Program-made: the position numbers and the translations under genes
Notes under the pieces: model-generated
What the model was told of the DNA's origin: nothing
The model's input: the letters and a program-made list of their open reading frames with translations, nothing else
Databases searched by the model: none
Shown here: positions 1 through 64,000 of the stretch, one piece after another
How the letters are laid out: every line of letters starts with the position of its first letter
Position numbering within the stretch: the first letter of the stretch is position 1
NCBI GenBank assembly: GCA_900315245.1
Contig: OMYJ01000003.1
Span: forward strand, 96,121 to 160,120
Direction of reading: 5' to 3'
DNA length: 64,000 nucleotides
Origin: an uncultured Bacteroidales bacterium
GTDB lineage: Bacteria; Bacteroidota; Bacteroidia; Bacteroidales; WCHB1-69

Positions 1-549
1 GTGGGCGAATTGGCAAAAGGGCACACCGTCCTCAACATGTTCTCCTACTCCGGCGGATTCTCGCTCTACGCCCTGCGCGGCGGGGCGCAACAGGTGGATT
101 CCGTCGATATTTCGCAGAAGGCCATCGACCTTGTGGAAGAGAACGTGCGGCTGATGGGCGGCGACTTCGCGGAGCGGCACAACGCCGTCTGCGAGGACGT
201 GTTCGCCTACCTCGATCGGATGCCCGACCACCATTACGACCTCATCGTCCTCGACCCGCCGGCCTTCGCCAAGCACCACCGCGTGAAGGAGCAGGGCATC
301 AAGGGCTACCGCAACATCAACCGCAAGACAATGGAGAAAATCCGTCCCGGCGGGCTGCTCTTCACCTTCTCGTGCTCGCAGGCCATCAGCCGCGACGACT
401 TCCAGACGCTCGTCTTCTCCGCCGCCGCCCTCGCTGGCAAGAACGTCCGCGTGGTCAGCCGCTTGCAGCACGCCCCCTGCCACCCGGTCAGTATCTACCA
501 CCCGGAAGGGGAATATCTGAAGGGGCTGCTGGTGGAAATTAGTAATTAG
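1..549 (+). CDS. Class I SAM-dependent rRNA methyltransferase, RlmI/RlmK-like, C-terminal part
   Basis: This is the C-terminal catalytic part of an RlmI-like 23S rRNA (cytosine-C5) methyltransferase. It is cut by the window edge: 182 residues are present, while the family is about 390 with an N-terminal PUA-like domain. Visible are the SAM-binding motif NMFSYSGGFSLYAL (residues 12-25), the acidic D36 that would contact the ribose, the DPPAF motif (85-89), and FTFSCS (121-126) whose Cys125 is the expected catalytic cysteine. The GTG at position 1 is probably an internal codon, not the start. The gene ends in TAG within a short TAGTAAT tandem repeat. The family assignment is firm; the exact target base is inferred from the family. 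Confidence 0.85.
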   Translation: MGELAKGHTVLNMFSYSGGFSLYALRGGAQQVDSVDISQKAIDLVEENVRLMGGDFAERHNAVCEDVFAYLDRMPDHHYDLIVLDPPAFAKHHRVKEQGIKGYRNINRKTMEKIRPGGLLFTFSCSQAISRDDFQTLVFSAAALAGKNVRVVSRLQHAPCHPVSIYHPEGEYLKGLLVEISN

Positions 550-577
550 TAATTAGTAATTAGTAATGAGTAATTAA
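541..577. repeat. Low-complexity tandem repeat (TAGTAAT-type)
   Basis: About five near-tandem copies of a 7-8 base TAGTAAT unit begin at the stop codon of the methyltransferase gene and run into the intergenic gap. It is one of a series of such repeats in the gaps of this window, each with a different unit. Confidence 0.7.
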
Positions 578-587
578 TAGCGATTGG

Positions 588-615
588 GTAGAGGCGAAAT
601 GTTTTGTATCTCTAC
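588..615. repeat. Degenerate copy of the GTAGAGACG palindrome
   Basis: A 28-bp element starts with GTAGAGGCG and ends with TATCTCTAC. It has the same length and ends as the perfect palindromes at 11295 and 43145, but its inner arms have decayed. It lies between the methyltransferase gene and the M48 protease gene. Confidence 0.55.
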
Positions 616-714
616 TATCCCAAGAAGTAGAGATCTGCCGGATGCTGGGAAAATAATCACCAACAAACTGCAACCTTTTGGAAGATTTGCGTCCTACGGA
701 ATAGATAAAGTTGT

Positions 715-722
715 TATTTTTG
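715..722 (+). promoter_or_regulatory. Bacteroidota -7 promoter element
   Basis: TATTTTTG matches the TAnnTTTG -7 box of Bacteroidota housekeeping promoters. It lies 18 bases before the ATG of the M48 protease gene. I did not find a convincing -33 TTTG at the usual spacing. Confidence 0.5.
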
Positions 723-740
723 CAGATTAAAAAAAACACT

Positions 741-3575
741 ATGAAGAAGTTGTTATTGGCAATACTGGTTTTGTATTCTGTTGCGAGTTTCGCCCAACCG
801 CAGCTCTCGGTCAACAACTACGCGCCGATCGAGTCGCAGGGCAGTTTCCCCGCCGACCTGAAGAAGGCCGCGAACACCCCGAAGTCGGACAAGGAATACA
901 GCCCGTTCCTCGTCTCCATGCTCAATCAGGGCAGAATCCTTTACGGCACCGAGATGAACCAATATCTCGACAACATCAAAGAAAAACTGCTGGTCAACCA
1001 CCCGCAGCTGCAGCAGGAAGTCCACGTCTATATCCTGCAAAGCACCATCGTGAACGCCTACTCGCTGCCGAACGGCACCGTCTTGGTGACCATGGGGATG
1101 CTGGCGCAGGTGACCAACGAGGCGGAACTGGCCTTCGTGCTGGCGCATGAGATCGCCCATTACAGTGAGCACCACAACAAGGCCGACAACTCGAAAAGCA
1201 AAGACAAGGACGCCGTGAGCCGCTATATGCGCTACCACCAGTTCTCCCGCGAGCAGGAATTCGCCGCTGACCGCGTCGGGCTGCTTTCTTTCTTCAAAGA
1301 TTCCCCCTACAGCTACGACATCCTCGACGGCATCTTCGATGTGCTGCTCTACGCCGACCTGCCTTTCGATGAAATCCCGTTCCAGCGTTCCGAAGTGGAG
1401 GCCGACTTCTATCAATTCCCTGACAATTATTTCCTGAAAACGGTCGCCAACATCCCCGACCGCTCCAACATGATCGACACGTTGCTCACCCACCCCAACG
1501 TGGAAAAACGACGCACGTTGGCCAATGGCTTGGTGAGCAAGTTCTCCAATGAAGGCCGCAAGCGCTTTGTGCAACCGGAAGAGCAGTTCACGCGCCTGCG
1601 CAACGTGGCCCGCTTCGCCTGCATCAACCGCTTCCTCATCAACCACGACTACGACAAGGCCATCTACAACATCCATGTGATGGAACAGCACTTCCCGGAC
1701 AACGCCTACCTGTGCCGTGCCAAAGCCACTGCTTACTACGGGGCTGCCAACCACAAGGGCTCCGGGCAGACCAGCTCGTACATGGAACCCTACCGCGATG
1801 TGGAAGGCGAGCAACAGCAGGTCAACTACTTCCTTTCCAAAATGAACCGCAACGAGTATGCCGTGCTCGCACTGCGCAATGCGTGGACAGCACTGCAGGC
1901 CGCTCCTGGTGACGAATATCTGCAAAACATCGCCAAGGACCTCATCAACGACATCTTCGTGAAAAACAAAATGCGTTTTGTCGATTTCTGTGACTACCCG
2001 CAAGGAACCACCCTGGAGGAAATCGCCAAAATGGGCGGCGACACGACACGCCCCGCAGCTACCAACTCCAAGTACGACCGCATTAAGCAGCAGAGCGTGA
2101 ACGCAAAAGTGCTGCCTGATCCTAAGTTCAAGACTGTCAACTACATGCTGGTCGATATCCACAGCGACTCGCTCTTCAAGGCCTGGGTCAACGATGCGGT
2201 GGTGAACGCCGAGATGCAGGCCGTTTTGGAGTCCGTTTCCGATGCCAAAATCGGAAACGAAAAGTTGGTTTTGGTTGCCACCCCAATCTACCACATTTAC
2301 GACAACTACCACCACGTCAAGAGTCATTCCGCCGACAAACGCAATGCCGAGCAGCTGCAGAAGCTGATGTGCCGCGCTCTCAAACGTCAAAAGATCACTC
2401 CTGTCACGCTTACCATGGACTTCTCAAAGCCAGAGACGGAAAAATACAACAACTTTGTTAAAATGCGCCAATGGAATGAGGACTTCACTAACGCCGGTGG
2501 TCTTGACATGCGCTACCACACCTCTGAATACCTCGATGACATCGCCGCTGAACTGGGCAGCCGAAAGCTCTGCTTCGTGCATGTGACGGACGCTCCCGGC
2601 CGTGGTTTCTTCGGCAACAAGCTCTCCCTGCCCTGGCTCGTCCCACTATTCCCCTACTCCCTACCCGTCGTGGCGGCCGTGCTGAGTCTCCGCCAACACG
2701 ATGTCGATGTGAATTTCCGCGTCATCGATGTGGTCGATGGCAAGACGGAAGTTTCCAGCCACTACAGCCAATCCGAGGTGATGCGCAAAGCATACGTGAA
2801 CGGATACGTCTATCAGAAGGTCGAGGATTACGTGAAACCGAAGATGTACAACTTCTTGGGCAACCATGTGATCCTGAACATGGAGGGTTACATTTCGCCC
2901 GCATGGCTGAACCCGAATCCAGTGAGTTCGGGCTGGGACATCCCTAAAGGGGCGCAACGCTATCTGGGACTCAACTACTTTCTTACGCCCAACATCGAGC
3001 TGATGGTATGGAAGAAGGGAACGGTGGGTGTCGGCTACAACTACTACAATTCGCCCTTTAAGGGCAGCGACTGCCGCCTCCGGATTGGACAACAATACTA
3101 TGGCTATACAGATTGGGGCGAAGCTGAACTTTATGGGAACATCATCGCACACGGCTTTAACGCTTACTACAAACAATACGTCGGGAACCGTTTCGCACCC
3201 CTTGGACATTACTTCAAATTCATCTTTGACGGCTTCTTCTACCATTATAAAATGGACACCGAAGGCATACAAATCGGAATCCTCAACACCACACAAGATC
3301 CATACGAGGAAATCATAGAGAACAAAGGCAACATTTTCGGCCTGAAAATCGAATATGGCTACGACTTCATCTTGCTGAACCGTCTCAAACTCACGCTGGG
3401 TGCAAGTCTCGGCACCACTTTTGGCGGCTACAAGGTTCCTTTTGCCAGGATAAAGGACAGATCTGCTATTTACTATGAAGAATCCACCTTGCAATATGAC
3501 AATTACGCACGTACTCGTATTCTTGGGGCTTACTGTTTCGGACTGAAACTGGGAATTGGATTTATTCCGTTTTAA
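741..3575 (+). CDS. M48-family zinc metalloprotease with barrel-like C-terminal region
   Basis: A secreted or periplasmic metalloprotease of 944 residues. The start at 741 gives a clean signal peptide (MKKLLLAILVLYSVASFAQ); a start 10 codons upstream would spoil it. The zinc site is H136-E-I-A-H140 with the third ligand E173 in QEFAADRVG, as in BepA/HtpX-like M48 peptidases. Residues about 270-470 are helical and resemble the repeat region that follows BepA-type domains. The last 220 or so residues alternate aromatic and polar residues with many Tyr/Gly, like outer-membrane beta strands. M48 enzymes of this type act in outer-membrane protein quality control; that role is inferred. The protein is about twice the length of BepA (roughly 490), so the C-terminal extension is notable. 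Confidence 0.8.
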   Translation: MKKLLLAILVLYSVASFAQPQLSVNNYAPIESQGSFPADLKKAANTPKSDKEYSPFLVSMLNQGRILYGTEMNQYLDNIKEKLLVNHPQLQQEVHVYILQSTIVNAYSLPNGTVLVTMGMLAQVTNEAELAFVLAHEIAHYSEHHNKADNSKSKDKDAVSRYMRYHQFSREQEFAADRVGLLSFFKDSPYSYDILDGIFDVLLYADLPFDEIPFQRSEVEADFYQFPDNYFLKTVANIPDRSNMIDTLLTHPNVEKRRTLANGLVSKFSNEGRKRFVQPEEQFTRLRNVARFACINRFLINHDYDKAIYNIHVMEQHFPDNAYLCRAKATAYYGAANHKGSGQTSSYMEPYRDVEGEQQQVNYFLSKMNRNEYAVLALRNAWTALQAAPGDEYLQNIAKDLINDIFVKNKMRFVDFCDYPQGTTLEEIAKMGGDTTRPAATNSKYDRIKQQSVNAKVLPDPKFKTVNYMLVDIHSDSLFKAWVNDAVVNAEMQAVLESVSDAKIGNEKLVLVATPIYHIYDNYHHVKSHSADKRNAEQLQKLMCRALKRQKITPVTLTMDFSKPETEKYNNFVKMRQWNEDFTNAGGLDMRYHTSEYLDDIAAELGSRKLCFVHVTDAPGRGFFGNKLSLPWLVPLFPYSLPVVAAVLSLRQHDVDVNFRVIDVVDGKTEVSSHYSQSEVMRKAYVNGYVYQKVEDYVKPKMYNFLGNHVILNMEGYISPAWLNPNPVSSGWDIPKGAQRYLGLNYFLTPNIELMVWKKGTVGVGYNYYNSPFKGSDCRLRIGQQYYGYTDWGEAELYGNIIAHGFNAYYKQYVGNRFAPLGHYFKFIFDGFFYHYKMDTEGIQIGILNTTQDPYEEIIENKGNIFGLKIEYGYDFILLNRLKLTLGASLGTTFGGYKVPFARIKDRSAIYYEESTLQYDNYARTRILGAYCFGLKLGIGFIPF

Positions 3576-3580
3576 TTAGA

Positions 3581-3627
3581 GAATAGGATGATTAGATGAT
3601 TAGATGATTAGAGAATTTGAGAATTAG
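3581..3627. repeat. Low-complexity tandem repeat (GATGATTA-type)
   Basis: Near-tandem GATGATTA/GAGAATTT units fill the whole gap between the M48 gene and the next lipoprotein gene, right up to its ATG. The ribosome-binding region therefore lies inside repeat sequence. Confidence 0.7.
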
Positions 3628-5292
3628 ATGAAAAGACAAGGTATTGATGTTATTGCGGCAATGATTATTTTGGCGGCGTTTTTCGCGGGCTGTGCGAAGA
3701 TTTCCAGTCCGACGGGCGGGCCAAGGGACACCACACCGCCAAAGGTGGTGAAGATGACTCCCGAGAATCAGTCTGTGCGATTCCAAGACAAACAGATCCG
3801 GATTTTTTTCGATGAATATGTCACGCTGAACAACCCGACAACGAACGTCCTCATCTCGCCTCCGATGGCGGAATCGCCGCAATACACCTTGAAAGGCAAG
3901 TCCCTCGTCATCAAGTTCAAAGACACCCTGCGGGCAAACACCACCTACAACATGGTCTTCTCCGACTGCATACGGGATTACCACGAAAACACACCCTTGA
4001 GCTACTTCCATTACAGCTTCTCCACAGGTGACAGTCTGGATGACTACATGATTCGGGGCAACATTCTTGACGCCAAAAGTCTGGCTCCTTCCAAGGATTT
4101 CTACGTGCTGTTGTACAAAAACACGGCCGATTCCATGCCGCTCACTACGAGGCCTGACTTCGTCACCAAATCCGGCGATGACGGCAGTTTCCTTTTTCAA
4201 AACATCACGGAAGGGACTTATAAAATATTCGCACTCAAAGATATAAATTCCGATTTACTTTACAATCTCCCCAATGAGGAAATTGCCTTCCTGGAGGAGA
4301 CCGTCACCGCGTATAAGGCGCTGCCAGACAGCGCCGCCGACTCCCTCAAAGCCTCACTGCCGCTGCTGACTCTCTACTCTTTTATGGCTTCTGACACCTC
4401 CCAAATGCTGCAACGACACGAAAACCCCGCTTCTGGAGTTTACATATTCCCTTATAAATCAGCAGTTAATGTTTTTTCCGCTACTCCTGCAGACAATCGT
4501 TTGGAATATTTTGAACGCTTCAACGAGACCAAAGACACCATCACCTGGTACCTGAAATCACCGATGTCGGATACTACCACCTACTTCTTCAACGCCGACA
4601 ATCATCTCGACACCGTAGATCTCGCACCTTATCATGAAAAGGCAACAAGCGGACGAGGCCGTTCAAACCAGACAAAAAAATTCAACGTGACTTTCTTGAA
4701 TGCAGGTGAATACAATAAGCCATTGATGCTGAAATTCCCCTACCCCATTCGTCCGTCAGACTCCTTCAATGTTTATATGTATTCTCAACAGCAATCCGTT
4801 AAAGATACGGTCGTCTATCGGTATTCTGTCCCTGATACATTTGTGATTCAGCTGCCGATTCCCATGCAATACATGGAGAAGAAAAGTTATACGGTAATGA
4901 TTCCCGATTCCGTATTTTACGGGTATAACGGACTCACAAACGACACTTTAAAGACACAATTCTCCGCCAAATCCGTCAAAGATTACGGCACGCTCATCAT
5001 GAACTATGAACTTCCTGAAGACGGGAATTCCTATGTCGTCACCCTTTGGAAAGGGGATCATAAAATACAAGAGGACCGATTGACTGGTTCGACGACCATC
5101 ACCTATTCATACCTAAACCCAGACACTTACCGCATCAACGCTTTCTGCGATGAAAACAACAATGGGGTCTGGGACACCGGCAAGTACTTGACCAAACAGC
5201 AACCGGAGAAGGTATTCGTCTTCCCTAAAAGTATTTCCATCCGCGCCTATTGGGATTCGGAAGAGACGTTCAAAATTGGTAGCAATAACTAG
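3628..5292 (+). CDS. Ig-like (Big_5) domain lipoprotein
   Basis: A 554-residue predicted lipoprotein. The signal sequence ends in a lipobox-like FFAGC with Cys22. It is followed by SPTGGPRDTTPP and a bacterial Ig-like Big_5 domain (about residues 33-135, ending FSTGD). This layout is widespread and conserved in Bacteroidota but has no assigned biochemical role. A carboxypeptidase-regulatory-like beta sandwich is suggested around residues 143-200 by DGSFLFQNITEGTYKIFALKD, and again near the C-terminus (TYRINAFCDENNNGVWDTGKY). It is probably anchored at the cell envelope. The gene overlaps the opposing barrel gene tail to tail by 23 bp. Function unknown. Confidence 0.75.
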   Translation: MKRQGIDVIAAMIILAAFFAGCAKISSPTGGPRDTTPPKVVKMTPENQSVRFQDKQIRIFFDEYVTLNNPTTNVLISPPMAESPQYTLKGKSLVIKFKDTLRANTTYNMVFSDCIRDYHENTPLSYFHYSFSTGDSLDDYMIRGNILDAKSLAPSKDFYVLLYKNTADSMPLTTRPDFVTKSGDDGSFLFQNITEGTYKIFALKDINSDLLYNLPNEEIAFLEETVTAYKALPDSAADSLKASLPLLTLYSFMASDTSQMLQRHENPASGVYIFPYKSAVNVFSATPADNRLEYFERFNETKDTITWYLKSPMSDTTTYFFNADNHLDTVDLAPYHEKATSGRGRSNQTKKFNVTFLNAGEYNKPLMLKFPYPIRPSDSFNVYMYSQQQSVKDTVVYRYSVPDTFVIQLPIPMQYMEKKSYTVMIPDSVFYGYNGLTNDTLKTQFSAKSVKDYGTLIMNYELPEDGNSYVVTLWKGDHKIQEDRLTGSTTITYSYLNPDTYRINAFCDENNNGVWDTGKYLTKQQPEKVFVFPKSISIRAYWDSEETFKIGSNN

Positions 5293-5917
5293 TGATTATC
5301 AAGGAATTGAACTGTTTTTTGATCACGCGGCCATAGACCCATGTGGGGATGCGCACAGGAATAATGGAGTTGCTGTAGCGCAGATTGACGCTGTGGTGGT
5401 CCGCTATCTTGATGGACAATCCTGCTATGCCAGAGAACTCAAAACGCCGGAAAGGAGGTCTTCCGACAATCAATCCCGTGGCTTCCCATTCCTTTTGCAG
5501 GACGACCACTCCGAACGCAGGTCCAACTTCCAACTCAAATTGGAACGGCTTGCCCCAAAGTGTCCACCTCCCGACAGCCCATTCCAACAACAAGGGTACC
5601 TCCACATAGCCTAACCGCAGGGAGTAAAAATCGGTCTCGTATTGCTGTTTGGGAGGAGTGTAAGAATGACTACCTTTCATCGTGAAATCAAGTTCCAGCT
5701 GCAGTTTCAGGCTTCCTGAAGCATTCACAGCGTGGTTCACAAACAGCCCTGCGGATGCGCCCAGCTGGTGGAAACCCGACAGGTCGTCACCGGAAATCTG
5801 CGACGCCGTGAAACCGACACGAACACCGCCATAAAACCGCGACACCTCCGGTTTTTCCTGTGCCAAAGCTGACAAAACCACGGCAAATATTACCAAACAA
5901 ACAATCAGTTTTTTCAT
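5270..5917 (-). CDS. Outer-membrane beta-barrel protein (PorT / OMP_b-brl_2 type)
   Basis: A 215-residue protein with a signal peptide (MKKLIVCLVIFAVVLSALAQ). Its body consists of alternating amphipathic strands, starting with FYGGVRVGFTASQISGDDLSGF and ending with an aromatic residue (YCYQF), as is usual for outer-membrane barrels. It resembles the eight-stranded porin-like/PorT barrels common in Bacteroidota. PorT itself is a T9SS component, but I cannot separate PorT from the many generic barrels of this size. It has its own promoter element at 5923-5930, and its last 23 bp overlap the end of the convergent lipoprotein gene. Confidence 0.7.
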   Translation of the reverse strand: MKKLIVCLVIFAVVLSALAQEKPEVSRFYGGVRVGFTASQISGDDLSGFHQLGASAGLFVNHAVNASGSLKLQLELDFTMKGSHSYTPPKQQYETDFYSLRLGYVEVPLLLEWAVGRWTLWGKPFQFELEVGPAFGVVVLQKEWEATGLIVGRPPFRRFEFSGIAGLSIKIADHHSVNLRYSNSIIPVRIPTWVYGRVIKKQFNSLIITSYCYQF

Positions 5918-5922
5918 AGCGG

Positions 5923-5930
5923 CAAAAATA
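5923..5930 (-). promoter_or_regulatory. Bacteroidota -7 promoter element, minus strand
   Basis: TATTTTTG on the minus strand, only 5 bases before the ATG at 5917, which implies a very short or absent leader for the barrel gene. Confidence 0.5.
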
Positions 5931-5942
5931 CATAAAATATCG

Positions 5943-5950
5943 TATTTTTG
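5943..5950 (+). promoter_or_regulatory. Bacteroidota -7 promoter element
   Basis: TATTTTTG on the plus strand, 13 bases from the opposing element at 5923-5930, forming a compact divergent promoter pair. It would give the beta-helix gene at 6033 a leader of roughly 75 bases. Confidence 0.5.
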
Positions 5951-6032
5951 TCTTTTGGATCAAAGCTCTTCGTTAACAATATAAAAAATTGATTATCAGT
6001 TAGATTGAAGAAAAACATTTGGACATATCGTT

Positions 6033-7529
6033 ATGAAACAGAAAAGATCTTTCTGGTTGGTGGCTTTATTGTTGACACTAACCAGTACACAAATCCCTAT
6101 GCTCATGGCACAAGTTTCCCCATTTGATTTCGGATTGCGAGAAGCGAAGAATGATACCGCCCGCTATTGGGCTTTGTATCACGCACACGCTGAAGCACTT
6201 GCACGCGGCATGGAAGTAAACTACGAAGGCATTGACACCCTTGAAATCGAGCTTCCGGCCGACTTCAAGAGCATCCCGCTCGGCACACACACCGATTTCG
6301 GCGGACTTGTACTCTATGTCACCAATCACGCCCGACACGGATCGCTTTTTACCATGCCCAACCGGCAACAAGAACTGACACTCTCAAAATACCGGATCGA
6401 GAATGGGGATTTCCGCATGATGCCGGATCTGGCTTCCGGAGACAAACTTCTGGTCCTGAAAGACGATAACCCCTGGACGGAGCGCATCGGCTACGGTTAC
6501 CGCGTGTTCCGTCAGGACCTCATCTGGGTCCACGACGGGAAGGGCATGAACAAGCCCATCGCTCCCTGGAACACAGACTCCACCCGCCTCAATGCATCCT
6601 TTTACAACGTGGACACTTCGGAGAAAGTTTTCCGCGGACTGACCTTGCACCGTCGTGAAGGCTCCACATTCAGAACGGGTTGCCTCTATTTGAACGGTCA
6701 GTTCAATGTGCTGGTGGAAGACGTGCATGTGACCACACCCAGAAGCCGTATGATTGCCGATGGCGTGTTCAGCGTGAGCAACTCAGCACGCATCGCTTTC
6801 CGCGATGTGACTGTGGACGGCACCTACTCTGGATACGGACGATGGCGCGACTACGGATACGCTTTCGCCCTCAACAACTTGTGGGCCACCACGTTCGAGC
6901 GAGTGACCGCGGACGGAAATTGGGGGGTCTTCGGCACCAACTACCTTTCCAACACGACATTAATTGACTGCGACATAAACCGTTTCGACATTCACTGCTA
7001 CGGACGGGACGCCCTGCTGAAACGATGCACGCTTCGGCAACGGCAGACCCAGTTTTCCTCCATGTACGGTACCGTCACCTTCGATTCCTGCCGTTTCGTG
7101 GACTGCATCCCCGTGCGCATCCGCTCCAGCTACAACGCCTACACCCCTTTCGACATTGTGATGCAAGACTGCACCTTCGAACTCACCATGCGCCATCATT
7201 CGTTGGTTAATGTGATGCTGCTGGACACGGCCACAAACAGTCGCCCAGAGCTCAGCCGTAAATGCTGGCCCAACCTGACCGTCAACAACATGACTGTCAT
7301 TGTGCCGGGCACCGTTCGCTCCATGAATCTTTACGAGCCCACCGGCACCCTCAGCGAACTAAAAAAGCCTGTGGACTATATCAACGATGTGAAAGTCATC
7401 GGTATTAAAATGCTGCGCCCCAATGGGAGAACCGCTAACATCCCCATCCGACTCTCTTCACGAGAGTTCATCTCCTTACAGAAAATGAATCTCACCCTGC
7501 CGGATGGCAAAACTGATACGCGACAATGA
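6033..7529 (+). CDS. Secreted right-handed beta-helix (pectin-lyase-fold) protein
   Basis: A 498-residue protein with a signal peptide (residues 1-26, ending PMLMAQ). From about residue 200 on, it shows the short repeating strands of a parallel beta helix, for example FRGLTLHRREG, FNVLVEDVHVTTP, ARIAFRDVTVDGTYS, TFERVTADGNWGVFG and TTLIDCDINRFDIHCYG. That architecture is usual in polysaccharide lyases, epimerases and glycosidases, but I see no catalytic signature that identifies an enzyme, and I recall no named family. It is likely periplasmic or surface exposed. It stands alone between a divergent promoter and a convergent glycosyltransferase gene. Confidence 0.6.
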   Translation: MKQKRSFWLVALLLTLTSTQIPMLMAQVSPFDFGLREAKNDTARYWALYHAHAEALARGMEVNYEGIDTLEIELPADFKSIPLGTHTDFGGLVLYVTNHARHGSLFTMPNRQQELTLSKYRIENGDFRMMPDLASGDKLLVLKDDNPWTERIGYGYRVFRQDLIWVHDGKGMNKPIAPWNTDSTRLNASFYNVDTSEKVFRGLTLHRREGSTFRTGCLYLNGQFNVLVEDVHVTTPRSRMIADGVFSVSNSARIAFRDVTVDGTYSGYGRWRDYGYAFALNNLWATTFERVTADGNWGVFGTNYLSNTTLIDCDINRFDIHCYGRDALLKRCTLRQRQTQFSSMYGTVTFDSCRFVDCIPVRIRSSYNAYTPFDIVMQDCTFELTMRHHSLVNVMLLDTATNSRPELSRKCWPNLTVNNMTVIVPGTVRSMNLYEPTGTLSELKKPVDYINDVKVIGIKMLRPNGRTANIPIRLSSREFISLQKMNLTLPDGKTDTRQ

Positions 7530-7549
7530 AATCAAAAATTGCCGGAAAT

Positions 7550-9133
7550 CTATTCAAAGAAATGATCGGCAGTAGGATGCAGCACACTGTCGGAAAGAGT
7601 ACAAACGGAAATCTCCCCATTGCCTGCCAAGCGTTGTAACCGAGGCAAAATATAGGGCGCCGCATCAAACTCCCGACGATAGACCTCATCTTCAACCAAA
7701 ATGTAATCATAGTCGAACGTCAACGCATGGGCGACCACAGCCGTATCGTTCCACATAACAGCATATCCTTCCCTGTTCATCATCACGAAAGGAGTGTTCT
7801 GCGGATAGGAGAACAACGTCAGGAAACGGAGATCCTTCAACCCATAGCCTGTTTCCGACAACATACGATTTGCATTTTTATAGCGGATGGCGGTTGTAAG
7901 CGCCTCCACACCTTCTTGTCGGCGTACCCGCTGCATACGGCAAGCCACTACGGTCATGTATGCGGTGAAAGCCAACACCACAGCCAGGGCCGCCACACGC
8001 ACCCATTGTTTAGACGGGTTGGGAAGTAGGCTCAACAAACCAGCAAATGACATCACAATTGGCAGATAGAAGCTGTCCAGAAAATAGTAGTCATGGTCGG
8101 CGTATTGCTGTGACATAGCCAATGCAAACAACACCTCCCCAAGCATCCAAATGGCCAGCAACCACCACAAAGACAACCGTTTGCCTTCTACTTCGGATTT
8201 CTTTCCTTTGAATACCAAAGTGACAACTGCTCCGACGGCTACTGCAACGTAGAGCCAATGCTGTATCCGCTGATAATAGTGGAACATCCAGCGGTCGTGG
8301 ACATACTGCAGCACCTCGCGAGCTTCATCCATATTCCGAACCGGAAGCAGACTACCCAAAAACAGAGATCCGTATTGCTGTCGGAGATGCATGCTCCACA
8401 GCCACCAAGCGGCAAAAAGCAAAGCTCCTGCGACAAACGGCAGCCACGAAGAGCAGAAGCGAGCTTCCCCTCGCCATATCCTTAGCATCTGAAAGCACCC
8501 CACCGCCACCCACAACACGGCAAAAGAAGTTCGGGTCATCATAGACAAGGTGATGAGCAATAGAGCCATATAGAGCTTCCATGTCTTGTCGTCGTGCAAA
8601 TAGAGTACATAAAAAAGCAATCCTCCAATAGCCAGCGACAATGCAGGCGTTGTGGGAAGGAACGATGAGCTATAATAAGCAAACGAAGGGGAAGTGGCCA
8701 TGAACACAGCCACGAGCAAGGATTTCGCCCTAGAAGCGGTCAGCACAAAGGCCAGCAAGTAAAGTGCCCATAATCCCAAGATCGTCACCGCCAAAGTCAG
8801 GCCGCGGAAAACCCAGGGTTGGGTGCTGCCGGTAACAGACATCAGCACGGCGACGAGCCAATGATGCAACGGCAGGTCACACCCTGTCACCAAAGACTCC
8901 GGGTCTTCAAATCCATACTGCTGCTTATTGTATATTAACGTCTGTGGATGGAACAAATCGCACCCGTTATGCCGAAAGCCCAAAGCCAGCGAATAGTTAT
9001 CCGCCTGCGCCCAAGCATGTATGTATGCCGGAGGTTCATTCAGATGCCGAACACCGATAATCAAAGCCACCAGCGCAATTATCATCAGCGGCAGAAAATG
9101 TTGTTTAATAAACAGTACTATCTTACCACTCAT
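7550..9133 (-). CDS. GT-C fold glycosyltransferase (GT39/ArnT-like, polytopic)
   Basis: A 527-residue inner-membrane protein with about ten hydrophobic segments in the first 390 residues and a soluble C-terminal region. An acidic pair follows the first membrane segment (QAD near residue 43), and a long periplasmic loop after it contains GFEDPESLVTGCDLPLHHWL. This is the layout of polyprenyl-phosphate-sugar dependent GT-C transferases such as the GT39/PMT and ArnT families. The acceptor could be a lipid, a glycan or a protein and cannot be read from the sequence. The gene is monocistronic, converging on the beta-helix gene 20 bp away and divergent from the GH97 gene. Confidence 0.65.
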   Translation of the reverse strand: MSGKIVLFIKQHFLPLMIIALVALIIGVRHLNEPPAYIHAWAQADNYSLALGFRHNGCDLFHPQTLIYNKQQYGFEDPESLVTGCDLPLHHWLVAVLMSVTGSTQPWVFRGLTLAVTILGLWALYLLAFVLTASRAKSLLVAVFMATSPSFAYYSSSFLPTTPALSLAIGGLLFYVLYLHDDKTWKLYMALLLITLSMMTRTSFAVLWVAVGCFQMLRIWRGEARFCSSWLPFVAGALLFAAWWLWSMHLRQQYGSLFLGSLLPVRNMDEAREVLQYVHDRWMFHYYQRIQHWLYVAVAVGAVVTLVFKGKKSEVEGKRLSLWWLLAIWMLGEVLFALAMSQQYADHDYYFLDSFYLPIVMSFAGLLSLLPNPSKQWVRVAALAVVLAFTAYMTVVACRMQRVRRQEGVEALTTAIRYKNANRMLSETGYGLKDLRFLTLFSYPQNTPFVMMNREGYAVMWNDTAVVAHALTFDYDYILVEDEVYRREFDAAPYILPRLQRLAGNGEISVCTLSDSVLHPTADHFFE

Positions 9134-9158
9134 CTTCTGAAGTATCTTTTTTCGGCGA

Positions 9159-9166
9159 CAAAAATA
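9159..9166 (-). promoter_or_regulatory. Bacteroidota -7 promoter element, minus strand
   Basis: TATTTTTG on the minus strand, 25 bases upstream of the ATG of the GT-C glycosyltransferase gene. Confidence 0.5.
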
Positions 9167-9224
9167 TATTTTTTACGTGAACTATGACTATGACAATAAC
9201 TATAACTTGTCAAAGAATAATTAT

Positions 9225-9232
9225 TATTTTTG
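9225..9232 (+). promoter_or_regulatory. Bacteroidota -7 promoter element
   Basis: TATTTTTG on the plus strand, 25 bases before the ATG of the GH97 gene. A TTG at 9207-9209 might be part of the -33 box but is a few bases too close. Confidence 0.5.
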
Positions 9233-9257
9233 CAGTCGGAAAAATAAAATTCAGATT

Positions 9258-11618
9258 ATGAAAAGAATATGCGCTCTCGTCTTGTTGTTCATGGCAATTT
9301 TAACATTGCCGTCATTCGCCCAACATTACCCCAAAGCACCCGCCATGCCGGCAGATGCACTGACGCTGCAAAGTCCTGATCACCAGTTGGAACTTAAGTT
9401 CGCTGTGGTGAACGGGCAACCACAATATTCGCTTCTACGCAACGGCAAGCCCGTGGTATTGCCCTCGCGCATGGGCTTCACTCTCGAATGGCGCGACGAT
9501 CTGGCGCACGCCTTCGTCATTAAAGACAAATCATACAGCACTTTTGATGAAACGTGGGAACCCGTGTGGGGCGAAGAAGCGCACATCCGCAATCACTACA
9601 ACGAGATGCTGGTGACCTTGGAACAGCCCATCGGCAGTGTGGAGAGCATGGATCACTCCACCGAAAAGAAAGCCACCGTCATGCAGATCCGTTTCCGACT
9701 CTATGACGACGGTCTCGGATTCCGCTACGAGTTCCCGATCGAAAACGCGCTCGTCTGCTTCTGGATCAAAGAGGAGCTGACTGAGTTCGCGATGGCGGGC
9801 GACCACACCGCTTGGTGGATTCCCGGCGACTTGGACACACAGGAGTACAACTACACCGAATCAAAACTGTCGCAAATCCGCGATTTGTGGGACGAAGGAC
9901 ACAAGAACGGCGGCTGGCCCTGGACTGCATTTTCGAAGACCGGCGTGCAGACCGCTTTGCAGATGAAGACCGCTGACGGACTGTACCTCAACATCCACGA
10001 GGCGGCCACCCTTGACTTCCCGACCATGCACCTCGATCTCGATGACACCACGATGGTGTTCCGGGCATGGCTCTGTCCCGATGCCACGGGCTACAAAGGC
10101 CGCATCCAGGCACCGTGCGTCACTCCCTGGCGTACCGTGATGGTCTGCGAAAAGGCCACCGACGTGCTCGCCTCGCGCCTCATCCTCAACCTCAACGAGC
10201 CGTGCGCTCTTGAGGATGTTTCGTGGATTCACCCCGTGAAATACATGGGTGTCTGGTGGGAGATGATCTCCGGCAAGAGCACTTGGAACTACACCAACGA
10301 CTTCCCGTCAGTGAAAATCGGCGAGACCGATTTCGTTCACGCCAAGCCCAACGGCACGCACGGTGCGAACAATGCCAACGTGCGCCGCTACATCGACTTC
10401 GCGGCGGCTAACGGATTTGACGGTCTGCTCATTGAGGGCTGGAACGTCGGTTGGGAAGATTGGTACGGCAAACAGAAGGTGTTCGTGTTCGATTTCCTCA
10501 CTCCCTACCCCGACTTCGACCTGCCCGCACTGAACAAATACGCCCACGAGAAGGGCATCCGCCTCATTATGCACCACGAAAGTTCCGCCTCCACAGGCAA
10601 TTACGAACGTTGGATGGAACAAGCCTACACGCTGATGAACCAGTATGGCTATGATGCCGTAAAGGGAGGTTATGTGGGCACCATCATCCCGTTTGGCGAA
10701 GGTCACTACAGCCAGCCCATCAACAACCACTACCATTACGCCATCGTGGAGGCTGCCAAGCACCACATCATGGTCAACTCGCACGAGGCGGTGCGCCCGA
10801 CGGGCTTGTGCCGCACATGGCCCAATATGATCGGCAACGAGAGCGCCATGGGCACCGAGTTCCGCGAGCGCATCCATCCCGGACACACCGCCATCCTGCC
10901 GTTCACCCGACTGCAGGGCGGTCCGATGGACTACACCCCCGGCATCTTTGAGCCTGACATGGGCAAAATCGTGCCATGGGGAAAGAAAATGAGCCTCACC
11001 ATCTGCAACCAGCTGGGACTTTACGTCACCTTCTACTCCCCACTGCAAATGGCCGCAGATTTCCCCGAGCACTATGAGCCCTACATTGACGCCTTCCAGT
11101 TCATCAAAGACGTGGCGGTGGACTGGGACACCAGCATCTACATCATGGCCGAACCGGGCGACTACATTGTGACGGCCCGTCATCCGAAAGTTTCTTCACT
11201 GAACAAAGCCGCCGACGGTGTCGGCACTTTGGATGACGGCAAGAAGGGCGTGATCGCCAACGCGACACGGTTCGTCTATGCCATTCCCGACAGCGTAGAG
11301 ACGTTTCATGAAACGTCTCTACCGCAACCCCGCGACGTGTGGTATGTCGGCGGCATCACCGATGAGAACGCCCGCGAGGTGGAGGTCAAACTGGATTTCC
11401 TGAAACCCGGCGTGAAATACGAGGCCACCATCTATGCCGATGCGAAAGAGGCCTGCGGTCTCCCGGACGATTCAGAATTCAGAGATCCAAATGCGCAATT
11501 GAAATACAACCCGCAAGCCTACTCCATCACTAAGAAAACCGTGACAAGCAAGAGCGCCTTGAAACTGCGCATGGCTCCGTGCGGCGGCTTCGCCGTGTCA
11601 CTGCGGGAGAAACAATAA
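9258..11618 (+). CDS. Glycoside hydrolase family 97, SusB-type inverting alpha-glucosidase
   Basis: A 786-residue periplasmic enzyme with signal peptide MKRICALVLLFMAILTLPSFAQ; the start at 9258 is chosen because it begins that peptide. The layout is an N-terminal beta sandwich, a (beta/alpha)8 barrel from about 290 to 640, and a C-terminal beta domain. All five acidic residues known from SusB (E194, E439, E508, E526, E532) are present here with a constant offset of two: E196, E441 (MHHES), E510 (NSHEAVRPTG), E528 (IGNES) and E534 (GTEF). They form the calcium site and the acid/base pair of the inverting subgroup. VKGGYVG lacks the Asp nucleophile of retaining members. It should release glucose from alpha-glucans. 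No SusC/SusD pair is adjacent. A perfect 28-bp palindrome sits in frame at codons 680-689. Confidence 0.92.
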   Translation: MKRICALVLLFMAILTLPSFAQHYPKAPAMPADALTLQSPDHQLELKFAVVNGQPQYSLLRNGKPVVLPSRMGFTLEWRDDLAHAFVIKDKSYSTFDETWEPVWGEEAHIRNHYNEMLVTLEQPIGSVESMDHSTEKKATVMQIRFRLYDDGLGFRYEFPIENALVCFWIKEELTEFAMAGDHTAWWIPGDLDTQEYNYTESKLSQIRDLWDEGHKNGGWPWTAFSKTGVQTALQMKTADGLYLNIHEAATLDFPTMHLDLDDTTMVFRAWLCPDATGYKGRIQAPCVTPWRTVMVCEKATDVLASRLILNLNEPCALEDVSWIHPVKYMGVWWEMISGKSTWNYTNDFPSVKIGETDFVHAKPNGTHGANNANVRRYIDFAAANGFDGLLIEGWNVGWEDWYGKQKVFVFDFLTPYPDFDLPALNKYAHEKGIRLIMHHESSASTGNYERWMEQAYTLMNQYGYDAVKGGYVGTIIPFGEGHYSQPINNHYHYAIVEAAKHHIMVNSHEAVRPTGLCRTWPNMIGNESAMGTEFRERIHPGHTAILPFTRLQGGPMDYTPGIFEPDMGKIVPWGKKMSLTICNQLGLYVTFYSPLQMAADFPEHYEPYIDAFQFIKDVAVDWDTSIYIMAEPGDYIVTARHPKVSSLNKAADGVGTLDDGKKGVIANATRFVYAIPDSVETFHETSLPQPRDVWYVGGITDENAREVEVKLDFLKPGVKYEATIYADAKEACGLPDDSEFRDPNAQLKYNPQAYSITKKTVTSKSALKLRMAPCGGFAVSLREKQ
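11295..11322. repeat. Perfect 28-bp GTAGAGACG palindrome inside the GH97 gene
   Basis: A perfect inverted repeat with outer arms GTAGAGACG/CGTCTCTAC and centre TTTCATGAAA. It is read in frame as VETFHETSLP, in the linker just before the conserved VWYVGGITDEN strand of the C-terminal domain. The same element occurs between genes at 43145, 51046 and (degenerate) 588, so this copy is best explained as an insertion that kept the reading frame. Confidence 0.8.
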
Positions 11619-11620
11619 TT

Positions 11621-11707
11621 GTGATTTGTGATCAGTGATTTGTGATTTGTGATTTGTCAATGGACTAAGTTTAAGTCTAAGTCTAAGTTTAAGTCTAAGT
11701 TTAATCT
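11621..11707. repeat. Two adjoining low-complexity tandem repeats
   Basis: First come five TGATTTG-like units (11621-11657), then about seven TAAGTTTAAGTC-like units (11664-11707). Together they fill most of the 137-bp gap between the GH97 gene and the first DUF4230 gene. I see no promoter element in the gap. Confidence 0.7.
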
Positions 11708-11755
11708 TTAGTCTTAATCCGAGTCTATATACAATATCGGTTAATAGTGATCATT

Positions 11756-12355
11756 ATGAACAAAAAGCACTGGATAATTTTGGCGGCAAGCGTGGTTTTG
11801 CTGGCAATTGTACTGCTCTGGCCAGCAAAGGAACAGGAGAGAGCGCTACCTGAAAAAAGCGAGATATTGGGTGTGTTGCAAGCCCAGTCGCAAATCGCCT
11901 CCACCGAAGTGACCATTCGTAAAATGGGCATCTACGACTCCGAAACACAAATCACTACGCTGAACCCCACCAAGTGGAAACTCGGCAAGCGGCTCTGCGT
12001 GATCCCCGTGGATGTGACCATCCGCTACGGCATCGACCTCAACGAACTCAAAGAATCCGACCTGCAATTTGTCGGGGACGACTCGCTGAAGATCCGACTG
12101 CCCAAGCCGAAAATCATTGACAAATCGTACAACCCTGTCACCAACCAGAATGAAATCGTGACGCTCTCCACCGGATTGCGTGACAAGGTGGGCGAAACCA
12201 CCATCCAGCAAATCAAAGCCATGGCCTTCGAAGAGGTGGTGAACCAGGACAAGGAACTCCAAGCGCAACTCGCCGACGAACTGACCCACAACACCGAAGC
12301 CGTCTTCACCTCCCTGCTCAACGCTGTTGGTCTCCATCCTGTTTTCGTCCATTAG
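11756..12355 (+). CDS. DUF4230 domain membrane-anchored protein (first of a tandem pair)
   Basis: A 199-residue protein with one N-terminal membrane anchor (WIILAASVVLLAIVLLW) and a DUF4230 domain. The domain shows the usual pattern ILGVLQAQSQIASTEVTIRKMGIYD, then VIPVDVTIRYGIDLNEL, then LKIRLPKPKIID, and a C-terminal helical stretch. ATG 11756 is preferred to a GTG three codons upstream because it directly precedes MNKKHW. DUF4230 is common in Bacteroidota and Firmicutes with no known activity. A second DUF4230 gene follows after a 42-bp repeat-filled gap, suggesting cotranscription and perhaps a heteromeric pair. Confidence 0.75.
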   Translation: MNKKHWIILAASVVLLAIVLLWPAKEQERALPEKSEILGVLQAQSQIASTEVTIRKMGIYDSETQITTLNPTKWKLGKRLCVIPVDVTIRYGIDLNELKESDLQFVGDDSLKIRLPKPKIIDKSYNPVTNQNEIVTLSTGLRDKVGETTIQQIKAMAFEEVVNQDKELQAQLADELTHNTEAVFTSLLNAVGLHPVFVH

Positions 12356-12360
12356 AGCAT

Positions 12361-12400
12361 CTATTCACTATTCACCATTCACTATTCACCATTCACTATG
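12361..12400. repeat. Low-complexity tandem repeat (ATTCACT/ATTCACC)
   Basis: Five units of ATTCACT or ATTCACC fill the gap between the two DUF4230 genes. The ATG of the second gene is the last part of the repeat, so the repeat length directly sets the sequence around its ribosome-binding site. Confidence 0.75.
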
Positions 12401-12994
12401 AACACCAGATTCATCAAATACGCCATCATCATCATCCTGCTGACAGCAGGAGTGGTACTGCTGAGCCGTCTCAGCCACCGTCAGGATTCAGACGAGCTCA
12501 CCCTGAAAGACACGCCGACAGTCATTGAAGCCACACGGCCAATCGGGGTACTGTACCTCTACACCACCGTCACGGAAGACTATGCCAAGGACGCCTTCTA
12601 CGGCAGCGGCATAGGCAGTTCCTTACTTGGGAAAGACAACGGAATCCTCAAGAAAAAGCACGATTGCGTGCAGATTCTGCGGCAACAGGTGAGTCTGACC
12701 ATGAATCTGGACAAGGTTCAGTACCATATCGTGGAAAACTCTGACACCGTGCGAGTCACATTACCCGATGTGGAATTCACGCAATCGACTCTGAAAGCTT
12801 GGTTCAAATCGGACAGCGAAAGCGAGGAAAACGCGGTGCAATACGAGGCAAAGCCCCTGATTCAGAAAGTGGAGCGCAAAATCAGAAACCGCTACAACAC
12901 CCCCGAGAACCGTGCGAAAGCCGAGGAGAAAGCGAAGGAAACCATCTCCGACTTCCTTAAGCAATGTGGAAAAGTGGCGGTGTTTGGCTGTTAG
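12398..12994 (+). CDS. DUF4230 domain membrane-anchored protein (second of a tandem pair)
   Basis: A 198-residue protein with an N-terminal membrane segment (YAIIIILLTAGVVLLSRL) and a diverged DUF4230 domain: VIEATRPIGVLYLYTTVTEDYAKD, VSLTMNLDKVQYHI and VRVTLPDVEFTQST align in order with the blocks of the upstream protein. Overall similarity between the two is low, so they are old paralogues rather than a recent duplication. It ends with a charged helix rich in Glu/Lys. The stop overlaps the stop of the convergent terC gene by 4 bp. Function unknown. Confidence 0.7.
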   Translation: MNTRFIKYAIIIILLTAGVVLLSRLSHRQDSDELTLKDTPTVIEATRPIGVLYLYTTVTEDYAKDAFYGSGIGSSLLGKDNGILKKKHDCVQILRQQVSLTMNLDKVQYHIVENSDTVRVTLPDVEFTQSTLKAWFKSDSESEENAVQYEAKPLIQKVERKIRNRYNTPENRAKAEEKAKETISDFLKQCGKVAVFGC

Positions 12995-14043
12995 CTATTT
13001 GCCGTTTCCTTTTTCTTCGGAGGGAAGAGTACTGACATCAATATGCTGAGGGTCAGGATAGAAATAATGACCACCAGGGAGGCGACAATGCCGACTTCCA
13101 CCCCAATGAGCGGCAGGAACATCTTCACACCGATGAAGGTCAGCAACACCGACAGACCGATGCGCAGATAGGCAAACTTGTCCATGATGCTCTCTAACAT
13201 GAAGAACATGGAACGAAGGCCGAGAATCGCGAAAATATTGGAAAAGAAGACGATATGCGGGTCATGCGTCACAGAGAAAATGGCGGGAATGGAGTCAAAG
13301 GCGAAGATGATGTCCGAGAACTCGATAATCATCAGCACCACAAACAACGGCGTGCAAAGCCAACGACCATCCACCTTCGTGAAGAAATTGTGTCCGTCGA
13401 AAGAAGAAGTACTTAATTTTCTCTTTGTCAAGAATTTCACCACCGGATGATGTTCCACGTCAATCGATTCGTCCTTGTTCCGGTCGAGGAACATCTTGAT
13501 TCCCGAATAAATCAGGAACGCACCGAATATGAGCAGCAGCCAGTGGAACCGCTGAATGAGGGCGCCTGCCGCGAATATGAAAATAAATCGCAACACTATC
13601 GCCCCAAGGATGCCATAAAACAACACCCTGTGATAATACTGCTTCGCTACCCCGAACGACAGGAAGATCATGATCATCACAAACACATTGTCGATGGAAA
13701 GCGACAATTCAATCAGATAACCGGTGATATATTCCAACGATAGTTGCCGTTTATAATGCTTGATGTTCTCGTTCCAGGAAAGGGCATCGTCATACGTCAC
13801 TTGATGGTCATACAGCTGATTCTGCGCCACAAACTGCTCTTTGTCATGCACATCCACCACCATGTCGCCCTGCAAACGCAGGAACACGAAAAACAACAGC
13901 GACAGTGTCACCCAAATGGCTGTCCAAGTGGCAGACTCTTTGAACGTCACCACATGGTCTTTCTTGTGCAAGATGCCCAAATCCAGAAACAGGAGAAAGG
14001 CGATTACTACGATAAAAATCAGGAGGAATAGATTTTCGGTCAT
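12991..14043 (-). CDS. TerC/Alx-family integral membrane protein (probable metal exporter)
   Basis: A 350-residue polytopic membrane protein. It carries the TerC family hallmarks: an acidic residue in LFLDLGILHKK, then ELSLSIDNVFVMIMIF and, in the second half, IEFSDIIFAFDSIPAIF. The intramembrane Asp/Glu of these motifs are thought to bind divalent metal. Members such as Alx and MeeF/MeeY export manganese. A long hydrophilic loop (about residues 65-105) separates helices 2 and 3, as in Alx. I looked upstream for a yybP-ykoY manganese riboswitch and saw none; the 120-bp gap holds low-complexity repeats. Confidence 0.85.
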   Translation of the reverse strand: MTENLFLLIFIVVIAFLLFLDLGILHKKDHVVTFKESATWTAIWVTLSLLFFVFLRLQGDMVVDVHDKEQFVAQNQLYDHQVTYDDALSWNENIKHYKRQLSLEYITGYLIELSLSIDNVFVMIMIFLSFGVAKQYYHRVLFYGILGAIVLRFIFIFAAGALIQRFHWLLLIFGAFLIYSGIKMFLDRNKDESIDVEHHPVVKFLTKRKLSTSSFDGHNFFTKVDGRWLCTPLFVVLMIIEFSDIIFAFDSIPAIFSVTHDPHIVFFSNIFAILGLRSMFFMLESIMDKFAYLRIGLSVLLTFIGVKMFLPLIGVEVGIVASLVVIISILTLSILMSVLFPPKKKETANS

Positions 14044-14047
14044 TTCT

Positions 14048-14173
14048 TTAATGGTTATGGGTTATAGGTTATTGGTTATTGAAGGTTATTGTTTATTGAT
14101 GTTCATTGTGATGCTTATTCTCTAAATATGAGTCTTAGTAAATCGACAGCCAAAAGCCAATAGCTAATAGCCA
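14048..14173. repeat. Low-complexity repeats upstream of terC
   Basis: GTTATGGGTTATAGGTTATTGGTTATT units (14051-14098) and a second cluster of CCAATAGCTAATAGCCAA (14157-14174) that runs into the 3' end of the DUF5106-type gene. The remaining gap shows no clear promoter. Confidence 0.6.
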
Positions 14174-15564
14174 ATTTTCAAATAATCGATATAGGGTTCT
14201 ATTTCATTGACGAGCAGGTCTTTCTTGATGACCACTTTGTTTTTGTCGAGGAGGAACATGTAGGGGATGGTGCGGGTGTCGAAGAGATTGTTGTCATCGA
14301 TGGATTGATCGTAATTCCATCCTTGCAAGTAATTCGGGTTGGCTTCTTTGGATTTGATGTAATTGTTCCAAACCTTCGGGTCATCTTCGAAATAAACCAT
14401 CACGACTTTCAGCTTCCCCGAGGCGATGGCCTTATTAAGTTTATCGAAATCTTTCATCCGATTGCGCACCTGATGACAAGTGGGACAGGTGGGATGCTGC
14501 AGATAGAGCAGCGTGTATTCGCTCTGGATATCGTACATGGACGTGGTGTCGCCGTTTGCCAGCACCATGTTGAAATTCGGGATGGTGTCGCCGGCATGGT
14601 TTTTGTCGATGAATCCCATCTCCCTCTTGTATCGACGTTCGCGATTCTCATCCAACTTCGGATACTGAAGCGCGTCTTTGAGCATGGCAATGTAAGTGTG
14701 TTCCACTTTGTATGGGGAGATATTGCTGCCGAGAACATGTTCCAACTCATCAAACAGATATTCGTATGAGGTTTGGTTAACCTTGGCTCGATTCAGTGCA
14801 TCCACAACCAGACTGTCATATTCAGGCCTGTCAACCTGGTAAATCATATTGCAGTATTCCTTGAGTTTGTTGGCAACAATCGGAGTATTGAAAATACGCG
14901 GGTCATTCCATGCGAAATTGTCAAAAAAGTGCTCCAAATAGTACTTTTGGAAAAGTCTCCGGTTGCTGACAACCTCTTGCGGCGGGTCTTCTATATAGGT
15001 AGAAGTGGCGATGACGGAACCAAGCAGCGTGCCCGCATTCTTAGCTGCCGTCTGCTTCTGATACTCCCGCATCTCCCTGTTAATGCGCCTTGCGGAAGCC
15101 GAAAGGGAATCAACAAACACTTTCAGCATATACTGAGGCATACTCTTCTGTGCATCCTGGAACAGTACGTTCAACGAATCCAACCGACTGTTGAACACGG
15201 CCATGTCCTTGATGTATTTGACATAGCCCGTATTTTCCTTGGAATTAAGAAAAGTAATGTCCTCACCATCCATCTTCAGTGAGAACTTCTGGTTCTTTTC
15301 AGACGGTATCAGTATTACACCCAACAGACTACTGTCACCGAGAATTTCATACATTCCCGGCTTTAGGGATTCCTTGTCCTGAAGCGTCACCGATGGTGCA
15401 AAAGCAGTACTCAACACCTTTTTAGTCTGCAACTTGGCTTCGCTTTTCAAGAAGACAGAATCAAACGTATTTGTGTTCTTAATCTCCATTTGGATGCTCA
15501 CCTGAGCCATCATGGCCGTTGCAAGCATCAGCATCATTACTGTGGTTATGGTTTGTTTTATCAT
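14164..15564 (-). CDS. Thioredoxin-fold protein with N-terminal DUF4369-like and DUF5106-like regions
   Basis: A 466-residue exported protein (signal peptide MIKQTITTVMMLMLATAMMAQ). The N-terminal 100 or so residues are a beta-rich DUF4369-like domain. The middle (about 110-330) is the helical DUF5106-type region with EHFFDNFAWNDPRIFNTPI and YEYLFDELEHVLG. The C-terminus is a thioredoxin-like domain with the CxxC motif YLQHPTCPTCHQV near residue 360 and a cis-Pro loop RTIPYMFLLDKN. Such proteins are periplasmic thiol-disulphide oxidoreductases (TlpA/ResA relatives) of unknown substrate. It has no obvious operon partner. Confidence 0.75.
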   Translation of the reverse strand: MIKQTITTVMMLMLATAMMAQVSIQMEIKNTNTFDSVFLKSEAKLQTKKVLSTAFAPSVTLQDKESLKPGMYEILGDSSLLGVILIPSEKNQKFSLKMDGEDITFLNSKENTGYVKYIKDMAVFNSRLDSLNVLFQDAQKSMPQYMLKVFVDSLSASARRINREMREYQKQTAAKNAGTLLGSVIATSTYIEDPPQEVVSNRRLFQKYYLEHFFDNFAWNDPRIFNTPIVANKLKEYCNMIYQVDRPEYDSLVVDALNRAKVNQTSYEYLFDELEHVLGSNISPYKVEHTYIAMLKDALQYPKLDENRERRYKREMGFIDKNHAGDTIPNFNMVLANGDTTSMYDIQSEYTLLYLQHPTCPTCHQVRNRMKDFDKLNKAIASGKLKVVMVYFEDDPKVWNNYIKSKEANPNYLQGWNYDQSIDDNNLFDTRTIPYMFLLDKNKVVIKKDLLVNEIEPYIDYLKIGY

Positions 15565-15582
15565 ACTGTTCTTCGTTTGTTC

Positions 15583-15720
15583 ATCGTTTGTTCATCCCTA
15601 TGGCTCTTGTCGTTCGCTCATAAGGCCAACTGTGCTCGTTCATAGGGCTCACTGCGTTCATCCCTATGGCTCACTGCGTTCACCATAGGTTAACATGGGG
15701 AGGGCTTTCAGCCCTTTTTG
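15583..15720. repeat. Intergenic repeat element with GGGCTTTCAGCCC hairpin
   Basis: Three imperfect tandem units around CTATGGCTCACTGCGTTCA are followed by TTAACATGGGGA and the hairpin GGGCTTTCAGCCC at 15702-15714. Read on the minus strand, the order (hairpin, TTAACC, then TGAACG) matches the element at 23801-23856 on the plus strand, so these are two copies of one dispersed family. The rest of the 268-bp gap shows nothing recognisable. Confidence 0.65.
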
Positions 15721-15832
15721 GACTTGGGCTTTTTTGATTTGAGAGTCAATAGTAGTCACATCGTTCTTTGTTAGTTTCATGCCGGTTTTATATATGGTTC
15801 TTCGTATGACTCATCGTCCATTCATCGTTCAT

Positions 15833-17383
15833 TCATTGCCCATTCATCGTCAGAATCGCATCGGAGAAATACCGTGGCAAGTCGGAGGCGATGAGGGTGC
15901 TGGCGGCATAGTCTTCGGTGTATGCGTCGCCGGCGGCACCATGGAGATAGACACCCAAGACAGCTGCATGTTTAGGGTCATAACCTTGTGCGAGCAGGGC
16001 AAGCAGGAGTCCGGTGAGCACATCGCCGCTGCCGGCCGTGGCCATGCCCGAATTGCCCGTGGTGTTGAAAAACTGCCGGCCGTCGGGAAATGTCACCACC
16101 GTGTGATGCCCTTTGAGGACAAGAATCACCGAGTAACGCTGTGCAAACTGCTTAGCCCGCATCAGCCGGTCGAAATCATCGGAAGGTTTTCCCGCAAGAT
16201 GTTCAAATTCAGCAAAATGCGGGGTCAAGATGCTATACGGCGGGAGGAATGCCAGCCATGTCTTATTCTCCGCCAGCATGTTCAATCCGTCGGCATCAAT
16301 GACAAGCGGCAGCTTCACCGTGTCGAGGATGTCCTTCATGGCCGAGACCGTCTGCTTTGCCGTTCCCAATCCGGGACCAAATGCCACTGCCGAGATATTC
16401 TCGGGCAGTTTGTTCCAATCTATATGGCTGACATACTGTTCGTTTTCGTCAATGTCATGAATCGCTTCCGGCAAAGTTACGGCGAGGATATCGCGCACCG
16501 AGCGCACCGTATGCACGGTGAGTTTGCCGATGCCGCCACGCATAGCCGCAGTGGCCGACAGCACCGCCGCACCGGGCATCCGGTCGCAGCCCGCCACCAA
16601 GAGTCCGTGCCCGAAAGTGCCTTTATGAGCGGATTTCGGACGGGGGCGCAACACTGTACGCACATCCGTTGAAGTAAGCAACCATTTATCAGGTACAAGC
16701 TCCGCAGGGGCTTCCATACCTATATCCACCACCTCCACTTCGCCTACAAAAGCATCGTTTTCCGGCAGCAAAAACGCCGTTTTCTGGAACTGGATGCTCA
16801 AGGTCTTGTCTGCAACGACCACTTCACTGTTGTCAGGAGTGTGTTGGTCGGCGAAAAGGCCAGAGGGAATATCCACAGAAATCACGTATGCTGGCGAATC
16901 ATTGATTTGCCGGATGACCTCGGCGTAGAAGCCAGCCACTGGTTTGTTCAGCCCAATACCGAAAAGCGCATCCACGACAAGGTCATTCTTGTTCACAGAC
17001 AACTGATTATCAGTTGTATAGTTGACAGTGTGAGCATTTTCATACTCTTGGGAAACCTTCTGCCAGCGTTGCAACTGGTATTCCATCTCGCTGCTGAAGC
17101 GCGCGCCTTCGGGGGCGCAAACCACAAGGTTGACCTGATTGCCGATATGATGTTCCTCTAACAATTGAATGGCAATGACCACTCCATCGCCGCCGTTGTT
17201 GCCGGTACCAACACAAACGTAAACCTCCTCACAGCCTTTCATCCATAAGATTTCAACGACTTCTTCAGCGCAAGCCTCACCTGCCCGCTCCATCAGACCG
17301 AGAGACGAAATCTGCTCTTTTTCTATCGTAAACCGTTCACATTCACGTATTTCCGAAACAGCAAAAAGTCGATTGTCATCCAT
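15833..17383 (-). CDS. nnr: Bifunctional NAD(P)H-hydrate epimerase / ADP-dependent NAD(P)H-hydrate dehydratase
   Basis: A 516-residue cytoplasmic repair enzyme that converts damaged NADHX and NADPHX back to NAD(P)H. Residues 1-215 are the YjeF_N epimerase domain, with the nucleotide-binding motif CVGTGNNGGDGVV and the catalytic Asp region DALFGIGLNKP. Residues 230-515 are the ribokinase-like dehydratase domain, with KGTFGHGLLVAGCDRMPGAA near its start and NSGMATAGSGDVLTG near the end. Length and domain order are those of the standard fused enzyme. It is monocistronic, with its own promoter 25 bases upstream. Confidence 0.93.
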   Translation of the reverse strand: MDDNRLFAVSEIRECERFTIEKEQISSLGLMERAGEACAEEVVEILWMKGCEEVYVCVGTGNNGGDGVVIAIQLLEEHHIGNQVNLVVCAPEGARFSSEMEYQLQRWQKVSQEYENAHTVNYTTDNQLSVNKNDLVVDALFGIGLNKPVAGFYAEVIRQINDSPAYVISVDIPSGLFADQHTPDNSEVVVADKTLSIQFQKTAFLLPENDAFVGEVEVVDIGMEAPAELVPDKWLLTSTDVRTVLRPRPKSAHKGTFGHGLLVAGCDRMPGAAVLSATAAMRGGIGKLTVHTVRSVRDILAVTLPEAIHDIDENEQYVSHIDWNKLPENISAVAFGPGLGTAKQTVSAMKDILDTVKLPLVIDADGLNMLAENKTWLAFLPPYSILTPHFAEFEHLAGKPSDDFDRLMRAKQFAQRYSVILVLKGHHTVVTFPDGRQFFNTTGNSGMATAGSGDVLTGLLLALLAQGYDPKHAAVLGVYLHGAAGDAYTEDYAASTLIASDLPRYFSDAILTMNGQ

Positions 17384-17407
17384 ATATCTTTTAACAGTTT
17401 AAGGGCG

Positions 17408-17415
17408 CAAAGGTA
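17408..17415 (-). promoter_or_regulatory. Bacteroidota -7 promoter element, minus strand
   Basis: TACCTTTG on the minus strand, 25 bases upstream of the nnr ATG; a close match to TAnnTTTG. Confidence 0.55.
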
Positions 17416-17505
17416 CATATTTTTTAGTTTTCGCAATGAATAAGATTTATACCGGAGAATGTTGAAAAAAACTTCTGGGAAAATATGACTTTTCAAAAAA
17501 AAGAG

Positions 17506-17513
17506 TATTTTTG
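17506..17513 (+). promoter_or_regulatory. Bacteroidota -7 promoter element
   Basis: TATTTTTG, 77 bases before the ATG of the T9SS cargo gene, giving an A/T-rich leader ending in AACCAAAAAAAA before the start codon. Such purine-poor A-rich leaders without a Shine-Dalgarno sequence are common for strongly expressed Bacteroidota genes. Confidence 0.55.
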
Positions 17514-17590
17514 CAGCGTGTAATTATATGCAAATTTACATTGGAAAATTCAATTTAACTAACCTTATTATTCATCAAAACCAAAAAAAA

Positions 17591-19081
17591 ATGAAAAAGA
17601 TTTTTACATTGTTTGTCGCGTTTTTAGCGTTGACTTTCTGTGCAAAAGCACAGGTGACAATTATTTTGGAAGCCCACGATGTGTGGGAAGACGGCTCTGG
17701 TTACCAGCTTCTTCTGGATGCCGACCATAACACCTACGGAACAATAATTCCCGAATCTGGTGGTTTGACCACTTCTGGAGATGCACCGGCTTCCGTGTAT
17801 GCGGAATTTGAGTACACGGTTCCTGTCGGAGCTGACGGCAGCCTCACCACCCAGAATATTGTTTTTGACGGCACCGCCACCATTACCATTCCTGCAGGCA
17901 CCTACGATTTCTGCATCACAAACCCCACCCCTGGTGACAGAATGTGGATTGCCGGCGCCGGCATCGACCCCACCCGTGCCGATGACTATATCTTTGTGGA
18001 CGGCAGCATTTACCATTTCCTGATGATGAGAAACGGGGATTATGACGGATGTCAACTTACCGTCACCTTAAATCCCACCGAGCCCACAATCGTTCCTTCT
18101 CCCACCTCTGTAGATTTCGGTTCAGTGATTTTGGGCAACACCGCGAACTCGAATGTTACTGTAAACAACTATCTCCTCACCGCCCCTGTGACAGCCACCA
18201 CCACGGCTCCGTTTGCCATTTCTTCTGACGGCACCACTTTCGGCACCACTGCCACTATCCCCGCTGCTGGCGGCACCCTCAGTGTCCGCTACACTCCTAC
18301 AGCCGCTGGTACTGACAACGGTACAATCACACTGTCATCCACTGGGGCTACCAACGCCACCATCACACTGACAGGTTCTGCTATTGACTGCAGTAACGCT
18401 ACCATACCGTACCACTTCGACTTCAACAACGACGGTATTAACTGCTGGACAGTCATTGACGCCAATAACGACGGCAGCACCTTCAGCTTCTCTCCCGAAG
18501 ATGAATTCGCTTACTACATTTATTCAGAAAGCAACGACGCTGACGACTGGTTGATTTCCCCCGTGTTCAACATGAACGGTGACTACCACGGTTCCATCGA
18601 CTATTCAGCCTATTCAGCTAGCTACCCCGAAAAATTCCAGATTTTCCTCATCGGTTCTAACAACAGCCAAGTCGCCCTTACGGATGTGATTGATGTCACG
18701 AACGAGGATTATCAAACCCAATCTTTCAACCTTCCCTCTATGAACGGCAACTATCAAATCGGCATCCACGCTGTGTCCGACGCCGACAAATTCGCTCTGC
18801 TCCTCACCAATTTCAACATCGCCCCGGGAGTCAACGTCAACGAATATGAGAACGAAACCCGCATCTACCCGAACCCTGCCAACAATGTGCTCAACATCAA
18901 TGCAAATTCCAACATCAACCGCGTTGAAGTTTACAACATGATGGGTCAGATGGTCGGTTCTTACAATGTCAACGATATGAACACCCAAATCAACACCACA
19001 AGCTTCGCCAATGGTATTTACACGGTGAAGATCAATACTGAAAACGGCACTTCAACCAAAAAATTCACGGTTGCCCGCTAA
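17591..19081 (+). CDS. T9SS cargo protein: DUF2436, choice-of-anchor D and J domains, type A sorting tail
   Basis: A 496-residue secreted surface protein; the start at 17591 gives the signal peptide MKKIFTLFVAFLALTFCAKAQ. Four parts follow. Residues about 23-155 are a DUF2436 domain (EAHDVWEDGSGYQLLLDAD, GTYDFCITNPTPGDRMWIA), the module repeated in Porphyromonas gingivalis gingipain/HagA adhesin regions. Residues 165-265 are a choice-of-anchor D Ig-like domain (VDFGSVILGNTANSNVTV). Residues 267-415 are a choice-of-anchor J/cleaved-adhesin jelly roll (DDWLISPVF). The last 75 residues are a T9SS type A tail (IYPNPANNVLNI, GIYTVKI). No peptidase domain is present. It is probably a cell-surface adhesin; its ligand is unknown. 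Confidence 0.85.
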   Translation: MKKIFTLFVAFLALTFCAKAQVTIILEAHDVWEDGSGYQLLLDADHNTYGTIIPESGGLTTSGDAPASVYAEFEYTVPVGADGSLTTQNIVFDGTATITIPAGTYDFCITNPTPGDRMWIAGAGIDPTRADDYIFVDGSIYHFLMMRNGDYDGCQLTVTLNPTEPTIVPSPTSVDFGSVILGNTANSNVTVNNYLLTAPVTATTTAPFAISSDGTTFGTTATIPAAGGTLSVRYTPTAAGTDNGTITLSSTGATNATITLTGSAIDCSNATIPYHFDFNNDGINCWTVIDANNDGSTFSFSPEDEFAYYIYSESNDADDWLISPVFNMNGDYHGSIDYSAYSASYPEKFQIFLIGSNNSQVALTDVIDVTNEDYQTQSFNLPSMNGNYQIGIHAVSDADKFALLLTNFNIAPGVNVNEYENETRIYPNPANNVLNINANSNINRVEVYNMMGQMVGSYNVNDMNTQINTTSFANGIYTVKINTENGTSTKKFTVAR

Positions 19082-19106
19082 TTTTTCGGAATAATATCAT
19101 CCTACA

Positions 19107-19139
19107 AAATCCCGGACCTGACGGTCCGGGATTTTTTTT
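19107..19139 (+). terminator. Rho-independent terminator
   Basis: A perfect GC-rich stem ATCCCGGACC / GGTCCGGGAT with TGAC loop (19109-19132), followed by eight T. It lies 28 bases after the stop of the T9SS cargo gene and is the clearest intrinsic terminator in the window. Confidence 0.92.
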
Positions 19140-19251
19140 CGCCAAAAACATCGGCTACAATGACTCCAACACTTAACGAGGTAACCAAGCATCGTTTCTA
19201 CCAGGTTAAAAAAAATGAAAAATATTTCTGCAACGTATCAATAAAAAAATA

Positions 19252-19259
19252 TATCTTTG
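19252..19259 (+). promoter_or_regulatory. Bacteroidota -7 promoter element of the glycogen operon
   Basis: TATCTTTG, 43 bases before the ATG of the debranching enzyme gene, the first of three tightly packed genes. Confidence 0.55.
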
Positions 19260-19302
19260 CAGATTCATATATAATATATAAACGAATAATTAGACGTATA
19301 AG

Positions 19303-21246
19303 ATGAGTTATATTGCATTCGACAAGGAGAAATTGGTGAACATCAATTTCGCGAAGGAGAGAGAGATTCTGCGCTGCAGCAGGACGGGGGCTTTCGCTAC
19401 TACCACCCTGTGCGGCCTCAACACCCGCAAATATCACGGCCTTTTCATCGTCCCACAAGACAAACTCGACGGAGAACGACACCTGCTGGTTTCCGGCATC
19501 AACGAAAACATTGTGGTCAACAGCATGGATTTCCATCTGGGCATACACCAATATAAAAACAAAGTCATTGACCCAAAAGGGAACAAATATCTGCAAAAAT
19601 TCTCCGCCGACAGCGTGCCTGTGTATGATTACCGCGTCGGGAAGTTCAACTTCCAGAAATCATTGCTTTTCCAACGCGACGCCGACCGGCTGATCATCAA
19701 ATACACTTTCCTCGATGAAGTTGAAGATGTATGTATGCAGATTGAGCCGCTGCTGGCTTTCCGCAGCATTCACCAGCTCACTCATGCCAATGGTAATGTG
19801 CATGCCGATTATCAAACGGTTGAAAACGGTGTCGGATTCTGCATGTACGACAACTACACACCAGTCTATTTCCAATTCTCGGAGCCGGTGCAATACCAGC
19901 ATCACCCCGACTGGTTTTACAATATAGAATATGAAGAGGAACTGAAACGCGGTTACGAAGGTCATGAAGACCTGTGGCGTCCCGGCACCATCACGGCAAA
20001 GGTGGCTGACAAGGAATTGTACCTTTGCATCGGCACCGAACCAATCGATGCTTCAGAAATCGCCAGTATCTACGCCAACGAGGAAAAACAACATCCCAAA
20101 CGTTCCACATTCTCCAACTGTCTGCAGAACGCTGCGGACCAGTTCATCGTGAAACGCAACGGTCGCACTGACATCATCGCGGGCTACCCGTGGTTCGGAC
20201 GCTGGGGCCGCGACACCTTCATCGCCCTGCCCGGCCTCACCCTGCCTCTGAAAAAAGCCGCGCTCTTTGAGGAAATCGCCGACACGATGATTGCAGACCT
20301 CAAGGATGGTCTGTTTCCCAATATAGGATCCGGCAACAGTGCCTCCTACAACTCCGTGGATGCCCCGCTTTGGTTCATCCGCGCCTTGCAAATCTATTTC
20401 GACCATGTCAACAAGCCGCGGAAACTGTGGACGAAATACGGTGACACCATCAAGAGCATCCTCCGCGCTTACCGCGACGGCACGATGAATCACATCCACA
20501 TGCTCGACAACGGCCTTATTTATGCCGGCGGTGAAGGTCTCGCCCTCACCTGGATGGATGCCATCGTCGATGGCCGTCCCGTGACCCCGCGCACTGGTTG
20601 TCAGGTGGAAATCAACGCACTGTGGTACAATGACATAAAGTTCGCCATTGACCTTGCAAGCAGAAGCTGGGACAAAGAGTTTGTCACCGAGTGGGATCCG
20701 ATCGTCGCCAACTTCCCCGCTGTCTTCAAAGACACATTCTGGTCGAAGGAAATCGGCTATTTAGCTGACTATGTGGATGGCGACTACAAGAACTTCCAAG
20801 TCCGCCCCAACATGCTTATCGCCGCATCTCTGCCCTTTGCGCCCATAAGCGAGAAAATCCGGCAGCTGGTGCTCAAATGCGTCACCGAAGAACTGCTGGT
20901 CGATAAAGGCATCCGCAGTCTGTCACCCAAAGACCCCGAATACAAAGGCCATTACATGGGTTCACAATCCGAGCGCGACGCCGCTTACCACCAAGGGACG
21001 GTCTGGCCGTGGCTGCTGTTCCCCTTCACCGACTGCATCTTCAAAGTGCATCCCGAAAGCGCCCCGGACGTGCTCAACCGCATCCTCTACCGCTTCGACA
21101 GCTGCATGAGCTCCTACGGCCTCTCCACGATTGCCGAGATCACGGACGGTGATCCGCCATACAAACCCAACGGCTGCATCTCGCAGGCGTGGAGCGTCGC
21201 AGCACTGCTCTATATGAAATGGAAAATTGAACAAGTACAAAAATAA
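19303..21246 (+). CDS. Glycogen debranching enzyme (amylo-alpha-1,6-glucosidase type, GH133)
   Basis: A 647-residue cytoplasmic enzyme that hydrolyses alpha-1,6 branch points of glycogen. The N-terminal 230 or so residues are the beta-rich GDE_N domain (ATTTLCGLNTRKYHGLF). The C-terminal (alpha/alpha)6 barrel begins near residue 270 and carries GYPWFGRWGRDTFIALPGL, whose Asp in GRD is the conserved acid region of the family, plus SVDAPLWFIRAL, TPRTGCQVEINALWYN and YHQGTVWPWLL. Length is normal for the bacterial/archaeal form. It heads an operon with a GT4 synthase (18 bp gap) and a GH57 enzyme (8 bp overlap), the standard glycogen operon of Bacteroidota. Confidence 0.92.
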   Translation: MSYIAFDKEKLVNINFAKEREILRCSRTGAFATTTLCGLNTRKYHGLFIVPQDKLDGERHLLVSGINENIVVNSMDFHLGIHQYKNKVIDPKGNKYLQKFSADSVPVYDYRVGKFNFQKSLLFQRDADRLIIKYTFLDEVEDVCMQIEPLLAFRSIHQLTHANGNVHADYQTVENGVGFCMYDNYTPVYFQFSEPVQYQHHPDWFYNIEYEEELKRGYEGHEDLWRPGTITAKVADKELYLCIGTEPIDASEIASIYANEEKQHPKRSTFSNCLQNAADQFIVKRNGRTDIIAGYPWFGRWGRDTFIALPGLTLPLKKAALFEEIADTMIADLKDGLFPNIGSGNSASYNSVDAPLWFIRALQIYFDHVNKPRKLWTKYGDTIKSILRAYRDGTMNHIHMLDNGLIYAGGEGLALTWMDAIVDGRPVTPRTGCQVEINALWYNDIKFAIDLASRSWDKEFVTEWDPIVANFPAVFKDTFWSKEIGYLADYVDGDYKNFQVRPNMLIAASLPFAPISEKIRQLVLKCVTEELLVDKGIRSLSPKDPEYKGHYMGSQSERDAAYHQGTVWPWLLFPFTDCIFKVHPESAPDVLNRILYRFDSCMSSYGLSTIAEITDGDPPYKPNGCISQAWSVAALLYMKWKIEQVQK

Positions 21247-21264
21247 GATGACATCCTATAAACT

Positions 21265-22548
21265 ATGGCTATGAAAGTTTTAATGTTCGGATGGGAATTT
21301 CCTCCTCATATATCAGGAGGTTTAGGCACTGCTTGTTACGGGCTCACCAAAGGACTTGCACTCAATGGTGTGCACGTGACTTTCGTGATGCCCAAAGCCT
21401 CCGGCGACGAGGATACTTCATACGTCAAAATCGTGAACGGCAGTGATGTGGAAGTCGATCCGCGCACTTCCGAATATTTCCTTCACTCCAAAGAGACCTC
21501 TTATATCCAAGTCAACAGCAGACTTGTCCCGTATGTGGGTATGGATGATTACTACAATGTCATCAGCCAGATTGAGAGCGGTGTCTTTCAGACTACTGGA
21601 GAGAAGCGGAAATACGTCTTTTCCGGAAAATACGGTCCCAACCTGATGCAGGAAGTAAACCAGTATGCCAGCATCGCGGCGGAAATTGCCAAGAACGAGG
21701 ATTTCGACCTGATTCACGCACACGACTGGCTGACTTACCGTGCCGGCATCGCCGCCAAACGCGCTTCCGGAAAACCGTTGGTGGTACACATCCACGCCAC
21801 AGAGTTTGACCGTAGCGGCGAGAACTACAACGACATCGTCTATGGCATGGAAAAGGAGGGCATGAGCGCCGCCGATGCGGTGTGCGCGGTGAGCGATCTT
21901 ACCCGTAACATTGTCATCAACAAATACGGCATTCCCGCTGAAAAGGTTTTCACGCTGCACAACGCCGTGGAGCCTAACGACAAAGTGGTGGAACGCAAGA
22001 AGTTCGTCAAAGAGAAAATCGTGACGTTCTTAGGGCGTGTCACTTTCCAGAAAGGTCCCGACTATTTCGTGGAGACCGCCAAGCGTGTTTTGGAGAAAGA
22101 CCCTGACGTGCGTTTCGTGCTGGCTGGTGACGGTGATATGATGCCGCACATCATCGAGCGCGTGGCTGAATTGGGTATCTCCGACCGTTTCCACTTCACC
22201 GGATTCCTTCGCGGTGACGACATCAACAAGATGTTCGGCATGAGCGACGTGTATGTGATGCCTTCCATTTCGGAACCTTTTGGCATCTCGCCGTTGGAGG
22301 CCATGCGCGCGAAAGTGCCCGTGGTTATCTCGAAACAATCTGGAGTCTCCGAGGTGCTCACCCACGCCATCAAAGTAGATTTCTGGGACATCGACGCCAC
22401 CGCCGATGCCATATACGGTCTGCTCCACTACCCTGCCCTCTCGAAGCTTTTCGCCGAAGAGGGTGCCGCCGAGGTCGATCGCCTCAAATGGGAGCATGTG
22501 GCCAAGAAATTAGTCAAAATTTACGAAAAAACGTTGCATTATGAATAA
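21265..22548 (+). CDS. Glycosyltransferase family 4, probable glycogen synthase
   Basis: A 427-residue GT-B fold transferase. The N-terminal glycine-rich loop WEFPPHISGGLGTACYGL and HAHDWLTYRAG line the acceptor site. The C-terminal half has FLGRVTFQKGPDYFVE and the EX7E nucleotide-sugar motif in EPFGISPLEAM. In the Bacteroidota operon of debranching enzyme-GT4-GH57 this protein is the alpha-1,4-glucan synthase; donor type (UDP- or ADP-glucose) cannot be read here. ATG 21265 is used; ATG 21271 is a possible alternative. It overlaps the downstream GH57 start by 8 bp, suggesting translational coupling. Confidence 0.88.
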   Translation: MAMKVLMFGWEFPPHISGGLGTACYGLTKGLALNGVHVTFVMPKASGDEDTSYVKIVNGSDVEVDPRTSEYFLHSKETSYIQVNSRLVPYVGMDDYYNVISQIESGVFQTTGEKRKYVFSGKYGPNLMQEVNQYASIAAEIAKNEDFDLIHAHDWLTYRAGIAAKRASGKPLVVHIHATEFDRSGENYNDIVYGMEKEGMSAADAVCAVSDLTRNIVINKYGIPAEKVFTLHNAVEPNDKVVERKKFVKEKIVTFLGRVTFQKGPDYFVETAKRVLEKDPDVRFVLAGDGDMMPHIIERVAELGISDRFHFTGFLRGDDINKMFGMSDVYVMPSISEPFGISPLEAMRAKVPVVISKQSGVSEVLTHAIKVDFWDIDATADAIYGLLHYPALSKLFAEEGAAEVDRLKWEHVAKKLVKIYEKTLHYE

Positions 22549-23728
22549 AATATGTTTCCACTTTCAGATTAGTCAGCCGTATCGTCTGCGCACATACCGC
22601 TTTTTTGACATCAACCAGGACCATCACTACTTCGATGACTACCAAAACCAGTATCTGACCAAACGTCTGGCGGAACGTTGCTATCTGCCGGCAAACAAGA
22701 TGCTACTGGAAATCATCAAACAGAACCCTGACCAGTTCCGTTGCAGCTTCAGCATCTCGGGCAGTTCCATCATGTTGTTCAAGAACTATTGTCCGGAAGT
22801 CATCGACAGTTTCAAGGAGCTAATTGCCACCGGTTGTGTGGAAATCACCGGCAGCACCTACACCCACAGCATTGCTTCGCTGCATGGCGAGAGTGCCTTC
22901 ATGGAACAGGTTCACCTGCAGGAGCAACTGCTGATGGACACGTTCGGGGTGAAGCCGGTATCTTTCTGCAACACTGAAATCATCTACTCCGATGAAATCG
23001 GCGAGTGGTTGGGTAATGCCGGCTACCGCGTCATCCTCACCGAAGGCGCACGGCACATCCTCGGCTGGAAAAGCCCTACCTACCTCTATTGCAACCCCTA
23101 CCAGACAGATGTCCGGCTGCTGCTGCGCTCCTACCAGCTCTGTGACGACATCACACTGCGCTTCTGCGACCAAGGCTGGGACCAATACCCACTGACCGCT
23201 GAAAAATACCTGCGTTTCCTCGACAACGTCAACACTGAAAGTGACACGCCGCTCATCAACCTGTTTTGGGATTATGAGACCATCGGTGAACACTACACCG
23301 GCGAAACCGGCATTTTCGAGTTCTTCAAATCCTTGGTCAACACCTTGATCAAACACGAGAACTACTCTTTCATCTCACCTAAAGATGTGTTAGACATGGA
23401 TTTGAGTCCAGCCACAATGTATGCACCTTGGCCGATTTCCTGTTCAGGTGAGGAGAAGGACACCAACGAGTGGCTCGGCAACGAACTGCAACAGGAGGCC
23501 TTCAACCAACTCTTCAAATTAGAGCCCCTGTATCAGAAGTCCGACAATACGGATGCCAAACTGAGCTGGTTGCGACTCCAGGCCGCCGACCACTTCAACT
23601 TCATGAGTTCCAAATGGTTTGGACACAGATTCGTAAAACGTAACTTTGAAGTCTATTCGTCACCCTACCAAGCGTTCATCAACTACATGAACGTGCTGAA
23701 TGACGTGAAACTGCAACTGGAAGGATAA
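22541..23728 (+). CDS. Glycoside hydrolase family 57 (alpha-amylase / glucanotransferase type)
   Basis: A 395-residue cytoplasmic enzyme of the GH57 seven-stranded barrel. The conserved regions appear in order: HFQISQPYRL near the N-terminus, EITGSTYTHS, then CNTEIIYSDEI with the expected Glu nucleophile, and FWDYETIGEH with the expected Asp acid/base. At about 400 residues it is the short form found as third gene of the Bacteroidota glycogen operon, acting on alpha-1,4-glucans in glycogen turnover. The start codon lies inside the end of the synthase gene. Confidence 0.9.
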   Translation: MNKICFHFQISQPYRLRTYRFFDINQDHHYFDDYQNQYLTKRLAERCYLPANKMLLEIIKQNPDQFRCSFSISGSSIMLFKNYCPEVIDSFKELIATGCVEITGSTYTHSIASLHGESAFMEQVHLQEQLLMDTFGVKPVSFCNTEIIYSDEIGEWLGNAGYRVILTEGARHILGWKSPTYLYCNPYQTDVRLLLRSYQLCDDITLRFCDQGWDQYPLTAEKYLRFLDNVNTESDTPLINLFWDYETIGEHYTGETGIFEFFKSLVNTLIKHENYSFISPKDVLDMDLSPATMYAPWPISCSGEEKDTNEWLGNELQQEAFNQLFKLEPLYQKSDNTDAKLSWLRLQAADHFNFMSSKWFGHRFVKRNFEVYSSPYQAFINYMNVLNDVKLQLEG

Positions 23729-23782
23729 AGACTTGAGACTTAAGACTTGAAACTTGGGACTTGAGACTTATGACTTTAGACT
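23729..23782. repeat. Low-complexity tandem repeat (GACTTGA-type)
   Basis: Near-tandem AGACTTGAGACTTAAGACTTGAAACTTGGGACTT units start just after the GH57 stop codon. Confidence 0.7.
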
Positions 23783-23800
23783 GTTACGAAGATTATTTCA

Positions 23801-23856
23801 ATAAGGGCTGAAAGCCCGAATTAACCCAGGGTGAGCGTTTGCGAGCCCTGGGCTTT
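23801..23856. repeat. Dispersed repeat element with two hairpins before maf
   Basis: The hairpin GGGCTGAAAGCCC (23805-23817) is followed by TTAACCCAGGG...CCCTGGGCTTTT, a second hairpin with 7-bp arms CCCAGGG/CCCTGGG. The first hairpin and the TTAACC-N5-TGAGCG part match, in inverse orientation, the element at 15583-15720. The second hairpin plus T-run could also act as a terminator for the glycogen operon. Confidence 0.6.
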
Positions 23857-23869
23857 TAATCACAGAACA

Positions 23870-24460
23870 ATGCTATTAACCGAATTACAGCAATACAAGA
23901 TCTATCTCGCATCGAAGTCACCGAGGCGGCGGGAGCTGTTGGCAGGCATGGGCGTGGAGTTCGAGGTGATGAAGACAGATGTGGAGGAGACCTACAACCC
24001 GTCATGGTCTCCCGAACAGATCGTGATGCATCTGTCCAAACTGAAACTCTCTCCCATCGACATGATGCAGTATGCCCCGAAAACTCTCTTCATCGCGTGC
24101 GACACGATTGTGGTGGTGGACGGGAAAATCATCGGCAAACCGAAGGACAAGGCGGATGCCACGCGTATGCTGAACATGCTGTCGGGCCACACGCACACGG
24201 TCTATAGCGGCCTTACCGTGGCCACGCCGCAAAAGCAATTAACGGATTACCGCAGCACCGAAGTAGTGTTCGACACTCTGCCGAACGACATGATACAATA
24301 TTATATAGATACGTACAAGCCCTTCGACAAAGCCGGCTCCTACGGTGTGCAGGAATGGATTGGCTACGTGGGTATCCGCGAAGTGCGCGGCTCATACTAC
24401 AACGTGATGGGATTGCCCACAAGGTTACTGTGGCAAATGTTAACAGAGATTTGCGATTAG
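23870..24460 (+). CDS. maf: Maf-family nucleotide pyrophosphatase
   Basis: A 196-residue house-cleaning nucleoside triphosphate pyrophosphatase (dTTP/UTP or modified nucleotides). The motifs are ASKSPRRRELLAGMG (residues 13-27), the catalytic Asp in ACDTIVVVDGKIIGKPKD, LSGHTHTVYSGL and FDKAGSYGVQEW. ATG 23870 is the start because the upstream frame runs through the dispersed repeat. It converges on the tamL-like gene with only 7 bp between the stops. Confidence 0.92.
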   Translation: MLLTELQQYKIYLASKSPRRRELLAGMGVEFEVMKTDVEETYNPSWSPEQIVMHLSKLKLSPIDMMQYAPKTLFIACDTIVVVDGKIIGKPKDKADATRMLNMLSGHTHTVYSGLTVATPQKQLTDYRSTEVVFDTLPNDMIQYYIDTYKPFDKAGSYGVQEWIGYVGIREVRGSYYNVMGLPTRLLWQMLTEICD

Positions 24461-24467
24461 TAGTCCA

Positions 24468-26864
24468 CTAAAATGCATATCCGATCGCTAATTTCAAACC
24501 GTTAGCGAACCGCAGGCGATGTGGTGCATCCAACCACTTCAAATTGATGACACGCCCCTGTTCCTCACTGCGGGTGGGATCATAAATCGGCAGCGCATAA
24601 TCCACTCTGATGACGAAGAAATTGAAATCCAGCCGTAAACCGACACCGACATCCACGGCAAATTCCTTATAGAAACGCTTGAAGGAGAATTCGGCACCAG
24701 GCATATCCTCGTTCTTCCGAGCCAGCCAGATGTTGCCTGCATCCACGAAAATTCCATACTTGAACGAACGGTAAAGCGTTCCGCGATATTCAATGTTAAA
24801 CTCCAATTTGATATCACCAGTGTACAGCGTATCAGAACCATGCACATAACTTCCCGGACCCAATCCGCGATAACCCCAGCCACGCATACTGTTGCTGGTC
24901 CCCATATAGAAACCTTTTTCGTATGGAACATAGGAATCTTTATCCAATGGAATGATAAAACCCATATCTGAACGCATTGCTATAGAATTATTGCTGTTGA
25001 TGGTGTAAGTGTAATTCCACAACAAATCCAGTTTCTCGAAAGTTGTATATCCGTAACCCAGTGTGTCCAACTTGTTCTGCCCAAGCGTCCAGCGCTCTTT
25101 CGGAGTAAAAATTGCATTCAAACCTCTCATGAAAAGCCCCGATGATTCAAAGTTCACACGCAGGTGCATATTATGTTTTTTATCATCCATCAATTTGGGT
25201 ATCAAATAATTGAAGGAATATTTGAAAGAGAGGAGAAAGAATTTGCCAAACCGGTTCTGATAGGATTCGGGATATTCCTCATAGTTCAACAGCCTTGTGT
25301 AGCGCTTATCACTATTATTGATGGTTGTGACATCTATCGGACTGACACTGTGTGACATATAATAGGATGGATTCCAACGGTAGGTAAGACTTGTAGCATA
25401 CATCAAGCGGCGATAGAGGCCCGAATAGTTGACACCGACATTAAGTGAGGTGCTTTTTGAAATAGAATTCTCACTGACATGGCGGTTGAAGAGAAACAAT
25501 CGGTTTGGAAAATCCAACGTAGCAGAAATGCCGAATTCCGGATAAGAATAGGTCTTATTCCTGTGGAACAGGTTGTTTAACGAATAGTAGAAATAACCGC
25601 CAGACAGATTGACCGTCAGATGTTCGGCACCCTTAAAAAGATTGCGGTTAGTATAGGAAAGCAAAATGTTGGACTTGTCATTGCGCAGCTCCAGCTGTCC
25701 ACCCACGCTATGCGGTTTCTTGCGCGAGAGACGGTACAAAACATCCAAATATCCTTTCTTGTTAGCCGTGTCAAGCATGGACTCGTCTTCTTTGAAGATT
25801 ATGCCGATATAGTCAAAATTGTCCAAACTGGTCAGAGCACGACTGCTTCGGGTTCGTGCCGCCTGCGAATAGGCCTGTTCGCTCTGCGTGTAAATGGCAT
25901 TGGACAGGATTCGGTACGAGAAATCCCTAAAGGGCGGATTTCCGTCGTATGAAGTTTCCACAAAGTGGATATCGCAACTGTCCTTTTTGCTGACTCGGTG
26001 ATAATAAATGGTGTCGAACGCCAACCCTTCCGTGTTTACAGTTTGTACATCGGGGTTTACAATATTGTCTTTGAAATAATACCTGTAAAGATAACGGGCT
26101 GCATTTTCATTCTGAGGAATGCTCATCACAATTTTGAGCGACACCGACCTCGGATCATCTCCGAGGCTGTCGGGTGAATCATACGAAACCTCACCACGGA
26201 TAATGGATTTCTCCACATAATAATAGCCTTCATCACGGATGAGATTGATAATCCGGGTGAATTCCTGGTTTATCAATGATTCGTTATATTGCATTCCGTC
26301 CGAAAGCAATGTGCCATCCTTGTTCAGCACCACAATGCGCTTATAGTCATAGATGGGGATGTCATAATCAATATGGCTTATGGTGTAGGGAAGTCCGGCC
26401 GACACAAAGTAGTCCACCTTTGACTTTTTCTTTTGTTTTCCTTTGAACTTAACTCGGTAATCCACCTGTGCATCGAAATAGCCAAGCTGTTTCATCACGA
26501 TTTTCAACTGATCCATGGAATTTTCAATATCCATGCTGTCCAAAAGGGTGGGTGCTTCCCCTATCCTTTCTCTCAGGAAACGACGGAACTTGCTGTCTTT
26601 CGTCTCCCCGTGTTTGTCGTATGTAGGCTGCCCCCAATCATAGAACACGGTCTTGATACGGAATAAGTCCATGAACTTTTTGTTAGTGACAGGGCGCACG
26701 TATGTTTTCAGGTTGTCAAAATCCGGGCTCTTGGCATCTTTCACCACGACATTGTTCCTCACCAACATGCTCTCTCCCTCAGGAAGATGTCTGACAGAGC
26801 TACATGAGCAAAGGAGCAACACACTGGCCAATGCCAAAATCAGAGAACGGACTTTAGGATTCAT
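24468..26864 (-). CDS. tamL: TamL-like outer-membrane lipoprotein with POTRA and BamA-type barrel
   Basis: A 798-residue protein of the BamA/TamA superfamily. The start at 26864 gives a lipoprotein signal (LLLCSCSS, Cys21); a start ten codons upstream is possible. Residues about 25-330 form POTRA-like domains (SMDQLKIVMKQLGYFDAQVDYRVKFK; DEGYYYVEKSIIRG). The rest is a 16-stranded barrel with the typical RGWGYRGLGPGS lid-lock type motif and a final strand ending in GYAF. In Bacteroidota, lipidated TamA relatives are called TamL and pair with TamB in envelope biogenesis; no tamB is seen here. It is the last gene of ior-mre-tamL and overlaps mreD by 11 bp. Confidence 0.8.
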   Translation of the reverse strand: MNPKVRSLILALASVLLLCSCSSVRHLPEGESMLVRNNVVVKDAKSPDFDNLKTYVRPVTNKKFMDLFRIKTVFYDWGQPTYDKHGETKDSKFRRFLRERIGEAPTLLDSMDIENSMDQLKIVMKQLGYFDAQVDYRVKFKGKQKKKSKVDYFVSAGLPYTISHIDYDIPIYDYKRIVVLNKDGTLLSDGMQYNESLINQEFTRIINLIRDEGYYYVEKSIIRGEVSYDSPDSLGDDPRSVSLKIVMSIPQNENAARYLYRYYFKDNIVNPDVQTVNTEGLAFDTIYYHRVSKKDSCDIHFVETSYDGNPPFRDFSYRILSNAIYTQSEQAYSQAARTRSSRALTSLDNFDYIGIIFKEDESMLDTANKKGYLDVLYRLSRKKPHSVGGQLELRNDKSNILLSYTNRNLFKGAEHLTVNLSGGYFYYSLNNLFHRNKTYSYPEFGISATLDFPNRLFLFNRHVSENSISKSTSLNVGVNYSGLYRRLMYATSLTYRWNPSYYMSHSVSPIDVTTINNSDKRYTRLLNYEEYPESYQNRFGKFFLLSFKYSFNYLIPKLMDDKKHNMHLRVNFESSGLFMRGLNAIFTPKERWTLGQNKLDTLGYGYTTFEKLDLLWNYTYTINSNNSIAMRSDMGFIIPLDKDSYVPYEKGFYMGTSNSMRGWGYRGLGPGSYVHGSDTLYTGDIKLEFNIEYRGTLYRSFKYGIFVDAGNIWLARKNEDMPGAEFSFKRFYKEFAVDVGVGLRLDFNFFVIRVDYALPIYDPTRSEEQGRVINLKWLDAPHRLRFANGLKLAIGYAF

Positions 26865-27378
26865 TCCTGACTTTGTTATAGAAAACATATTCAACGCAAA
26901 GAATCACAAACACTGTGAAAACGGTGTTGCCAAGAATGACCATCAGAGTGTGTCCGAAATTCTTAAAGGTCATAGTTCCAAGGAGCACGGAGACAATCTG
27001 ATAGATAGCCGTAAGGATAAAAGTGTACAGGAGAATCCAACGGAAATCCTTCACTCCGGGGACAGGTCGGTCGATATTCTCAAAGCGGTTGATATTTGAG
27101 CCGTTGAGGAAACGAACGATAAAAGGACGCAAGAACATTATCAGTGTACAAGAGAATGAGGATACGCCCAATGTGTGCGCAAATGCGTCAACCACAAAAC
27201 CGGTGGCAAAACCGATGAAATATTGCAACGACAACGGCAATTCCAACGGAAGCAGAAACAGTGCCAACAGGAACAATGCCGGAGTCATGTAGCCGAACAG
27301 ACAAACATGCTGACATATCACAATCTGGACAATCAGCAGCACCAAAAAACGCAAAACATTGGAAATAATGTTATTCAT
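26854..27378 (-). CDS. mreD: Rod shape-determining protein MreD
   Basis: A 174-residue integral membrane protein with five or six hydrophobic segments and the MreD-like stretch FIGFATGFVVDAFAHTLGVSSFSCTLIMFLRP, where the charged Asp inside a helix is typical. It works with MreC in the elongasome that guides lateral cell-wall synthesis. It overlaps mreC by 8 bp and tamL by 11 bp, so all three are probably cotranscribed. Confidence 0.88.
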   Translation of the reverse strand: MNNIISNVLRFLVLLIVQIVICQHVCLFGYMTPALFLLALFLLPLELPLSLQYFIGFATGFVVDAFAHTLGVSSFSCTLIMFLRPFIVRFLNGSNINRFENIDRPVPGVKDFRWILLYTFILTAIYQIVSVLLGTMTFKNFGHTLMVILGNTVFTVFVILCVEYVFYNKVRNES

Positions 27379-28219
27379 CTTTAAAATTGGCTTTTAGGGA
27401 GTCTATTTCGGGTTTAAACAGATTTTCCACCAGATACACCGTATAAACATCTGTATATTTTGTAGCCAGATTCACCTTGATAGTCAAGAAGCTGGCATTG
27501 TTGCCAACCTGCACACTCTTTACCGTGCCTATGAACAGACCCTTCGGAAAGATATTGGAGAAACCATTGGTAAACACAGAGTCTCCGATATTGATTTCGG
27601 AATGTTGGGGGATGGCTTCAAGGGATGCCACGCGGGGGTCATTGCCTTCCCAAACCAAAGTTCCGTTCTGGTTCGCTGGGGTCACCACGGCGCTGATTCG
27701 GGATTCCGGATGCAAGATCGGGCGCACCGTTGCGAAATTGGAGGAGACATCTGTCACGACTCCCGCCACACCTTCGGGGGAGAGTACTGCCATGTCGCGT
27801 TCGACACCATCTTTGGCCCCCTTATCTACAATCATGTAGTTGAACGCGCGATCCACCGTCTTGAAGATGACGTGAGCGTATGTGTAATCATAGAGGCGCA
27901 CCTGCCTGCGGTTGATGGAGTCCGGTTTGCTCATCTCCGTCAGCACAGTGTCCACTTTCTCAAGGAACATGTTCTCCTGTTCGCGCATAAGCCGGATATT
28001 TTGTTCCACGAGAGCTTCGTTTTCAGGTCCCAAGCGGAAACGATGCACCATACCCGCACCGCTCTTCTGAATCGGTCCCACAATGCCCTGCACAGCCCGA
28101 GAAAGGCGGTATTCGTTGAAAGCCAACGACTTGCCGAGCATCACGACACTCAGAATCAGAAGAACGGCGAGTACGATGATATGAAATGCCTTCTTGAAAA
28201 ATTCTATGAGATTATTCAT
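27371..28219 (-). CDS. mreC: Rod shape-determining protein MreC
   Basis: A 282-residue bitopic protein. It has a membrane anchor at about residues 12-30, a coiled-coil region (ENEALVEQNIRLMREQENMFLEKV, about 62-85) and the C-terminal double beta-barrel MreC domain (AKDGVERDMAVLSPEGVAGVV; INIGDSVFTNGFSNIFPKGL). It forms the periplasmic scaffold of the elongasome. The partners MreB, PBP2 and RodA, usually adjacent in Bacteroidales, are not in this window; instead the gene follows iorB by 15 bp. Confidence 0.92.
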   Translation of the reverse strand: MNNLIEFFKKAFHIIVLAVLLILSVVMLGKSLAFNEYRLSRAVQGIVGPIQKSGAGMVHRFRLGPENEALVEQNIRLMREQENMFLEKVDTVLTEMSKPDSINRRQVRLYDYTYAHVIFKTVDRAFNYMIVDKGAKDGVERDMAVLSPEGVAGVVTDVSSNFATVRPILHPESRISAVVTPANQNGTLVWEGNDPRVASLEAIPQHSEINIGDSVFTNGFSNIFPKGLFIGTVKSVQVGNNASFLTIKVNLATKYTDVYTVYLVENLFKPEIDSLKANFKDE

Positions 28220-28234
28220 CAGGCAGGAAGCAGA

Positions 28235-28813
28235 CTATTTCTTTTCGGCGAGTTCACGGCCGGCCTTCATGCAGGCGAGGTTCACGTTCACGATGTCCTC
28301 ACCCTTGCGGGCGAAATTCTCGCGGACGGCATTCTCAATCTCCTCGTAAGGCAGTTGCAGATACGGGGAAGCCGCACCGAGAATCACCATATTGGATGAA
28401 CGGGCGGAACCCAGATCCTTGGCGATTTGGTCAGCGTTGATGGCCACGCAGTTCTGCACCTTGGCCAACTCAGCCTTCAAAGCGTCGAAATCGGGATAGT
28501 TCGGGATGTTCACGAAAGGTTGGTCGTTGGTGATCAACCAGCCGTCCTTCTTCAACCACGGCAGATAACGCAACGATTCCATCGGCTCCACGGAGATGAT
28601 CATGTCGGCCTTGCCCAGCGGGATAAGGTCGGAAGCGATGGGTTGGTCGGAAAGACGGAAATGGGACTGCACATCGCCGCCGCGCTGGCTCATGCCATGC
28701 ACCTCGGCCTGTTTCATGTACATTCCTCTTTTGATGGCGGCTGCGCCCACAATCGTGGCGATGGAAAGAATACCCTGGCCGCCTACACCTGCTAATATAA
28801 TGTCGATTTTCAT
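28235..28813 (-). CDS. iorB: Indolepyruvate:ferredoxin oxidoreductase, beta (gamma-type) subunit
   Basis: A 192-residue subunit with the glycine-rich start GVGGQGILSIATIVGAAAIKRG and the family motif AEVHGMSQRGGDVQSHFRLS. With IorA it oxidatively decarboxylates aryl-pyruvates from aromatic amino acids to aryl-acetyl-CoA, passing electrons to ferredoxin, or runs in reverse. The gap of 116 bp to iorA is filled with low-complexity repeats and no promoter is seen, so cotranscription with iorA is likely. Confidence 0.92.
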   Translation of the reverse strand: MKIDIILAGVGGQGILSIATIVGAAAIKRGMYMKQAEVHGMSQRGGDVQSHFRLSDQPIASDLIPLGKADMIISVEPMESLRYLPWLKKDGWLITNDQPFVNIPNYPDFDALKAELAKVQNCVAINADQIAKDLGSARSSNMVILGAASPYLQLPYEEIENAVRENFARKGEDIVNVNLACMKAGRELAEKK

Positions 28814-28865
28814 ATTTCTTAATTGTTTTGGAACGAGTTATACGTTCTTGTTTATTATTTTAATT

Positions 28866-28929
28866 TTGCTTTTAGCTATTAGCTGTTGGCTATTGGCTTC
28901 AATAACCAATAACCAATAACCCATAACCA
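28866..28929. repeat. Low-complexity repeat with inverted copies between iorA and iorB
   Basis: TTAGCTATTAGCTGTTGGCTATTGGCTT is followed by AATAACCAATAACCAATAACCCATAACC. The two halves are partly complementary (TTGGCTATTGG/CCAATAACCAATA), so the transcript between iorA and iorB could fold. Confidence 0.6.
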
Positions 28930-30537
28930 TTACTTCTTCGCGGCCTGTAGTTTTTTCATACGACGGCTCAATGTCTGGATACATTCGCGGGTCGGGATGA
29001 TCACGGAAACACCTTGGTATTCAATTTCCTTCTCAATGATGGCCACATTCTCTTCGAGATGACCCTTGAGCGGGTTGATGCGATGGATATGCTCCTCTTT
29101 CACGCCGAGGCCCTTGCAGATTTCGCCAAGCACGCCAAGCGCGTGGGAATCCTGACCGCCAGTCATGCCGGTGGTACTGTTGTCGAGGATCAACACCGTA
29201 ACCGGAGTGTTCTCGTAGATACAGTCTAACAGGGAGGTCATGCCGCTGTGGGTGAAAGTGGAGTCACCGATGACGGCCACACATGGTCTGAGACCTGCAT
29301 CGGCGGCACCCTTGGCCATCGTGATGGAAGCACCCATATCGACGGTGGTGTAGATGGCATTGTACGGCGGAAGCGCACCGAGGGTGTAGCAACCGATGTC
29401 GGAGAAGACTTTGCCCTTGCCGTATTTCTCCATTGCCTTGTTGAGGGCGGTGTAGGAGTCGATGTGCGGGCAACCCACGCACAATGCGGGCGGACGCGGA
29501 ACAACCAGTTCCGGAACAGGTGCGCCGTAAGTGTCGGGCAGACCGAGGGCCTTGGCCACGAGGTTCGGGTTGAGTTCGCCGTCACGAGGCAGCTCGCCGC
29601 TCAGACGACCCATGATGTTGCCGGTGCGGTTCAACACGCCACGGACCTGCTCCTCGATGAAAGGATAGCCTTCTTCAGCGATGAGCACCTTGCCGCATTC
29701 ATCGATCATCTTGGCGATGAGCTTGGACGGCAGCGGGTATTGGGAAATCTTCAGAACGGGGTACGGGCATTTGCCACCCTCGAAATTCTCCATCAGGTAG
29801 TTGAAGGCGATACCGGAAGCGATGATACCCATACTCTTGTCGGTGCCGTCAATGTATTTGTTGAACGGGGAGTTAAGAGAGTCATTCTCGAAATCAACCT
29901 GCTTGTCCAACAGTTTGCGGTAGTGTTTGCGTGCGTTGGCAGGCAGCAGGATAAACTGCTTCGGATCCTTCTCAATGTTGAGGGGATTCTGCGGACGCTC
30001 AGCCTTGCGCTCCACACCGGAACGGGAGTGCGACAGGCGCGTGGTGAGACGGATGACCACCGGGGTGCGGAATTTCTCGGACATCTCGAACGCATAGTAG
30101 GTGATGTCGTAAGCTTCCTGCTGGTTGGAAGGCTCAAAACACGGGATGAGCGCGAATTTCGCATAGTAGCGGGAGTCCTGCTCGTCCTGGGAAGAGTGCA
30201 TGGAGGGGTCGTCGGCGACCACCACCACCAGACCGCCGTTGGCACCGGTGATGGAGGAGTTCATGAACGGGTCGGCGGCCACGTTCAGACCCACGTGCTT
30301 CATGCACACCATCGCGCGTTTGCCCGCGTAGGACATGCCGATGGCGGACTCCATGGCGGTTTTCTCGTTACCGGCCCAGATGCTGTGCACCTCGCCCGCT
30401 TTGCCTTGCTTGGAATTTTGGATAAATTCGGTGATTTCTGTTGACGGAGTGCCCGGATAGGCATACACTCCGGATAAACCGGCATCTAAAGCGGCTTGCG
30501 CAACCGCCTCATCGCCTAAAAATAATGCTTTTGACAT
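28930..30537 (-). CDS. iorA: Indolepyruvate:ferredoxin oxidoreductase, alpha subunit
   Basis: A 535-residue thiamine-diphosphate enzyme subunit. The pyrimidine-binding part comes first (AYPGTPSTEITEF; GANGGLVVVVADDPSMHSSQDEQDSR). The TPP-binding part has CVGCPHIDSYTAL, FSDIGCYTLGALPP and GDSTFTHSGMTSLLDCIYEN with the metal-binding NSTTGMTGGQ. Archaeal IorA (about 620-650 residues) carries a C-terminal 2x[4Fe-4S] ferredoxin domain; here the protein ends shortly after the TPP domain, with no CxxCxxC cluster. It heads the operon, with a promoter element 62 bases upstream. Confidence 0.92.
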   Translation of the reverse strand: MSKALFLGDEAVAQAALDAGLSGVYAYPGTPSTEITEFIQNSKQGKAGEVHSIWAGNEKTAMESAIGMSYAGKRAMVCMKHVGLNVAADPFMNSSITGANGGLVVVVADDPSMHSSQDEQDSRYYAKFALIPCFEPSNQQEAYDITYYAFEMSEKFRTPVVIRLTTRLSHSRSGVERKAERPQNPLNIEKDPKQFILLPANARKHYRKLLDKQVDFENDSLNSPFNKYIDGTDKSMGIIASGIAFNYLMENFEGGKCPYPVLKISQYPLPSKLIAKMIDECGKVLIAEEGYPFIEEQVRGVLNRTGNIMGRLSGELPRDGELNPNLVAKALGLPDTYGAPVPELVVPRPPALCVGCPHIDSYTALNKAMEKYGKGKVFSDIGCYTLGALPPYNAIYTTVDMGASITMAKGAADAGLRPCVAVIGDSTFTHSGMTSLLDCIYENTPVTVLILDNSTTGMTGGQDSHALGVLGEICKGLGVKEEHIHRINPLKGHLEENVAIIEKEIEYQGVSVIIPTRECIQTLSRRMKKLQAAKK

Positions 30538-30598
30538 AATCTGAAGTACTTTATTGATTGTATATTATTGATTTAAGTTCAAGTTTTTATCAAATTTG

Positions 30599-30606
30599 CA
30601 AAAGTA
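30599..30606 (-). promoter_or_regulatory. Bacteroidota -7 promoter element, minus strand
   Basis: TACTTTTG on the minus strand, 61 bases before the iorA ATG; probable promoter of the ior-mre-tamL operon. Confidence 0.55.
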
Positions 30607-30757
30607 CAAAATTTTATGCAAACCGCCAAGTGTTTTCGTTCGAATTTCTAAAATGTGATTAGTGAACCCTGATTGTGACTATTGACAGCAGCGGTTTCTA
30701 CCCAAACATAAGTTATAGGCAGAAGTAAAAAGCCAACATCCATGAGCAAAAAAATAG

Positions 30758-30765
30758 TACTTTTG
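30758..30765 (+). promoter_or_regulatory. Bacteroidota -7 promoter element
   Basis: TACTTTTG, ending 9 bases before the ATG at 30775. It lies inside the frame of an alternative upstream start (30742), which supports 30775 as the real start and implies an almost leaderless transcript. Confidence 0.5.
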
Positions 30766-30774
30766 CCGCGAATT

Positions 30775-31782
30775 ATGGAAAAAGAGAAGAAAAACTGGAT
30801 TTTACCTGTTGTGATGGGTATTGTGTTGTTCGGCAGCATGTTTGTGGCCGCGGGGATTGGGGTGATTTCAATACCTACGAAGGTGATTCTGCAAAGCGTC
30901 GGACAGAAATTCGGTTTTTTTAGAGACATTCAAATCACTGATTATTATCAGGTTACACTTTGGCAGTTACGCATTCCGCGCATAGTGATGAGTGTGTTGG
31001 CAGGGGCTTCGTTAGCTATCTGCGGCGGTGTCTTCCAAAGCATTTTCCGAAATCCCGTGTGCGACCCTTATATTCTCGGTATTTCCTCCGGAGCCTCGTT
31101 AGGCGCGGCCATCGCCTTCATCCTCGGCTGGGACGCCGCCCTTTTCGGAATCACCATGCCCGCATTAGTCACCGCACTGCTCACCCTTCTGCTGATTCTT
31201 GGTATCGCCCGGTTAAAAGGAAAACATAACACCAACACCTTGCTGCTCATCGGCATAGCTCTCAACTTCTTCATCTCCGCGGTCATCACTCTGTTGGTTG
31301 TCGTCAACCAAAAGGAGATGCACAAGATCTACTTTTGGACCATGGGCAGTCTCACGCACGTGTCCTGGTTGGAAATCGCATGGCTGCTACCCGTGATGAT
31401 AGCCTGCATCTTCATCCTTTTCTACCACTCCAAGTCATTGAATATCATGCAAGTGGGAACAGAGACAGCACAAACGCTGGGCATTGACACACAGAAAACA
31501 ACATATATTGTGCTCATCACCTCGTCCATACTGATTTCCGTGGTTGTGTCCTTCTGCGGTTCCATCGGCTTTATCGGGCTGATTATGCCGCATGTGGCGC
31601 GATTGCTCTTCGGCAGCAACAACCGGCGGCTGTTCACTTACTCGCTCTTCTTCGGCGCCTTCTTCCTGCTGATTGCCGACACGCTGGCGCGCACCATCGC
31701 GGCGCCCGCTGAACTTCCGGTCGGAAGTATCACGGCATTGGCGGGAGCTCCTTACTTCATCTATCTGATCCTGAAGAAATAA
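30775..31782 (+). CDS. FecCD/BtuC-family ABC transporter permease
   Basis: A 335-residue inner-membrane permease of the iron-siderophore/haem/cobalamin importer family. It has about ten hydrophobic segments and the family motifs WQLRIPRIVMSVLAGASLAICGGVFQ (which includes the RxPR start), NPVCDPYILGISSGASLGA, and the cytoplasmic coupling region GSIGFIGLIMPHVARLL near the C-terminus. Its binding protein and ATPase are not adjacent, so it is an orphan here and the substrate cannot be deduced. Confidence 0.88.
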   Translation: MEKEKKNWILPVVMGIVLFGSMFVAAGIGVISIPTKVILQSVGQKFGFFRDIQITDYYQVTLWQLRIPRIVMSVLAGASLAICGGVFQSIFRNPVCDPYILGISSGASLGAAIAFILGWDAALFGITMPALVTALLTLLLILGIARLKGKHNTNTLLLIGIALNFFISAVITLLVVVNQKEMHKIYFWTMGSLTHVSWLEIAWLLPVMIACIFILFYHSKSLNIMQVGTETAQTLGIDTQKTTYIVLITSSILISVVVSFCGSIGFIGLIMPHVARLLFGSNNRRLFTYSLFFGAFFLLIADTLARTIAAPAELPVGSITALAGAPYFIYLILKK

Positions 31783-31861
31783 AGAGCACCGAATGGATTA
31801 AACAAACAATTCTTTGTGTAAAAAATAAATCACTCTTCTCCCTTAAAACAAACCATTTTTA

Positions 31862-31869
31862 TATTTTTG
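31862..31869 (+). promoter_or_regulatory. Bacteroidota -7 promoter element
   Basis: TATTTTTG, 25 bases before the ATG of the outer-membrane barrel gene. Confidence 0.55.
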
Positions 31870-31894
31870 CCAACATATTTTAGAAATTAACAAT

Positions 31895-32659
31895 ATGATT
31901 AAAAAATCTTCCCTTCTATTAGCCATTATCTGTTTGTTTGGAATTTTCAGTTTGAACGCACAAAGAAACAAAGTCAAAAGTTTCATGTACGTTAATGCCA
32001 GCATGGCATACGCAGGTCAGACACGCGCCTCCTCGCATTATGATTTCAAACCGTATTTAGGCACGAACGACAATCTCGGAATCGGATATCAATTATACGT
32101 CAACCACTTCACTTTTGGCATAGGAGCAGAACTCGGCGGAACTATCATGATGAATTATTCCAATGAGGGTATCCATATTGACAACAAATTCATCCCCAAG
32201 GGAATGCTGGAACTTCTTGGAAATATCCATTTCAACACGCCTGTCATGTTAGGCGCTGAGTTCGGCAAGTTCTATTTCAAAGTAGGTGTCGTGCCATCCA
32301 TGAATCTGTTGAATGGCGCTACGGTCCTCGGCCCTGTCTTGAGCCAAGAAAACCCTTCCTATTACGAACATCCGCAGCCACGTCGTTTCAAGAATCCGTT
32401 CCAGTTTTACGGTCGTTTCGAGATAGGAGGCTCTTTCGGCAAATTCATCCCATTGGACTACCCTATACAACCCAAAGCCCGTTTCTATCTGGGTGGATAT
32501 GTTGACTTCGGCTTCACTAATGACACGCCTGCGGAAGCCCGCGGAGTCTATGATGCCCAAACGACCCCCTACGCAATCAGCAATGAGGCTTTTCACGACG
32601 TTCTTCACCAGATCAGTGTCGGTCTGCGCTTCACCTGCCTGTTGAATTTCGCGAAATAA
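31895..32659 (+). CDS. Outer-membrane beta-barrel protein, unknown function
   Basis: A 254-residue exported protein (signal MIKKSSLLLAIICLFGIFSLNAQ). Its body is made of alternating strands such as LGIGYQLYVNHFTFGIGAELGGTIM, FYFKVGVVPSMNLLNGA, FQFYGRFEIGGSFGKF and ARFYLGGYVDFGF, closing with ISVGLRFTCLLNF. This fits a small outer-membrane barrel of about ten strands. I recognise no specific family. It has its own promoter and lies just upstream of the metal-ATPase operator region. Confidence 0.6.
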   Translation: MIKKSSLLLAIICLFGIFSLNAQRNKVKSFMYVNASMAYAGQTRASSHYDFKPYLGTNDNLGIGYQLYVNHFTFGIGAELGGTIMMNYSNEGIHIDNKFIPKGMLELLGNIHFNTPVMLGAEFGKFYFKVGVVPSMNLLNGATVLGPVLSQENPSYYEHPQPRRFKNPFQFYGRFEIGGSFGKFIPLDYPIQPKARFYLGGYVDFGFTNDTPAEARGVYDAQTTPYAISNEAFHDVLHQISVGLRFTCLLNFAK

Positions 32660-32687
32660 AATCTTTGCTGTTTTCCAACACTTATCC

Positions 32688-32737
32688 GCAACCGAGTTGC
32701 AAATATGATCGAAAAGCTGTGTTTGCAACTTGGTTGC
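32688..32737 (+). promoter_or_regulatory. Paired GCAAC-N3-GTTGC operator upstream of the metal ATPase/Fur genes
   Basis: Two palindromes with identical arms, GCAACCGAGTTGC (32688-32700) and GCAACTTGGTTGC (32725-32737), lie 37 bp apart centre to centre. Together they form one larger inverted repeat, because the first is followed by AAA and the second preceded by TTT. The second ends 13 bases before the -7 box at 32751 and so covers the -33 region, the position of a repressor site. The Fur-family protein encoded at the end of the operon is the obvious candidate ligand; this is inference. Confidence 0.65.
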
Positions 32738-32750
32738 GCTTTATTTTCCG

Positions 32751-32758
32751 TACTTTTG
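32751..32758 (+). promoter_or_regulatory. Bacteroidota -7 promoter element
   Basis: TACTTTTG, 55 bases before the ATG of the P-type ATPase gene and directly downstream of the paired operator. Confidence 0.55.
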
Positions 32759-32813
32759 CCTCCGAAAAACGCCAGATAATGCGCCCTGAAAAATACGGAA
32801 AATAAAACGTCTT

Positions 32814-34805
32814 ATGGAACATATTCATCATCATTCAGAAGAATCACACACTCATCATCATGAAGCGTGCGATGGCCACTGCCACAAACACGGGGAGGCA
32901 GGTCATCACCACCATGAGCATAACCAGACGGGACAACTCTGCAGAATTGGTATCACCATTGTTTTGCTTATTGCCGCCGTCATAATCGAGAAGCACTGCG
33001 AACTGCCCACGTGGCAGTTACTGCTGATCTATCTTATCCCCTACTTGTTCATCGGCTTCAACACACTCAAAGAGGCAGCAGAAGGGTTGCTCCATGGAGA
33101 TGCCCTCAACGAACATTTCCTGATGTCGGTGGCCACGATCGGCGCCCTGTGCATCGGATTCCTGCCCGGTGCCGAAACACAATTTCCAGAAGCCGTTTTC
33201 GTGATGCTCTTTTTCCAAATCGGGGAATTTTTCGAGAGCTATGCAGAAGGTAAGAGTCGTGACAGCATCGCTCATTTGATGGACATCCGTCCCGACAGTG
33301 CCAATGTGGAACGCGATGGCGAAGTTGTCACCTTGAAACCCGAGGAGGTTTCCGTGGGTGAGATAATTATCGTCCGTCCAGGTGAAAGAATCCCCCTTGA
33401 CGGGGTGATTCTTGAAGGAGTCTCTTCTTTGAACACAGTGGCTTTGACGGGCGAAAGCATCCCCCGGGAAGTTGGAGTCGGCGATGAGGTGTTTTCCAGT
33501 TGTGTGAACCTTTCGGGAGTCATTCGGATGCGTACAACCAAGAATTTCGGAGAAAGCACCGCATCCAAAATCATCGAGCTGGTGGAAAATGCCAAAGAGC
33601 GGAAATCCAAAAGCGAGACATTCATCACCCGTTTCGCGCGTATCTACACGCCCGTGGTGGTGTTCGCAGCCGTAGTGCTTGCCTTGCTGCCGCCGCTCTT
33701 CTCCGGTCATTTCGCCACCGCTTTTCCTGTCTGGCTATACCGCTCACTGCTCTTCCTGGTGGTCTCTTGTCCTTGCGCCCTGGTCATCAGCGTGCCGCTC
33801 ACCTTCTTCGGAGGTATCGGCGGTGCGTCGCGCAACGGCATCCTCATAAAGGGAGCCAACCATATAGACACACTCTCCAAAATCAGAACCGTGGTTTTCG
33901 ACAAGACCGGGACGCTCACCCACGGACAATTTGCCGTTGAGGCCGTCCATCCCGAAAAATTAGACGAAGAGCAATTGCTGCACCTCGCCGCACATGTGGA
34001 GCATTTCTCCACGCACCCCATTGGTGCGGCCCTTCGCGATGCCTTTCCAAACGAAGCCACCGACGGCTGCTCTGTCACTGATGTGGAAGAGATTGCGGGA
34101 CAGGGCGTACGCGCCCGTGTAGGCGACAAAACCGTCTGCGTGGGCAATGCCAAAATGATGGAAACCGCCGGTATCAAATGGCATGACTGCCATTTGGTCG
34201 GCACCATCGTCCATGTGGCGGTGGATGGCGAGTACACCGGGCACATTGTAATCAACGACCGTATCAAAGAAGACAGTGCGGAGAGTGTTACCCTGTTGAA
34301 GAAACTCGGTGTTAACCGTATTGTGATGCTCACCGGCGACCGCGAAGAGGTAGGCCGGAACGTAGCGGAGAAACTTCAAATCAGCGAGTACTATGCTGGT
34401 CTGATGCCTGCCGACAAAGTGAAACATATTGAACGACTTCAGGGTGAAAAGCACGACAAAGGTGCTGTGGCTTTTGTGGGAGACGGTATCAACGACGCGC
34501 CTGTGTTGGCCCGCGCCGATGTCGGCATCGCCATGGGCGGGTTAGGCAGTGATGCGGCAATCGAAGCAGCCGATGTGGTGCTGATGAACGACAAGCCCTC
34601 CAAAATCGCCCTTGCCATCCGCATGGCCCGCCGGACACTGCGCATCGCATGGCAGAATGTTTGGTTCGCCATCGGAGTCAAGGTTGCTGTGTTGATACTC
34701 GCCGCATTTGGATTGGCCACCTTGTGGATGGCAGTTTTCGCTGACGTGGGCGTGACTGTGTTAGCGGTAATGAATGCGATGAGAGCACTAAAATGTAGAA
34801 TGTAG
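32814..34805 (+). CDS. Heavy-metal P-type ATPase (P1B; Zn/Cd/Co-type exporter)
   Basis: A 663-residue inner-membrane efflux pump. The N-terminus has no CxxC metal-binding domain; instead the first 45 residues are His-rich (HHHSEESHTHHH, HCHKHGEAGHHHHEH). The P-type motifs are complete: TGES (about residue 211), the metal-site SCPCALV in helix 6 (about 315), the phosphorylation site DKTGTLT (about 362), HP locus STHPIGAAL, and GDGINDAPVLARADVG. CPC plus a His-rich tail fits the zinc/cadmium/cobalt group rather than copper. It is probably cotranscribed with the fur-like gene 20 bp downstream, and the paired palindrome upstream would make it metal regulated. Confidence 0.88.
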   Translation: MEHIHHHSEESHTHHHEACDGHCHKHGEAGHHHHEHNQTGQLCRIGITIVLLIAAVIIEKHCELPTWQLLLIYLIPYLFIGFNTLKEAAEGLLHGDALNEHFLMSVATIGALCIGFLPGAETQFPEAVFVMLFFQIGEFFESYAEGKSRDSIAHLMDIRPDSANVERDGEVVTLKPEEVSVGEIIIVRPGERIPLDGVILEGVSSLNTVALTGESIPREVGVGDEVFSSCVNLSGVIRMRTTKNFGESTASKIIELVENAKERKSKSETFITRFARIYTPVVVFAAVVLALLPPLFSGHFATAFPVWLYRSLLFLVVSCPCALVISVPLTFFGGIGGASRNGILIKGANHIDTLSKIRTVVFDKTGTLTHGQFAVEAVHPEKLDEEQLLHLAAHVEHFSTHPIGAALRDAFPNEATDGCSVTDVEEIAGQGVRARVGDKTVCVGNAKMMETAGIKWHDCHLVGTIVHVAVDGEYTGHIVINDRIKEDSAESVTLLKKLGVNRIVMLTGDREEVGRNVAEKLQISEYYAGLMPADKVKHIERLQGEKHDKGAVAFVGDGINDAPVLARADVGIAMGGLGSDAAIEAADVVLMNDKPSKIALAIRMARRTLRIAWQNVWFAIGVKVAVLILAAFGLATLWMAVFADVGVTVLAVMNAMRALKCRM

Positions 34806-34825
34806 AATGTAAAATGTAGAATATT
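34794..34825. repeat. Low-complexity tandem repeat (AAATGTAGAATGT-type)
   Basis: Four near-tandem GTAGAAT/GTAAAAT units fill the end of the ATPase gene and the 20-bp gap before the fur-like start codon. Confidence 0.65.
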
Positions 34826-35260
34826 ATGAATAACGCTAATACAAAGACGATTTCAGATGAACAGACGTTACGGGGAGCTGGCGTCAGGGTGACGGCGGTA
34901 AGACTGATGATATGGCGCACTATCCACCGCGAGTTCTCTGGAATATTCAATCTGGCGGAGCTGGAGCAGAAACTCCCTACTGTAGATAAATCCACTCTTT
35001 TCAGGACATTGGGTTTGCTGAGTGAGAATCATTTGTTAGACACTATAGACGATGGCTCCGGCTCCCAAAAATATTGCATCCGCAATCCCGAAGACCCACA
35101 ATCAGAAATGAAACACGTCCACTTCAACTGCCGGATATGTCATCAGACCGTATGTCTGACGGAAGTCACTTTGCCGGAAGTGACCTTGCCTTCAGGATAC
35201 ACAGTGGAAGACACTGAATACGTAGTGAAAGGGGTGTGTCCCAAGTGTGCAGGCAAATGA
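34826..35260 (+). CDS. Fur-family metalloregulator (Zur-like)
   Basis: A 144-residue repressor. The N-terminal winged helix is visible in GVRVTAVRLMIWRTI and LPTVDKSTLFRTLGLLSENHLLD. The dimerisation domain carries HVHFNCRICHQTVCL and a C-terminal CPKC, giving two CxxC pairs for the structural zinc as in Fur/Zur/PerR proteins. The position behind a Zn/Cd-type ATPase suggests a zinc-responsive role, but the regulated metal is not provable from sequence. It probably binds the paired GCAAC-N3-GTTGC sites and so controls its own operon. Confidence 0.82.
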   Translation: MNNANTKTISDEQTLRGAGVRVTAVRLMIWRTIHREFSGIFNLAELEQKLPTVDKSTLFRTLGLLSENHLLDTIDDGSGSQKYCIRNPEDPQSEMKHVHFNCRICHQTVCLTEVTLPEVTLPSGYTVEDTEYVVKGVCPKCAGK

Positions 35261-35307
35261 CTGCCGACAGCACAGAGAAACACTTTCTTATCGGATAAGT
35301 TAGATTA

Positions 35308-36204
35308 TTAAAACTCGGTGTTTGCCACCAGTTGTTCTATCTCTTGCTGCAACTTTTCAGACACAGGGACCAGCGGCAACCGCAGCGTGTTTTCAATAAC
35401 ATTCTGGGCGGCCATGATAGCCTTTACACCGGCGGGGCTGCCTTCCTTGAAACAGTCTATGGTCAGCGGCACTAATTGCTGGTGGATGAGGCGTGCATCA
35501 ACCATCTGTTGGTCCATAATATGATGCACCATAGCAGCAACTTTTGATGGGAAAGCATTGGCCATCACGGAGATAAGACCGTCAGCGCCGGCAGCCATGA
35601 GCGGCAAAGTCAGCAGGTCATCACCCGAAATCACCAGAAAATTGTCAGGGCGTTTGCATATCAGTTGCAGGATTTGTTTCATAAAGCCGGACGCCTCCTT
35701 AATGCCAACCACATTGGGACATTCCTCTGCAATCTGCAACGTAGTGGTCACCTCCAAATTGCAAGAGGTGCGGCCAGGGACATTATACAAGAACACCGGC
35801 ATATCCGTGGCAGCGGTAAATGCCTTATAATGAGCCACCAATCCGGCTTGCGACGGTTTATTATAATAAGGGGTGACGGTCAAGATGGCATCTACTTCGT
35901 ATTTGGCGAGTCTATCCAATTTCCGGATCATGAACTGCGTGTTCGGGCCGCCAAGCCCCACCATCACGGGAAGACGGTGTGCATTAGCTTCCAAAATGCA
36001 GGAGAGCACCTCATCTTTCTCGTCCGGGGACAGCGTCGGATACTCGCTGGTGGTCCCTAGCGCCAACAGATAATCGACACCTTCCTCCACCACATGGTTG
36101 ACCAAAGCGGAAAGCCGTGGGAAATCAATCTGTCCGTCATGTTTGAAGGGCGTTATCAAAGCAACACCCAAGCCTCTGAATTTCTGCTGTATGTCTTTTC
36201 TCAT
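35308..36204 (-). CDS. dapA: 4-hydroxy-tetrahydrodipicolinate synthase
   Basis: A 298-residue TIM-barrel aldolase that condenses pyruvate with aspartate semialdehyde in lysine/diaminopimelate synthesis. The family signatures are present: the TTSEYPTL loop (here TTSE instead of the usual TTGE), YNKPSQAGLVAHY, the Tyr of FLYNVPGRTSCNL, and the Schiff-base Lys in VVGIKEASG. Length is standard. It overlaps the upstream small gene by 4 bp (ATGA), so the two are translationally coupled. Confidence 0.93.
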   Translation of the reverse strand: MRKDIQQKFRGLGVALITPFKHDGQIDFPRLSALVNHVVEEGVDYLLALGTTSEYPTLSPDEKDEVLSCILEANAHRLPVMVGLGGPNTQFMIRKLDRLAKYEVDAILTVTPYYNKPSQAGLVAHYKAFTAATDMPVFLYNVPGRTSCNLEVTTTLQIAEECPNVVGIKEASGFMKQILQLICKRPDNFLVISGDDLLTLPLMAAGADGLISVMANAFPSKVAAMVHHIMDQQMVDARLIHQQLVPLTIDCFKEGSPAGVKAIMAAQNVIENTLRLPLVPVSEKLQQEIEQLVANTEF

Positions 36205-36731
36205 TTTCCAGCGAGTTTTTGGGTGTACGTATATGCGGAATTCAGAAATTGTGTGTAATTTCCGTTTTCCGTTTGAATGAAAAGGTCGTAAATATCCTTA
36301 TAGTCAGCACAGCTGCCGATGACGAATTTTGAAGAGGCTGTAGAGAGAATGGTTTCAATGGGAGCATGGTAACGATAGTTAAAATCAAGAAGAATGTCAA
36401 AATCACGGTTGATAAAGTCTTGAACCTGAACCACATTGGGTTCACCGCACCAAGTAAGTTGCTTCTGGCAGAAATAGTCTGCAGAGAGTTGTTGCAGACA
36501 ATAGAACGGAACATACTTCTCGTCAATATAGCCGATAAGATGCACGATTTTCCCGCCCTGCTGCAATTGTGAAAAGATCTTGAAGATGGCCTTATAGGAA
36601 TCCTCATCAGTGATTTCGCAAATGATGCCGACCGATGCGGCTTTTTCCAATGCGCACACCACCCTGATCTTATCTGGTTTTTTCGCCGCAATATGCTTAT
36701 GTAAGAAGTATTTCTTTATTTTGTCAAACAT
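36201..36731 (-). CDS. Conserved hypothetical protein (DUF6913-like) coupled to dapA
   Basis: A 176-residue soluble protein; the start at 36731 gives MFDKIKKYFLHKH, and a longer upstream frame runs through the promoter element. Conserved-looking segments are VGIICEITDEDSYKAIFKIF, CGEPNVVQVQDFINRDFDILLDFN and ASSKFVIGSCADYKDIYDLFI. Small proteins of this kind directly before dapA are common in Bacteroidota; I assign the DUF6913-like label from memory of that context. No catalytic motif is seen. Function unknown. Confidence 0.6.
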   Translation of the reverse strand: MFDKIKKYFLHKHIAAKKPDKIRVVCALEKAASVGIICEITDEDSYKAIFKIFSQLQQGGKIVHLIGYIDEKYVPFYCLQQLSADYFCQKQLTWCGEPNVVQVQDFINRDFDILLDFNYRYHAPIETILSTASSKFVIGSCADYKDIYDLFIQTENGNYTQFLNSAYTYTQKLAGK

Positions 36732-36756
36732 AAAAATGGCTTTACTATTGAAATGG

Positions 36757-36764
36757 CAAAAATA
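36757..36764 (-). promoter_or_regulatory. Bacteroidota -7 promoter element, minus strand
   Basis: TATTTTTG on the minus strand, 25 bases before the ATG at 36731; probable promoter of the two-gene dapA operon, divergent from the clpC promoter. Confidence 0.55.
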
Positions 36765-36796
36765 CAAAAAATCCACTTATGTTGGCATAATTTTTG

Positions 36797-36804
36797 TACA
36801 TTTG
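36797..36804 (+). promoter_or_regulatory. Bacteroidota -7 promoter element of clpC
   Basis: TACATTTG, 25 bases before the ATG at 36830. It lies inside the frame of a spurious longer start, which supports 36830. Confidence 0.55.
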
Positions 36805-36829
36805 CCCCCAATTTTTAAAGAACATATTT

Positions 36830-39343
36830 ATGGAAATCAAATATTCCGAAGAAATGAACTACATCTTGGCTGAAGCACACGAGTTAGCCAAGACATATCA
36901 TTCACAACAGATTGGATTAGAACATCTTATGATATGCTTACTCCGTTATCCAGGGGAGAGTGTCACAAAAAAAATATTCAACATCTTTCAGATTGATCTT
37001 GACGGATTGCGCACACGACTGGAACAAATGCTGGAGATGCCTGACAGCCAAGCGGACAATCCCGAGGAAAAAATCCCTATGAGTGTCCAGGCCCAGGGCA
37101 GGCTTCACCTTTCTTTCCTTTTCTCAAAACAATACCGTAGCGAAGCGGTGGAATCTTATCACCTCGTCCTCGCCATCCTGAAACCGGCGCAACTTGACAG
37201 CCAAAACACTATCAAGATGCTGTTGGGACAGGCAGGCATCACCTTTGAGACTTTTGAGGATGAACTCCGCCACGAGCTCCACCTTTCTGAACCCATCGCC
37301 ACTGCGGGCACCCATGACGATGACGACGACGAAAACGAGCGCCGTACCGTCAGAAAAGGGAAAGACGGCGGCAAATCGGCCACCCCGATGCTCGACAGTT
37401 TCGGCAAGGACCTCACCAAGATGGCCGCCGAAGGCAAAATCGACCCTGTGGTGGGCCGCCAGAAAGAGTTGGAACGCATCGCCCAGATTCTCTGCCGCAG
37501 GAAGAAAAACAACCCCGTGCTCATCGGCGAGCCGGGTGTCGGAAAATCCGCTCTCGCAGAAGGCCTTGCCCTGCAAATCTCGTCCGGGCACGTATCGCGC
37601 ACGCTCCTCCACAAGCGCATTGTCAGTCTTGACATGGCCGGCCTCGTGGCGGGCACCAAATACCGCGGCCAGTTCGAGGAGCGCGTGAAAACCATCTTAG
37701 AGGAACTGGAGAAGAACACCGATGTGATTCTCTTCATTGACGAGCTGCACACGATGGTGGGTGCCGGCAACGCCCCCGGCAGCATGGATGCCTCCAACCT
37801 CTTCAAGCCCGCCCTCGCACGCGGAGAGCTGCAATGTATCGGCGCCACCACCCTCGACGAGTATCGAGAGCACATCGAGAAAGACGGTGCCCTTGAGCGC
37901 CGCTTCCAGAAGATCATCCTCGAACCCGCCACCCCGGAAGAGACGTTAGACATCCTCAACAACATCAAGGACAAATACGAAGACCACCATGCGGTGAGAT
38001 ACAATGACGAAGCCATCAAAGCTTGTGTCACTATGTCAAATCGCTATATATCAGATCGTTGCCTCCCCGACAAAGCCATTGACGTGATGGATGAGGCAGG
38101 GGCTCGCCTCCACATCCAGAACATCCATGTGCCGGAAGAGCTCGTGGCCGCCGAGACCGCCATCGCGGAGCAAGAAAAGCTGAAAGAGGAAGCCATCCGG
38201 AACCAGCAGTACAACGAAGCCGCCAAATATCGCGACCAGATCAAAATGCTGGAAGAGCAACGACAGCTAATCCAAAAAACGTGGGAGAACAGCGTGAATG
38301 AAAACCGTCCTGACGTTACGGAAGATACTGTGGCAGAAGTCATTGCCATGATGACAGGCGTTCCCGTGCAGCGCATCGCCAAGAACGAGGGCGAACGTCT
38401 GATGCGGATGGCAACCGAGCTGCAGGGTGTGGTCATCGGGCAGGATGAATCGGTGGTGAAGGTTGCAAAGGCTATCCGCCGCAACCGCGCCGGCCTGAAA
38501 GACCCCAACAAGCCCATCGGAACCTTCATCTTCCTCGGGCCCACGGGTGTCGGCAAAACCTACTTGGCGAAAGTATTGGCCGAGTATCTGTTTGATTCCC
38601 AGGATTCCATCATCCGCATCGACATGAGCGAATATATGGAGAAGCACACGGTTTCCCGTCTCATCGGTGCACCTCCGGGCTACGTCGGCTACGAAGAGGG
38701 CGGTCAGCTCACCGAGAAGGTGCGCCGCAAGCCCTACTCCATCGTGTTGCTTGACGAAATCGAGAAAGCGCATCACGATGTCTATAATGTTCTGCTGCAA
38801 GTGTTTGACGAAGGGCAGCTCACCGATGGCATGGGTCGGAAGGTCGATTTCAAGAACACCATCATCATTATGACCTCCAACGTGGGAACTCGCGAGCTCA
38901 AGGACTTCGGCACCGGCATGGGATTCAGCACTGACGCCACCAAGGCGGCGGAGCAAAAAGTGGCGCAGGGTATCCTCGAAAAGGCGCTCAAAGCCACCTT
39001 CGCCCCAGAATTCCTCAACCGTGTGGATGATGTCATCTACTTCAACAGCCTTGACAAAGAGGACATTGGCAAGATCATTGACATCGAACTCAAGAAGGTG
39101 CTGCAGCGCGTGAAAGACCTCAACGTGGAGATTAGCGTCACCGAGAAGGCGAAGAACTTCCTGGTCGATAACGGCTGGGACGCCAACTACGGCGCACGCC
39201 CGCTCAAGCGCACCATCCAGAAATACGTCGAAGACGTCCTCGCCGAGGAGATCCTCAACATGACGCTCACTTCCGGCGACTCCGTCCAACTCGACTATGA
39301 CGATCTGAAAGAGGAAATGCTCGTTGAACATATTAATTCATAA
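36830..39343 (+). CDS. clpC: AAA+ unfoldase ClpC (Clp ATPase subunit)
   Basis: An 837-residue cytosolic Hsp100 ATPase that feeds proteins to ClpP. Domain order: Clp N-terminal repeats (residues 1-145), a linker rich in Asp/Glu (DDDDDENERR), first AAA+ module with Walker A GEPGVGKSA and Walker B VILFIDELH, a middle region with a UVR-like stretch (AIRNQQYNEAAKYRDQIKML), second AAA+ module with GPTGVGKTY and SIVLLDEIEKAHHDV, and the C-terminal D2-small domain. The UVR-like motif and short middle domain point to ClpC rather than ClpB. No ctsR or mcsAB is near. Confidence 0.9.
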   Translation: MEIKYSEEMNYILAEAHELAKTYHSQQIGLEHLMICLLRYPGESVTKKIFNIFQIDLDGLRTRLEQMLEMPDSQADNPEEKIPMSVQAQGRLHLSFLFSKQYRSEAVESYHLVLAILKPAQLDSQNTIKMLLGQAGITFETFEDELRHELHLSEPIATAGTHDDDDDENERRTVRKGKDGGKSATPMLDSFGKDLTKMAAEGKIDPVVGRQKELERIAQILCRRKKNNPVLIGEPGVGKSALAEGLALQISSGHVSRTLLHKRIVSLDMAGLVAGTKYRGQFEERVKTILEELEKNTDVILFIDELHTMVGAGNAPGSMDASNLFKPALARGELQCIGATTLDEYREHIEKDGALERRFQKIILEPATPEETLDILNNIKDKYEDHHAVRYNDEAIKACVTMSNRYISDRCLPDKAIDVMDEAGARLHIQNIHVPEELVAAETAIAEQEKLKEEAIRNQQYNEAAKYRDQIKMLEEQRQLIQKTWENSVNENRPDVTEDTVAEVIAMMTGVPVQRIAKNEGERLMRMATELQGVVIGQDESVVKVAKAIRRNRAGLKDPNKPIGTFIFLGPTGVGKTYLAKVLAEYLFDSQDSIIRIDMSEYMEKHTVSRLIGAPPGYVGYEEGGQLTEKVRRKPYSIVLLDEIEKAHHDVYNVLLQVFDEGQLTDGMGRKVDFKNTIIIMTSNVGTRELKDFGTGMGFSTDATKAAEQKVAQGILEKALKATFAPEFLNRVDDVIYFNSLDKEDIGKIIDIELKKVLQRVKDLNVEISVTEKAKNFLVDNGWDANYGARPLKRTIQKYVEDVLAEEILNMTLTSGDSVQLDYDDLKEEMLVEHINS

Positions 39344-39366
39344 TTCATAATGCATAATGCATAATT
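39333..39366. repeat. Low-complexity tandem repeat (TTCATAA/TGCATAA)
   Basis: Four AATTCATAAT/AATGCATAAT units start inside the clpC stop region and run toward kdsC. Confidence 0.65.
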
Positions 39367-39387
39367 TCACAGCCAAAGAGGGAAACA

Positions 39388-39909
39388 ATGAAGAACTATA
39401 AAGAGAAACTGAACAAAATACGCGCCTTCATCCTGGACTTTGACGGGGTGCTGTCGAACGGGATGGTTTATGTGACGGCCGATGGCGAGCAGGTGCGCGC
39501 CACGAATGTCAAAGACGGCTATGCGCTGCATTACGCCCTCAAGAAAGGGTACAAAGTGGTTGTCATTTCCGGCGGCTATGCCGAATCCATGAAGCTGCGA
39601 TTCAGAGATTTCCACGGCATGGAGTTTTTCCTGCATGTCAGCGACAAGATCAAAGTCTTCAACGAGTACCTGGCCAACAACGACCTCAAGCCCGAGGAGG
39701 TGCTGGTGATGGGCGATGACATTCCCGACTACCCGATGATGAAGCTGGCCGGTGTGAAATGCTGTCCGGCAAACGCTGCCATCGAAATACAGGAGCTGGC
39801 CGACTACATCTCCATCCGCAACGGCGGCGACGGCGCAGTCCGCGACGTCATCGAACAAACGATGCGCCTGCAAGGCACCTGGTTCAACGAAGACGCACAT
39901 ATCTGGTAA
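39388..39909 (+). CDS. kdsC: KdsC-like HAD phosphatase (KDO 8-phosphate phosphatase)
   Basis: A 173-residue HAD-superfamily C0 phosphatase. It has the nucleophile motif FILDFDGVLSNG (Asp nucleophile and general acid), VVVISGGYAES (motif II), SDKIKVFNEYL with Lys, and GDDIPDYPMM (motif III/IV). The C-terminal tail GGDGAVRDVIEQTM is the one that closes the active site in KdsC tetramers. It releases phosphate from KDO-8-P in lipopolysaccharide core synthesis. A clear GAGGGAAAC ribosome-binding site precedes the ATG. The next gene starts 3 bp after its stop. Confidence 0.88.
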   Translation: MKNYKEKLNKIRAFILDFDGVLSNGMVYVTADGEQVRATNVKDGYALHYALKKGYKVVVISGGYAESMKLRFRDFHGMEFFLHVSDKIKVFNEYLANNDLKPEEVLVMGDDIPDYPMMKLAGVKCCPANAAIEIQELADYISIRNGGDGAVRDVIEQTMRLQGTWFNEDAHIW

Positions 39910-39911
39910 TA

Positions 39912-40796
39912 ATGTTATACACCATCATCTTCAGCATCATCGGTCTCGCCATGGGCGGGCTGGGCGGAGCTTTCGGAGGATTCCTGATCGGCTCCCTGTT
40001 CGACAGCATCCGCAACCGGCGCAGAGCGCAAAGAGCGCAAGATGAGTTCAACGAGAGCCGTCAGCAGTATTACAACAATCCAGAACAATTTGAAGAGCAG
40101 CTACTTACACTTATCGGATATGTAGCCAAGGCCGACAACAACCGCCTGCTCCAATCCGAACTAAACTATTGCAAGCAATATTTCCAGAGAACGTTCCCGC
40201 ACAGCGACATCTCGCAACTGATGCTCAAGTTCCGCGACATCCTGAATGCCGACGACACCGACAGTGCGTGCCAGAGTGCCTGCGAAAAAATCCGCCAGTA
40301 TGCTACCATCCATGAGAAAATGGCTATCCTGCAGTGTCTCTTCGGTTTCGCCACCGCCGACGGGAACGCCCATCAACAGGAGCTGGAAGCCATCCGCAGG
40401 ATTTCCGGCTGGTGCGGTGTGGACAATGTCACCTACGAAGCCCTCAAGATGATGTATGTCAGCTTCTCCGCAGGGAGCAGCTATGGCGGAGGATACTCCG
40501 GAGGCTATGGTGGCGGGTATTCGGACGGTTACGGAGGAGGTTACTACGACCAGTCCGGAGGCAGCACCTACACCCCGCGTTCCGGCCCGAGCTTAGACGA
40601 CTGCTACAAGATTTTGGAAGTCTCCCCTGACGCCACCGACGAAGAGGTGAAGAAGGCCTACCGTGTGGCGGCCATGAAGCACCATCCCGACAAGGTGAGC
40701 CACCTCGGCGAGGATGTCCGCAAGAAAGCGGAGGAAAAATTCGCCAAGGTCAACGAAGCGTATGACAAAATCAAGGCCGCACGAGGAATGAAGTAA
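39912..40796 (+). CDS. DjlA-like co-chaperone: membrane segment, TerB domain, Gly/Tyr linker, C-terminal J domain
   Basis: A 294-residue protein with the layout of DjlA. It has an N-terminal glycine-rich membrane segment (IIFSIIGLAMGGLGGAFGGFLIG), a TerB-like helical domain (residues about 50-175; LIGYVAKADNNRLLQSEL, LFGFATADGNAHQQEL), a low-complexity linker of GGGYSGGYGGGYSDGYGGGYY type (about 187-215), and a J domain at the C-terminus (DDCYKILEVSPDATDEEVKK; the HPD motif in KHHPDKVSHLG). It should stimulate DnaK at the membrane. The gene lies 3 bp after kdsC and its stop codon overlaps the repeat before the response regulator. Confidence 0.85.
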   Translation: MLYTIIFSIIGLAMGGLGGAFGGFLIGSLFDSIRNRRRAQRAQDEFNESRQQYYNNPEQFEEQLLTLIGYVAKADNNRLLQSELNYCKQYFQRTFPHSDISQLMLKFRDILNADDTDSACQSACEKIRQYATIHEKMAILQCLFGFATADGNAHQQELEAIRRISGWCGVDNVTYEALKMMYVSFSAGSSYGGGYSGGYGGGYSDGYGGGYYDQSGGSTYTPRSGPSLDDCYKILEVSPDATDEEVKKAYRVAAMKHHPDKVSHLGEDVRKKAEEKFAKVNEAYDKIKAARGMK

Positions 40797-40797
40797 T

Positions 40798-40828
40798 GCA
40801 GAATTCAGAATGCATAATGCATAATTAT
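40798..40828. repeat. Low-complexity tandem repeat (AATGCATAAT)
   Basis: Repeated AATTCAGAATGCATAATGCATAATT units fill the gap between the J-domain gene and the response regulator. The same unit occurs at 39333-39366. Confidence 0.65.
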
Positions 40829-42163
40829 ATGAAAAGGGACAATATCCTTATCGTTGATGACAACGCGGGCATCCGAACCACGTTGCAGATTCTGCTGGAC
40901 GGGAAATGCGCGGCCGTGGAGACTATTGCTTCCCCGAAAGTGCTCGTCAGCACGGTGCAGCGTTTCCGCCCCGATGTGATCCTGCTCGACATGAACTTCG
41001 AGTCCGACATCAACACCGGCAACGAAGGATTGTACTGGCTCGCCGAGCTGAAGCGGCAATTCCCTGACATTGTGGTGATTCTGATGACTGCCTACGCTGA
41101 CATCGCCCTTGCAGTGGAAGGCATGAAGCGCGGGGCCTTCGATTTCATCGTGAAACCCTGGGACAACGACAAGCTGATGGAGACTCTTGAAGCCGCCAGC
41201 CAACAACGCAAAGGCAAGGTTCCTTCCCAGCAGTCCGACACCGCGATGCCCATGCTGTGGGGAAATTCCCCGAAAATGACCGATCTTCGCCGCATGACGG
41301 AAAAAATCGCCCCTACAGAGGCCACCGTTCTCATCACCGGCGAAAACGGCACTGGAAAAGACATGTTAGCGAACGAAATACACCGACTATCCGCACGCGT
41401 TGGAAAACCCATGGTGAGTGTCGATATCGGTTCCTTATCGGAGACCCTTTTCGAAAGCGAGCTATTCGGACATGTCAAAGGGGCTTTCACCGACGCCCGC
41501 ACTGACCATACGGGCAAATTTGAGCTGGCCAATGGCACCACCCTCTTCTTGGATGAAATCGGTAACATCCCGTTGAACCTGCAAGCCAAGCTGTTACGTG
41601 TCTTGCAGAACCGTTGTGTCACCAAAGTCGGCGACACCAAGTCCGTGCCCATTGACATCCGGCTCATCTGCGCCACGAACCGCGACCTGCCCGCCATGGT
41701 GCGCGAAGGCCGTTTCCGCGAAGACCTCTACTACCGCATCAACACCGTGACCCTCCAACTGCCGCCGCTACGTGAGCGAACTGACGAAATTGCCGCATTA
41801 GCCAACTCATTCACAATTCGTTACGCCAAGAAATACCGCCGCAATGTAACCGGCATCTCCGATGAGGCGATTGCGCTGTTGAGTCACTGCCGCTGGCCGG
41901 GCAACGTGCGCGAATTGCAAAACTGCATTGAAAAGGCCGTCATCTTGGCGGACAACTCCATTCTTCAACCCGAAGACCTGCAAATTGATAAATCCGCACT
42001 AAACACCGGCACCTCGTCTGTTGCGGAAACATTAGAAGATGCCGAAGAGCAGGTCATCCGCAACACCGTGAAAAAGTACAACGGCAACCTCTCTTTGGTA
42101 GCCAAAGCATTGAACATCAGCCGTCCCACATTATACAACCGGTTGAAAAAATACGGAATATGA
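40829..42163 (+). CDS. NtrC-family sigma-54-dependent response regulator
   Basis: A 444-residue transcription activator. Residues 1-125 are the receiver domain (acidic pocket IVDDN, phospho-acceptor D54 in LLDMNFES, Lys in FIVKPWDND). Residues 145-375 are the AAA+ sigma-54 activation domain, with Walker A GENGTGKD (K177), Walker B LFLDEIG and a sigma-54 contact loop reading GAFTDA (218-223) where the classic sequence is GAFTGA. The end is a Fis-type helix-turn-helix (LSLVAKALNISRPTLYNRLKKYG). The histidine kinase gene overlaps it by 4 bp. It probably binds the TGTAA-N7-TTACA pairs found upstream of tolC and two permease genes. Start chosen at the ATG before MKRDNILIVDD. Confidence 0.9.
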   Translation: MKRDNILIVDDNAGIRTTLQILLDGKCAAVETIASPKVLVSTVQRFRPDVILLDMNFESDINTGNEGLYWLAELKRQFPDIVVILMTAYADIALAVEGMKRGAFDFIVKPWDNDKLMETLEAASQQRKGKVPSQQSDTAMPMLWGNSPKMTDLRRMTEKIAPTEATVLITGENGTGKDMLANEIHRLSARVGKPMVSVDIGSLSETLFESELFGHVKGAFTDARTDHTGKFELANGTTLFLDEIGNIPLNLQAKLLRVLQNRCVTKVGDTKSVPIDIRLICATNRDLPAMVREGRFREDLYYRINTVTLQLPPLRERTDEIAALANSFTIRYAKKYRRNVTGISDEAIALLSHCRWPGNVRELQNCIEKAVILADNSILQPEDLQIDKSALNTGTSSVAETLEDAEEQVIRNTVKKYNGNLSLVAKALNISRPTLYNRLKKYGI

Positions 42164-43017
42164 GTACATGGCTATGGATAGTCCTCTTGTTGGTAACCTC
42201 ACTGGTCGCCATTGTCGCGACCGCATGGTGGGTCAACAAGCGCAACCGTGAAAAGGTGGCCTACATGATGGACGCTCTGGAAGACGGCGAGTCCAACTTC
42301 CGTTTCCGGAACGACTCCGCCATGAACCGCGAACTCAACCGGATTCGTGACATCATGGAACGCCAAAGCCGTAAGAACGAGGAAGTTTCATGGAAAAAAC
42401 TGTTCCGGGTCATCACGCACGAAATCATGAACACCGTCACCCCGATTGCCGCCCTCAGCGATGCCCTCTCCAAAGACGATCAGCTGGACGTGAAAGCCGG
42501 CCTCACAACGATTTCCTCCTCATCCAAAGAGTTGATCCGATTCGTGGAATCGTACCGCAACTTCACCAAAGCGGTACCGCCGGTCTTCAAAGCCGTGATG
42601 GTCGATAATCTGGTAGAGAATGCCATCCGGCTGAACAAATCCCGGACACAGGAAAAAGGGGTAACGCTGACTTATCAGGCCAAAACACCAGACCTATTGC
42701 TATACGTCGATGAAGGGCAGATTATGCATATCTTCAACAACCTGATAAAGAATGCGATAGAAGCAGGGGCCACGGCCATTACCATTTCCGCATACATGGA
42801 CAAAGAGGATCGGACCGTCATCAGTGTCAGCAACAACGGACAAGCAATTCCGTTGCACAAGACGGAGGAGATTTTCGTGCCGTTTTTCACCACAAAGCCG
42901 CAGGGAACGGGAGTTGGACTGAGCTTGTCACGCCGCATCATGTCCGCCCATCACGGTACCCTCACACTCGTCCAAAGCGACGCCACCCAGACGATTTTCG
43001 CAATGGTGTTCGCTTGA
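42160..43017 (+). CDS. Short sensor histidine kinase paired with the NtrC-like regulator
   Basis: A 285-residue kinase. It has a single N-terminal membrane segment (LWIVLLLVTSLVAIVATAWWV) and no periplasmic sensor domain. A short linker leads to the dimerisation helix with phospho-acceptor His87 in VITHEIMNTVTPI, then an ATPase domain with the N box HIFNNLIKNAIEAG, FVPFFTTKPQGTGVGLSLS and the G2-like end. The signal must be sensed in or near the membrane or through partners. It overlaps the regulator gene by 4 bp and ends 3 bp before the first regulator palindrome of the tolC control region. Confidence 0.88.
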   Translation: MSTWLWIVLLLVTSLVAIVATAWWVNKRNREKVAYMMDALEDGESNFRFRNDSAMNRELNRIRDIMERQSRKNEEVSWKKLFRVITHEIMNTVTPIAALSDALSKDDQLDVKAGLTTISSSSKELIRFVESYRNFTKAVPPVFKAVMVDNLVENAIRLNKSRTQEKGVTLTYQAKTPDLLLYVDEGQIMHIFNNLIKNAIEAGATAITISAYMDKEDRTVISVSNNGQAIPLHKTEEIFVPFFTTKPQGTGVGLSLSRRIMSAHHGTLTLVQSDATQTIFAMVFA

Positions 43018-43019
43018 TT

Positions 43020-43069
43020 TGTAAAATCCACTTACACCTGCTGTAAGATTTTCTTACACTATTTGTAAA
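43020..43069 (+). promoter_or_regulatory. Tandem TGTAA-N7-TTACA sites upstream of tolC (putative enhancer)
   Basis: Two 17-bp palindromes at 43020-43036 and 43042-43058, 22 bp apart start to start, are followed by a further half site TGTAA at 43064. Between them lies CCTGC, the same spacer as at 47697-47701. The centres would lie about 110 and 88 bp before the expected transcription start, where NtrC-type activators bind. The same pair occurs before permease 1 and permease 3. Confidence 0.75.
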
Positions 43070-43110
43070 CCGTTATGTGCTGACTGTCTAACAACCAGCG
43101 CATTACGGTT

Positions 43111-43127
43111 TTGGCATCCTTTTGGCA
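43111..43127 (+). promoter_or_regulatory. Putative sigma-54 promoter (-24/-12) of tolC
   Basis: TTGGCATCCTTTTGGCA has GG at 43113-43114 and GC at 43125-43126, separated by exactly 10 bases as required for -24/-12 promoters. It starts 53 bp after the second palindrome. Transcription would begin near 43138, just before the 28-bp hairpin. Confidence 0.65.
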
Positions 43128-43144
43128 TCGTTTTTTTGTGAACC

Positions 43145-43172
43145 GTAGAGACGTTGCGCGCAACGTCTCTAC
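43145..43172. repeat. Perfect 28-bp GTAGAGACG palindrome in the tolC leader
   Basis: A perfect inverted repeat with outer arms GTAGAGACG/CGTCTCTAC and centre TTGCGCGCAA. In RNA it would form a stem of up to 12 bp whose 3' edge is 22 bases from the tolC ATG, so it may affect translation or decay of the mRNA. Confidence 0.8.
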
Positions 43173-43194
43173 AACGGAAAAAAAAGGTAAAAAC

Positions 43195-44532
43195 ATGTCA
43201 AGAAGAACGACCATAGCCTTATTGATGACGCTCTTGTGCGGGACGGCGTACGCGCAGGACACGGCGGTGATGACCTTGCGCGATTGCATCCGTTATGCCC
43301 TGTCGCATTCTGCGGAGATGCGCGTGCTGCAGGCCGACCTCGGCGATGCGCAGTTAGCCCGCCGCAACGCCATCCTCAACGCCTTCACCCCGGTAGTCAG
43401 CGGCGATGTTTACGCTTACTCCAACTTCGGCCGCTCCATCGACCCGGAAACGAACACCTATAGCACCACCACCTCCTTCCACAATGGTTACGGTGTCTCT
43501 GCCGGCATCACCCTCTTCAACGGATTCAGAGCAGTCAACAACTTGAAAATCACGAAACTGGCAGAGGCGACGGGCGTGACGAGAATCCAGCAGAGCGAAG
43601 ACCGTATCCGCCTCGCCACGATGGAGGCCTACTGCAATGTGCTCTATTACACGGAGTTATTGAAAACGCTACAGTCGCAGACGGAGACGGCGGAGACGGC
43701 CTTGCGGCTCGCGCAACGGCAGAGGGAGTTGGGGCAGAAGTCGCCGGCGGAGGTACTGCAGATGGAGGCAGACCTCTCCGACCGCAGGTATAGGTTCATC
43801 GTCTGTGAGAACCAACTTCAGAACTCCTATATCACGTTGAAAGACATTATGTTATATCCGACAGAACAGCCGTTCTCCGTCACGGATGTGGACGCGGACA
43901 CGGTGTTGTCGGATGCGGTGCGTGCAATGGAGGTGAGTCGGGCGGCGGAGCGTCTGCCGGCCGTAATCATAGCCGAAAATGAGCGGCAGACCGCCCGCCT
44001 CGCCCTCAAAACCGCGAAGTGGCAGCTGTTGCCGTCGCTGTCGCTGTATGGCGGATGGTCCTCGACCTACTTCACCTACCCGGGGCGGGCTGACTACGTG
44101 CCCGTTCCCTACTGGAGGCAACTCTCCGACAACGGCGGCGAGTATGTGCAGTTGTCGTTGAGCATCCCGATTTACGACCGATTTTCGCGGCAGACGGAAA
44201 TTGCGCGGCGGCGCAACGACTGCGACCGTGCGGAAGCCCGATACGCGCAGGCCCGGCAAACCGTGGAGGCCGAGATTCACCGCGCCCTTGCCGACCGCGA
44301 CGGGGCCGCCGCCGCCCTCCGTCAGGCCGAGCGGCATGCCGCCCTGCAGCAGCAACTCTATGCAATGAGTGCCAAGCAGTTCGAGCAGGGCCTCATCTCC
44401 GCCCTCGACTACCGGACCGTCGCCGACAACCACCTGAACGCCACCGCCGAACTGCTCAACGCGAAGCTGCAGTTATTTCTGAAGACGTGGGTGGTGCGGC
44501 TGTATTTTGGAATGATGAATTATGAATTATGA
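43195..44532 (+). CDS. TolC-family outer-membrane efflux protein
   Basis: A 445-residue outer-membrane channel. The start at 43195 begins the signal peptide MSRRTTIALLMTLLCGTAYAQ. It has two OEP repeats of long coiled-coil helices (residues about 25-220, DCIRYALSHSAEMRVLQADLGDAQ; and 235-440, LLPSLSLYGGWSS then AEIHRALADRDGAAAALRQAERH). It would join the MacA-like adaptor and the FtsX-type permeases encoded downstream to form an export path across the envelope. Base composition is more GC-rich than the flanking permeases. Confidence 0.9.
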   Translation: MSRRTTIALLMTLLCGTAYAQDTAVMTLRDCIRYALSHSAEMRVLQADLGDAQLARRNAILNAFTPVVSGDVYAYSNFGRSIDPETNTYSTTTSFHNGYGVSAGITLFNGFRAVNNLKITKLAEATGVTRIQQSEDRIRLATMEAYCNVLYYTELLKTLQSQTETAETALRLAQRQRELGQKSPAEVLQMEADLSDRRYRFIVCENQLQNSYITLKDIMLYPTEQPFSVTDVDADTVLSDAVRAMEVSRAAERLPAVIIAENERQTARLALKTAKWQLLPSLSLYGGWSSTYFTYPGRADYVPVPYWRQLSDNGGEYVQLSLSIPIYDRFSRQTEIARRRNDCDRAEARYAQARQTVEAEIHRALADRDGAAAALRQAERHAALQQQLYAMSAKQFEQGLISALDYRTVADNHLNATAELLNAKLQLFLKTWVVRLYFGMMNYEL

Positions 44533-44550
44533 ATGCTGAATAATTAGTTT

Positions 44551-44656
44551 TCCTTGAGCAGCCTCGAAGAGGCAAAACGCACGAAGTGCAATTAACTCCA
44601 CACAAGCGAAGCGCAGTGTGGGGCCTGACACACAAGACGAAGCCTCAGTGTGGGGC
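44551..44656. repeat. Dispersed repeat element TCCTTGAGCAGCC...AGTGTGGGG, copy A
   Basis: Starts TCCTTGAGCAGCC and contains two tandem hairpin units of the form CACAAG(A)CGAAGC..CAGTGTGGGG (44599-44622 and about 44629-44656), each with CCACAC/GTGTGG-like arms. It shares start, order and the CGAAGC..CAGTGTGGGG core with copy B at 50223. It lies between tolC and the adaptor gene. Confidence 0.65.
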
Positions 44657-44672
44657 AGTTAAAAACAAAACT

Positions 44673-45935
44673 ATGGACAGAGCGATAGAACAAAAAAAAG
44701 GAATCCGCAAACTCTTCACCCGCAAGGCGCTGCCCTACTGGGGCGGGGCGCTGCTGCTCGTCTTCATCGGGTGGCTGGCACTGCGCGACGACGCCAGGAA
44801 GTTGCGTGTGGGCGGAGAAGCAATCACCGTCAGCGAAGTGCGACGCGGCGAGTTCAACGACTACATCCGCATCAGCGGGCGCGTGGTGCCGATGACCACC
44901 GTGCAGCTCAGCCCGTTGGAGGGCGGCGTGGTGCAGGCAATCGTCGCGGAGGAGGGCGCGCACGTCCGCGAGGGCGACGTCATTCTGATCCTCAGCAACG
45001 AGAGTCTCGACATGCAGATTCTCAACGCCGAGGCCGACCTCGCCGAGAAGGAGAACATCCTCCGCAACACGATGATCCAGATGGAACAGCAGAAGCTGAG
45101 CCTCCAGCAGGAGAAACTGCAGCTGCAGATGGAGGTGCGCCGCAAGAAACGCACTTACGAGTCGCAAAAGTCTCTCTATCAGGATAATCTCATCGCCAAG
45201 GAGCTGTTTTTGCAGGCCGAGGAGGATTACCAACTGGCCCAAGACCGCCTCAGGCTGGTGGAGAACCGCGCCAAGCAAGACAGCCTCTACCGTTCGGTGG
45301 AGATCCGGCAGATGCGCGAAAGTCTGGAGAACATGCGACTTAACATGCAGATGATACGCAAACGCAAGGAGAACCTTACCATCAAGGCCCCGATTGACGG
45401 CGAGCTGGGCCTCGTCGATGTGGTGCTCGGGCAGTCTGTCGCGATGGGCAGCAAGGTCGGACAGATCAACAATCAGGACAACTACAAGATCGAAGCCCTG
45501 ATTGACGAGCACTACATCGACCGGGTGACAGCGGGGTTGGAGGCCGACTTCGAGCGGCAGGGCGGCAAGTGCAACGTGCTGATACGCAAGGTCTATCCCG
45601 AGGTTCGCGACGGCAAGTTCAAGGCCGACTTCAAATTCGCGGACGGCCAGCCGGAGCACATCCGCAACGGTCAGACGTTCTACCTGAACCTTCAGCTCGG
45701 TCAGCCCGTGGAGGCGGTGCTCATCCCGCGCGGCGCCTTCTACCAGAAGACCGGCGGCAAGTGGATCTACGTCGTCACGAAGGACGGTACCAAAGCCGTG
45801 AAGCGCGACATCCGCATCGGTCGCCAAAACCCGCAGTACTACGAGGTTTTAGAGGGGTTGGAACCCGGGGAGAGGGTAATCACGTCATCGTATGACGGGT
45901 ATGGGGAGGCGGAGGTGTTGGAAATTAAGAATTAA
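44673..45935 (+). CDS. MacA/HlyD-like periplasmic adaptor (membrane fusion protein)
   Basis: A 420-residue adaptor. ATG 44673 (MDRAIEQKKG) is chosen because the upstream frame is repeat sequence. It has one membrane segment (ALLLVFIGWLAL), a biotinyl-lipoyl half (VQLSPLEGGVVQAIVAEEGAHV), a long coiled-coil hairpin (residues about 110-250, LNAEADLAEKENILRNT) and the second lipoyl half (TIKAPIDGELGLVDVVLGQ), then beta-barrel and membrane-proximal domains. It connects an inner-membrane ABC permease with the TolC-like channel. This gene and tolC form one unit behind the putative sigma-54 promoter. Confidence 0.9.
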   Translation: MDRAIEQKKGIRKLFTRKALPYWGGALLLVFIGWLALRDDARKLRVGGEAITVSEVRRGEFNDYIRISGRVVPMTTVQLSPLEGGVVQAIVAEEGAHVREGDVILILSNESLDMQILNAEADLAEKENILRNTMIQMEQQKLSLQQEKLQLQMEVRRKKRTYESQKSLYQDNLIAKELFLQAEEDYQLAQDRLRLVENRAKQDSLYRSVEIRQMRESLENMRLNMQMIRKRKENLTIKAPIDGELGLVDVVLGQSVAMGSKVGQINNQDNYKIEALIDEHYIDRVTAGLEADFERQGGKCNVLIRKVYPEVRDGKFKADFKFADGQPEHIRNGQTFYLNLQLGQPVEAVLIPRGAFYQKTGGKWIYVVTKDGTKAVKRDIRIGRQNPQYYEVLEGLEPGERVITSSYDGYGEAEVLEIKN

Positions 45936-45960
45936 GAATTATGAATTATGAATTATGAAT
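45922..45960. repeat. Low-complexity tandem repeat (AATTATG/AATTAAG)
   Basis: Five AATTAAG/AATTATG units start at the adaptor stop codon. Confidence 0.7.
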
Positions 45961-46000
45961 GATGGGGATAGTATATGCTTTTTTAGGATAGAATTCGAAA

Positions 46001-46040
46001 ATACACAAAAGTGTTGTCTATAGGCAACATTTTTGTGTAT
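46001..46040. terminator. 40-bp imperfect palindrome between convergent genes (possible bidirectional terminator)
   Basis: Two 20-bp arms (start ATACACAAAAGTGTTG, end CAACATTTTTGTGTAT) match at 18 of 20 positions, and the two exceptions can form G-U pairs in RNA. It lies between the convergent adaptor and DUF4143 ATPase genes and ends in T-rich sequence, so a bidirectional terminator is plausible. A 10-bp direct repeat GATAGAATTC (45987 and 46090) flanks it, so it could instead be a relic of a small mobile element. Confidence 0.5.
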
Positions 46041-46160
46041 AAACTGTTGGTTATGGACAACGCTTTGGTTTTGGTTGCGCCAACCTTGTGATAGAATTCT
46101 GGCGTAATCTCTGTTTTTTTATGGGATTGCGCCAAGGAACTTGTTTTGCAAAAGAGCGAA

Positions 46161-47510
46161 TTACAGCAGAACTTCCGTCGGTGGGGTTGACGGAATGAAA
46201 AACATGACGTAGTATATCGGAAGATAAGCCACCTTCCCGTTTTGCTTGACTTCGCGCTCGTTCGACAATACGAAAGCTTGTTCGATGTGGTAGTCGGGAG
46301 TGGCGACAAAGGCATCCAACGAAGCATGCTCGTTGTAGTCTTTCCCCGATTTCACCTCGATGGGAAGAACCGAAAGCAGATCATAATCGTTCACAAGAAA
46401 CTCAATCTCGCCTTTCTTCTTGTTGTCGTAATAGAACAACGGGAAGCCGTGCGCAACAAGTTCGCTGCAGACCACCGATTCATACACGGAACCCAGGTTT
46501 ACGCTCTTCACATCATCCATAATGGCTGCTATGCTGTATTGATAAAGCAGTCGGGTTAACAGTCCCACATCATTCAGATACAGTTTCAGCAAGTTCTTGC
46601 TCTCTGATTCCACAAGAGGGAACCTTGGATTGGAAATCGCTTTTACTTCGTGACAGATACCGCTCTTTACAAGATACTCGAACTCAGCCTGATATTGCCA
46701 AGCCCGTGCCTGTTTCTTGTTCTCTATTTGGTTGAAATGAACCCGTTTCTTCTTGTTTTCAAGATAAGAAGGCACCAATTCGTACACCCGCTCAATAACC
46801 AGTTTGCGTTCTTTGTCATATTGACTTGCATCGCCCTTATACAGATCATACACCTCCTTTTGAGCCGCCCTCACCTCAACGATGTTGTGTGTTTCAACGA
46901 ACTTGTTCACGGCATCGGGTAATCCTCCCACCAACAAATATTTCTTGAACAAATCCATCATTCGGTTGTGGAGTGGTTCGTCCAAGGCTACTTTTTTCAA
47001 AAAACACTGGTGTGCATGTTCGACAAACTCTTCTCCTACGTTGTTGGCCCACAAAAACTCCTCGAAATCGAGCTGGAACATGTTCACAACCTTGATTTTC
47101 CCGCCGGGCTTGGAGAGCGTTTCGTTAAGGGCAATTCCTAATTGAGAACCGCTAACGACATAGGTGAATCTGTCGTCTTGTCGCAGGAACTTCAAGAGGG
47201 TGAGCATATCGGGATAGGCCTGTATCTCGTCCAAAAACACCAACGTGTTCTCTTTTTGCCCCATACGGTCGCCAGCAACAGTGCTGAGTCGAAGGTAAAA
47301 ATCTTCTTTGTTTCTCGTACCTTCAAAGATCTTTTCACCATTCTTGTCTTCATACAAATCAATTTCAATATAGTTCTTGAAACGTTTTTGCCCTTCATAC
47401 CGAATGATAAAAGACTTCCCTATCTGACGAGCTCCATCAAGAACCAGTATCTTATCAGACCCATTATCAAGATAATCAGCGATTTCCTTTTGAATCTTTC
47501 TTTTTAACAT
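46161..47510 (-). CDS. P-loop ATPase with C-terminal DUF4143
   Basis: A 449-residue protein of the large, poorly understood ATPase/DUF4143 family found widely in Bacteroidota. It shows Walker A DGARQIGKSFIIR (residues 25-37), Walker B LVFLDEIQAYPDML, the sensor-like VVSGSQLG, and in the C-terminal part a PD-(D/E)xK-like core (EIEFLVNDYDLLSVLPIEVKSGKDY). No target is known for the family. It is transcribed opposite to the efflux genes, interrupting them, and its promoter carries three 33-bp-spaced direct repeats. The start is at 47510, after GGAAAAG. Confidence 0.8.
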   Translation of the reverse strand: MLKRKIQKEIADYLDNGSDKILVLDGARQIGKSFIIRYEGQKRFKNYIEIDLYEDKNGEKIFEGTRNKEDFYLRLSTVAGDRMGQKENTLVFLDEIQAYPDMLTLLKFLRQDDRFTYVVSGSQLGIALNETLSKPGGKIKVVNMFQLDFEEFLWANNVGEEFVEHAHQCFLKKVALDEPLHNRMMDLFKKYLLVGGLPDAVNKFVETHNIVEVRAAQKEVYDLYKGDASQYDKERKLVIERVYELVPSYLENKKKRVHFNQIENKKQARAWQYQAEFEYLVKSGICHEVKAISNPRFPLVESESKNLLKLYLNDVGLLTRLLYQYSIAAIMDDVKSVNLGSVYESVVCSELVAHGFPLFYYDNKKKGEIEFLVNDYDLLSVLPIEVKSGKDYNEHASLDAFVATPDYHIEQAFVLSNEREVKQNGKVAYLPIYYVMFFIPSTPPTEVLL

Positions 47511-47585
47511 ACACTTTTCCTTTAAATTCAAGTCTGCAAAAATACACTTTTCTGAAAAACAATCGTATGAAATATTACACTTTTC
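47510..47585 (-). promoter_or_regulatory. Three direct repeats TACACTTTTC with exact 33-bp period
   Basis: Identical 10-mers TACACTTTTC (GAAAAGTGTA on the coding strand) at 47510-47519, 47543-47552 and 47576-47585. The first touches the start codon, the second overlaps the -7 box, and the third is upstream of it. A 33-bp period (about three helical turns) places them on one face of the DNA, as expected for a cooperative regulator. Confidence 0.65.
47537..47544 (-). promoter_or_regulatory. Bacteroidota -7 promoter element, minus strand
   Basis: TATTTTTG on the minus strand, 26 bases before the DUF4143 ATPase start. Confidence 0.55.
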
Positions 47586-47625
47586 CGTCAATCATACTTA
47601 TTTCCTGTACCAACTCCAAAAATAG

Positions 47626-47633
47626 TATCTTTG
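47626..47633 (+). promoter_or_regulatory. Bacteroidota -7 promoter element upstream of permease 1
   Basis: TATCTTTG followed 5 bases later by an ATG that opens a 31-codon frame. It could be a housekeeping promoter for a micro-ORF or a second promoter for permease 1. Confidence 0.4.
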
Positions 47634-47638
47634 CCATT

Positions 47639-47734
47639 ATGAAAGGTACAATGATGACTTTTAATAAAATGATGATACCTGTAAAGAAACCTTACACCTG
47701 CTGTAAGAAATCTTTACAGCGGCCCTTTTGTTAG
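47639..47734 (+). CDS. Possible 31-codon micro-ORF across the regulator site
   Basis: ATG directly after a TATCTTTG promoter box, 31 codons, TAG stop. The peptide starts MKGTMMTFNKMM and contains PYTCCKK, part of which is simply the translation of the palindromic regulator sites. No Shine-Dalgarno sequence. It might be a leader peptide or chance; I cannot support a function. Confidence 0.2.
   Translation: MKGTMMTFNKMMIPVKKPYTCCKKSLQRPFC
47680..47718 (+). promoter_or_regulatory. Tandem TGTAA-N7-TTACA sites upstream of permease 1 (putative enhancer)
   Basis: Two 17-bp palindromes at 47680-47696 (TGTAAAGAAACCTTACA) and 47702-47718 (TGTAAGAAATCTTTACA), 22 bp apart start to start with the spacer CCTGC. 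The whole block is itself an extended palindrome from 47679 to 47719 with 16 of 18 matching arm positions. Same arrangement as upstream of tolC. Confidence 0.75.
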
Positions 47735-47768
47735 ATATTTAGAGAATTGACAACCAATGGTTTATGTT

Positions 47769-47786
47769 TTTGGCACGGAAAATGAT
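47769..47786 (+). promoter_or_regulatory. Putative sigma-54-like promoter of permease 1
   Basis: TTGGCACG starting at 47770 is a perfect -24 element and begins 52 bp after the second palindrome. At the -12 position (47784-47785) the sequence is GA, where GC is expected, so the -12 half is degenerate. Confidence 0.5.
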
Positions 47787-47790
47787 AATG

Positions 47791-47824
47791 ACAATGAAGA
47801 ATGTAGAATGAAGAATGTAGAATT
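47791..47824. repeat. Low-complexity tandem repeat (GAAGAATGTA)
   Basis: Three GAAGAATGTAGAAT units directly precede the ATG of permease 1. Confidence 0.7.
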
Positions 47825-50167
47825 ATGAAGAGTTACCTCAAATTCCTAAGCAGAAACAAACTCTACACCGCCATCGAAGTGGTGGGGCTGAGCGTGTCTC
47901 TCGCGTTTGTCATCATCAGCTTCTGTTACGTGATGCAGCAATATGCCGTGCCGCGTGAGAACCCTGACCGCGAGCGGATTTACGCCCTGGGCAGCGATAA
48001 TATGACCAATGCTTACGGCATGAAGGAAATTATTGGCGACAAAATTCCCGAAGTGGAATGTGTGACCCATTTCTATTTCCTAAACGACCAACTTCTGAAA
48101 GTGGAAGACGAGTCGTATGTTGGCAATTGCTTGTTCTGCGGCCGAGAGTTCTTCAACATCTTTCCCGTCCAGTTCAAGGAAGGTGGTCCCGACAATCTCA
48201 CCAAAGCCCATGTCGCCTTCATTTCGGAAAAATTGGCCTCCAAAATGGGAGGGGAAGTGGTTGGCAAACAGGTGGTTGCAGATGAAGACACGCTGACGGT
48301 GGTAGGCGTGTTCTCCGATTTGGGTAGTTCTTTGTTGTATGATGCCGATATCATTGGCCACATTGAAACCTGCAAGTGCATGGCTGTGTTCAGAGAAAAC
48401 CCGCTTTATTATCAAAATTCTATCCATACTTTCATGAAGGTGGTGCCGAATGCCGACCGTGTGCTTTTGGCTGAAAAAGTGACTGCACTTTGCAAGAAGA
48501 CTTATGGTGATTTGTTTACCGTTTTTTACAAGGAAGGCGTCGCTATGATACGGCTGGATGAAATCTTTTTCAGCGACACAAAATGCCGTTTGCAACAAGG
48601 TGACAGGTCGATGCTCCGCAACGTGGTTGTGGTCGGGCTGTTGCTGCTGCTTTCCGCTCTCATCAACTATATCAATCTGAATGTGGCGCTTGTGGGAAAA
48701 CGTGCGAAGGAGATGGCGTCGCGGCGATTGCTTGGAGCGCAGAAGTCGGCTGTCATCGGACGTTTCTTGGCCGAATCGTTCCTGTTCACCCTCTGCTGCT
48801 TTGTCGTCGGTTTGCTGTTAGCCGATGCAATAGTTCCTTTTGTCAACGATTTGTTGAGGGCAAATGTGGCGGTGCGCATTCCGTTCACGACGGGTTATCT
48901 CCTCGCCTATCTGCTGCTTGTGTTGGTGGTGTCGTTGTTGGCTGGTGTTTTGCCTGCGGTCATTGTGTCACAGACCAAGCCCATTGATGTGGTGAAAGGC
49001 ACCTTCCGCTTCCGTTCACGCAAAGAGTTGTCGCGGATCTTCATGGTAATCCAAAACGTCATCTCCATTGTGCTGATAGCCTTGGTGATTACGATGCAGT
49101 TGCAGATGCGGCACATGGTGAATCGCCCTGTCGGTCTGCAGACGGACAACCTCTATTTTATCAGTTCCAAGTTGGATGTTATTCCTGAAAAGACAGCTTT
49201 CATCGACGAGCTCCGCAGTTTGCCTTGTGTGAAGGAATTGGCTTTTACCGAGAATGTTCCGGGCGTTCCAACAACGCATTTACTAATGAATAAAATGGGC
49301 GAGACAGAAAAAGACACAAGGGTCGCTTCGTTTCATTGCGACTCGGCGGCCTTCCGCATGATGGGTTTTCAAGTGATTGAACAGTTTCATGAACCGGAGG
49401 CAACGAGTTTTTGGATGACGGAAAGTACCGTGGCCGGCATGACGGGGTTGCCACGCGGAGTCTATAACTACGACACGATTTTTGCCTGGAAGCAGGGCAA
49501 TATCGGTAATGATGTGTGCGGTGTCATCAAAGATTTCAACATGTTGGATGCCCTGCATGCGGCCGACGAGGACTTTACTATTGTCTTTTGCAGTGACAAT
49601 CCTATTTTTGCGGGAAGCGCTCATCCGTTGTTGGAAATCGTGGGCGACCACCAGGAGGCCAAACGTGCCATTGATGCGGTTTATAAAAAACACTGCGAGA
49701 AGATGTTAGGCACCTATATGGAGCCGGAATACAACGATTTCCTGAAGAATGTTGTTGCCTCGAAATATAACAAGACAAAGCGGCAGATGCGCCTCATCGA
49801 GCTGATTATGGGCATTTCGGTGCTGTTGTCGTTGCTGGGTCTGGTGGCCATGAGCACCCATTTCGCCTCCGAGCGCGAAAAGAGCATCGCCATCCGCAAG
49901 GTGTTTGGCGGCACTTTGGAGAGCGAAACCCGCCGCAATCTGAATGAGTATGTCATCATGATACTGATAGCCAACGCGATAGCGATTCCCTTGGCCGTAT
50001 GGCTGTGCGGACGTTATCTGGAGGATTTCGTTTATCGCATTGACTTGCATCCCTGGATCTTCGTGGTGACGGTACTGCTGTCGTTCGTCATTGCCATCGG
50101 CTCCGTCCTCTGGCAGACGCTCCGCGCCGCAAAAACGAACCCTGCGGAATCTCTGAAGAAAGAGTAA
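47825..50167 (+). CDS. FtsX/MacB-type ABC permease 1
   Basis: A 780-residue inner-membrane permease of the double-FtsX kind. The first membrane helix is near residues 15-35 (VVGLSVSLAFVIISFCYVM), followed by a MacB_PCD-like periplasmic domain, a helix cluster at about 260-400 (FtsX module 1, RAKEMASRRLLGAQKSAVIGRF), a second periplasmic part, and a C-terminal FtsX module (EREKSIAIRKVFGGTLESETRRN; final AAKTNPAESLKKE). Such proteins couple with a LolD/MacB-like ATPase, encoded 156 bp downstream, to drive export of peptides or lipoproteins through the adaptor and TolC. The substrate is unknown. Confidence 0.87.
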   Translation: MKSYLKFLSRNKLYTAIEVVGLSVSLAFVIISFCYVMQQYAVPRENPDRERIYALGSDNMTNAYGMKEIIGDKIPEVECVTHFYFLNDQLLKVEDESYVGNCLFCGREFFNIFPVQFKEGGPDNLTKAHVAFISEKLASKMGGEVVGKQVVADEDTLTVVGVFSDLGSSLLYDADIIGHIETCKCMAVFRENPLYYQNSIHTFMKVVPNADRVLLAEKVTALCKKTYGDLFTVFYKEGVAMIRLDEIFFSDTKCRLQQGDRSMLRNVVVVGLLLLLSALINYINLNVALVGKRAKEMASRRLLGAQKSAVIGRFLAESFLFTLCCFVVGLLLADAIVPFVNDLLRANVAVRIPFTTGYLLAYLLLVLVVSLLAGVLPAVIVSQTKPIDVVKGTFRFRSRKELSRIFMVIQNVISIVLIALVITMQLQMRHMVNRPVGLQTDNLYFISSKLDVIPEKTAFIDELRSLPCVKELAFTENVPGVPTTHLLMNKMGETEKDTRVASFHCDSAAFRMMGFQVIEQFHEPEATSFWMTESTVAGMTGLPRGVYNYDTIFAWKQGNIGNDVCGVIKDFNMLDALHAADEDFTIVFCSDNPIFAGSAHPLLEIVGDHQEAKRAIDAVYKKHCEKMLGTYMEPEYNDFLKNVVASKYNKTKRQMRLIELIMGISVLLSLLGLVAMSTHFASEREKSIAIRKVFGGTLESETRRNLNEYVIMILIANAIAIPLAVWLCGRYLEDFVYRIDLHPWIFVVTVLLSFVIAIGSVLWQTLRAAKTNPAESLKKE

Positions 50168-50222
50168 ACGGCTAACAATCGTCGGCGAATTGAACGAATT
50201 ATGCGAATTATATCAAGACATA

Positions 50223-50290
50223 TTCCTTGAGCAGCCCCGGCAGGGGCAAGAGCTTGGTAGCCCCATACAAGGCGAAGCCGCAGTGTGGGG
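50223..50290. repeat. Dispersed repeat element TCCTTGAGCAGCC...AGTGTGGGG, copy B
   Basis: Same start (TTCCTTGAGCAGCC) and end (CGAAGCCGCAGTGTGGGG) as copy A at 44551, but with a single terminal hairpin CCCCATAC...GTGTGGGG. It lies just before the ATPase gene. Confidence 0.65.
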
Positions 50291-50323
50291 GACATCAGAA
50301 CGAACAATTTAATACCCATTATT

Positions 50324-51004
50324 ATGATACAAGTACAAAACCTCACCAAGATCTTCCGCACGGAAGACATCGAGACCCTCGCGTTGGACGGGGTGTCATT
50401 CACCATCAACGATGGCGAGTTCGTCGCTGTCATGGGGCCGTCGGGCTGCGGCAAATCCACGCTGCTCAACATCCTCGGCCTCTTGGACAACCCCACCGAG
50501 GGCTCTTACGAGCTGCTCGGCCAGCAGGTCGGCAGCCTGAAGGAGAAGGAGCGCACCAAGTTCCGCAAAGGCAACATCGGCTTCGTGTTCCAGAGCTTCA
50601 ACCTCATCGACGAGCTGAACGTCTATGAGAACATCGAGCTGCCGCTGCGTTACCTGAACATCAGTGCCTCGGAGCGCAAGGAGCGGGTCACCGCCATGAT
50701 GAAGCGGATGGCCATCACCCACCGTGCCAAGCACTTCCCGCAGCAGCTCTCGGGCGGACAGCAGCAGCGTGTCGCTATCGCCCGCGCCGTGGTCGCCAAC
50801 CCCAAGCTCATCCTCGCCGACGAGCCCACCGGCAACCTCGACTCCAAGAACGGCAAGGAGGTGATGGATCTGCTCACCGAGCTGCACAACGAGGGCACCA
50901 CCATCGTGATGGTCACCCACTCGCAGCGCGACGCGGGCTACGCCGACCGCATCATCAACCTCTTCGACGGCAGGATCGTGGAGGATGTGCTGCCGGAATT
51001 GTAA
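50324..51004 (+). CDS. ABC transporter ATP-binding protein (LolD/MacB-like)
   Basis: A 226-residue ATPase with Walker [11 protein letters not shown] loop FVFQSFNLI, signature LSGGQQQR, Walker [10 protein letters not shown] and the H loop VTHS. This is the size and sequence type of LolD/FtsE/MacB-N ATPases that work with FtsX-type permeases. It is the only ATPase gene in the efflux region, so it probably serves all three large permeases. ATG 50324 is used; the frame upstream runs through repeat copy B. Confidence 0.93.
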
Positions 51005-51045
51005 TGACATATTAAATTTGGTTAATAACATTTGGAAGGGATTTT

Positions 51046-51072
51046 GTAGAGACGTGCCATGCGCGTTTCTAC
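51046..51072. repeat. GTAGAGACG palindrome (imperfect, 27 bp) in the permease 2 leader
   Basis: Begins GTAGAGACG and ends GCGTTTCTAC, with CATG in the middle and one base missing compared with the 28-bp perfect copies. It lies 38 bases before the ATG of permease 2. Confidence 0.7.
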
Positions 51073-51110
51073 AGACCCACCTTAAATTGCAGAAACCAAA
51101 CATCAATTAT

Positions 51111-53453
51111 ATGTTTCGAAAAAGTAATCTCCTAATCCAGATACTCTCCCTCGGGGTGGGGCTCGCCATCGGCATCGTGCTGATTGCCAAAGTGTGCTTC
51201 GAGTTGTCGTACGACAGTTTCTATAAAGATGTGGACCGTATCTATTGTATCCGTTCTGGTTACGAGCTACAGGGCGAATCCAAAGATTACCCTCAGGTGA
51301 GTGGTGCGGTAGCATTTGGCTTCAAGGCAGAGGTGCCGGGTGTGGAAGAAGCCACCCGAATGACTTTCTATTTCAATAGTGACCGTTATTTGGACGAGGA
51401 TGGCAATGTCATCACCGGAAATCTCCGTTTAGCCGATTCATGCTTCTTCCGCGTTTTTGACCGTCCCATTCTGGCTGGCAATCCAGCGAAAGTGTTGTCT
51501 GAGCCGCTATGTCTGATGGTGTCGGAGTCGTTTGCACAAAAAATGGGTGGCGTGGAGGAATGTATTGGCAAAATCATCTACAACGAGGATGTCCCTTTGT
51601 TGAAAATGACTATTGAGGGCGTATTCAAGGATTTCCCTAAAAATGGTTCTATAGACGCCGACATTTTGCTGTCGATGGAGAGTTATTCAAAAAGCAGCAC
51701 GGAGAACTGGGTCGGCAACGACCGCTATGTGGGATTTGTGAAATTGCAACAAGGTGTTGATCCGCAATCGCTTAACGATGCCATCCGTAGGATGCAGGAG
51801 GCTCATCAGCCTTTGCAGGAGTTTGAGAAGAACGGTATGAAGCTGTGGTATTATCTTGCACCATTTGGTAAAACCCACCTCAAAGAGTCTTCGGTGCATT
51901 CTATGGTAATACTGCTTTCCGTTATTGCAACAATGCTGATTGTCATCAGCTTACTCAACTATATCCTGATCACAATTTCGTCTATGGTACATCGAGCCAA
52001 AGAAATTGGGGTACGAAAGTGCTATGGTGCGAACGCTTTCAGTATTTATGGATTATTGGCTCGGGAGTCGATAATACATCTATTATTGGCACTCGTTTTG
52101 GCAGCTGCCATTATTTTTGCCACAAAAGGATTGATACAGAACTTGTTGGGTGTGCCATTTGGGACATTACTTGTTCCCCAAAGCATTTGGACTATTGTGG
52201 CTGTGCTGTTGCTTGTGCTGTTTGTTTCCGTTTTCGTTCCTGCGCAGCTTTACATGCGCATCCCCGTTTCGGTGGCTTTCCGCAATTATACGGAAAACTC
52301 GCGGCGATGGAAAATAGGACTGCTTGGCGTTCAGGTGTTTATCAATGTATTTGTCGTTTCGATGCTGATGGTCATCGCTTCGCAATATCATAAAATGATG
52401 AACGACGACCCGGGCTACAATTATGAGAATGTACTGTTTGTGGATATGTACGACGGGAATCAAGAGGCTCAACAACGTGTGGTGAATGCTCTTGGCCAAC
52501 TTTCTGAAGTGACACACATTGCAGCAAGCTATGGTCTTCCTTACATTTGGTCGAATGGCGACAACATATATCTTCCCGGCGACGATCGTGAATTGTTCAA
52601 CGTGGCCGACCAGTACGAGGCCACAGCGCAATTCTATGCTCTTTTCGGAATGGAGTTTGTTGACGGTCGCGCGCCGGCCGATTCCAATGAAGTGGTGGTG
52701 AGCGAGAGTTTCGTGAAACGAATGAATGACTTCACGGACTGGAGCGATGGAGCGGTGGGGAAACAGATTATGATTACCGGACACGAAAACTCTTTGACAA
52801 ATCTTAAATCATTCACGATTACAGGTGTTTACCGCGACTATCGTCTGGGTAGCCTCTTGGATATGGATACCCGACCGAGCGTGCGTTTCTACGGCAGTTT
52901 GGAGGACGGAGAGTCTTATATGCCGCATCTGGTTTTCAAAGTGAATAAAATGGATGAAACCACGATGGGGAAACTGAAGGAAACCATTTCTAAGGCCCTT
53001 GATGGAAAAGATGTACAGCTGAAAGTATATGCAGACGAAATGCATTCAGCATACGAAGATAGTCGCAAGATGCGCAACACCGTTTTCATCGGTTCCATTT
53101 TTGCATTGATGATTGCCATGTTGGGCCTCATCGGTTTCATACGCGATGAGTCGAGTCGTCGGAGCAAAGAAATGGCCATCCGCAAAATTAACGGTGCTAC
53201 AGAGAGAGATGTGCTAAGCATTTTTGCTTGGGGTGTGTTGAAGTTATCTCTTATTATGTCGATTTTTGCGTGTGTTTTCGCCTATTTCGTTGCCGACAAA
53301 TGGCTTGAACAGTTCGCCGAGCGCATCGGCCTCTCGCCGTTGTATTTCATTTTTGGCGCAACGGTGGTTCTTCTCATCGTAGCAATCGTAGTCGTTATGA
53401 GTAGTATCAGAATTGCACGAATGAATCCTTCGGTGGCGCTGAAGAAGGAGTGA
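51111..53453 (+). CDS. FtsX/MacB-type ABC permease 2
   Basis: A 780-residue permease with the same double-FtsX plan as permease 1: helix near residues 10-28 (ILSLGVGLAIGIVLIAKV), MacB_PCD-like domain, FtsX module 1 around 265-400 (HRAKEIGVRKCYGANAFSIYG), second periplasmic part, and C-terminal module (SSRRSKEMAIRKINGATERDVL; final ARMNPSVALKKE). Residues before the first helix are unusually few (MFRKSN), whereas related proteins start with a longer amphipathic stretch, so the 5' end may have been altered. The start at 51111 is the first ATG after the repeat. Confidence 0.85.
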   Translation: MFRKSNLLIQILSLGVGLAIGIVLIAKVCFELSYDSFYKDVDRIYCIRSGYELQGESKDYPQVSGAVAFGFKAEVPGVEEATRMTFYFNSDRYLDEDGNVITGNLRLADSCFFRVFDRPILAGNPAKVLSEPLCLMVSESFAQKMGGVEECIGKIIYNEDVPLLKMTIEGVFKDFPKNGSIDADILLSMESYSKSSTENWVGNDRYVGFVKLQQGVDPQSLNDAIRRMQEAHQPLQEFEKNGMKLWYYLAPFGKTHLKESSVHSMVILLSVIATMLIVISLLNYILITISSMVHRAKEIGVRKCYGANAFSIYGLLARESIIHLLLALVLAAAIIFATKGLIQNLLGVPFGTLLVPQSIWTIVAVLLLVLFVSVFVPAQLYMRIPVSVAFRNYTENSRRWKIGLLGVQVFINVFVVSMLMVIASQYHKMMNDDPGYNYENVLFVDMYDGNQEAQQRVVNALGQLSEVTHIAASYGLPYIWSNGDNIYLPGDDRELFNVADQYEATAQFYALFGMEFVDGRAPADSNEVVVSESFVKRMNDFTDWSDGAVGKQIMITGHENSLTNLKSFTITGVYRDYRLGSLLDMDTRPSVRFYGSLEDGESYMPHLVFKVNKMDETTMGKLKETISKALDGKDVQLKVYADEMHSAYEDSRKMRNTVFIGSIFALMIAMLGLIGFIRDESSRRSKEMAIRKINGATERDVLSIFAWGVLKLSLIMSIFACVFAYFVADKWLEQFAERIGLSPLYFIFGATVVLLIVAIVVVMSSIRIARMNPSVALKKE

Positions 53454-53456
53454 GGT

Positions 53457-53561
53457 AAAAGCACACTCTACCGGCAGTTCACCACCGAAGAGGTGATGAA
53501 CGAAGCCGCCAAGACCTACGGCCCCATCAAGGAAAGTCCTTTCCCGTCGCCGAGGAGATAG
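53457..53561 (+). pseudogene. Coding-like fragment after permease 2
   Basis: Thirty-four open codons ending in TAG, reading TLYRQFTTEEVMNEAAKTYG and then PIKESPFPSPRR. It has no start codon of its own and begins immediately after the permease 2 stop. Codon use and composition look protein-like and GC-rich. It ends 2 bases before the 21-bp direct repeat, so it is probably a remnant of a deleted gene. I do not recognise the family. Confidence 0.4.
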
Positions 53562-53563
53562 AT

Positions 53564-53584
53564 GGCGTGTAAAGAATCCTTACA
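53564..53584 (+). repeat. 21-bp direct repeat, left copy (contains one regulator palindrome)
   Basis: A 21-bp sequence identical to 54706-54726. It starts GGCG and continues with the 17-bp TGTAAAGAATCCTTACA, a full TGTAA-N7-TTACA site. Unlike the right copy it has no second site and no -24 element after it, so it looks like a stranded half of a control region. Confidence 0.75.
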
Positions 53585-53651
53585 TATAGTCGCACACGTC
53601 ACATTGAACATGAAAAAAATCAACGTATAGGTTGATTGTTCAAAAAAAGTG

Positions 53652-53659
53652 TATATTTG
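53652..53659 (+). promoter_or_regulatory. Bacteroidota -7 promoter element of the toxin-antitoxin-like pair
   Basis: TATATTTG, 24 bases before the ATG at 53684; a TTG at 53632-53634 may be the -33 part. Confidence 0.5.
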
Positions 53660-53683
53660 CGGCGATTATAAAAATTAAGTATT

Positions 53684-54238
53684 ATGATGACTTTTGAAGA
53701 CATTAAACAAGACGGACGCTTGTGGGCCGTACATTATGCTGACGAGGAGTTGAACGAATTGGACAGGGTTTTCACCCAATAGAATGATGCGGCATGGTTG
53801 TTGAACTTCTTCCATGATAATTTTAACGATCTCGTGTCTTATTTCAAAATAACAAAGTTGGATGAGGCGGTCTATGACACGATGGAGGATAGTGATGAGC
53901 TGGAATGCCTCATTTTGGATATCAACCCGGAGGCAAACTTGGACGAGTTGTTTCGACCGCTTGAAAGTAGCCGTGCCACTGAAATGAAATTAGGAAGAGA
54001 AAAGGCTCGATTAAAAGACCGCCCAAACCATGCCAGTTGGTTGCGCATTTATGCTATAAAACTAAACCCGGGCATATATGTTGTTACCGGTGGTGCAATA
54101 AAATTGACTCGTACGATGCAGGAACGGGAGCATACGCTCAAAGAACTGGTAAAGATGGAGAAGGTGCGCCAATACCTTGTCGCGAACAATGTGATAGATG
54201 ACGACAGTTTTACAGATTTCATCAAAGAAAAAGGATAA
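53684..54238 (+). pseudogene. Toxin-like gene of an HTH-linked pair, interrupted by an in-frame TAG
   Basis: The ATG after the promoter opens a frame (MMTFEDIKQDGRLWAVHYAD) that stops at TAG 53780-53782 (codon 33) and continues in the same frame without a further stop to 54238. The continuation (NDAAWLLNFFHDNFNDLVSY; LDINPEANLDELFRPLE; HASWLRIYAIKLNPGIYVVT) is clearly the rest of the same protein, about 184 residues in all. In relatives I recall, a Trp follows Gln at this point, so TGG to TAG is a likely single-base change. LRIYAIKL...YVVTGGAIKLT resembles RelE/HigB-like toxins, and an HTH gene follows by 4 bp. Translation could restart internally, but I call it inactivated. Confidence 0.7.
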
Positions 54239-54242
54239 GAAA

Positions 54243-54554
54243 ATGAAAACCGCAGCAGAACAAATAGCGTTTTTGGAGGAACATTCTTCGTCTGAACCTT
54301 CGAAGTGGCGCGAGAAGGCGGAATGGAGGAGAGCGAACCACGACTGGCTCCGCTATTCGCGGAAAATCGCCATCGTCGTGGCCTTGTCTTTGGAAGAACA
54401 GAACATGTCTCAAAAGCAGTTGGCGGAGCTTGTCGGCTGCTCCCCGCAATATATTTCCCGGCTGCTGAAGGGCGAGGAAAACCTCACTTTGGAAACGTTA
54501 TGTAAGTTGGAGCGGGCACTGAACCGTCCCATCATGCAGCAGGTTTTTGCATAA
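54243..54554 (+). CDS. XRE-family HTH protein (HigA-like antitoxin)
   Basis: A 103-residue DNA-binding protein. The Xre helix-turn-helix covers about residues 53-100 (NMSQKQLAELVGCSPQYISRLLKGEENLTLETLCKLE). A helical N-terminal part rich in Trp/Glu (WREKAEWRRANHDWLRYSRK) could bind the toxin partner. It starts 4 bp after the toxin-like gene and keeps an intact frame, as expected when the toxin is lost and the antitoxin or repressor remains. ATG 54243 is used rather than an upstream start inside the toxin gene. Confidence 0.75.
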   Translation: MKTAAEQIAFLEEHSSSEPSKWREKAEWRRANHDWLRYSRKIAIVVALSLEEQNMSQKQLAELVGCSPQYISRLLKGEENLTLETLCKLERALNRPIMQQVFA

Positions 54555-54597
54555 GAATGCCCCAACAACTCCTAACTGCTAACTCCTAACTATTTTC

Positions 54598-54710
54598 TCA
54601 CCACACTCTCCCCCTCTCGAAGTTGATCTTCACGAGGTAAGTGTCGGAGGGATAGGGCGAGAGGTCGATTTCGAGCAGGGAGAGGTTGCGGGAGAAGAGG
54701 ACCAAGGCGT
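54598..54710 (-). pseudogene. Coding-like fragment resembling a T9SS sorting tail (minus strand)
   Basis: On the minus strand an open frame without start codon reads LSLLEIDLSPYPSDTYLVKI, then NFERGRVW and TGA (54598-54600). The pattern IDLSPYPSxTYLVKI is similar to the core of T9SS type A tails such as that at 19 kb, but the basic end is missing. It begins where the right copy of the 21-bp repeat lies, so it is probably a gene remnant. Assignment is tentative. Confidence 0.3.
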
Positions 54711-54726
54711 GTAAAGAATCCTTACA
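54706..54726 (+). repeat. 21-bp direct repeat, right copy
   Basis: Identical over 21 bp to 53564-53584, 1142 bp upstream. Together they bracket the toxin-antitoxin-like pair. This copy is the left half of an intact two-site regulator region. Confidence 0.75.
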
Positions 54727-54747
54727 CTGCTGTAAAGGATATTTACA
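54710..54747 (+). promoter_or_regulatory. Tandem TGTAA-N7-TTACA sites upstream of permease 3 (putative enhancer)
   Basis: Two 17-bp palindromes at 54710-54726 (TGTAAAGAATCCTTACA) and 54731-54747 (TGTAAAGGATATTTACA), 21 bp apart start to start with spacer CTGC, one base shorter than the CCTGC of the other two regions. Confidence 0.72.
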
Positions 54748-54798
54748 TTCTTCGCTGTTTTCTTATCGTATTCTGCTAAACGTCAATGACTTCACAGT

Positions 54799-54816
54799 TT
54801 GGCACGGTTGCTGTAT
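54799..54816 (+). promoter_or_regulatory. Putative sigma-54-like promoter of permease 3
   Basis: TTGGCACG at 54799-54806 is a perfect -24 element 52 bp after the second palindrome, the same distance as for permease 1 and one base less than for tolC. The -12 position (54813-54814) reads GT rather than GC. Confidence 0.5.
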
Positions 54817-54843
54817 GGGATTTGCAGCTATAGATTTACCATT

Positions 54844-57204
54844 ATGCGAATCATCCAAAAATCCAAAACCGAGATGGTCTCCGCCATCCTCAACATCGTC
54901 GGGCTGGCCGCCGCCTTCGCCGCCCTCTACATCATCCTCGTGCAGGTACACCACGACCTCACCTACAACAAGGCACTCAAGGACAGCGACCGGATCTATG
55001 TCCTTACCCAGAAGGAAATCAACAAAAGTGAATATTCCTCTTACCTTTGCCGACCTATAGGGGAATTTGTCATCAACGCTTCCCCTGACATTGAAGCCGG
55101 TGGTTGCGGTAATATCATGGGCAATCCCATCACAGTTCGTGTGAGCGATGAGCAATCGCCTGTGTCCATCACGATATCTTCCTTGAACAAAGGTGCCCGT
55201 GACGTGTTCGGTTTCGAGTTGGTGGCTGGCAATTGGGATGATTTGACAGGCACTGGCTTCGCCCTCTCGGAATCGGCAGCAAAACGTTTGGGAGTCCAGG
55301 TGGGTGATGTCATGAAATATTTCGATGGATCAGCATGGCATGATATATCCATTGCGGTCATCTATAAGGATATGCCGAAGCACAGCGACCTTTCCTCTTT
55401 CGAAATGCTGACCAATTTTGGCGACAATTGCATCAATGATTGGAGCGAGTTTTCATTTAACTATTTTCTGAAACTTCGTAAAGGTGCCGACCCCAATACG
55501 ATTGTTGAGGTGGCAAAGCCTGTCGCCAGACAGTTTTTCAGTAAAATGACCGGAAAAGAGGCCACCGACGACAATGTCAAGTTTGGACTTTACCCTGTGC
55601 GGCTTACCGACATGTACTTCGACACCAATTCGTATTTTGCCCCTGGTAAGGCAGGCAACAAAACCACCACGATGACCCTGCTCATCATTGCCATCTTTGT
55701 GGTGGTCATCGCCTTCATTAACTACATCAACTTTTTCTTCGCCATGTTGCCCCTTCGCCTGCGCAGCATAAATACGCGCAAAATACTGGGTAGCAGTCGT
55801 TTCCAGTTGGTGACATCATCAATAGGCGAATCGGTGCTGATGGTGGCTATATCTTTGGCACTTGCTATAGCTGTGGTTATCCTCTTCAAGCAATCCACAT
55901 TGGCTTCATTGATTGACACTTCACTTGATTTCGGACAGAATGGGGGCGTTGTCGCGTTGACCATCGGCTTTGCATTATTCATTTCGGTAGCGGCCAGTAT
56001 TTATCCCGCCTTGTTAGCCACCTCATTTAATCTGGCCTTCGCCTTGAAAGGCACCCTCAGCTCTACGCAAAAAGGAAAGGCATTCCGCATCGGTCTGATT
56101 GGCTTGCAGTTCACTGTTTCCATCGTGCTGATAATCTGTGCGATATTCGTTCACGAACAACGCCGTTTCATGATAAACCATGAAATGGGCTTCAATCAGG
56201 AATGTCTGTTGCAGTCACAGGTTTCGTGGAATCTTGCCAACAATCGCGAGGCAGTGGAGAGTAAGTTGAAAGCTGATGCCGCCATCAAGGATGTTGCTTG
56301 GGGCGATGGACCTTTCATTCAGGATTCTCGTATGAGTTGGGGACGCAAAGTGCGAGGTGAGGATGCCGGTTGGCAGGTCTATCCCGTTTCGTGGAACTTC
56401 CTGCGCTTTATGGGTATCGATATCATCGAAGGTCGTGATTTCTCCGAAGCTGACGAGCAGTCTAATGGTGTGTATATCTTCAACAAAACCGCAAAAGACA
56501 AATACCAAATCACTCTTGAAGACCAGATTGGCGGCCATGGTGACCAAATTGCTGAAATTGCGGGCTTTTGCGAAGACTTCAATTTCGCTTCGTTGCGACA
56601 GGGCATCGAGCCTTTTGCATTCTATGTTTATGGTAAAGAACCATGGCACATTTGCATGAGGCTATTTATTCGCACAGAGGCAGGTGTGGATGTCCCAGCC
56701 TTGATGAAGCGCATCACCAAAACCCTCAACGACCTTGACCCCACCATGGGCGAGGAAATGTCGTACGAGGTGTGGCCTTTCTCTCAATCCATTGAGAACC
56801 AATACAAAAAAGAGAACAATCTCTCAACATTGGTTACCTTGTTCACCGTGTTGGCCATCGTCATCTCGCTCATGGGCGTGTTCGGATTAGTGATGTTCGA
56901 GACGGAGCATCGCCGCAAGGAAATCGGCATCCGCCGCGTGCATGGGGCCACGGTGAAGCAGATATTGGCGATGTTCAACTCCCGCTTCGTGAAAATCGTG
57001 CTGGTCTGCTTCGTCATCGCCGTGCCCATCAGCGTGTTCGTGATGCGCCGCTACTTGGAGGGTTTCGCCTACCGCGTGTCGTTGCACGTCTGGGTGTTCG
57101 CGGTGGCCCTGATCGCGGTGCTGGCCGTTACTATCACGGTGGTCACCTTACGCAGTTTGAGAGCGGCTACGGTGAATCCGGTGAAGTCTTTGAGGACGGA
57201 GTAG
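54844..57204 (+). CDS. FtsX/MacB-type ABC permease 3
   Basis: A 786-residue double-FtsX permease. It has a first helix near residues 15-35 (NIVGLAAAFAALYIILVQV), MacB_PCD-like domain, FtsX module 1 at about 280-410 (LRSINTRKILGSSRFQLVTSS), second periplasmic part, and C-terminal module (EHRRKEIGIRRVHGATVKQIL; final RAATVNPVKSLRTE). It keeps the plan of permeases 1 and 2 but is clearly diverged from both. The start is set at 54844 because an upstream in-frame start would overlap the putative -24/-12 element. Confidence 0.86.
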   Translation: MRIIQKSKTEMVSAILNIVGLAAAFAALYIILVQVHHDLTYNKALKDSDRIYVLTQKEINKSEYSSYLCRPIGEFVINASPDIEAGGCGNIMGNPITVRVSDEQSPVSITISSLNKGARDVFGFELVAGNWDDLTGTGFALSESAAKRLGVQVGDVMKYFDGSAWHDISIAVIYKDMPKHSDLSSFEMLTNFGDNCINDWSEFSFNYFLKLRKGADPNTIVEVAKPVARQFFSKMTGKEATDDNVKFGLYPVRLTDMYFDTNSYFAPGKAGNKTTTMTLLIIAIFVVVIAFINYINFFFAMLPLRLRSINTRKILGSSRFQLVTSSIGESVLMVAISLALAIAVVILFKQSTLASLIDTSLDFGQNGGVVALTIGFALFISVAASIYPALLATSFNLAFALKGTLSSTQKGKAFRIGLIGLQFTVSIVLIICAIFVHEQRRFMINHEMGFNQECLLQSQVSWNLANNREAVESKLKADAAIKDVAWGDGPFIQDSRMSWGRKVRGEDAGWQVYPVSWNFLRFMGIDIIEGRDFSEADEQSNGVYIFNKTAKDKYQITLEDQIGGHGDQIAEIAGFCEDFNFASLRQGIEPFAFYVYGKEPWHICMRLFIRTEAGVDVPALMKRITKTLNDLDPTMGEEMSYEVWPFSQSIENQYKKENNLSTLVTLFTVLAIVISLMGVFGLVMFETEHRRKEIGIRRVHGATVKQILAMFNSRFVKIVLVCFVIAVPISVFVMRRYLEGFAYRVSLHVWVFAVALIAVLAVTITVVTLRSLRAATVNPVKSLRTE

Positions 57205-57218
57205 AGATTTTTCGTGTC

Positions 57219-58583
57219 CTAATACAACAACCCTTCCATCTTGTCAATGATCCGGGTGTTCAAGTCGCAAAGGGTTTTGTATTTTTCCGTACGACGCAAA
57301 CGCAGGGCTTTGAACGTAGTACCCAACTTACGCAAGGATCTTTTGTAGTGGACGTTGAGGATACCGATAACCCCAGCTAACGTAATATAAATCAACCCAA
57401 TCCAAAAATGATGGGTAAGAAGGCTGACTAACACGAGCAGGAAAATGTACCAAATCGGGAAGGTGGCGAGAGTGCCGATGGCATACTGGAACGTGGAGTG
57501 CATCATCGGGTCTTTGATCTTGTGGGTGAGTCGCTGCGTGATGAAGTCCGGCAGAAAATTGTTGAGGTAGCCGAAAAGGAAGAGCGGCAACGTGAGGATC
57601 ATCAAGAAAATACGGAGAATGAGTTTGGACCATGAGATCTTCCGGTTGACCACCCAATGATGGAGACCCATCCGCTGCAACAAGCCCGTGTATTGGCGCG
57701 TGTCTTCCATCAACACAGTGAAATCGTCAGGATTTTCCTCTTTCAGTTGACGGATGGCGGCGATGATGGTCATGGCAGCATCTTTCTGGTTAGGCAGAAA
57801 ACGCGGACGCAACCCTTTGCGGCGCAACAGCGGCTCGCTCATGATATGCGTAAGTGCCTCTATCTCATTGTAATACTCCGGAATATCAATATCAGGAGTC
57901 ATCTCCTTGACACGGGCGCGGGCCTTTTCATTGAGGGCAAGATACGCCTGATTGGGAGCCTCCTTGTACAATTCAAAGAACTCATCGTATGTGAACGGCT
58001 TTCCGCAGGTGACCATCAAGTCGCTTTGGAAGTTGAAATAGTTGGAATAGTGGATGTTAAGAGGGAGAATCTGCACCCCGAGTTTGAAATCGTTCATCTC
58101 TTCGGCGGCGAAGGCGATACGGCTGAAACCTTTCTTGAAGGTACTCATGTAATGTCCGTGCTGGTGTCCTGCTTCGGGGAAGATGACCAAAGTTCCGCCC
58201 TTTTTCAACACTCTCGCTGCCCGGTTGAAGATGGCCAAATCCTTCTTGATATCCTCGCGACCACCATCACGATTCCGATAGACTGGCAGAATCTTCAGAA
58301 AGCGCATGATCCGTGCCACAAAGTCTTTCTTGAAGATGTCGCCGCGTGCGATGAACACCGGCTGCCGACCGTCCTTGTACATCGTGTGCAGAATCGCCAT
58401 CGCGTCCATCATGCCGTTCTGGTGGTTGGCAATCACAAACGTCGGCGTCCCCTTCGGCGGGATATTCTCCTTGTTCACGATATAGAAGTTGCGGTAATAC
58501 ACATGGTTATGCGCCGCACACAAGTACTTCATGTACAGATCATACCACCACGAGTGTTTGTCTATGTCTTCGAAGGAAATCAT
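57219..58583 (-). CDS. PlsC-like 1-acylglycerol-3-phosphate acyltransferase
   Basis: A 454-residue membrane-associated lysophospholipid acyltransferase. The acceptor/catalytic motif reads NHQNGMMDAM: His and Asp are five residues apart instead of the usual four (HX5D). Further motifs are IARGDIFKKDFVARIMRFLKI, VIFPEAGHQHGHY (in place of FPEGTRS) and LGVQILPLNIHY. Two C-terminal membrane helices follow (about 340-410). It is longer than the ordinary PlsC (240-270), as is a Bacteroidota subgroup. The acyl acceptor is uncertain. It converges with permease 3 with 14 bp between stops. Confidence 0.75.
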   Translation of the reverse strand: MISFEDIDKHSWWYDLYMKYLCAAHNHVYYRNFYIVNKENIPPKGTPTFVIANHQNGMMDAMAILHTMYKDGRQPVFIARGDIFKKDFVARIMRFLKILPVYRNRDGGREDIKKDLAIFNRAARVLKKGGTLVIFPEAGHQHGHYMSTFKKGFSRIAFAAEEMNDFKLGVQILPLNIHYSNYFNFQSDLMVTCGKPFTYDEFFELYKEAPNQAYLALNEKARARVKEMTPDIDIPEYYNEIEALTHIMSEPLLRRKGLRPRFLPNQKDAAMTIIAAIRQLKEENPDDFTVLMEDTRQYTGLLQRMGLHHWVVNRKISWSKLILRIFLMILTLPLFLFGYLNNFLPDFITQRLTHKIKDPMMHSTFQYAIGTLATFPIWYIFLLVLVSLLTHHFWIGLIYITLAGVIGILNVHYKRSLRKLGTTFKALRLRRTEKYKTLCDLNTRIIDKMEGLLY

Positions 58584-58590
58584 ATTTTTG

Positions 58591-58646
58591 GCTTTTGGCT
58601 ATTGGCTATTGGCTGTTGGCCAAAAGCTAATAGCTAATGGCTGATA
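58591..58646. repeat. Low-complexity repeat with inverted ends
   Basis: TTTTGGCTTTTGGCTATTGGCTATTGG runs into GCCAAAAGCTAATAGCTAATGG, so the right part is partly complementary to the left part (TTTTGGC/GCCAAAA). It fills the 64-bp gap between the S46 peptidase and acyltransferase genes. Confidence 0.65.
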
Positions 58647-58647
58647 G

Positions 58648-60801
58648 CTATTCGATTACGTCAATTTCATCGACAATGTTCTTCGCGCCGGCGAACTTAT
58701 CGACGATGAAGAGGAAGTAGCGAGCATCAAGACTGATGTTGCGGCAGCGATCGACGTCGTACCAGATGTCGCTCATGGTGCCTTCCCATACGCGGTCGAA
58801 GTTGGTACCGATGAGCTGGCCGTAGCCGTTGATGACCGGACTACCGGAGTTGCCGCCCGTGGTGTGGTTGCTGGCGATGAAGGCCACCGGCAGTTTACCG
58901 TTCTTGTCGGCGTAACGACCGTAATCCTTCTTCTGCCACAGCTCCTTCAGCTTCGGATGCACCTGATAATCATACACATCGGGATTCTCTTTCTCCATGA
59001 TGCCATCCAAAGTGGTGTAATAAACATAGTCGGTACCGTCGGCGGGTTGGAAGCCCTTCACCTGCCCGTAGGTCACGCGCATCGTGAGGTTCGCATCCGG
59101 ATAGAAAACTCTGTCTTTGTCTTTTTCCATCAACGCCTTGACATACAGACGGTAATACTCATCCAATTGGCTGGATTCTGCGCGGTATCTTGTAACAGCA
59201 CCCCGATAGGTGTCAAACAGCGCATTGTATAGCATAATCATTTCATTACCGGCTGTTTTTGCTATTTGTTTAGGTGATGCTTTGGCGATGAAATCCTGAT
59301 ATTTGGCTGCATCCTGGAAGTAAGGCGCCTTCTTCGCGCTGTTATCCCACAATGCCGTCATCATCTCACGTACCACAGGTTCACTTTGGACATATTTCTT
59401 TAATGCCGCAGGGATATTCTCCGCTTTTTCATGCGTGAAATAATAAGTCATTAGTTCCACAAAGCACTCTTTGTCAATCACATCGAAATACTCGGCACGG
59501 AAACTCTTGTCGGCATCCTGCATCTTGGCGCGAGTTTCGTCCTTGATATTGTCATTGCCAAACAACTTGCTCATATAAGGATAGACGACCTCCTCCATCA
59601 GTTCCACACCGAAGAGATATTCGTTAATATAAGTAACCATCTGAAGATTGTTGTTGTAATTGTCATAGACTTTCTTCATATCCTGCAACAGTGTGCCATA
59701 CTGCGATTTACGTTTCGGATCGGCGTTCACCCACTGTTGGAACTCCTTCTCCTGGGCCTGTTTCTTGCCGATGACGTCGCACTCGCGGATGCCCTTGCTC
59801 TCGCCCTGCCACTTTTTCCAGCCGTTGGAGATGCCGTTGGCCTTGGCGGAGTACATGAGACGGATGCGCGGGTCGAGGTTCATCTGCTTCTTCATCGCAT
59901 CCAGGCGGATGGTGCGCGCTTGTATCGCGATGGGATTCTGAATGTTAGCTACCGCATTCACGCCGTCGGAGATGAGGAACTGGCGCGTGGTGCCGGGGTA
60001 GCCGAACACCAACGTGAAGTCGTTCTCCTGCACGCCCTTGATGGAAACGGGGAAGTACTGCTTCGGCTTCATAGGAACATTGTCCTTGCTGTAAGCCGCG
60101 GGCTTGCCGTCCTTGCCGGTGTAGATGCGGTAGAGTGAGAAATCGCCGGTGTGTCGCGGCCACATCCAGTTATCGCTGTCGCCACCGAACTTGCCGATGC
60201 TCTCCGGCGGAACACCCACCAAACGGATGTCATTGTAGGTCTCCGTGACGAACATAAAGTACTGGTTACCATAGTAGAACGGTTTGATCTGCGCTTTGTA
60301 GCCGGTACCTTCCGTGGCTTTCTTCGTCACTTTCGCAATATTCTCTTTGATCTTCGCCTGACGGTCGGCTTCCTTGTCCTGGCTGCCCACACCGGCCAAA
60401 ACCTGCTCCGTCACATCTTCCATATAGACGAGGAAGGTGACGGTAAGGCCCTCCATGGGGATTTCCTCCTGCATGTTTTTGGCCCAGAAGCCGTCTTGGA
60501 GGTAGTTGTGCTCCATGGTGCTGTGCGACTGCACGTATGAGTAGCCGCAGTGGTGGTTGGTGAGCAGCAGCCCCTTGGAGGAAATCAGCTCGGCAGTGCA
60601 GCCGCTGCCGAACAGTACGATGGCGTCCTTCATACTGTTGTGGTTGATGCTGTAAATGTCGTCCGCCGTGAGGTGGAAGCCAAGCTGCTGCATCTCCGCC
60701 TCGTTCTGACTCAAATAAAGGGGAATCCACATGCCGCCGTCGGCGCGTGCGAAGCTGAGAATCAGGGATAATAACAGGGTCAAGAATAAAGGTTTTCTCA
60801 T
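58648..60801 (-). CDS. S46-family dipeptidyl-peptidase, DPP11 type (Asp/Glu-specific)
   Basis: A 717-residue periplasmic serine exopeptidase that removes dipeptides from peptide N-termini, feeding the asaccharolytic metabolism typical of Bacteroidales. The start at 60801 gives the signal peptide MRKPLFLTLLLSLILSFARA and a mature N-terminus DGGMWIPLYL. The triad is visible as His in LLTNHHCGYSYV, Asp near GGDSDNWMWPRHTGDFSLYRIY, and Ser652 in GGNSGSPVINGYG. Eighteen residues after that Ser is Arg670 (NFDRVWEG), the position of Arg673 that gives P. gingivalis DPP11 its acidic-residue specificity; DPP7 has Gly there. Monocistronic. Confidence 0.9.
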   Translation of the reverse strand: MRKPLFLTLLLSLILSFARADGGMWIPLYLSQNEAEMQQLGFHLTADDIYSINHNSMKDAIVLFGSGCTAELISSKGLLLTNHHCGYSYVQSHSTMEHNYLQDGFWAKNMQEEIPMEGLTVTFLVYMEDVTEQVLAGVGSQDKEADRQAKIKENIAKVTKKATEGTGYKAQIKPFYYGNQYFMFVTETYNDIRLVGVPPESIGKFGGDSDNWMWPRHTGDFSLYRIYTGKDGKPAAYSKDNVPMKPKQYFPVSIKGVQENDFTLVFGYPGTTRQFLISDGVNAVANIQNPIAIQARTIRLDAMKKQMNLDPRIRLMYSAKANGISNGWKKWQGESKGIRECDVIGKKQAQEKEFQQWVNADPKRKSQYGTLLQDMKKVYDNYNNNLQMVTYINEYLFGVELMEEVVYPYMSKLFGNDNIKDETRAKMQDADKSFRAEYFDVIDKECFVELMTYYFTHEKAENIPAALKKYVQSEPVVREMMTALWDNSAKKAPYFQDAAKYQDFIAKASPKQIAKTAGNEMIMLYNALFDTYRGAVTRYRAESSQLDEYYRLYVKALMEKDKDRVFYPDANLTMRVTYGQVKGFQPADGTDYVYYTTLDGIMEKENPDVYDYQVHPKLKELWQKKDYGRYADKNGKLPVAFIASNHTTGGNSGSPVINGYGQLIGTNFDRVWEGTMSDIWYDVDRCRNISLDARYFLFIVDKFAGAKNIVDEIDVIE

Positions 60802-60840
60802 ATTTTTGATGTTTTTATTGACACGTTTATTTAGAGGGTG

Positions 60841-60848
60841 CAAATATA
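60841..60848 (-). promoter_or_regulatory. Bacteroidota -7 promoter element, minus strand
   Basis: TATATTTG on the minus strand, 39 bases upstream of the S46 peptidase ATG. Confidence 0.5.
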
Positions 60849-60930
60849 TAATTTTTTGCTATAAGGTTTAATGATTAAAGTTTAAGGTTTAAGCTGGGCG
60901 TGTGGGGATAGTATGATTAAGGAAAAATTG

Positions 60931-60938
60931 TAATTTTG
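60931..60938 (+). promoter_or_regulatory. Bacteroidota -7 promoter element
   Basis: TAATTTTG, ending 11 bases before the ATG of the acyltransferase 3 gene, implying a very short leader. Confidence 0.5.
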
Positions 60939-60949
60939 CCGCCTTTAAT

Positions 60950-62059
60950 ATGGAACGACTCAACGTGCAGACCCGATACCCCGATGCGATGGCCAGCCAT
61001 ACCATCGGATTGCTGCGGTGGGTGCTGATGGCGCTCATCGTGGTTATCCACACCGACATGGTGGCGGATACCGGCTGCACCAACACAGTTTACGCCATCC
61101 TCTACCGATGGGCCGGCAATGTGGTATGGCTGGCTAGCCCGCTCTTCTTTTTGATGTCCGGCTATCTTTTTGTGGCTTCGGACAGTGGATTCACATGGAG
61201 GACTTTTTCCGAAAAATGCCAACGCAGACTCAAAACATGGCTGATTCCTTACCTGCTTTGGAACACCCTTTTCCTTCTGTTCTACGGGCTGGTCGGATTG
61301 GTGTTGCCTTCCATATTGGGTGAAATTCCCCCATTGCAAGAGATGACCTTGACCGACATTCTGAAGGCCTATTGCTGCATCCGGGGCGAAGGGTTCAACT
61401 CCGGACCGATCGACTGGCCACTGTGGTTCCTCCGCGATCTGATGTTGATTGCGATTTTTACGCCTCTGTACGTTGCCATCATTCGATGCCACAAGGTTAC
61501 CATTCTGATACCCTTATTGTTAGGTTGTATTCCGCATCAACTGGGCTTCGAGTCGGAAATCGCGTTTTTCATGATTGGAATCTGGTTGAACATCTGGTTG
61601 CCATCACTTTCCCAACTGCTACGTAAACCCGTGTGGTGGTCTTTGCCGCTCTATTTGGCCGCTTCCATCGTAGTCACAGTCTCCGTCCCCGTACCAGCTT
61701 GGAGTATTGCCACTTTCACCTTTATCCGCAATCTTTCGGGTATGCTGCTGATAGCACAGATTTGCCACCGGGTGATAAATCGCCACTCTTCCACAGACTG
61801 GCGCGCGATGTCAGAACCTGTGTTCTTCGTCTTTGCTTTCCACTTCATGATTACCCGCCCGCTGACCAAGCTGTCGGCCAATTGGCTGATGGCGCACAAT
61901 GCCGGAAGTCTTGCATTCTCAATGGTCCACCTGCTGAACGTAATCCTAACAATTGCCATCACATTGTTGATTTATAAACTGTTACACCGGCTAACTCCAA
62001 CAATCTGTAATTGGCTGTCCGGCACCAACAACAAAACCACAAAATCGCCCCAACCTTAA
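60950..62059 (+). CDS. Acyltransferase 3 family membrane protein
   Basis: A 369-residue inner-membrane protein with about ten hydrophobic segments. Family features are the start LLRWVLMALIVVIHTDM (His in the first membrane helix, usual catalytic position), then LFFLMSGYLFV, RRLKTWLIPYLLWNTLF and WPLWFLRDLMLIAIF. Such enzymes O-acetylate or otherwise acylate cell-surface glycans. There are no sugar-polymer genes next to it, so the acceptor is unknown. It is followed 20 bp downstream by atoE, possibly on the same transcript. Confidence 0.82.
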   Translation: MERLNVQTRYPDAMASHTIGLLRWVLMALIVVIHTDMVADTGCTNTVYAILYRWAGNVVWLASPLFFLMSGYLFVASDSGFTWRTFSEKCQRRLKTWLIPYLLWNTLFLLFYGLVGLVLPSILGEIPPLQEMTLTDILKAYCCIRGEGFNSGPIDWPLWFLRDLMLIAIFTPLYVAIIRCHKVTILIPLLLGCIPHQLGFESEIAFFMIGIWLNIWLPSLSQLLRKPVWWSLPLYLAASIVVTVSVPVPAWSIATFTFIRNLSGMLLIAQICHRVINRHSSTDWRAMSEPVFFVFAFHFMITRPLTKLSANWLMAHNAGSLAFSMVHLLNVILTIAITLLIYKLLHRLTPTICNWLSGTNNKTTKSPQP

Positions 62060-62079
62060 CATTCTAACCTTATAACCTT

Positions 62080-63426
62080 ATGAAAATCATCAATTTCTGC
62101 GTCAACTTAGTACAGAAATACCTGCCGGAGCCGTTTGTTCTGGCCATTTTGTTAACGATTATCGCCGCGCTCACCGCCATGCCGGTATGCCACCAGACGC
62201 CCGTGGAGGTGGTCGAACATTGGGGCAACGGCGTATGGGGACTGTTAGCTTTCTCCATGCAGATGTCGCTGATTTTGGTCTGCGGCGCGACCTTCGCCGG
62301 GGCTCCCGCCGTCAAGAAAGGCATCCGCAAGATTGCAGCGTTGCCGAAGACTCCCGCCGCCGCCATTGCCACGGTGACGCTCGTCTCGGCCATCGCCTGC
62401 TGGATTAACTGGGGCTTCGGCCTCATCGTGGGGGTCATCCTTGCCAAGGAGATCGCCCGCGACTGCAAAGGTGTGGATTACAGGTTATTGATTGCCTCTG
62501 CCTATAGCGGATTCGTGGTGTGGCACGCCGGACTTTCAGGTTCCATCCCTCTGACCATGGCCACCGCCGGCGAAGCACTCACCAAGGCCACCAACGGTGC
62601 CCTCACCGAGCCGGTCAGCGTCTCCTCTACCCTATTTGCCCCGCAGAACCTCATCATCGTGCTGCTCGTCATCATCGCCATCACCGTGGTCAACACGCTG
62701 ATGCACCCCAAAGGCGAGCACGTGGTCACGGTGGATCCGCAGCTGCTGTACGAACCCGAGGAGGCGCCCGCGAAGGAAGACAAGTCCCCGGCAGCCAAGT
62801 TAGAGCAGAGTTATCTCGTGTCGGGCATTGTCGCGCTTTTGGGTTTCAGTTTCCTGATTATCAAATTGTTTGTGAGAGGTGGCTCGTTAGATCTCAACGC
62901 CGTCATCATGCTGTTCCTGTTCACGGGCATCCTGTTCCACGGAACTCCGATGCGTTATGTCCGTGCCTTCACGAAGTCAGCGGGCAGCGCGGCGGGTATC
63001 ATCCTGCAGTTCCCGTTCTACGCAGGCATCATGGGCATCATCACGGGGGTGGGCGCGTCGGGCATCTGCTACGGAACGGTCATCAGCGACGCCTGCATCG
63101 GCATCTCCACACCAACGACCTTCCCGTTGCTGACGTTCCTGTGCGCAGCGGTTCTCAACCTGTTCGTGCCCTCCGGCGGCGGTCACTGGGCTATTCAGGC
63201 GCCGGTGTTTTTCACGGCGGGCGCGAACCTCGGTGTCGATCCGGGACTAACAGGAATCTCCATCGCTTGGGGCGACGCGTGGACCAACCTCATCCAGCCC
63301 TTCTGGGCGTTGCCGGCTCTGGCCATCGCCAAACTCAACGCCAAGGACATCATGGGGTTCTGTCTCATTGATCTGGCGATTACGGGGTTGATTATTTGCG
63401 GGGGACTGCTATTTTGGGCGATGTAG
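62080..63426 (+). CDS. atoE: AtoE-family short-chain fatty acid transporter
   Basis: A 448-residue inner-membrane transporter of the AtoE/TIGR00366 family with about twelve hydrophobic segments. The typical start NLVQKYLPEPFVLAILLTII is present, as are WINWGFGLIVGVILAKEIAR, SGFVVWHAGLSGSIPLTMAT, FPFYAGIMGIITGVGASGI and NLFVPSGGGHWAIQAPV. It would move butyrate or other short-chain acids, the end products of amino-acid fermentation. This fits the peptidase-rich and IorAB-containing context. Substrate specificity is inferred from the family. Confidence 0.88.
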   Translation: MKIINFCVNLVQKYLPEPFVLAILLTIIAALTAMPVCHQTPVEVVEHWGNGVWGLLAFSMQMSLILVCGATFAGAPAVKKGIRKIAALPKTPAAAIATVTLVSAIACWINWGFGLIVGVILAKEIARDCKGVDYRLLIASAYSGFVVWHAGLSGSIPLTMATAGEALTKATNGALTEPVSVSSTLFAPQNLIIVLLVIIAITVVNTLMHPKGEHVVTVDPQLLYEPEEAPAKEDKSPAAKLEQSYLVSGIVALLGFSFLIIKLFVRGGSLDLNAVIMLFLFTGILFHGTPMRYVRAFTKSAGSAAGIILQFPFYAGIMGIITGVGASGICYGTVISDACIGISTPTTFPLLTFLCAAVLNLFVPSGGGHWAIQAPVFFTAGANLGVDPGLTGISIAWGDAWTNLIQPFWALPALAIAKLNAKDIMGFCLIDLAITGLIICGGLLFWAM

Positions 63427-63505
63427 TTAGTAGTTAGCAGTTAGCAGTAGTGGTGGTACGGAGGTCAAATTACAGATCACAATTCACTAATCACTGATCA
63501 CAAAA
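63424..63505. repeat. Low-complexity tandem repeats after atoE
   Basis: TAGTTAGTAGTTAGCAGTTAGCAGTAG at the stop codon, then GATCACAATTCACTAATCACTGATCACAA-type units up to the promoter of the porin gene. Confidence 0.6.
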
Positions 63506-63511
63506 AAAATG

Positions 63512-63519
63512 TATTTTCG
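63512..63519 (+). promoter_or_regulatory. Probable -7 promoter element of the porin gene
   Basis: TATTTTCG, one base from the usual TAnnTTTG, 34 bases before the GTG start. Confidence 0.4.
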
Positions 63520-63553
63520 CACTTTCTAAATTAAGATAATCAAATTACAGATT

Positions 63554-64000
63554 GTGAGAAAGTTACATTTTGTTTTAGGTTTGATTTTGTGCATTATTTT
63601 GCCTTTTTCAGCCATTTCTCAGGAAGAGAGCGTGAAAAAAGAGAAGAAGAAAAAGGAACGGAAGGAGGTGAACCCTAATTTCAAGCATAAGTTTACCACG
63701 TTTCATTTGGAGGCCCGTGCCGATTTCGAGTACAACTATAATCTCGAGAAATGGGGTTCAATCGATCCATCGGGCACTTACACTGGCGGCTCCGTCACAC
63801 AACACCACTACGGCTTCCGTGGCGACTACTTCAACTTCCTGCTCGGCGGCGACATCGGCGACCACATTTCCTATTTCTTCCGTCAGCGTATTGTCCCCGT
63901 CAAGGGGTTTACGGAGTTGTTTGACAACACCGATTTTCTCTACATCCAGTATAAGTTCAACGACCATTGGTCGCTGCGCATGGGCAAGGAGGCCATCTAT
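63554..64000 (+). CDS. Phosphate-selective (OprO/P-like) porin, N-terminal part
   Basis: A frame of 149 codons running off the window end. GTG 63554 is chosen as start because it opens a clean signal peptide (RKLHFVLGLILCIILPFSAISQ); no ATG in frame gives one. A basic stretch of Lys/Glu (KKEKKKKERKE) follows, then barrel strands: FHLEARADFEYNYN, HHYGFRGDYFNFLLGGDIG, ISYFFRQRIVP and FLYIQYKFNDHWSLRMGKEAIY. The last segments resemble the N-terminal strands of phosphate-selective porins, a common Bacteroidota outer-membrane family. Partial, so the assignment is moderate. Confidence 0.6.
   Translation, partial: MRKLHFVLGLILCIILPFSAISQEESVKKEKKKKERKEVNPNFKHKFTTFHLEARADFEYNYNLEKWGSIDPSGTYTGGSVTQHHYGFRGDYFNFLLGGDIGDHISYFFRQRIVPVKGFTELFDNTDFLYIQYKFNDHWSLRMGKEAIY

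Follow-up and report, generated by a model that had tools for sequence, protein, structure and literature searches.

A palindromic operator stands at a constant distance from the -7 promoter element of metal-efflux operons in the order Bacteroidales, and it co-occurs with one subfamily of Fur proteins. We found it in a 64,000-nucleotide stretch of DNA from an uncultured member of this order (the window, by which the whole stretch is meant), where it precedes an operon encoding a P1B ATPase and a Fur-family protein. Judged from sequence, this palindrome is very likely where the operon's own Fur-family protein docks. We consider this protein to be, with fair probability, a zinc-type repressor of efflux operons that is released by metal excess. 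The operator, its position and conservation, its co-occurrence with the Fur gene, the genes behind it, and the conservation of the metal ligands were observed here, and from these we infer the binding, the identity of the metal, the repression, and the release.

The region before the ATPase gene contains two exact 13-bp palindromes with identical arms, as a sequence-only reading of this DNA had described: site 1 (GCAACCGAGTTGC, positions 32688 to 32700) and site 2 (GCAACTTGGTTGC, positions 32725 to 32737), neither assigned to a strand. They are the only two exact occurrences of GCAAC-N3-GTTGC in the whole window and stand 37 bp apart, centre to centre. The symmetric AAA/TTT flanks claimed in that reading are present on the inner sides (AAA at 32701 to 32703, 3' of site 1, and TTT at 32722 to 32724, 5' of site 2), but the outer flanks are asymmetric. 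The operator consensus was read as TGCAACY-N-RGTTGCA, which has the 7-1-7 geometry usual for Fur-family boxes, and the data agree with the earlier statement that the motif is unlike AT-rich Fur and Zur boxes. A -7 promoter element of the TAnnTTTG type (TACTTTTG, 32751 to 32758, forward strand), recognized from its sequence and the published consensus, begins after the 13 nt that follow the end of site 2, and the distance of site 2 to the -7 box is fixed in relatives. The housekeeping promoter consensus of Bacteroides is described as TAnnTTTG at -7 and TTTG near -33 (PMC7366714). Because the -7 box begins 13 nt after site 2, this consensus places site 2 over the -33 region, and the overlap proposed from the sequence was thus borne out.

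The first gene of the operon (32814 to 34805, forward strand) encodes a P1B heavy-metal ATPase of 663 amino acids that scored above the cut-offs of TIGR01512 (512.1 bits; cut-off, 313.5) and TIGR01525 and under the cut-off of the copper model TIGR01511. The protein carries a CPC motif (SCPCALV) and a His-rich N terminus, and a profile search for an HMA domain found none in it. The subfamily score and the CPC motif are those of the P1B-2 (Zn/Cd/Pb) type, and a zinc-type substrate is predicted. The Fur-family gene that had been said to close the operon does so, at 34826 to 35260 on the forward strand, just beyond the segment covered by the sequence-only reading. The junction of the two genes (34790 to 34823) contains short direct repeats with TAGAATG-like units.

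The 144-amino-acid product of the second gene matched PF01475 (32.3 bits; cut-off, 23.1) and is the sole Pfam-FUR match of its own 3.05-Mb genome. An AlphaFold2 model of the protein (pLDDT, 86.9; pTM, 0.79) has the fold of a winged helix followed by a dimerisation domain, and its top Foldseek matches were Fur and PerR entries (best E value, 2.0e-08; TM score, 0.63). Residues 112 to 131, which link the final strands of the dimerisation domain, are modelled without a helix. Other Fur-family members have a helix in the matching region, and the aligned Fur and PerR chains are about four residues longer across it. All 39 aligned members of the subfamily contain D or H at position 72, Cys at 84 and/or 86, H97, and H99, together with both CxxC pairs (102/105 and 138/141) and an extra Cys110. 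The sequence thus keeps a Zur-like [D/H]-C-H-H ligand set, of the D-C-H-H type of Mycobacterium tuberculosis Zur (MtZur).

A homology search for the Fur protein in 60 genomes, its own included, identified a close homologue (65 to 88% identity) in 15 genomes of the same genus. In all 15, the ATPase gene is followed by the Fur gene and preceded by at least one exact motif. At three loci of the same genus with a distant homologue (35 to 43% identity), neither the ATPase gene nor the motif was found within 5.5 kb. Scanning genome contigs gave a wider set of loci, the best 80 of 294 relatives, in which rumen Bacteroidales and Prevotella-type bacteria predominate; some of its contigs are identical to contigs of the genome set (checked for L117 and L123), and the two sets are not independent. 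A full linked ATPase gene is present in 37 of these best 80 loci, leaving out one whose ATPase is cut by the contig end (L156), and the operator precedes it in 37/37 (34 exact, 3 with one mismatch). In every one of the 37, [T/C]AnnTTTG starts 26 nt past the operator start, with TA in 32 and CA in 5. A second site, 36 or 37 bp away, occurs in 11/37; the paired operator inferred at first sight therefore stands at the window locus but is not the general form, which is a single site over -33. The centre reads Y-N-R in 44/44 exact sites, with a preference for TTT in the left flank and for [A/G]AA in the right. Over all of the best 80 loci, there were 50 exact motifs versus 1 for an arm-swapped control. 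Three loci (L041, L042, and L044) have an extra GCAACC half-site close before the main operator upstream of the ATPase gene, without a full second palindrome, and the ATPase leader of L043 contains an array of GAGACTT-like repeats.

The Fur gene stands without a linked ATPase in 42 of the best 80 loci, many of them from Prevotella, mostly with no motif nearby. Prevotella-type loci between L132 and L190 (for example, L160 and L187) retain the Fur gene with no linked ATPase, and the motif is mostly absent from their vicinity. In two ATPase-less loci (L166 and L178), an exact motif precedes a gene for an SO_0444-type permease that adjoins the Fur gene and shares 56 to 57% identity with the permease of L264. 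Exact motifs near orphan Fur genes in L165, L168, and L187 lie in coding frames and were set aside.

The number of motifs alone proves nothing, since the exact count in the genome of origin (3 in 3.05 Mb) is close to the number expected from base composition (about 2.9), and we discarded this count as uninformative. The third exact copy in this genome (G000:C16:119755) was dropped as a further target, as it lies in a coding frame. With one mismatch allowed, the window contained 5 sites versus 3.1 in shuffled sequences, and with up to three mismatches to a 17-mer there were 39 sites in the genome of origin versus 18 for the control. A plain 13-mer scan of 60 genomes was abandoned, the control having matched about equally often in most genomes of the same genus. 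A 19-mer (TTTGCAACYNRGTTGCAAA, one mismatch) matched in 12 of 395 genomes of the phylum and its control in 3; since even the genome of origin scores 0 with TTTGCAACYNRGTTGCAAA, the scan lacks sensitivity and is hardly informative for other classes. The case rests on conservation and promoter position, neither of which is explained by chance.

When operator and promoter were combined as TGCAACYNRGTTGC-N13-TANNTTTG with up to one mismatch, the pattern matched in 53 of 295 Bacteroidales genomes, versus none for the reversed control. A control with a changed palindrome in front of this promoter matched in 1/295, and that single match differs from the true operator at one position. With the spacer free to vary from 3 to 30 nt and no mismatch allowed, there were 49 matches, with spacers of 13 nt in 36, 14 in 7, 27 in 4, 25 in 1, and 4 in 1; the four with spacer 27 are opposite-strand readings beside fur genes. 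Membership in the Fur subfamily was defined in these counts as a match below 1e-40 to profile A1, which was built partly from Fur proteins with no operator nearby (L050 and L052). Such a match was found in 64/295 genomes, and the next genome followed after a gap, at 2.7e-35. All 33 genomes in which the exact operator is spaced 13 or 14 nt from the -7 box have the subfamily, and none of the 231 genomes lacking the subfamily has this operator. With one mismatch allowed, 47 of the 53 operator genomes have the subfamily and 6 do not, and 12 of the 64 subfamily genomes have no operator under either pattern. Fisher tests of operator versus Fur subfamily gave very small p values, computed as if the genomes were unrelated.

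The order scan returned 72 rows, which correspond to 70 distinct operator-promoters after removal of two rows (L261 and L264) that read one operator from the opposite strand. Classed mostly by BLAST against one seed each, with a profile check for representatives only, 54 of the 70 precede efflux genes (P1B ATPase, 27; RND, 20; CDF, 5; SO_0444-type permease, 2). The remaining 16 comprise methyltransferase (5), TonB receptor (4), ZIP (1), aldo/keto reductase (1), an exported 159-amino-acid protein (1), and sites with nothing suitable downstream (4), all of the last being one-mismatch sites. Ten loci, four single sites, and site 1 of L240, which lies upstream of a Fur gene followed by the ATPase gene, were classed by hand; the P1B count includes L276, a distant HMA-bearing type that is second in its operon, and L291, which is truncated and stands behind another gene. 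Representatives exceeded the cut-offs for the CusA/CzcA family (TIGR00914), CDF (TIGR01297), and SO_0444 Cu/Zn efflux (NF033936); the ZIP gene matched the ZupT model under its cut-off, and representatives of the TonB receptors and methyltransferases were identified by Pfam. Among exact sites only, 28/36 precede efflux genes. A gene matching A1 is present in the fetched stretch at 25/36 exact sites and 12/34 one-mismatch sites. RND operons behind the operator often begin with genes for small His-containing exported proteins, such as the DUF6769 protein at L241:6996-7427 (minus strand). The methyltransferase genes that follow an operator-promoter (L262:2591-3196, L264:4662-5327, L282:6846-7448, L286:2537-3133, and L290:6880-7515) form two close pairs (55 to 57% identity) and one other.

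These results bear on two proposals of the sequence-only reading. A genome-wide count of the motif gives no enrichment in the genome of origin; across the order, 54/70 operator-promoters stand before efflux genes. The suggestion that the motif is the metal operator of this lineage agrees with its fixed -7 distance before the metal-efflux operons of the order and its co-occurrence with the Fur subfamily.

The genome of origin contains a second operator-promoter (G000:C16:295100-295134; L236) with one mismatch, followed by a small ORF that appears PspC-like by eye and by a gene for a TonB receptor. Relatives of this receptor are found in 34/40 genomes of the same genus, with readable loci in 30. 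A close Fur was defined here as one of the ATPase-linked type (65 to 100% identity), G546 being assigned from the order-wide search with profile A1. In the first count, an operator with up to one mismatch preceded the receptor in 9/12 genomes with a close Fur versus 1/18 others. The outlier, G720, had not yet been searched for Fur; the close Fur was predicted to be present there and absent from G718, and both predictions held. In the final count, the operator is present in 10/13 genomes with a close Fur and 0/17 without, three of these 17 (G015, G027, and G032) having a distant Fur homologue. The three genomes that combine a close Fur with an operator-less TonB promoter are G013, G033, and G034. 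In L316 (G002:C32:25722-28085), the match to the TonB receptor contains four internal stop codons, and the promoter keeps an exact operator.

We propose that the 144-amino-acid protein is probably a dedicated regulator of metal efflux. A Fur dimer would sit on the palindrome TGCAACY-N-RGTTGCA. With site 2 placed over -33, its binding would block RNA polymerase, and the upstream site 1, 37 bp away, might provide extra affinity. The operon would be self-regulated, because it encodes both a zinc-type (Zn/Cd/Pb) P1B ATPase and its regulator. Since the operon serves metal export, its repressor is expected to leave the promoter when metal is in excess. At low metal the protein would occupy the promoter, and it would come off once metal filled the [D/H]72-C84-H97-H99 site or a weaker one, which is the reverse of the metal logic of an ordinary Fur or Zur. 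This logic is sensible, as the targets are mostly exporters whose common metals are zinc-like. Elsewhere in the order, exporters of the RND, CDF, and SO_0444 types may come under the same Fur subfamily and operator. A precedent is known from Corynebacterium glutamicum, in which two exporters are repressed by Zur at low zinc through a site on -35 (PMC6103462). On a more general proposal our confidence is evenly poised: that the order has a Fur subfamily with reversed logic, whose metal-poor dimer would occupy a -33 box of the Nur-like kind until freed by excess zinc-type metal, a single switch for P1B, RND, CDF, and SO_0444 pumps and a TonB receptor that would do the job of ArsR/SmtB and MerR sensors elsewhere.

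A protein of this kind could instead be a metal-loaded activator, the zinc-bound form turning the exporter on from the operator. The -33 TTTG usually stands 19 to 20 nt before the -7 box, and no good TTTG is found at that spacing outside the operator, which speaks for activation. Precedents come from Xanthomonas campestris and Streptomyces coelicolor, where Zur activates genes for exporters (PMC6103462; PMC5472717). Against this, the operator covers the -33 region itself, with constant spacing to the -7 box, whereas the activating site of S. coelicolor is described as lying upstream of -35 (PMC6103462), and we regard activation as unlikely.

An ordinary co-repressor, whose metal-bound form represses as Zur does, would leave the operon on at low metal or serve metal delivery to the periplasm. 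Its Zur-like ligands would suit such a role, and TonB receptors and a ZIP gene behind the operator are what control of uptake predicts; the TonB receptor fits poorly with simple efflux logic and keeps this alternative alive. The 54 of 70 sites before P1B, RND, CDF, and SO_0444 exporters speak against it, since induction of exporters at low metal makes little sense, and we give it somewhat less weight than activation. Slightly more doubtful still is a PerR-type oxidant or thiol sensor, in which oxidation of thiols or of the metal site would free the protein and turn metal export on. The invariant additional Cys110 and Cys84/86, and the presence of PerR among the closest solved structures, are in its favour. 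The sensory ligand His37 of Bacillus subtilis PerR is replaced by Gly39 in the window protein, that position is His in only 1/39 aligned sequences, and the genes targeted serve metal export, all of which argue against such a sensor. Least probable of all is that another regulator binds the palindrome: 33/70 sites have no subfamily gene in the fetched stretch, but the gene is present somewhere in every genome with the exact operator at 13/14, and within the genus the operator stands at TonB promoters only in genomes with a close Fur.

Already known are the Fur family, P1B pumps, and boxes like that of Nur. Searches of open-access PMC titles and abstracts, some of them by partial term matches, found neither this operator nor an efflux-controlling Fur-family protein in Bacteroidetes, nor a Fur subfamily encoded within several kinds of efflux operon with a single order-wide operator and promoter position. 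The present analysis gives a large gut and rumen lineage a defined operator, a candidate regulator, and a regulon for metal export. It makes testable the idea that metal excess can be sensed by a Fur-family protein whose metal site is Zur-like, and the rule that the operator stands 13 nt before TAnnTTTG predicts targets genome by genome.

The releasable repressor proposed here resembles MtZur (2o03) in its profile match (E value, 6.8e-8) and in D72, H97, and H99, which align with D62, H81, and H83 of MtZur; these three and C76 are presumably its zinc ligands. The Cys position differs, being +1 after Tyr83 (C84) in the subgroup of the window protein and +3 (C76) in MtZur, as also in other subfamily members, and the further His80 and His82 of MtZur are not His here. 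Har of Porphyromonas gingivalis is likewise a Fur-family protein of the same phylum with two CxxC pairs (PMC4222909). As described there, Har has no sensory-site HxH, binds hemin, and ends in a Lys-rich tail (PMC4222909), whereas the protein studied here has the HxH and is without such a tail.

The S. coelicolor Nur box reads tTGCaa-N5-ttGCAA (PMC3919588). Nur and the present system share the Fur family, TTGCAA arms five bases apart, and a box over the promoter (PMC3919588). The inner arms and the spacing agree, and the outer arms are degenerate, with 2 mismatches each to TTGCAACYNRGTTGCAA at both window sites. Unlike in Nur, CYNRG occupies the five central positions, and the genes behind the operator are mostly metal exporters. 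The Zur proteins of C. glutamicum, S. coelicolor, and X. campestris are also Fur-family zinc regulators that act on exporter genes (PMC6103462; PMC5472717). These three are described as controlling uptake as well, and their operators are of other types, among them a 10-1-10 direct repeat, a 59-bp GC-rich site, and a Zur box (PMC6103462; PMC5472717). In contrast to those systems, the regulator here is encoded inside the efflux operon, and one operator precedes four classes of exporter.
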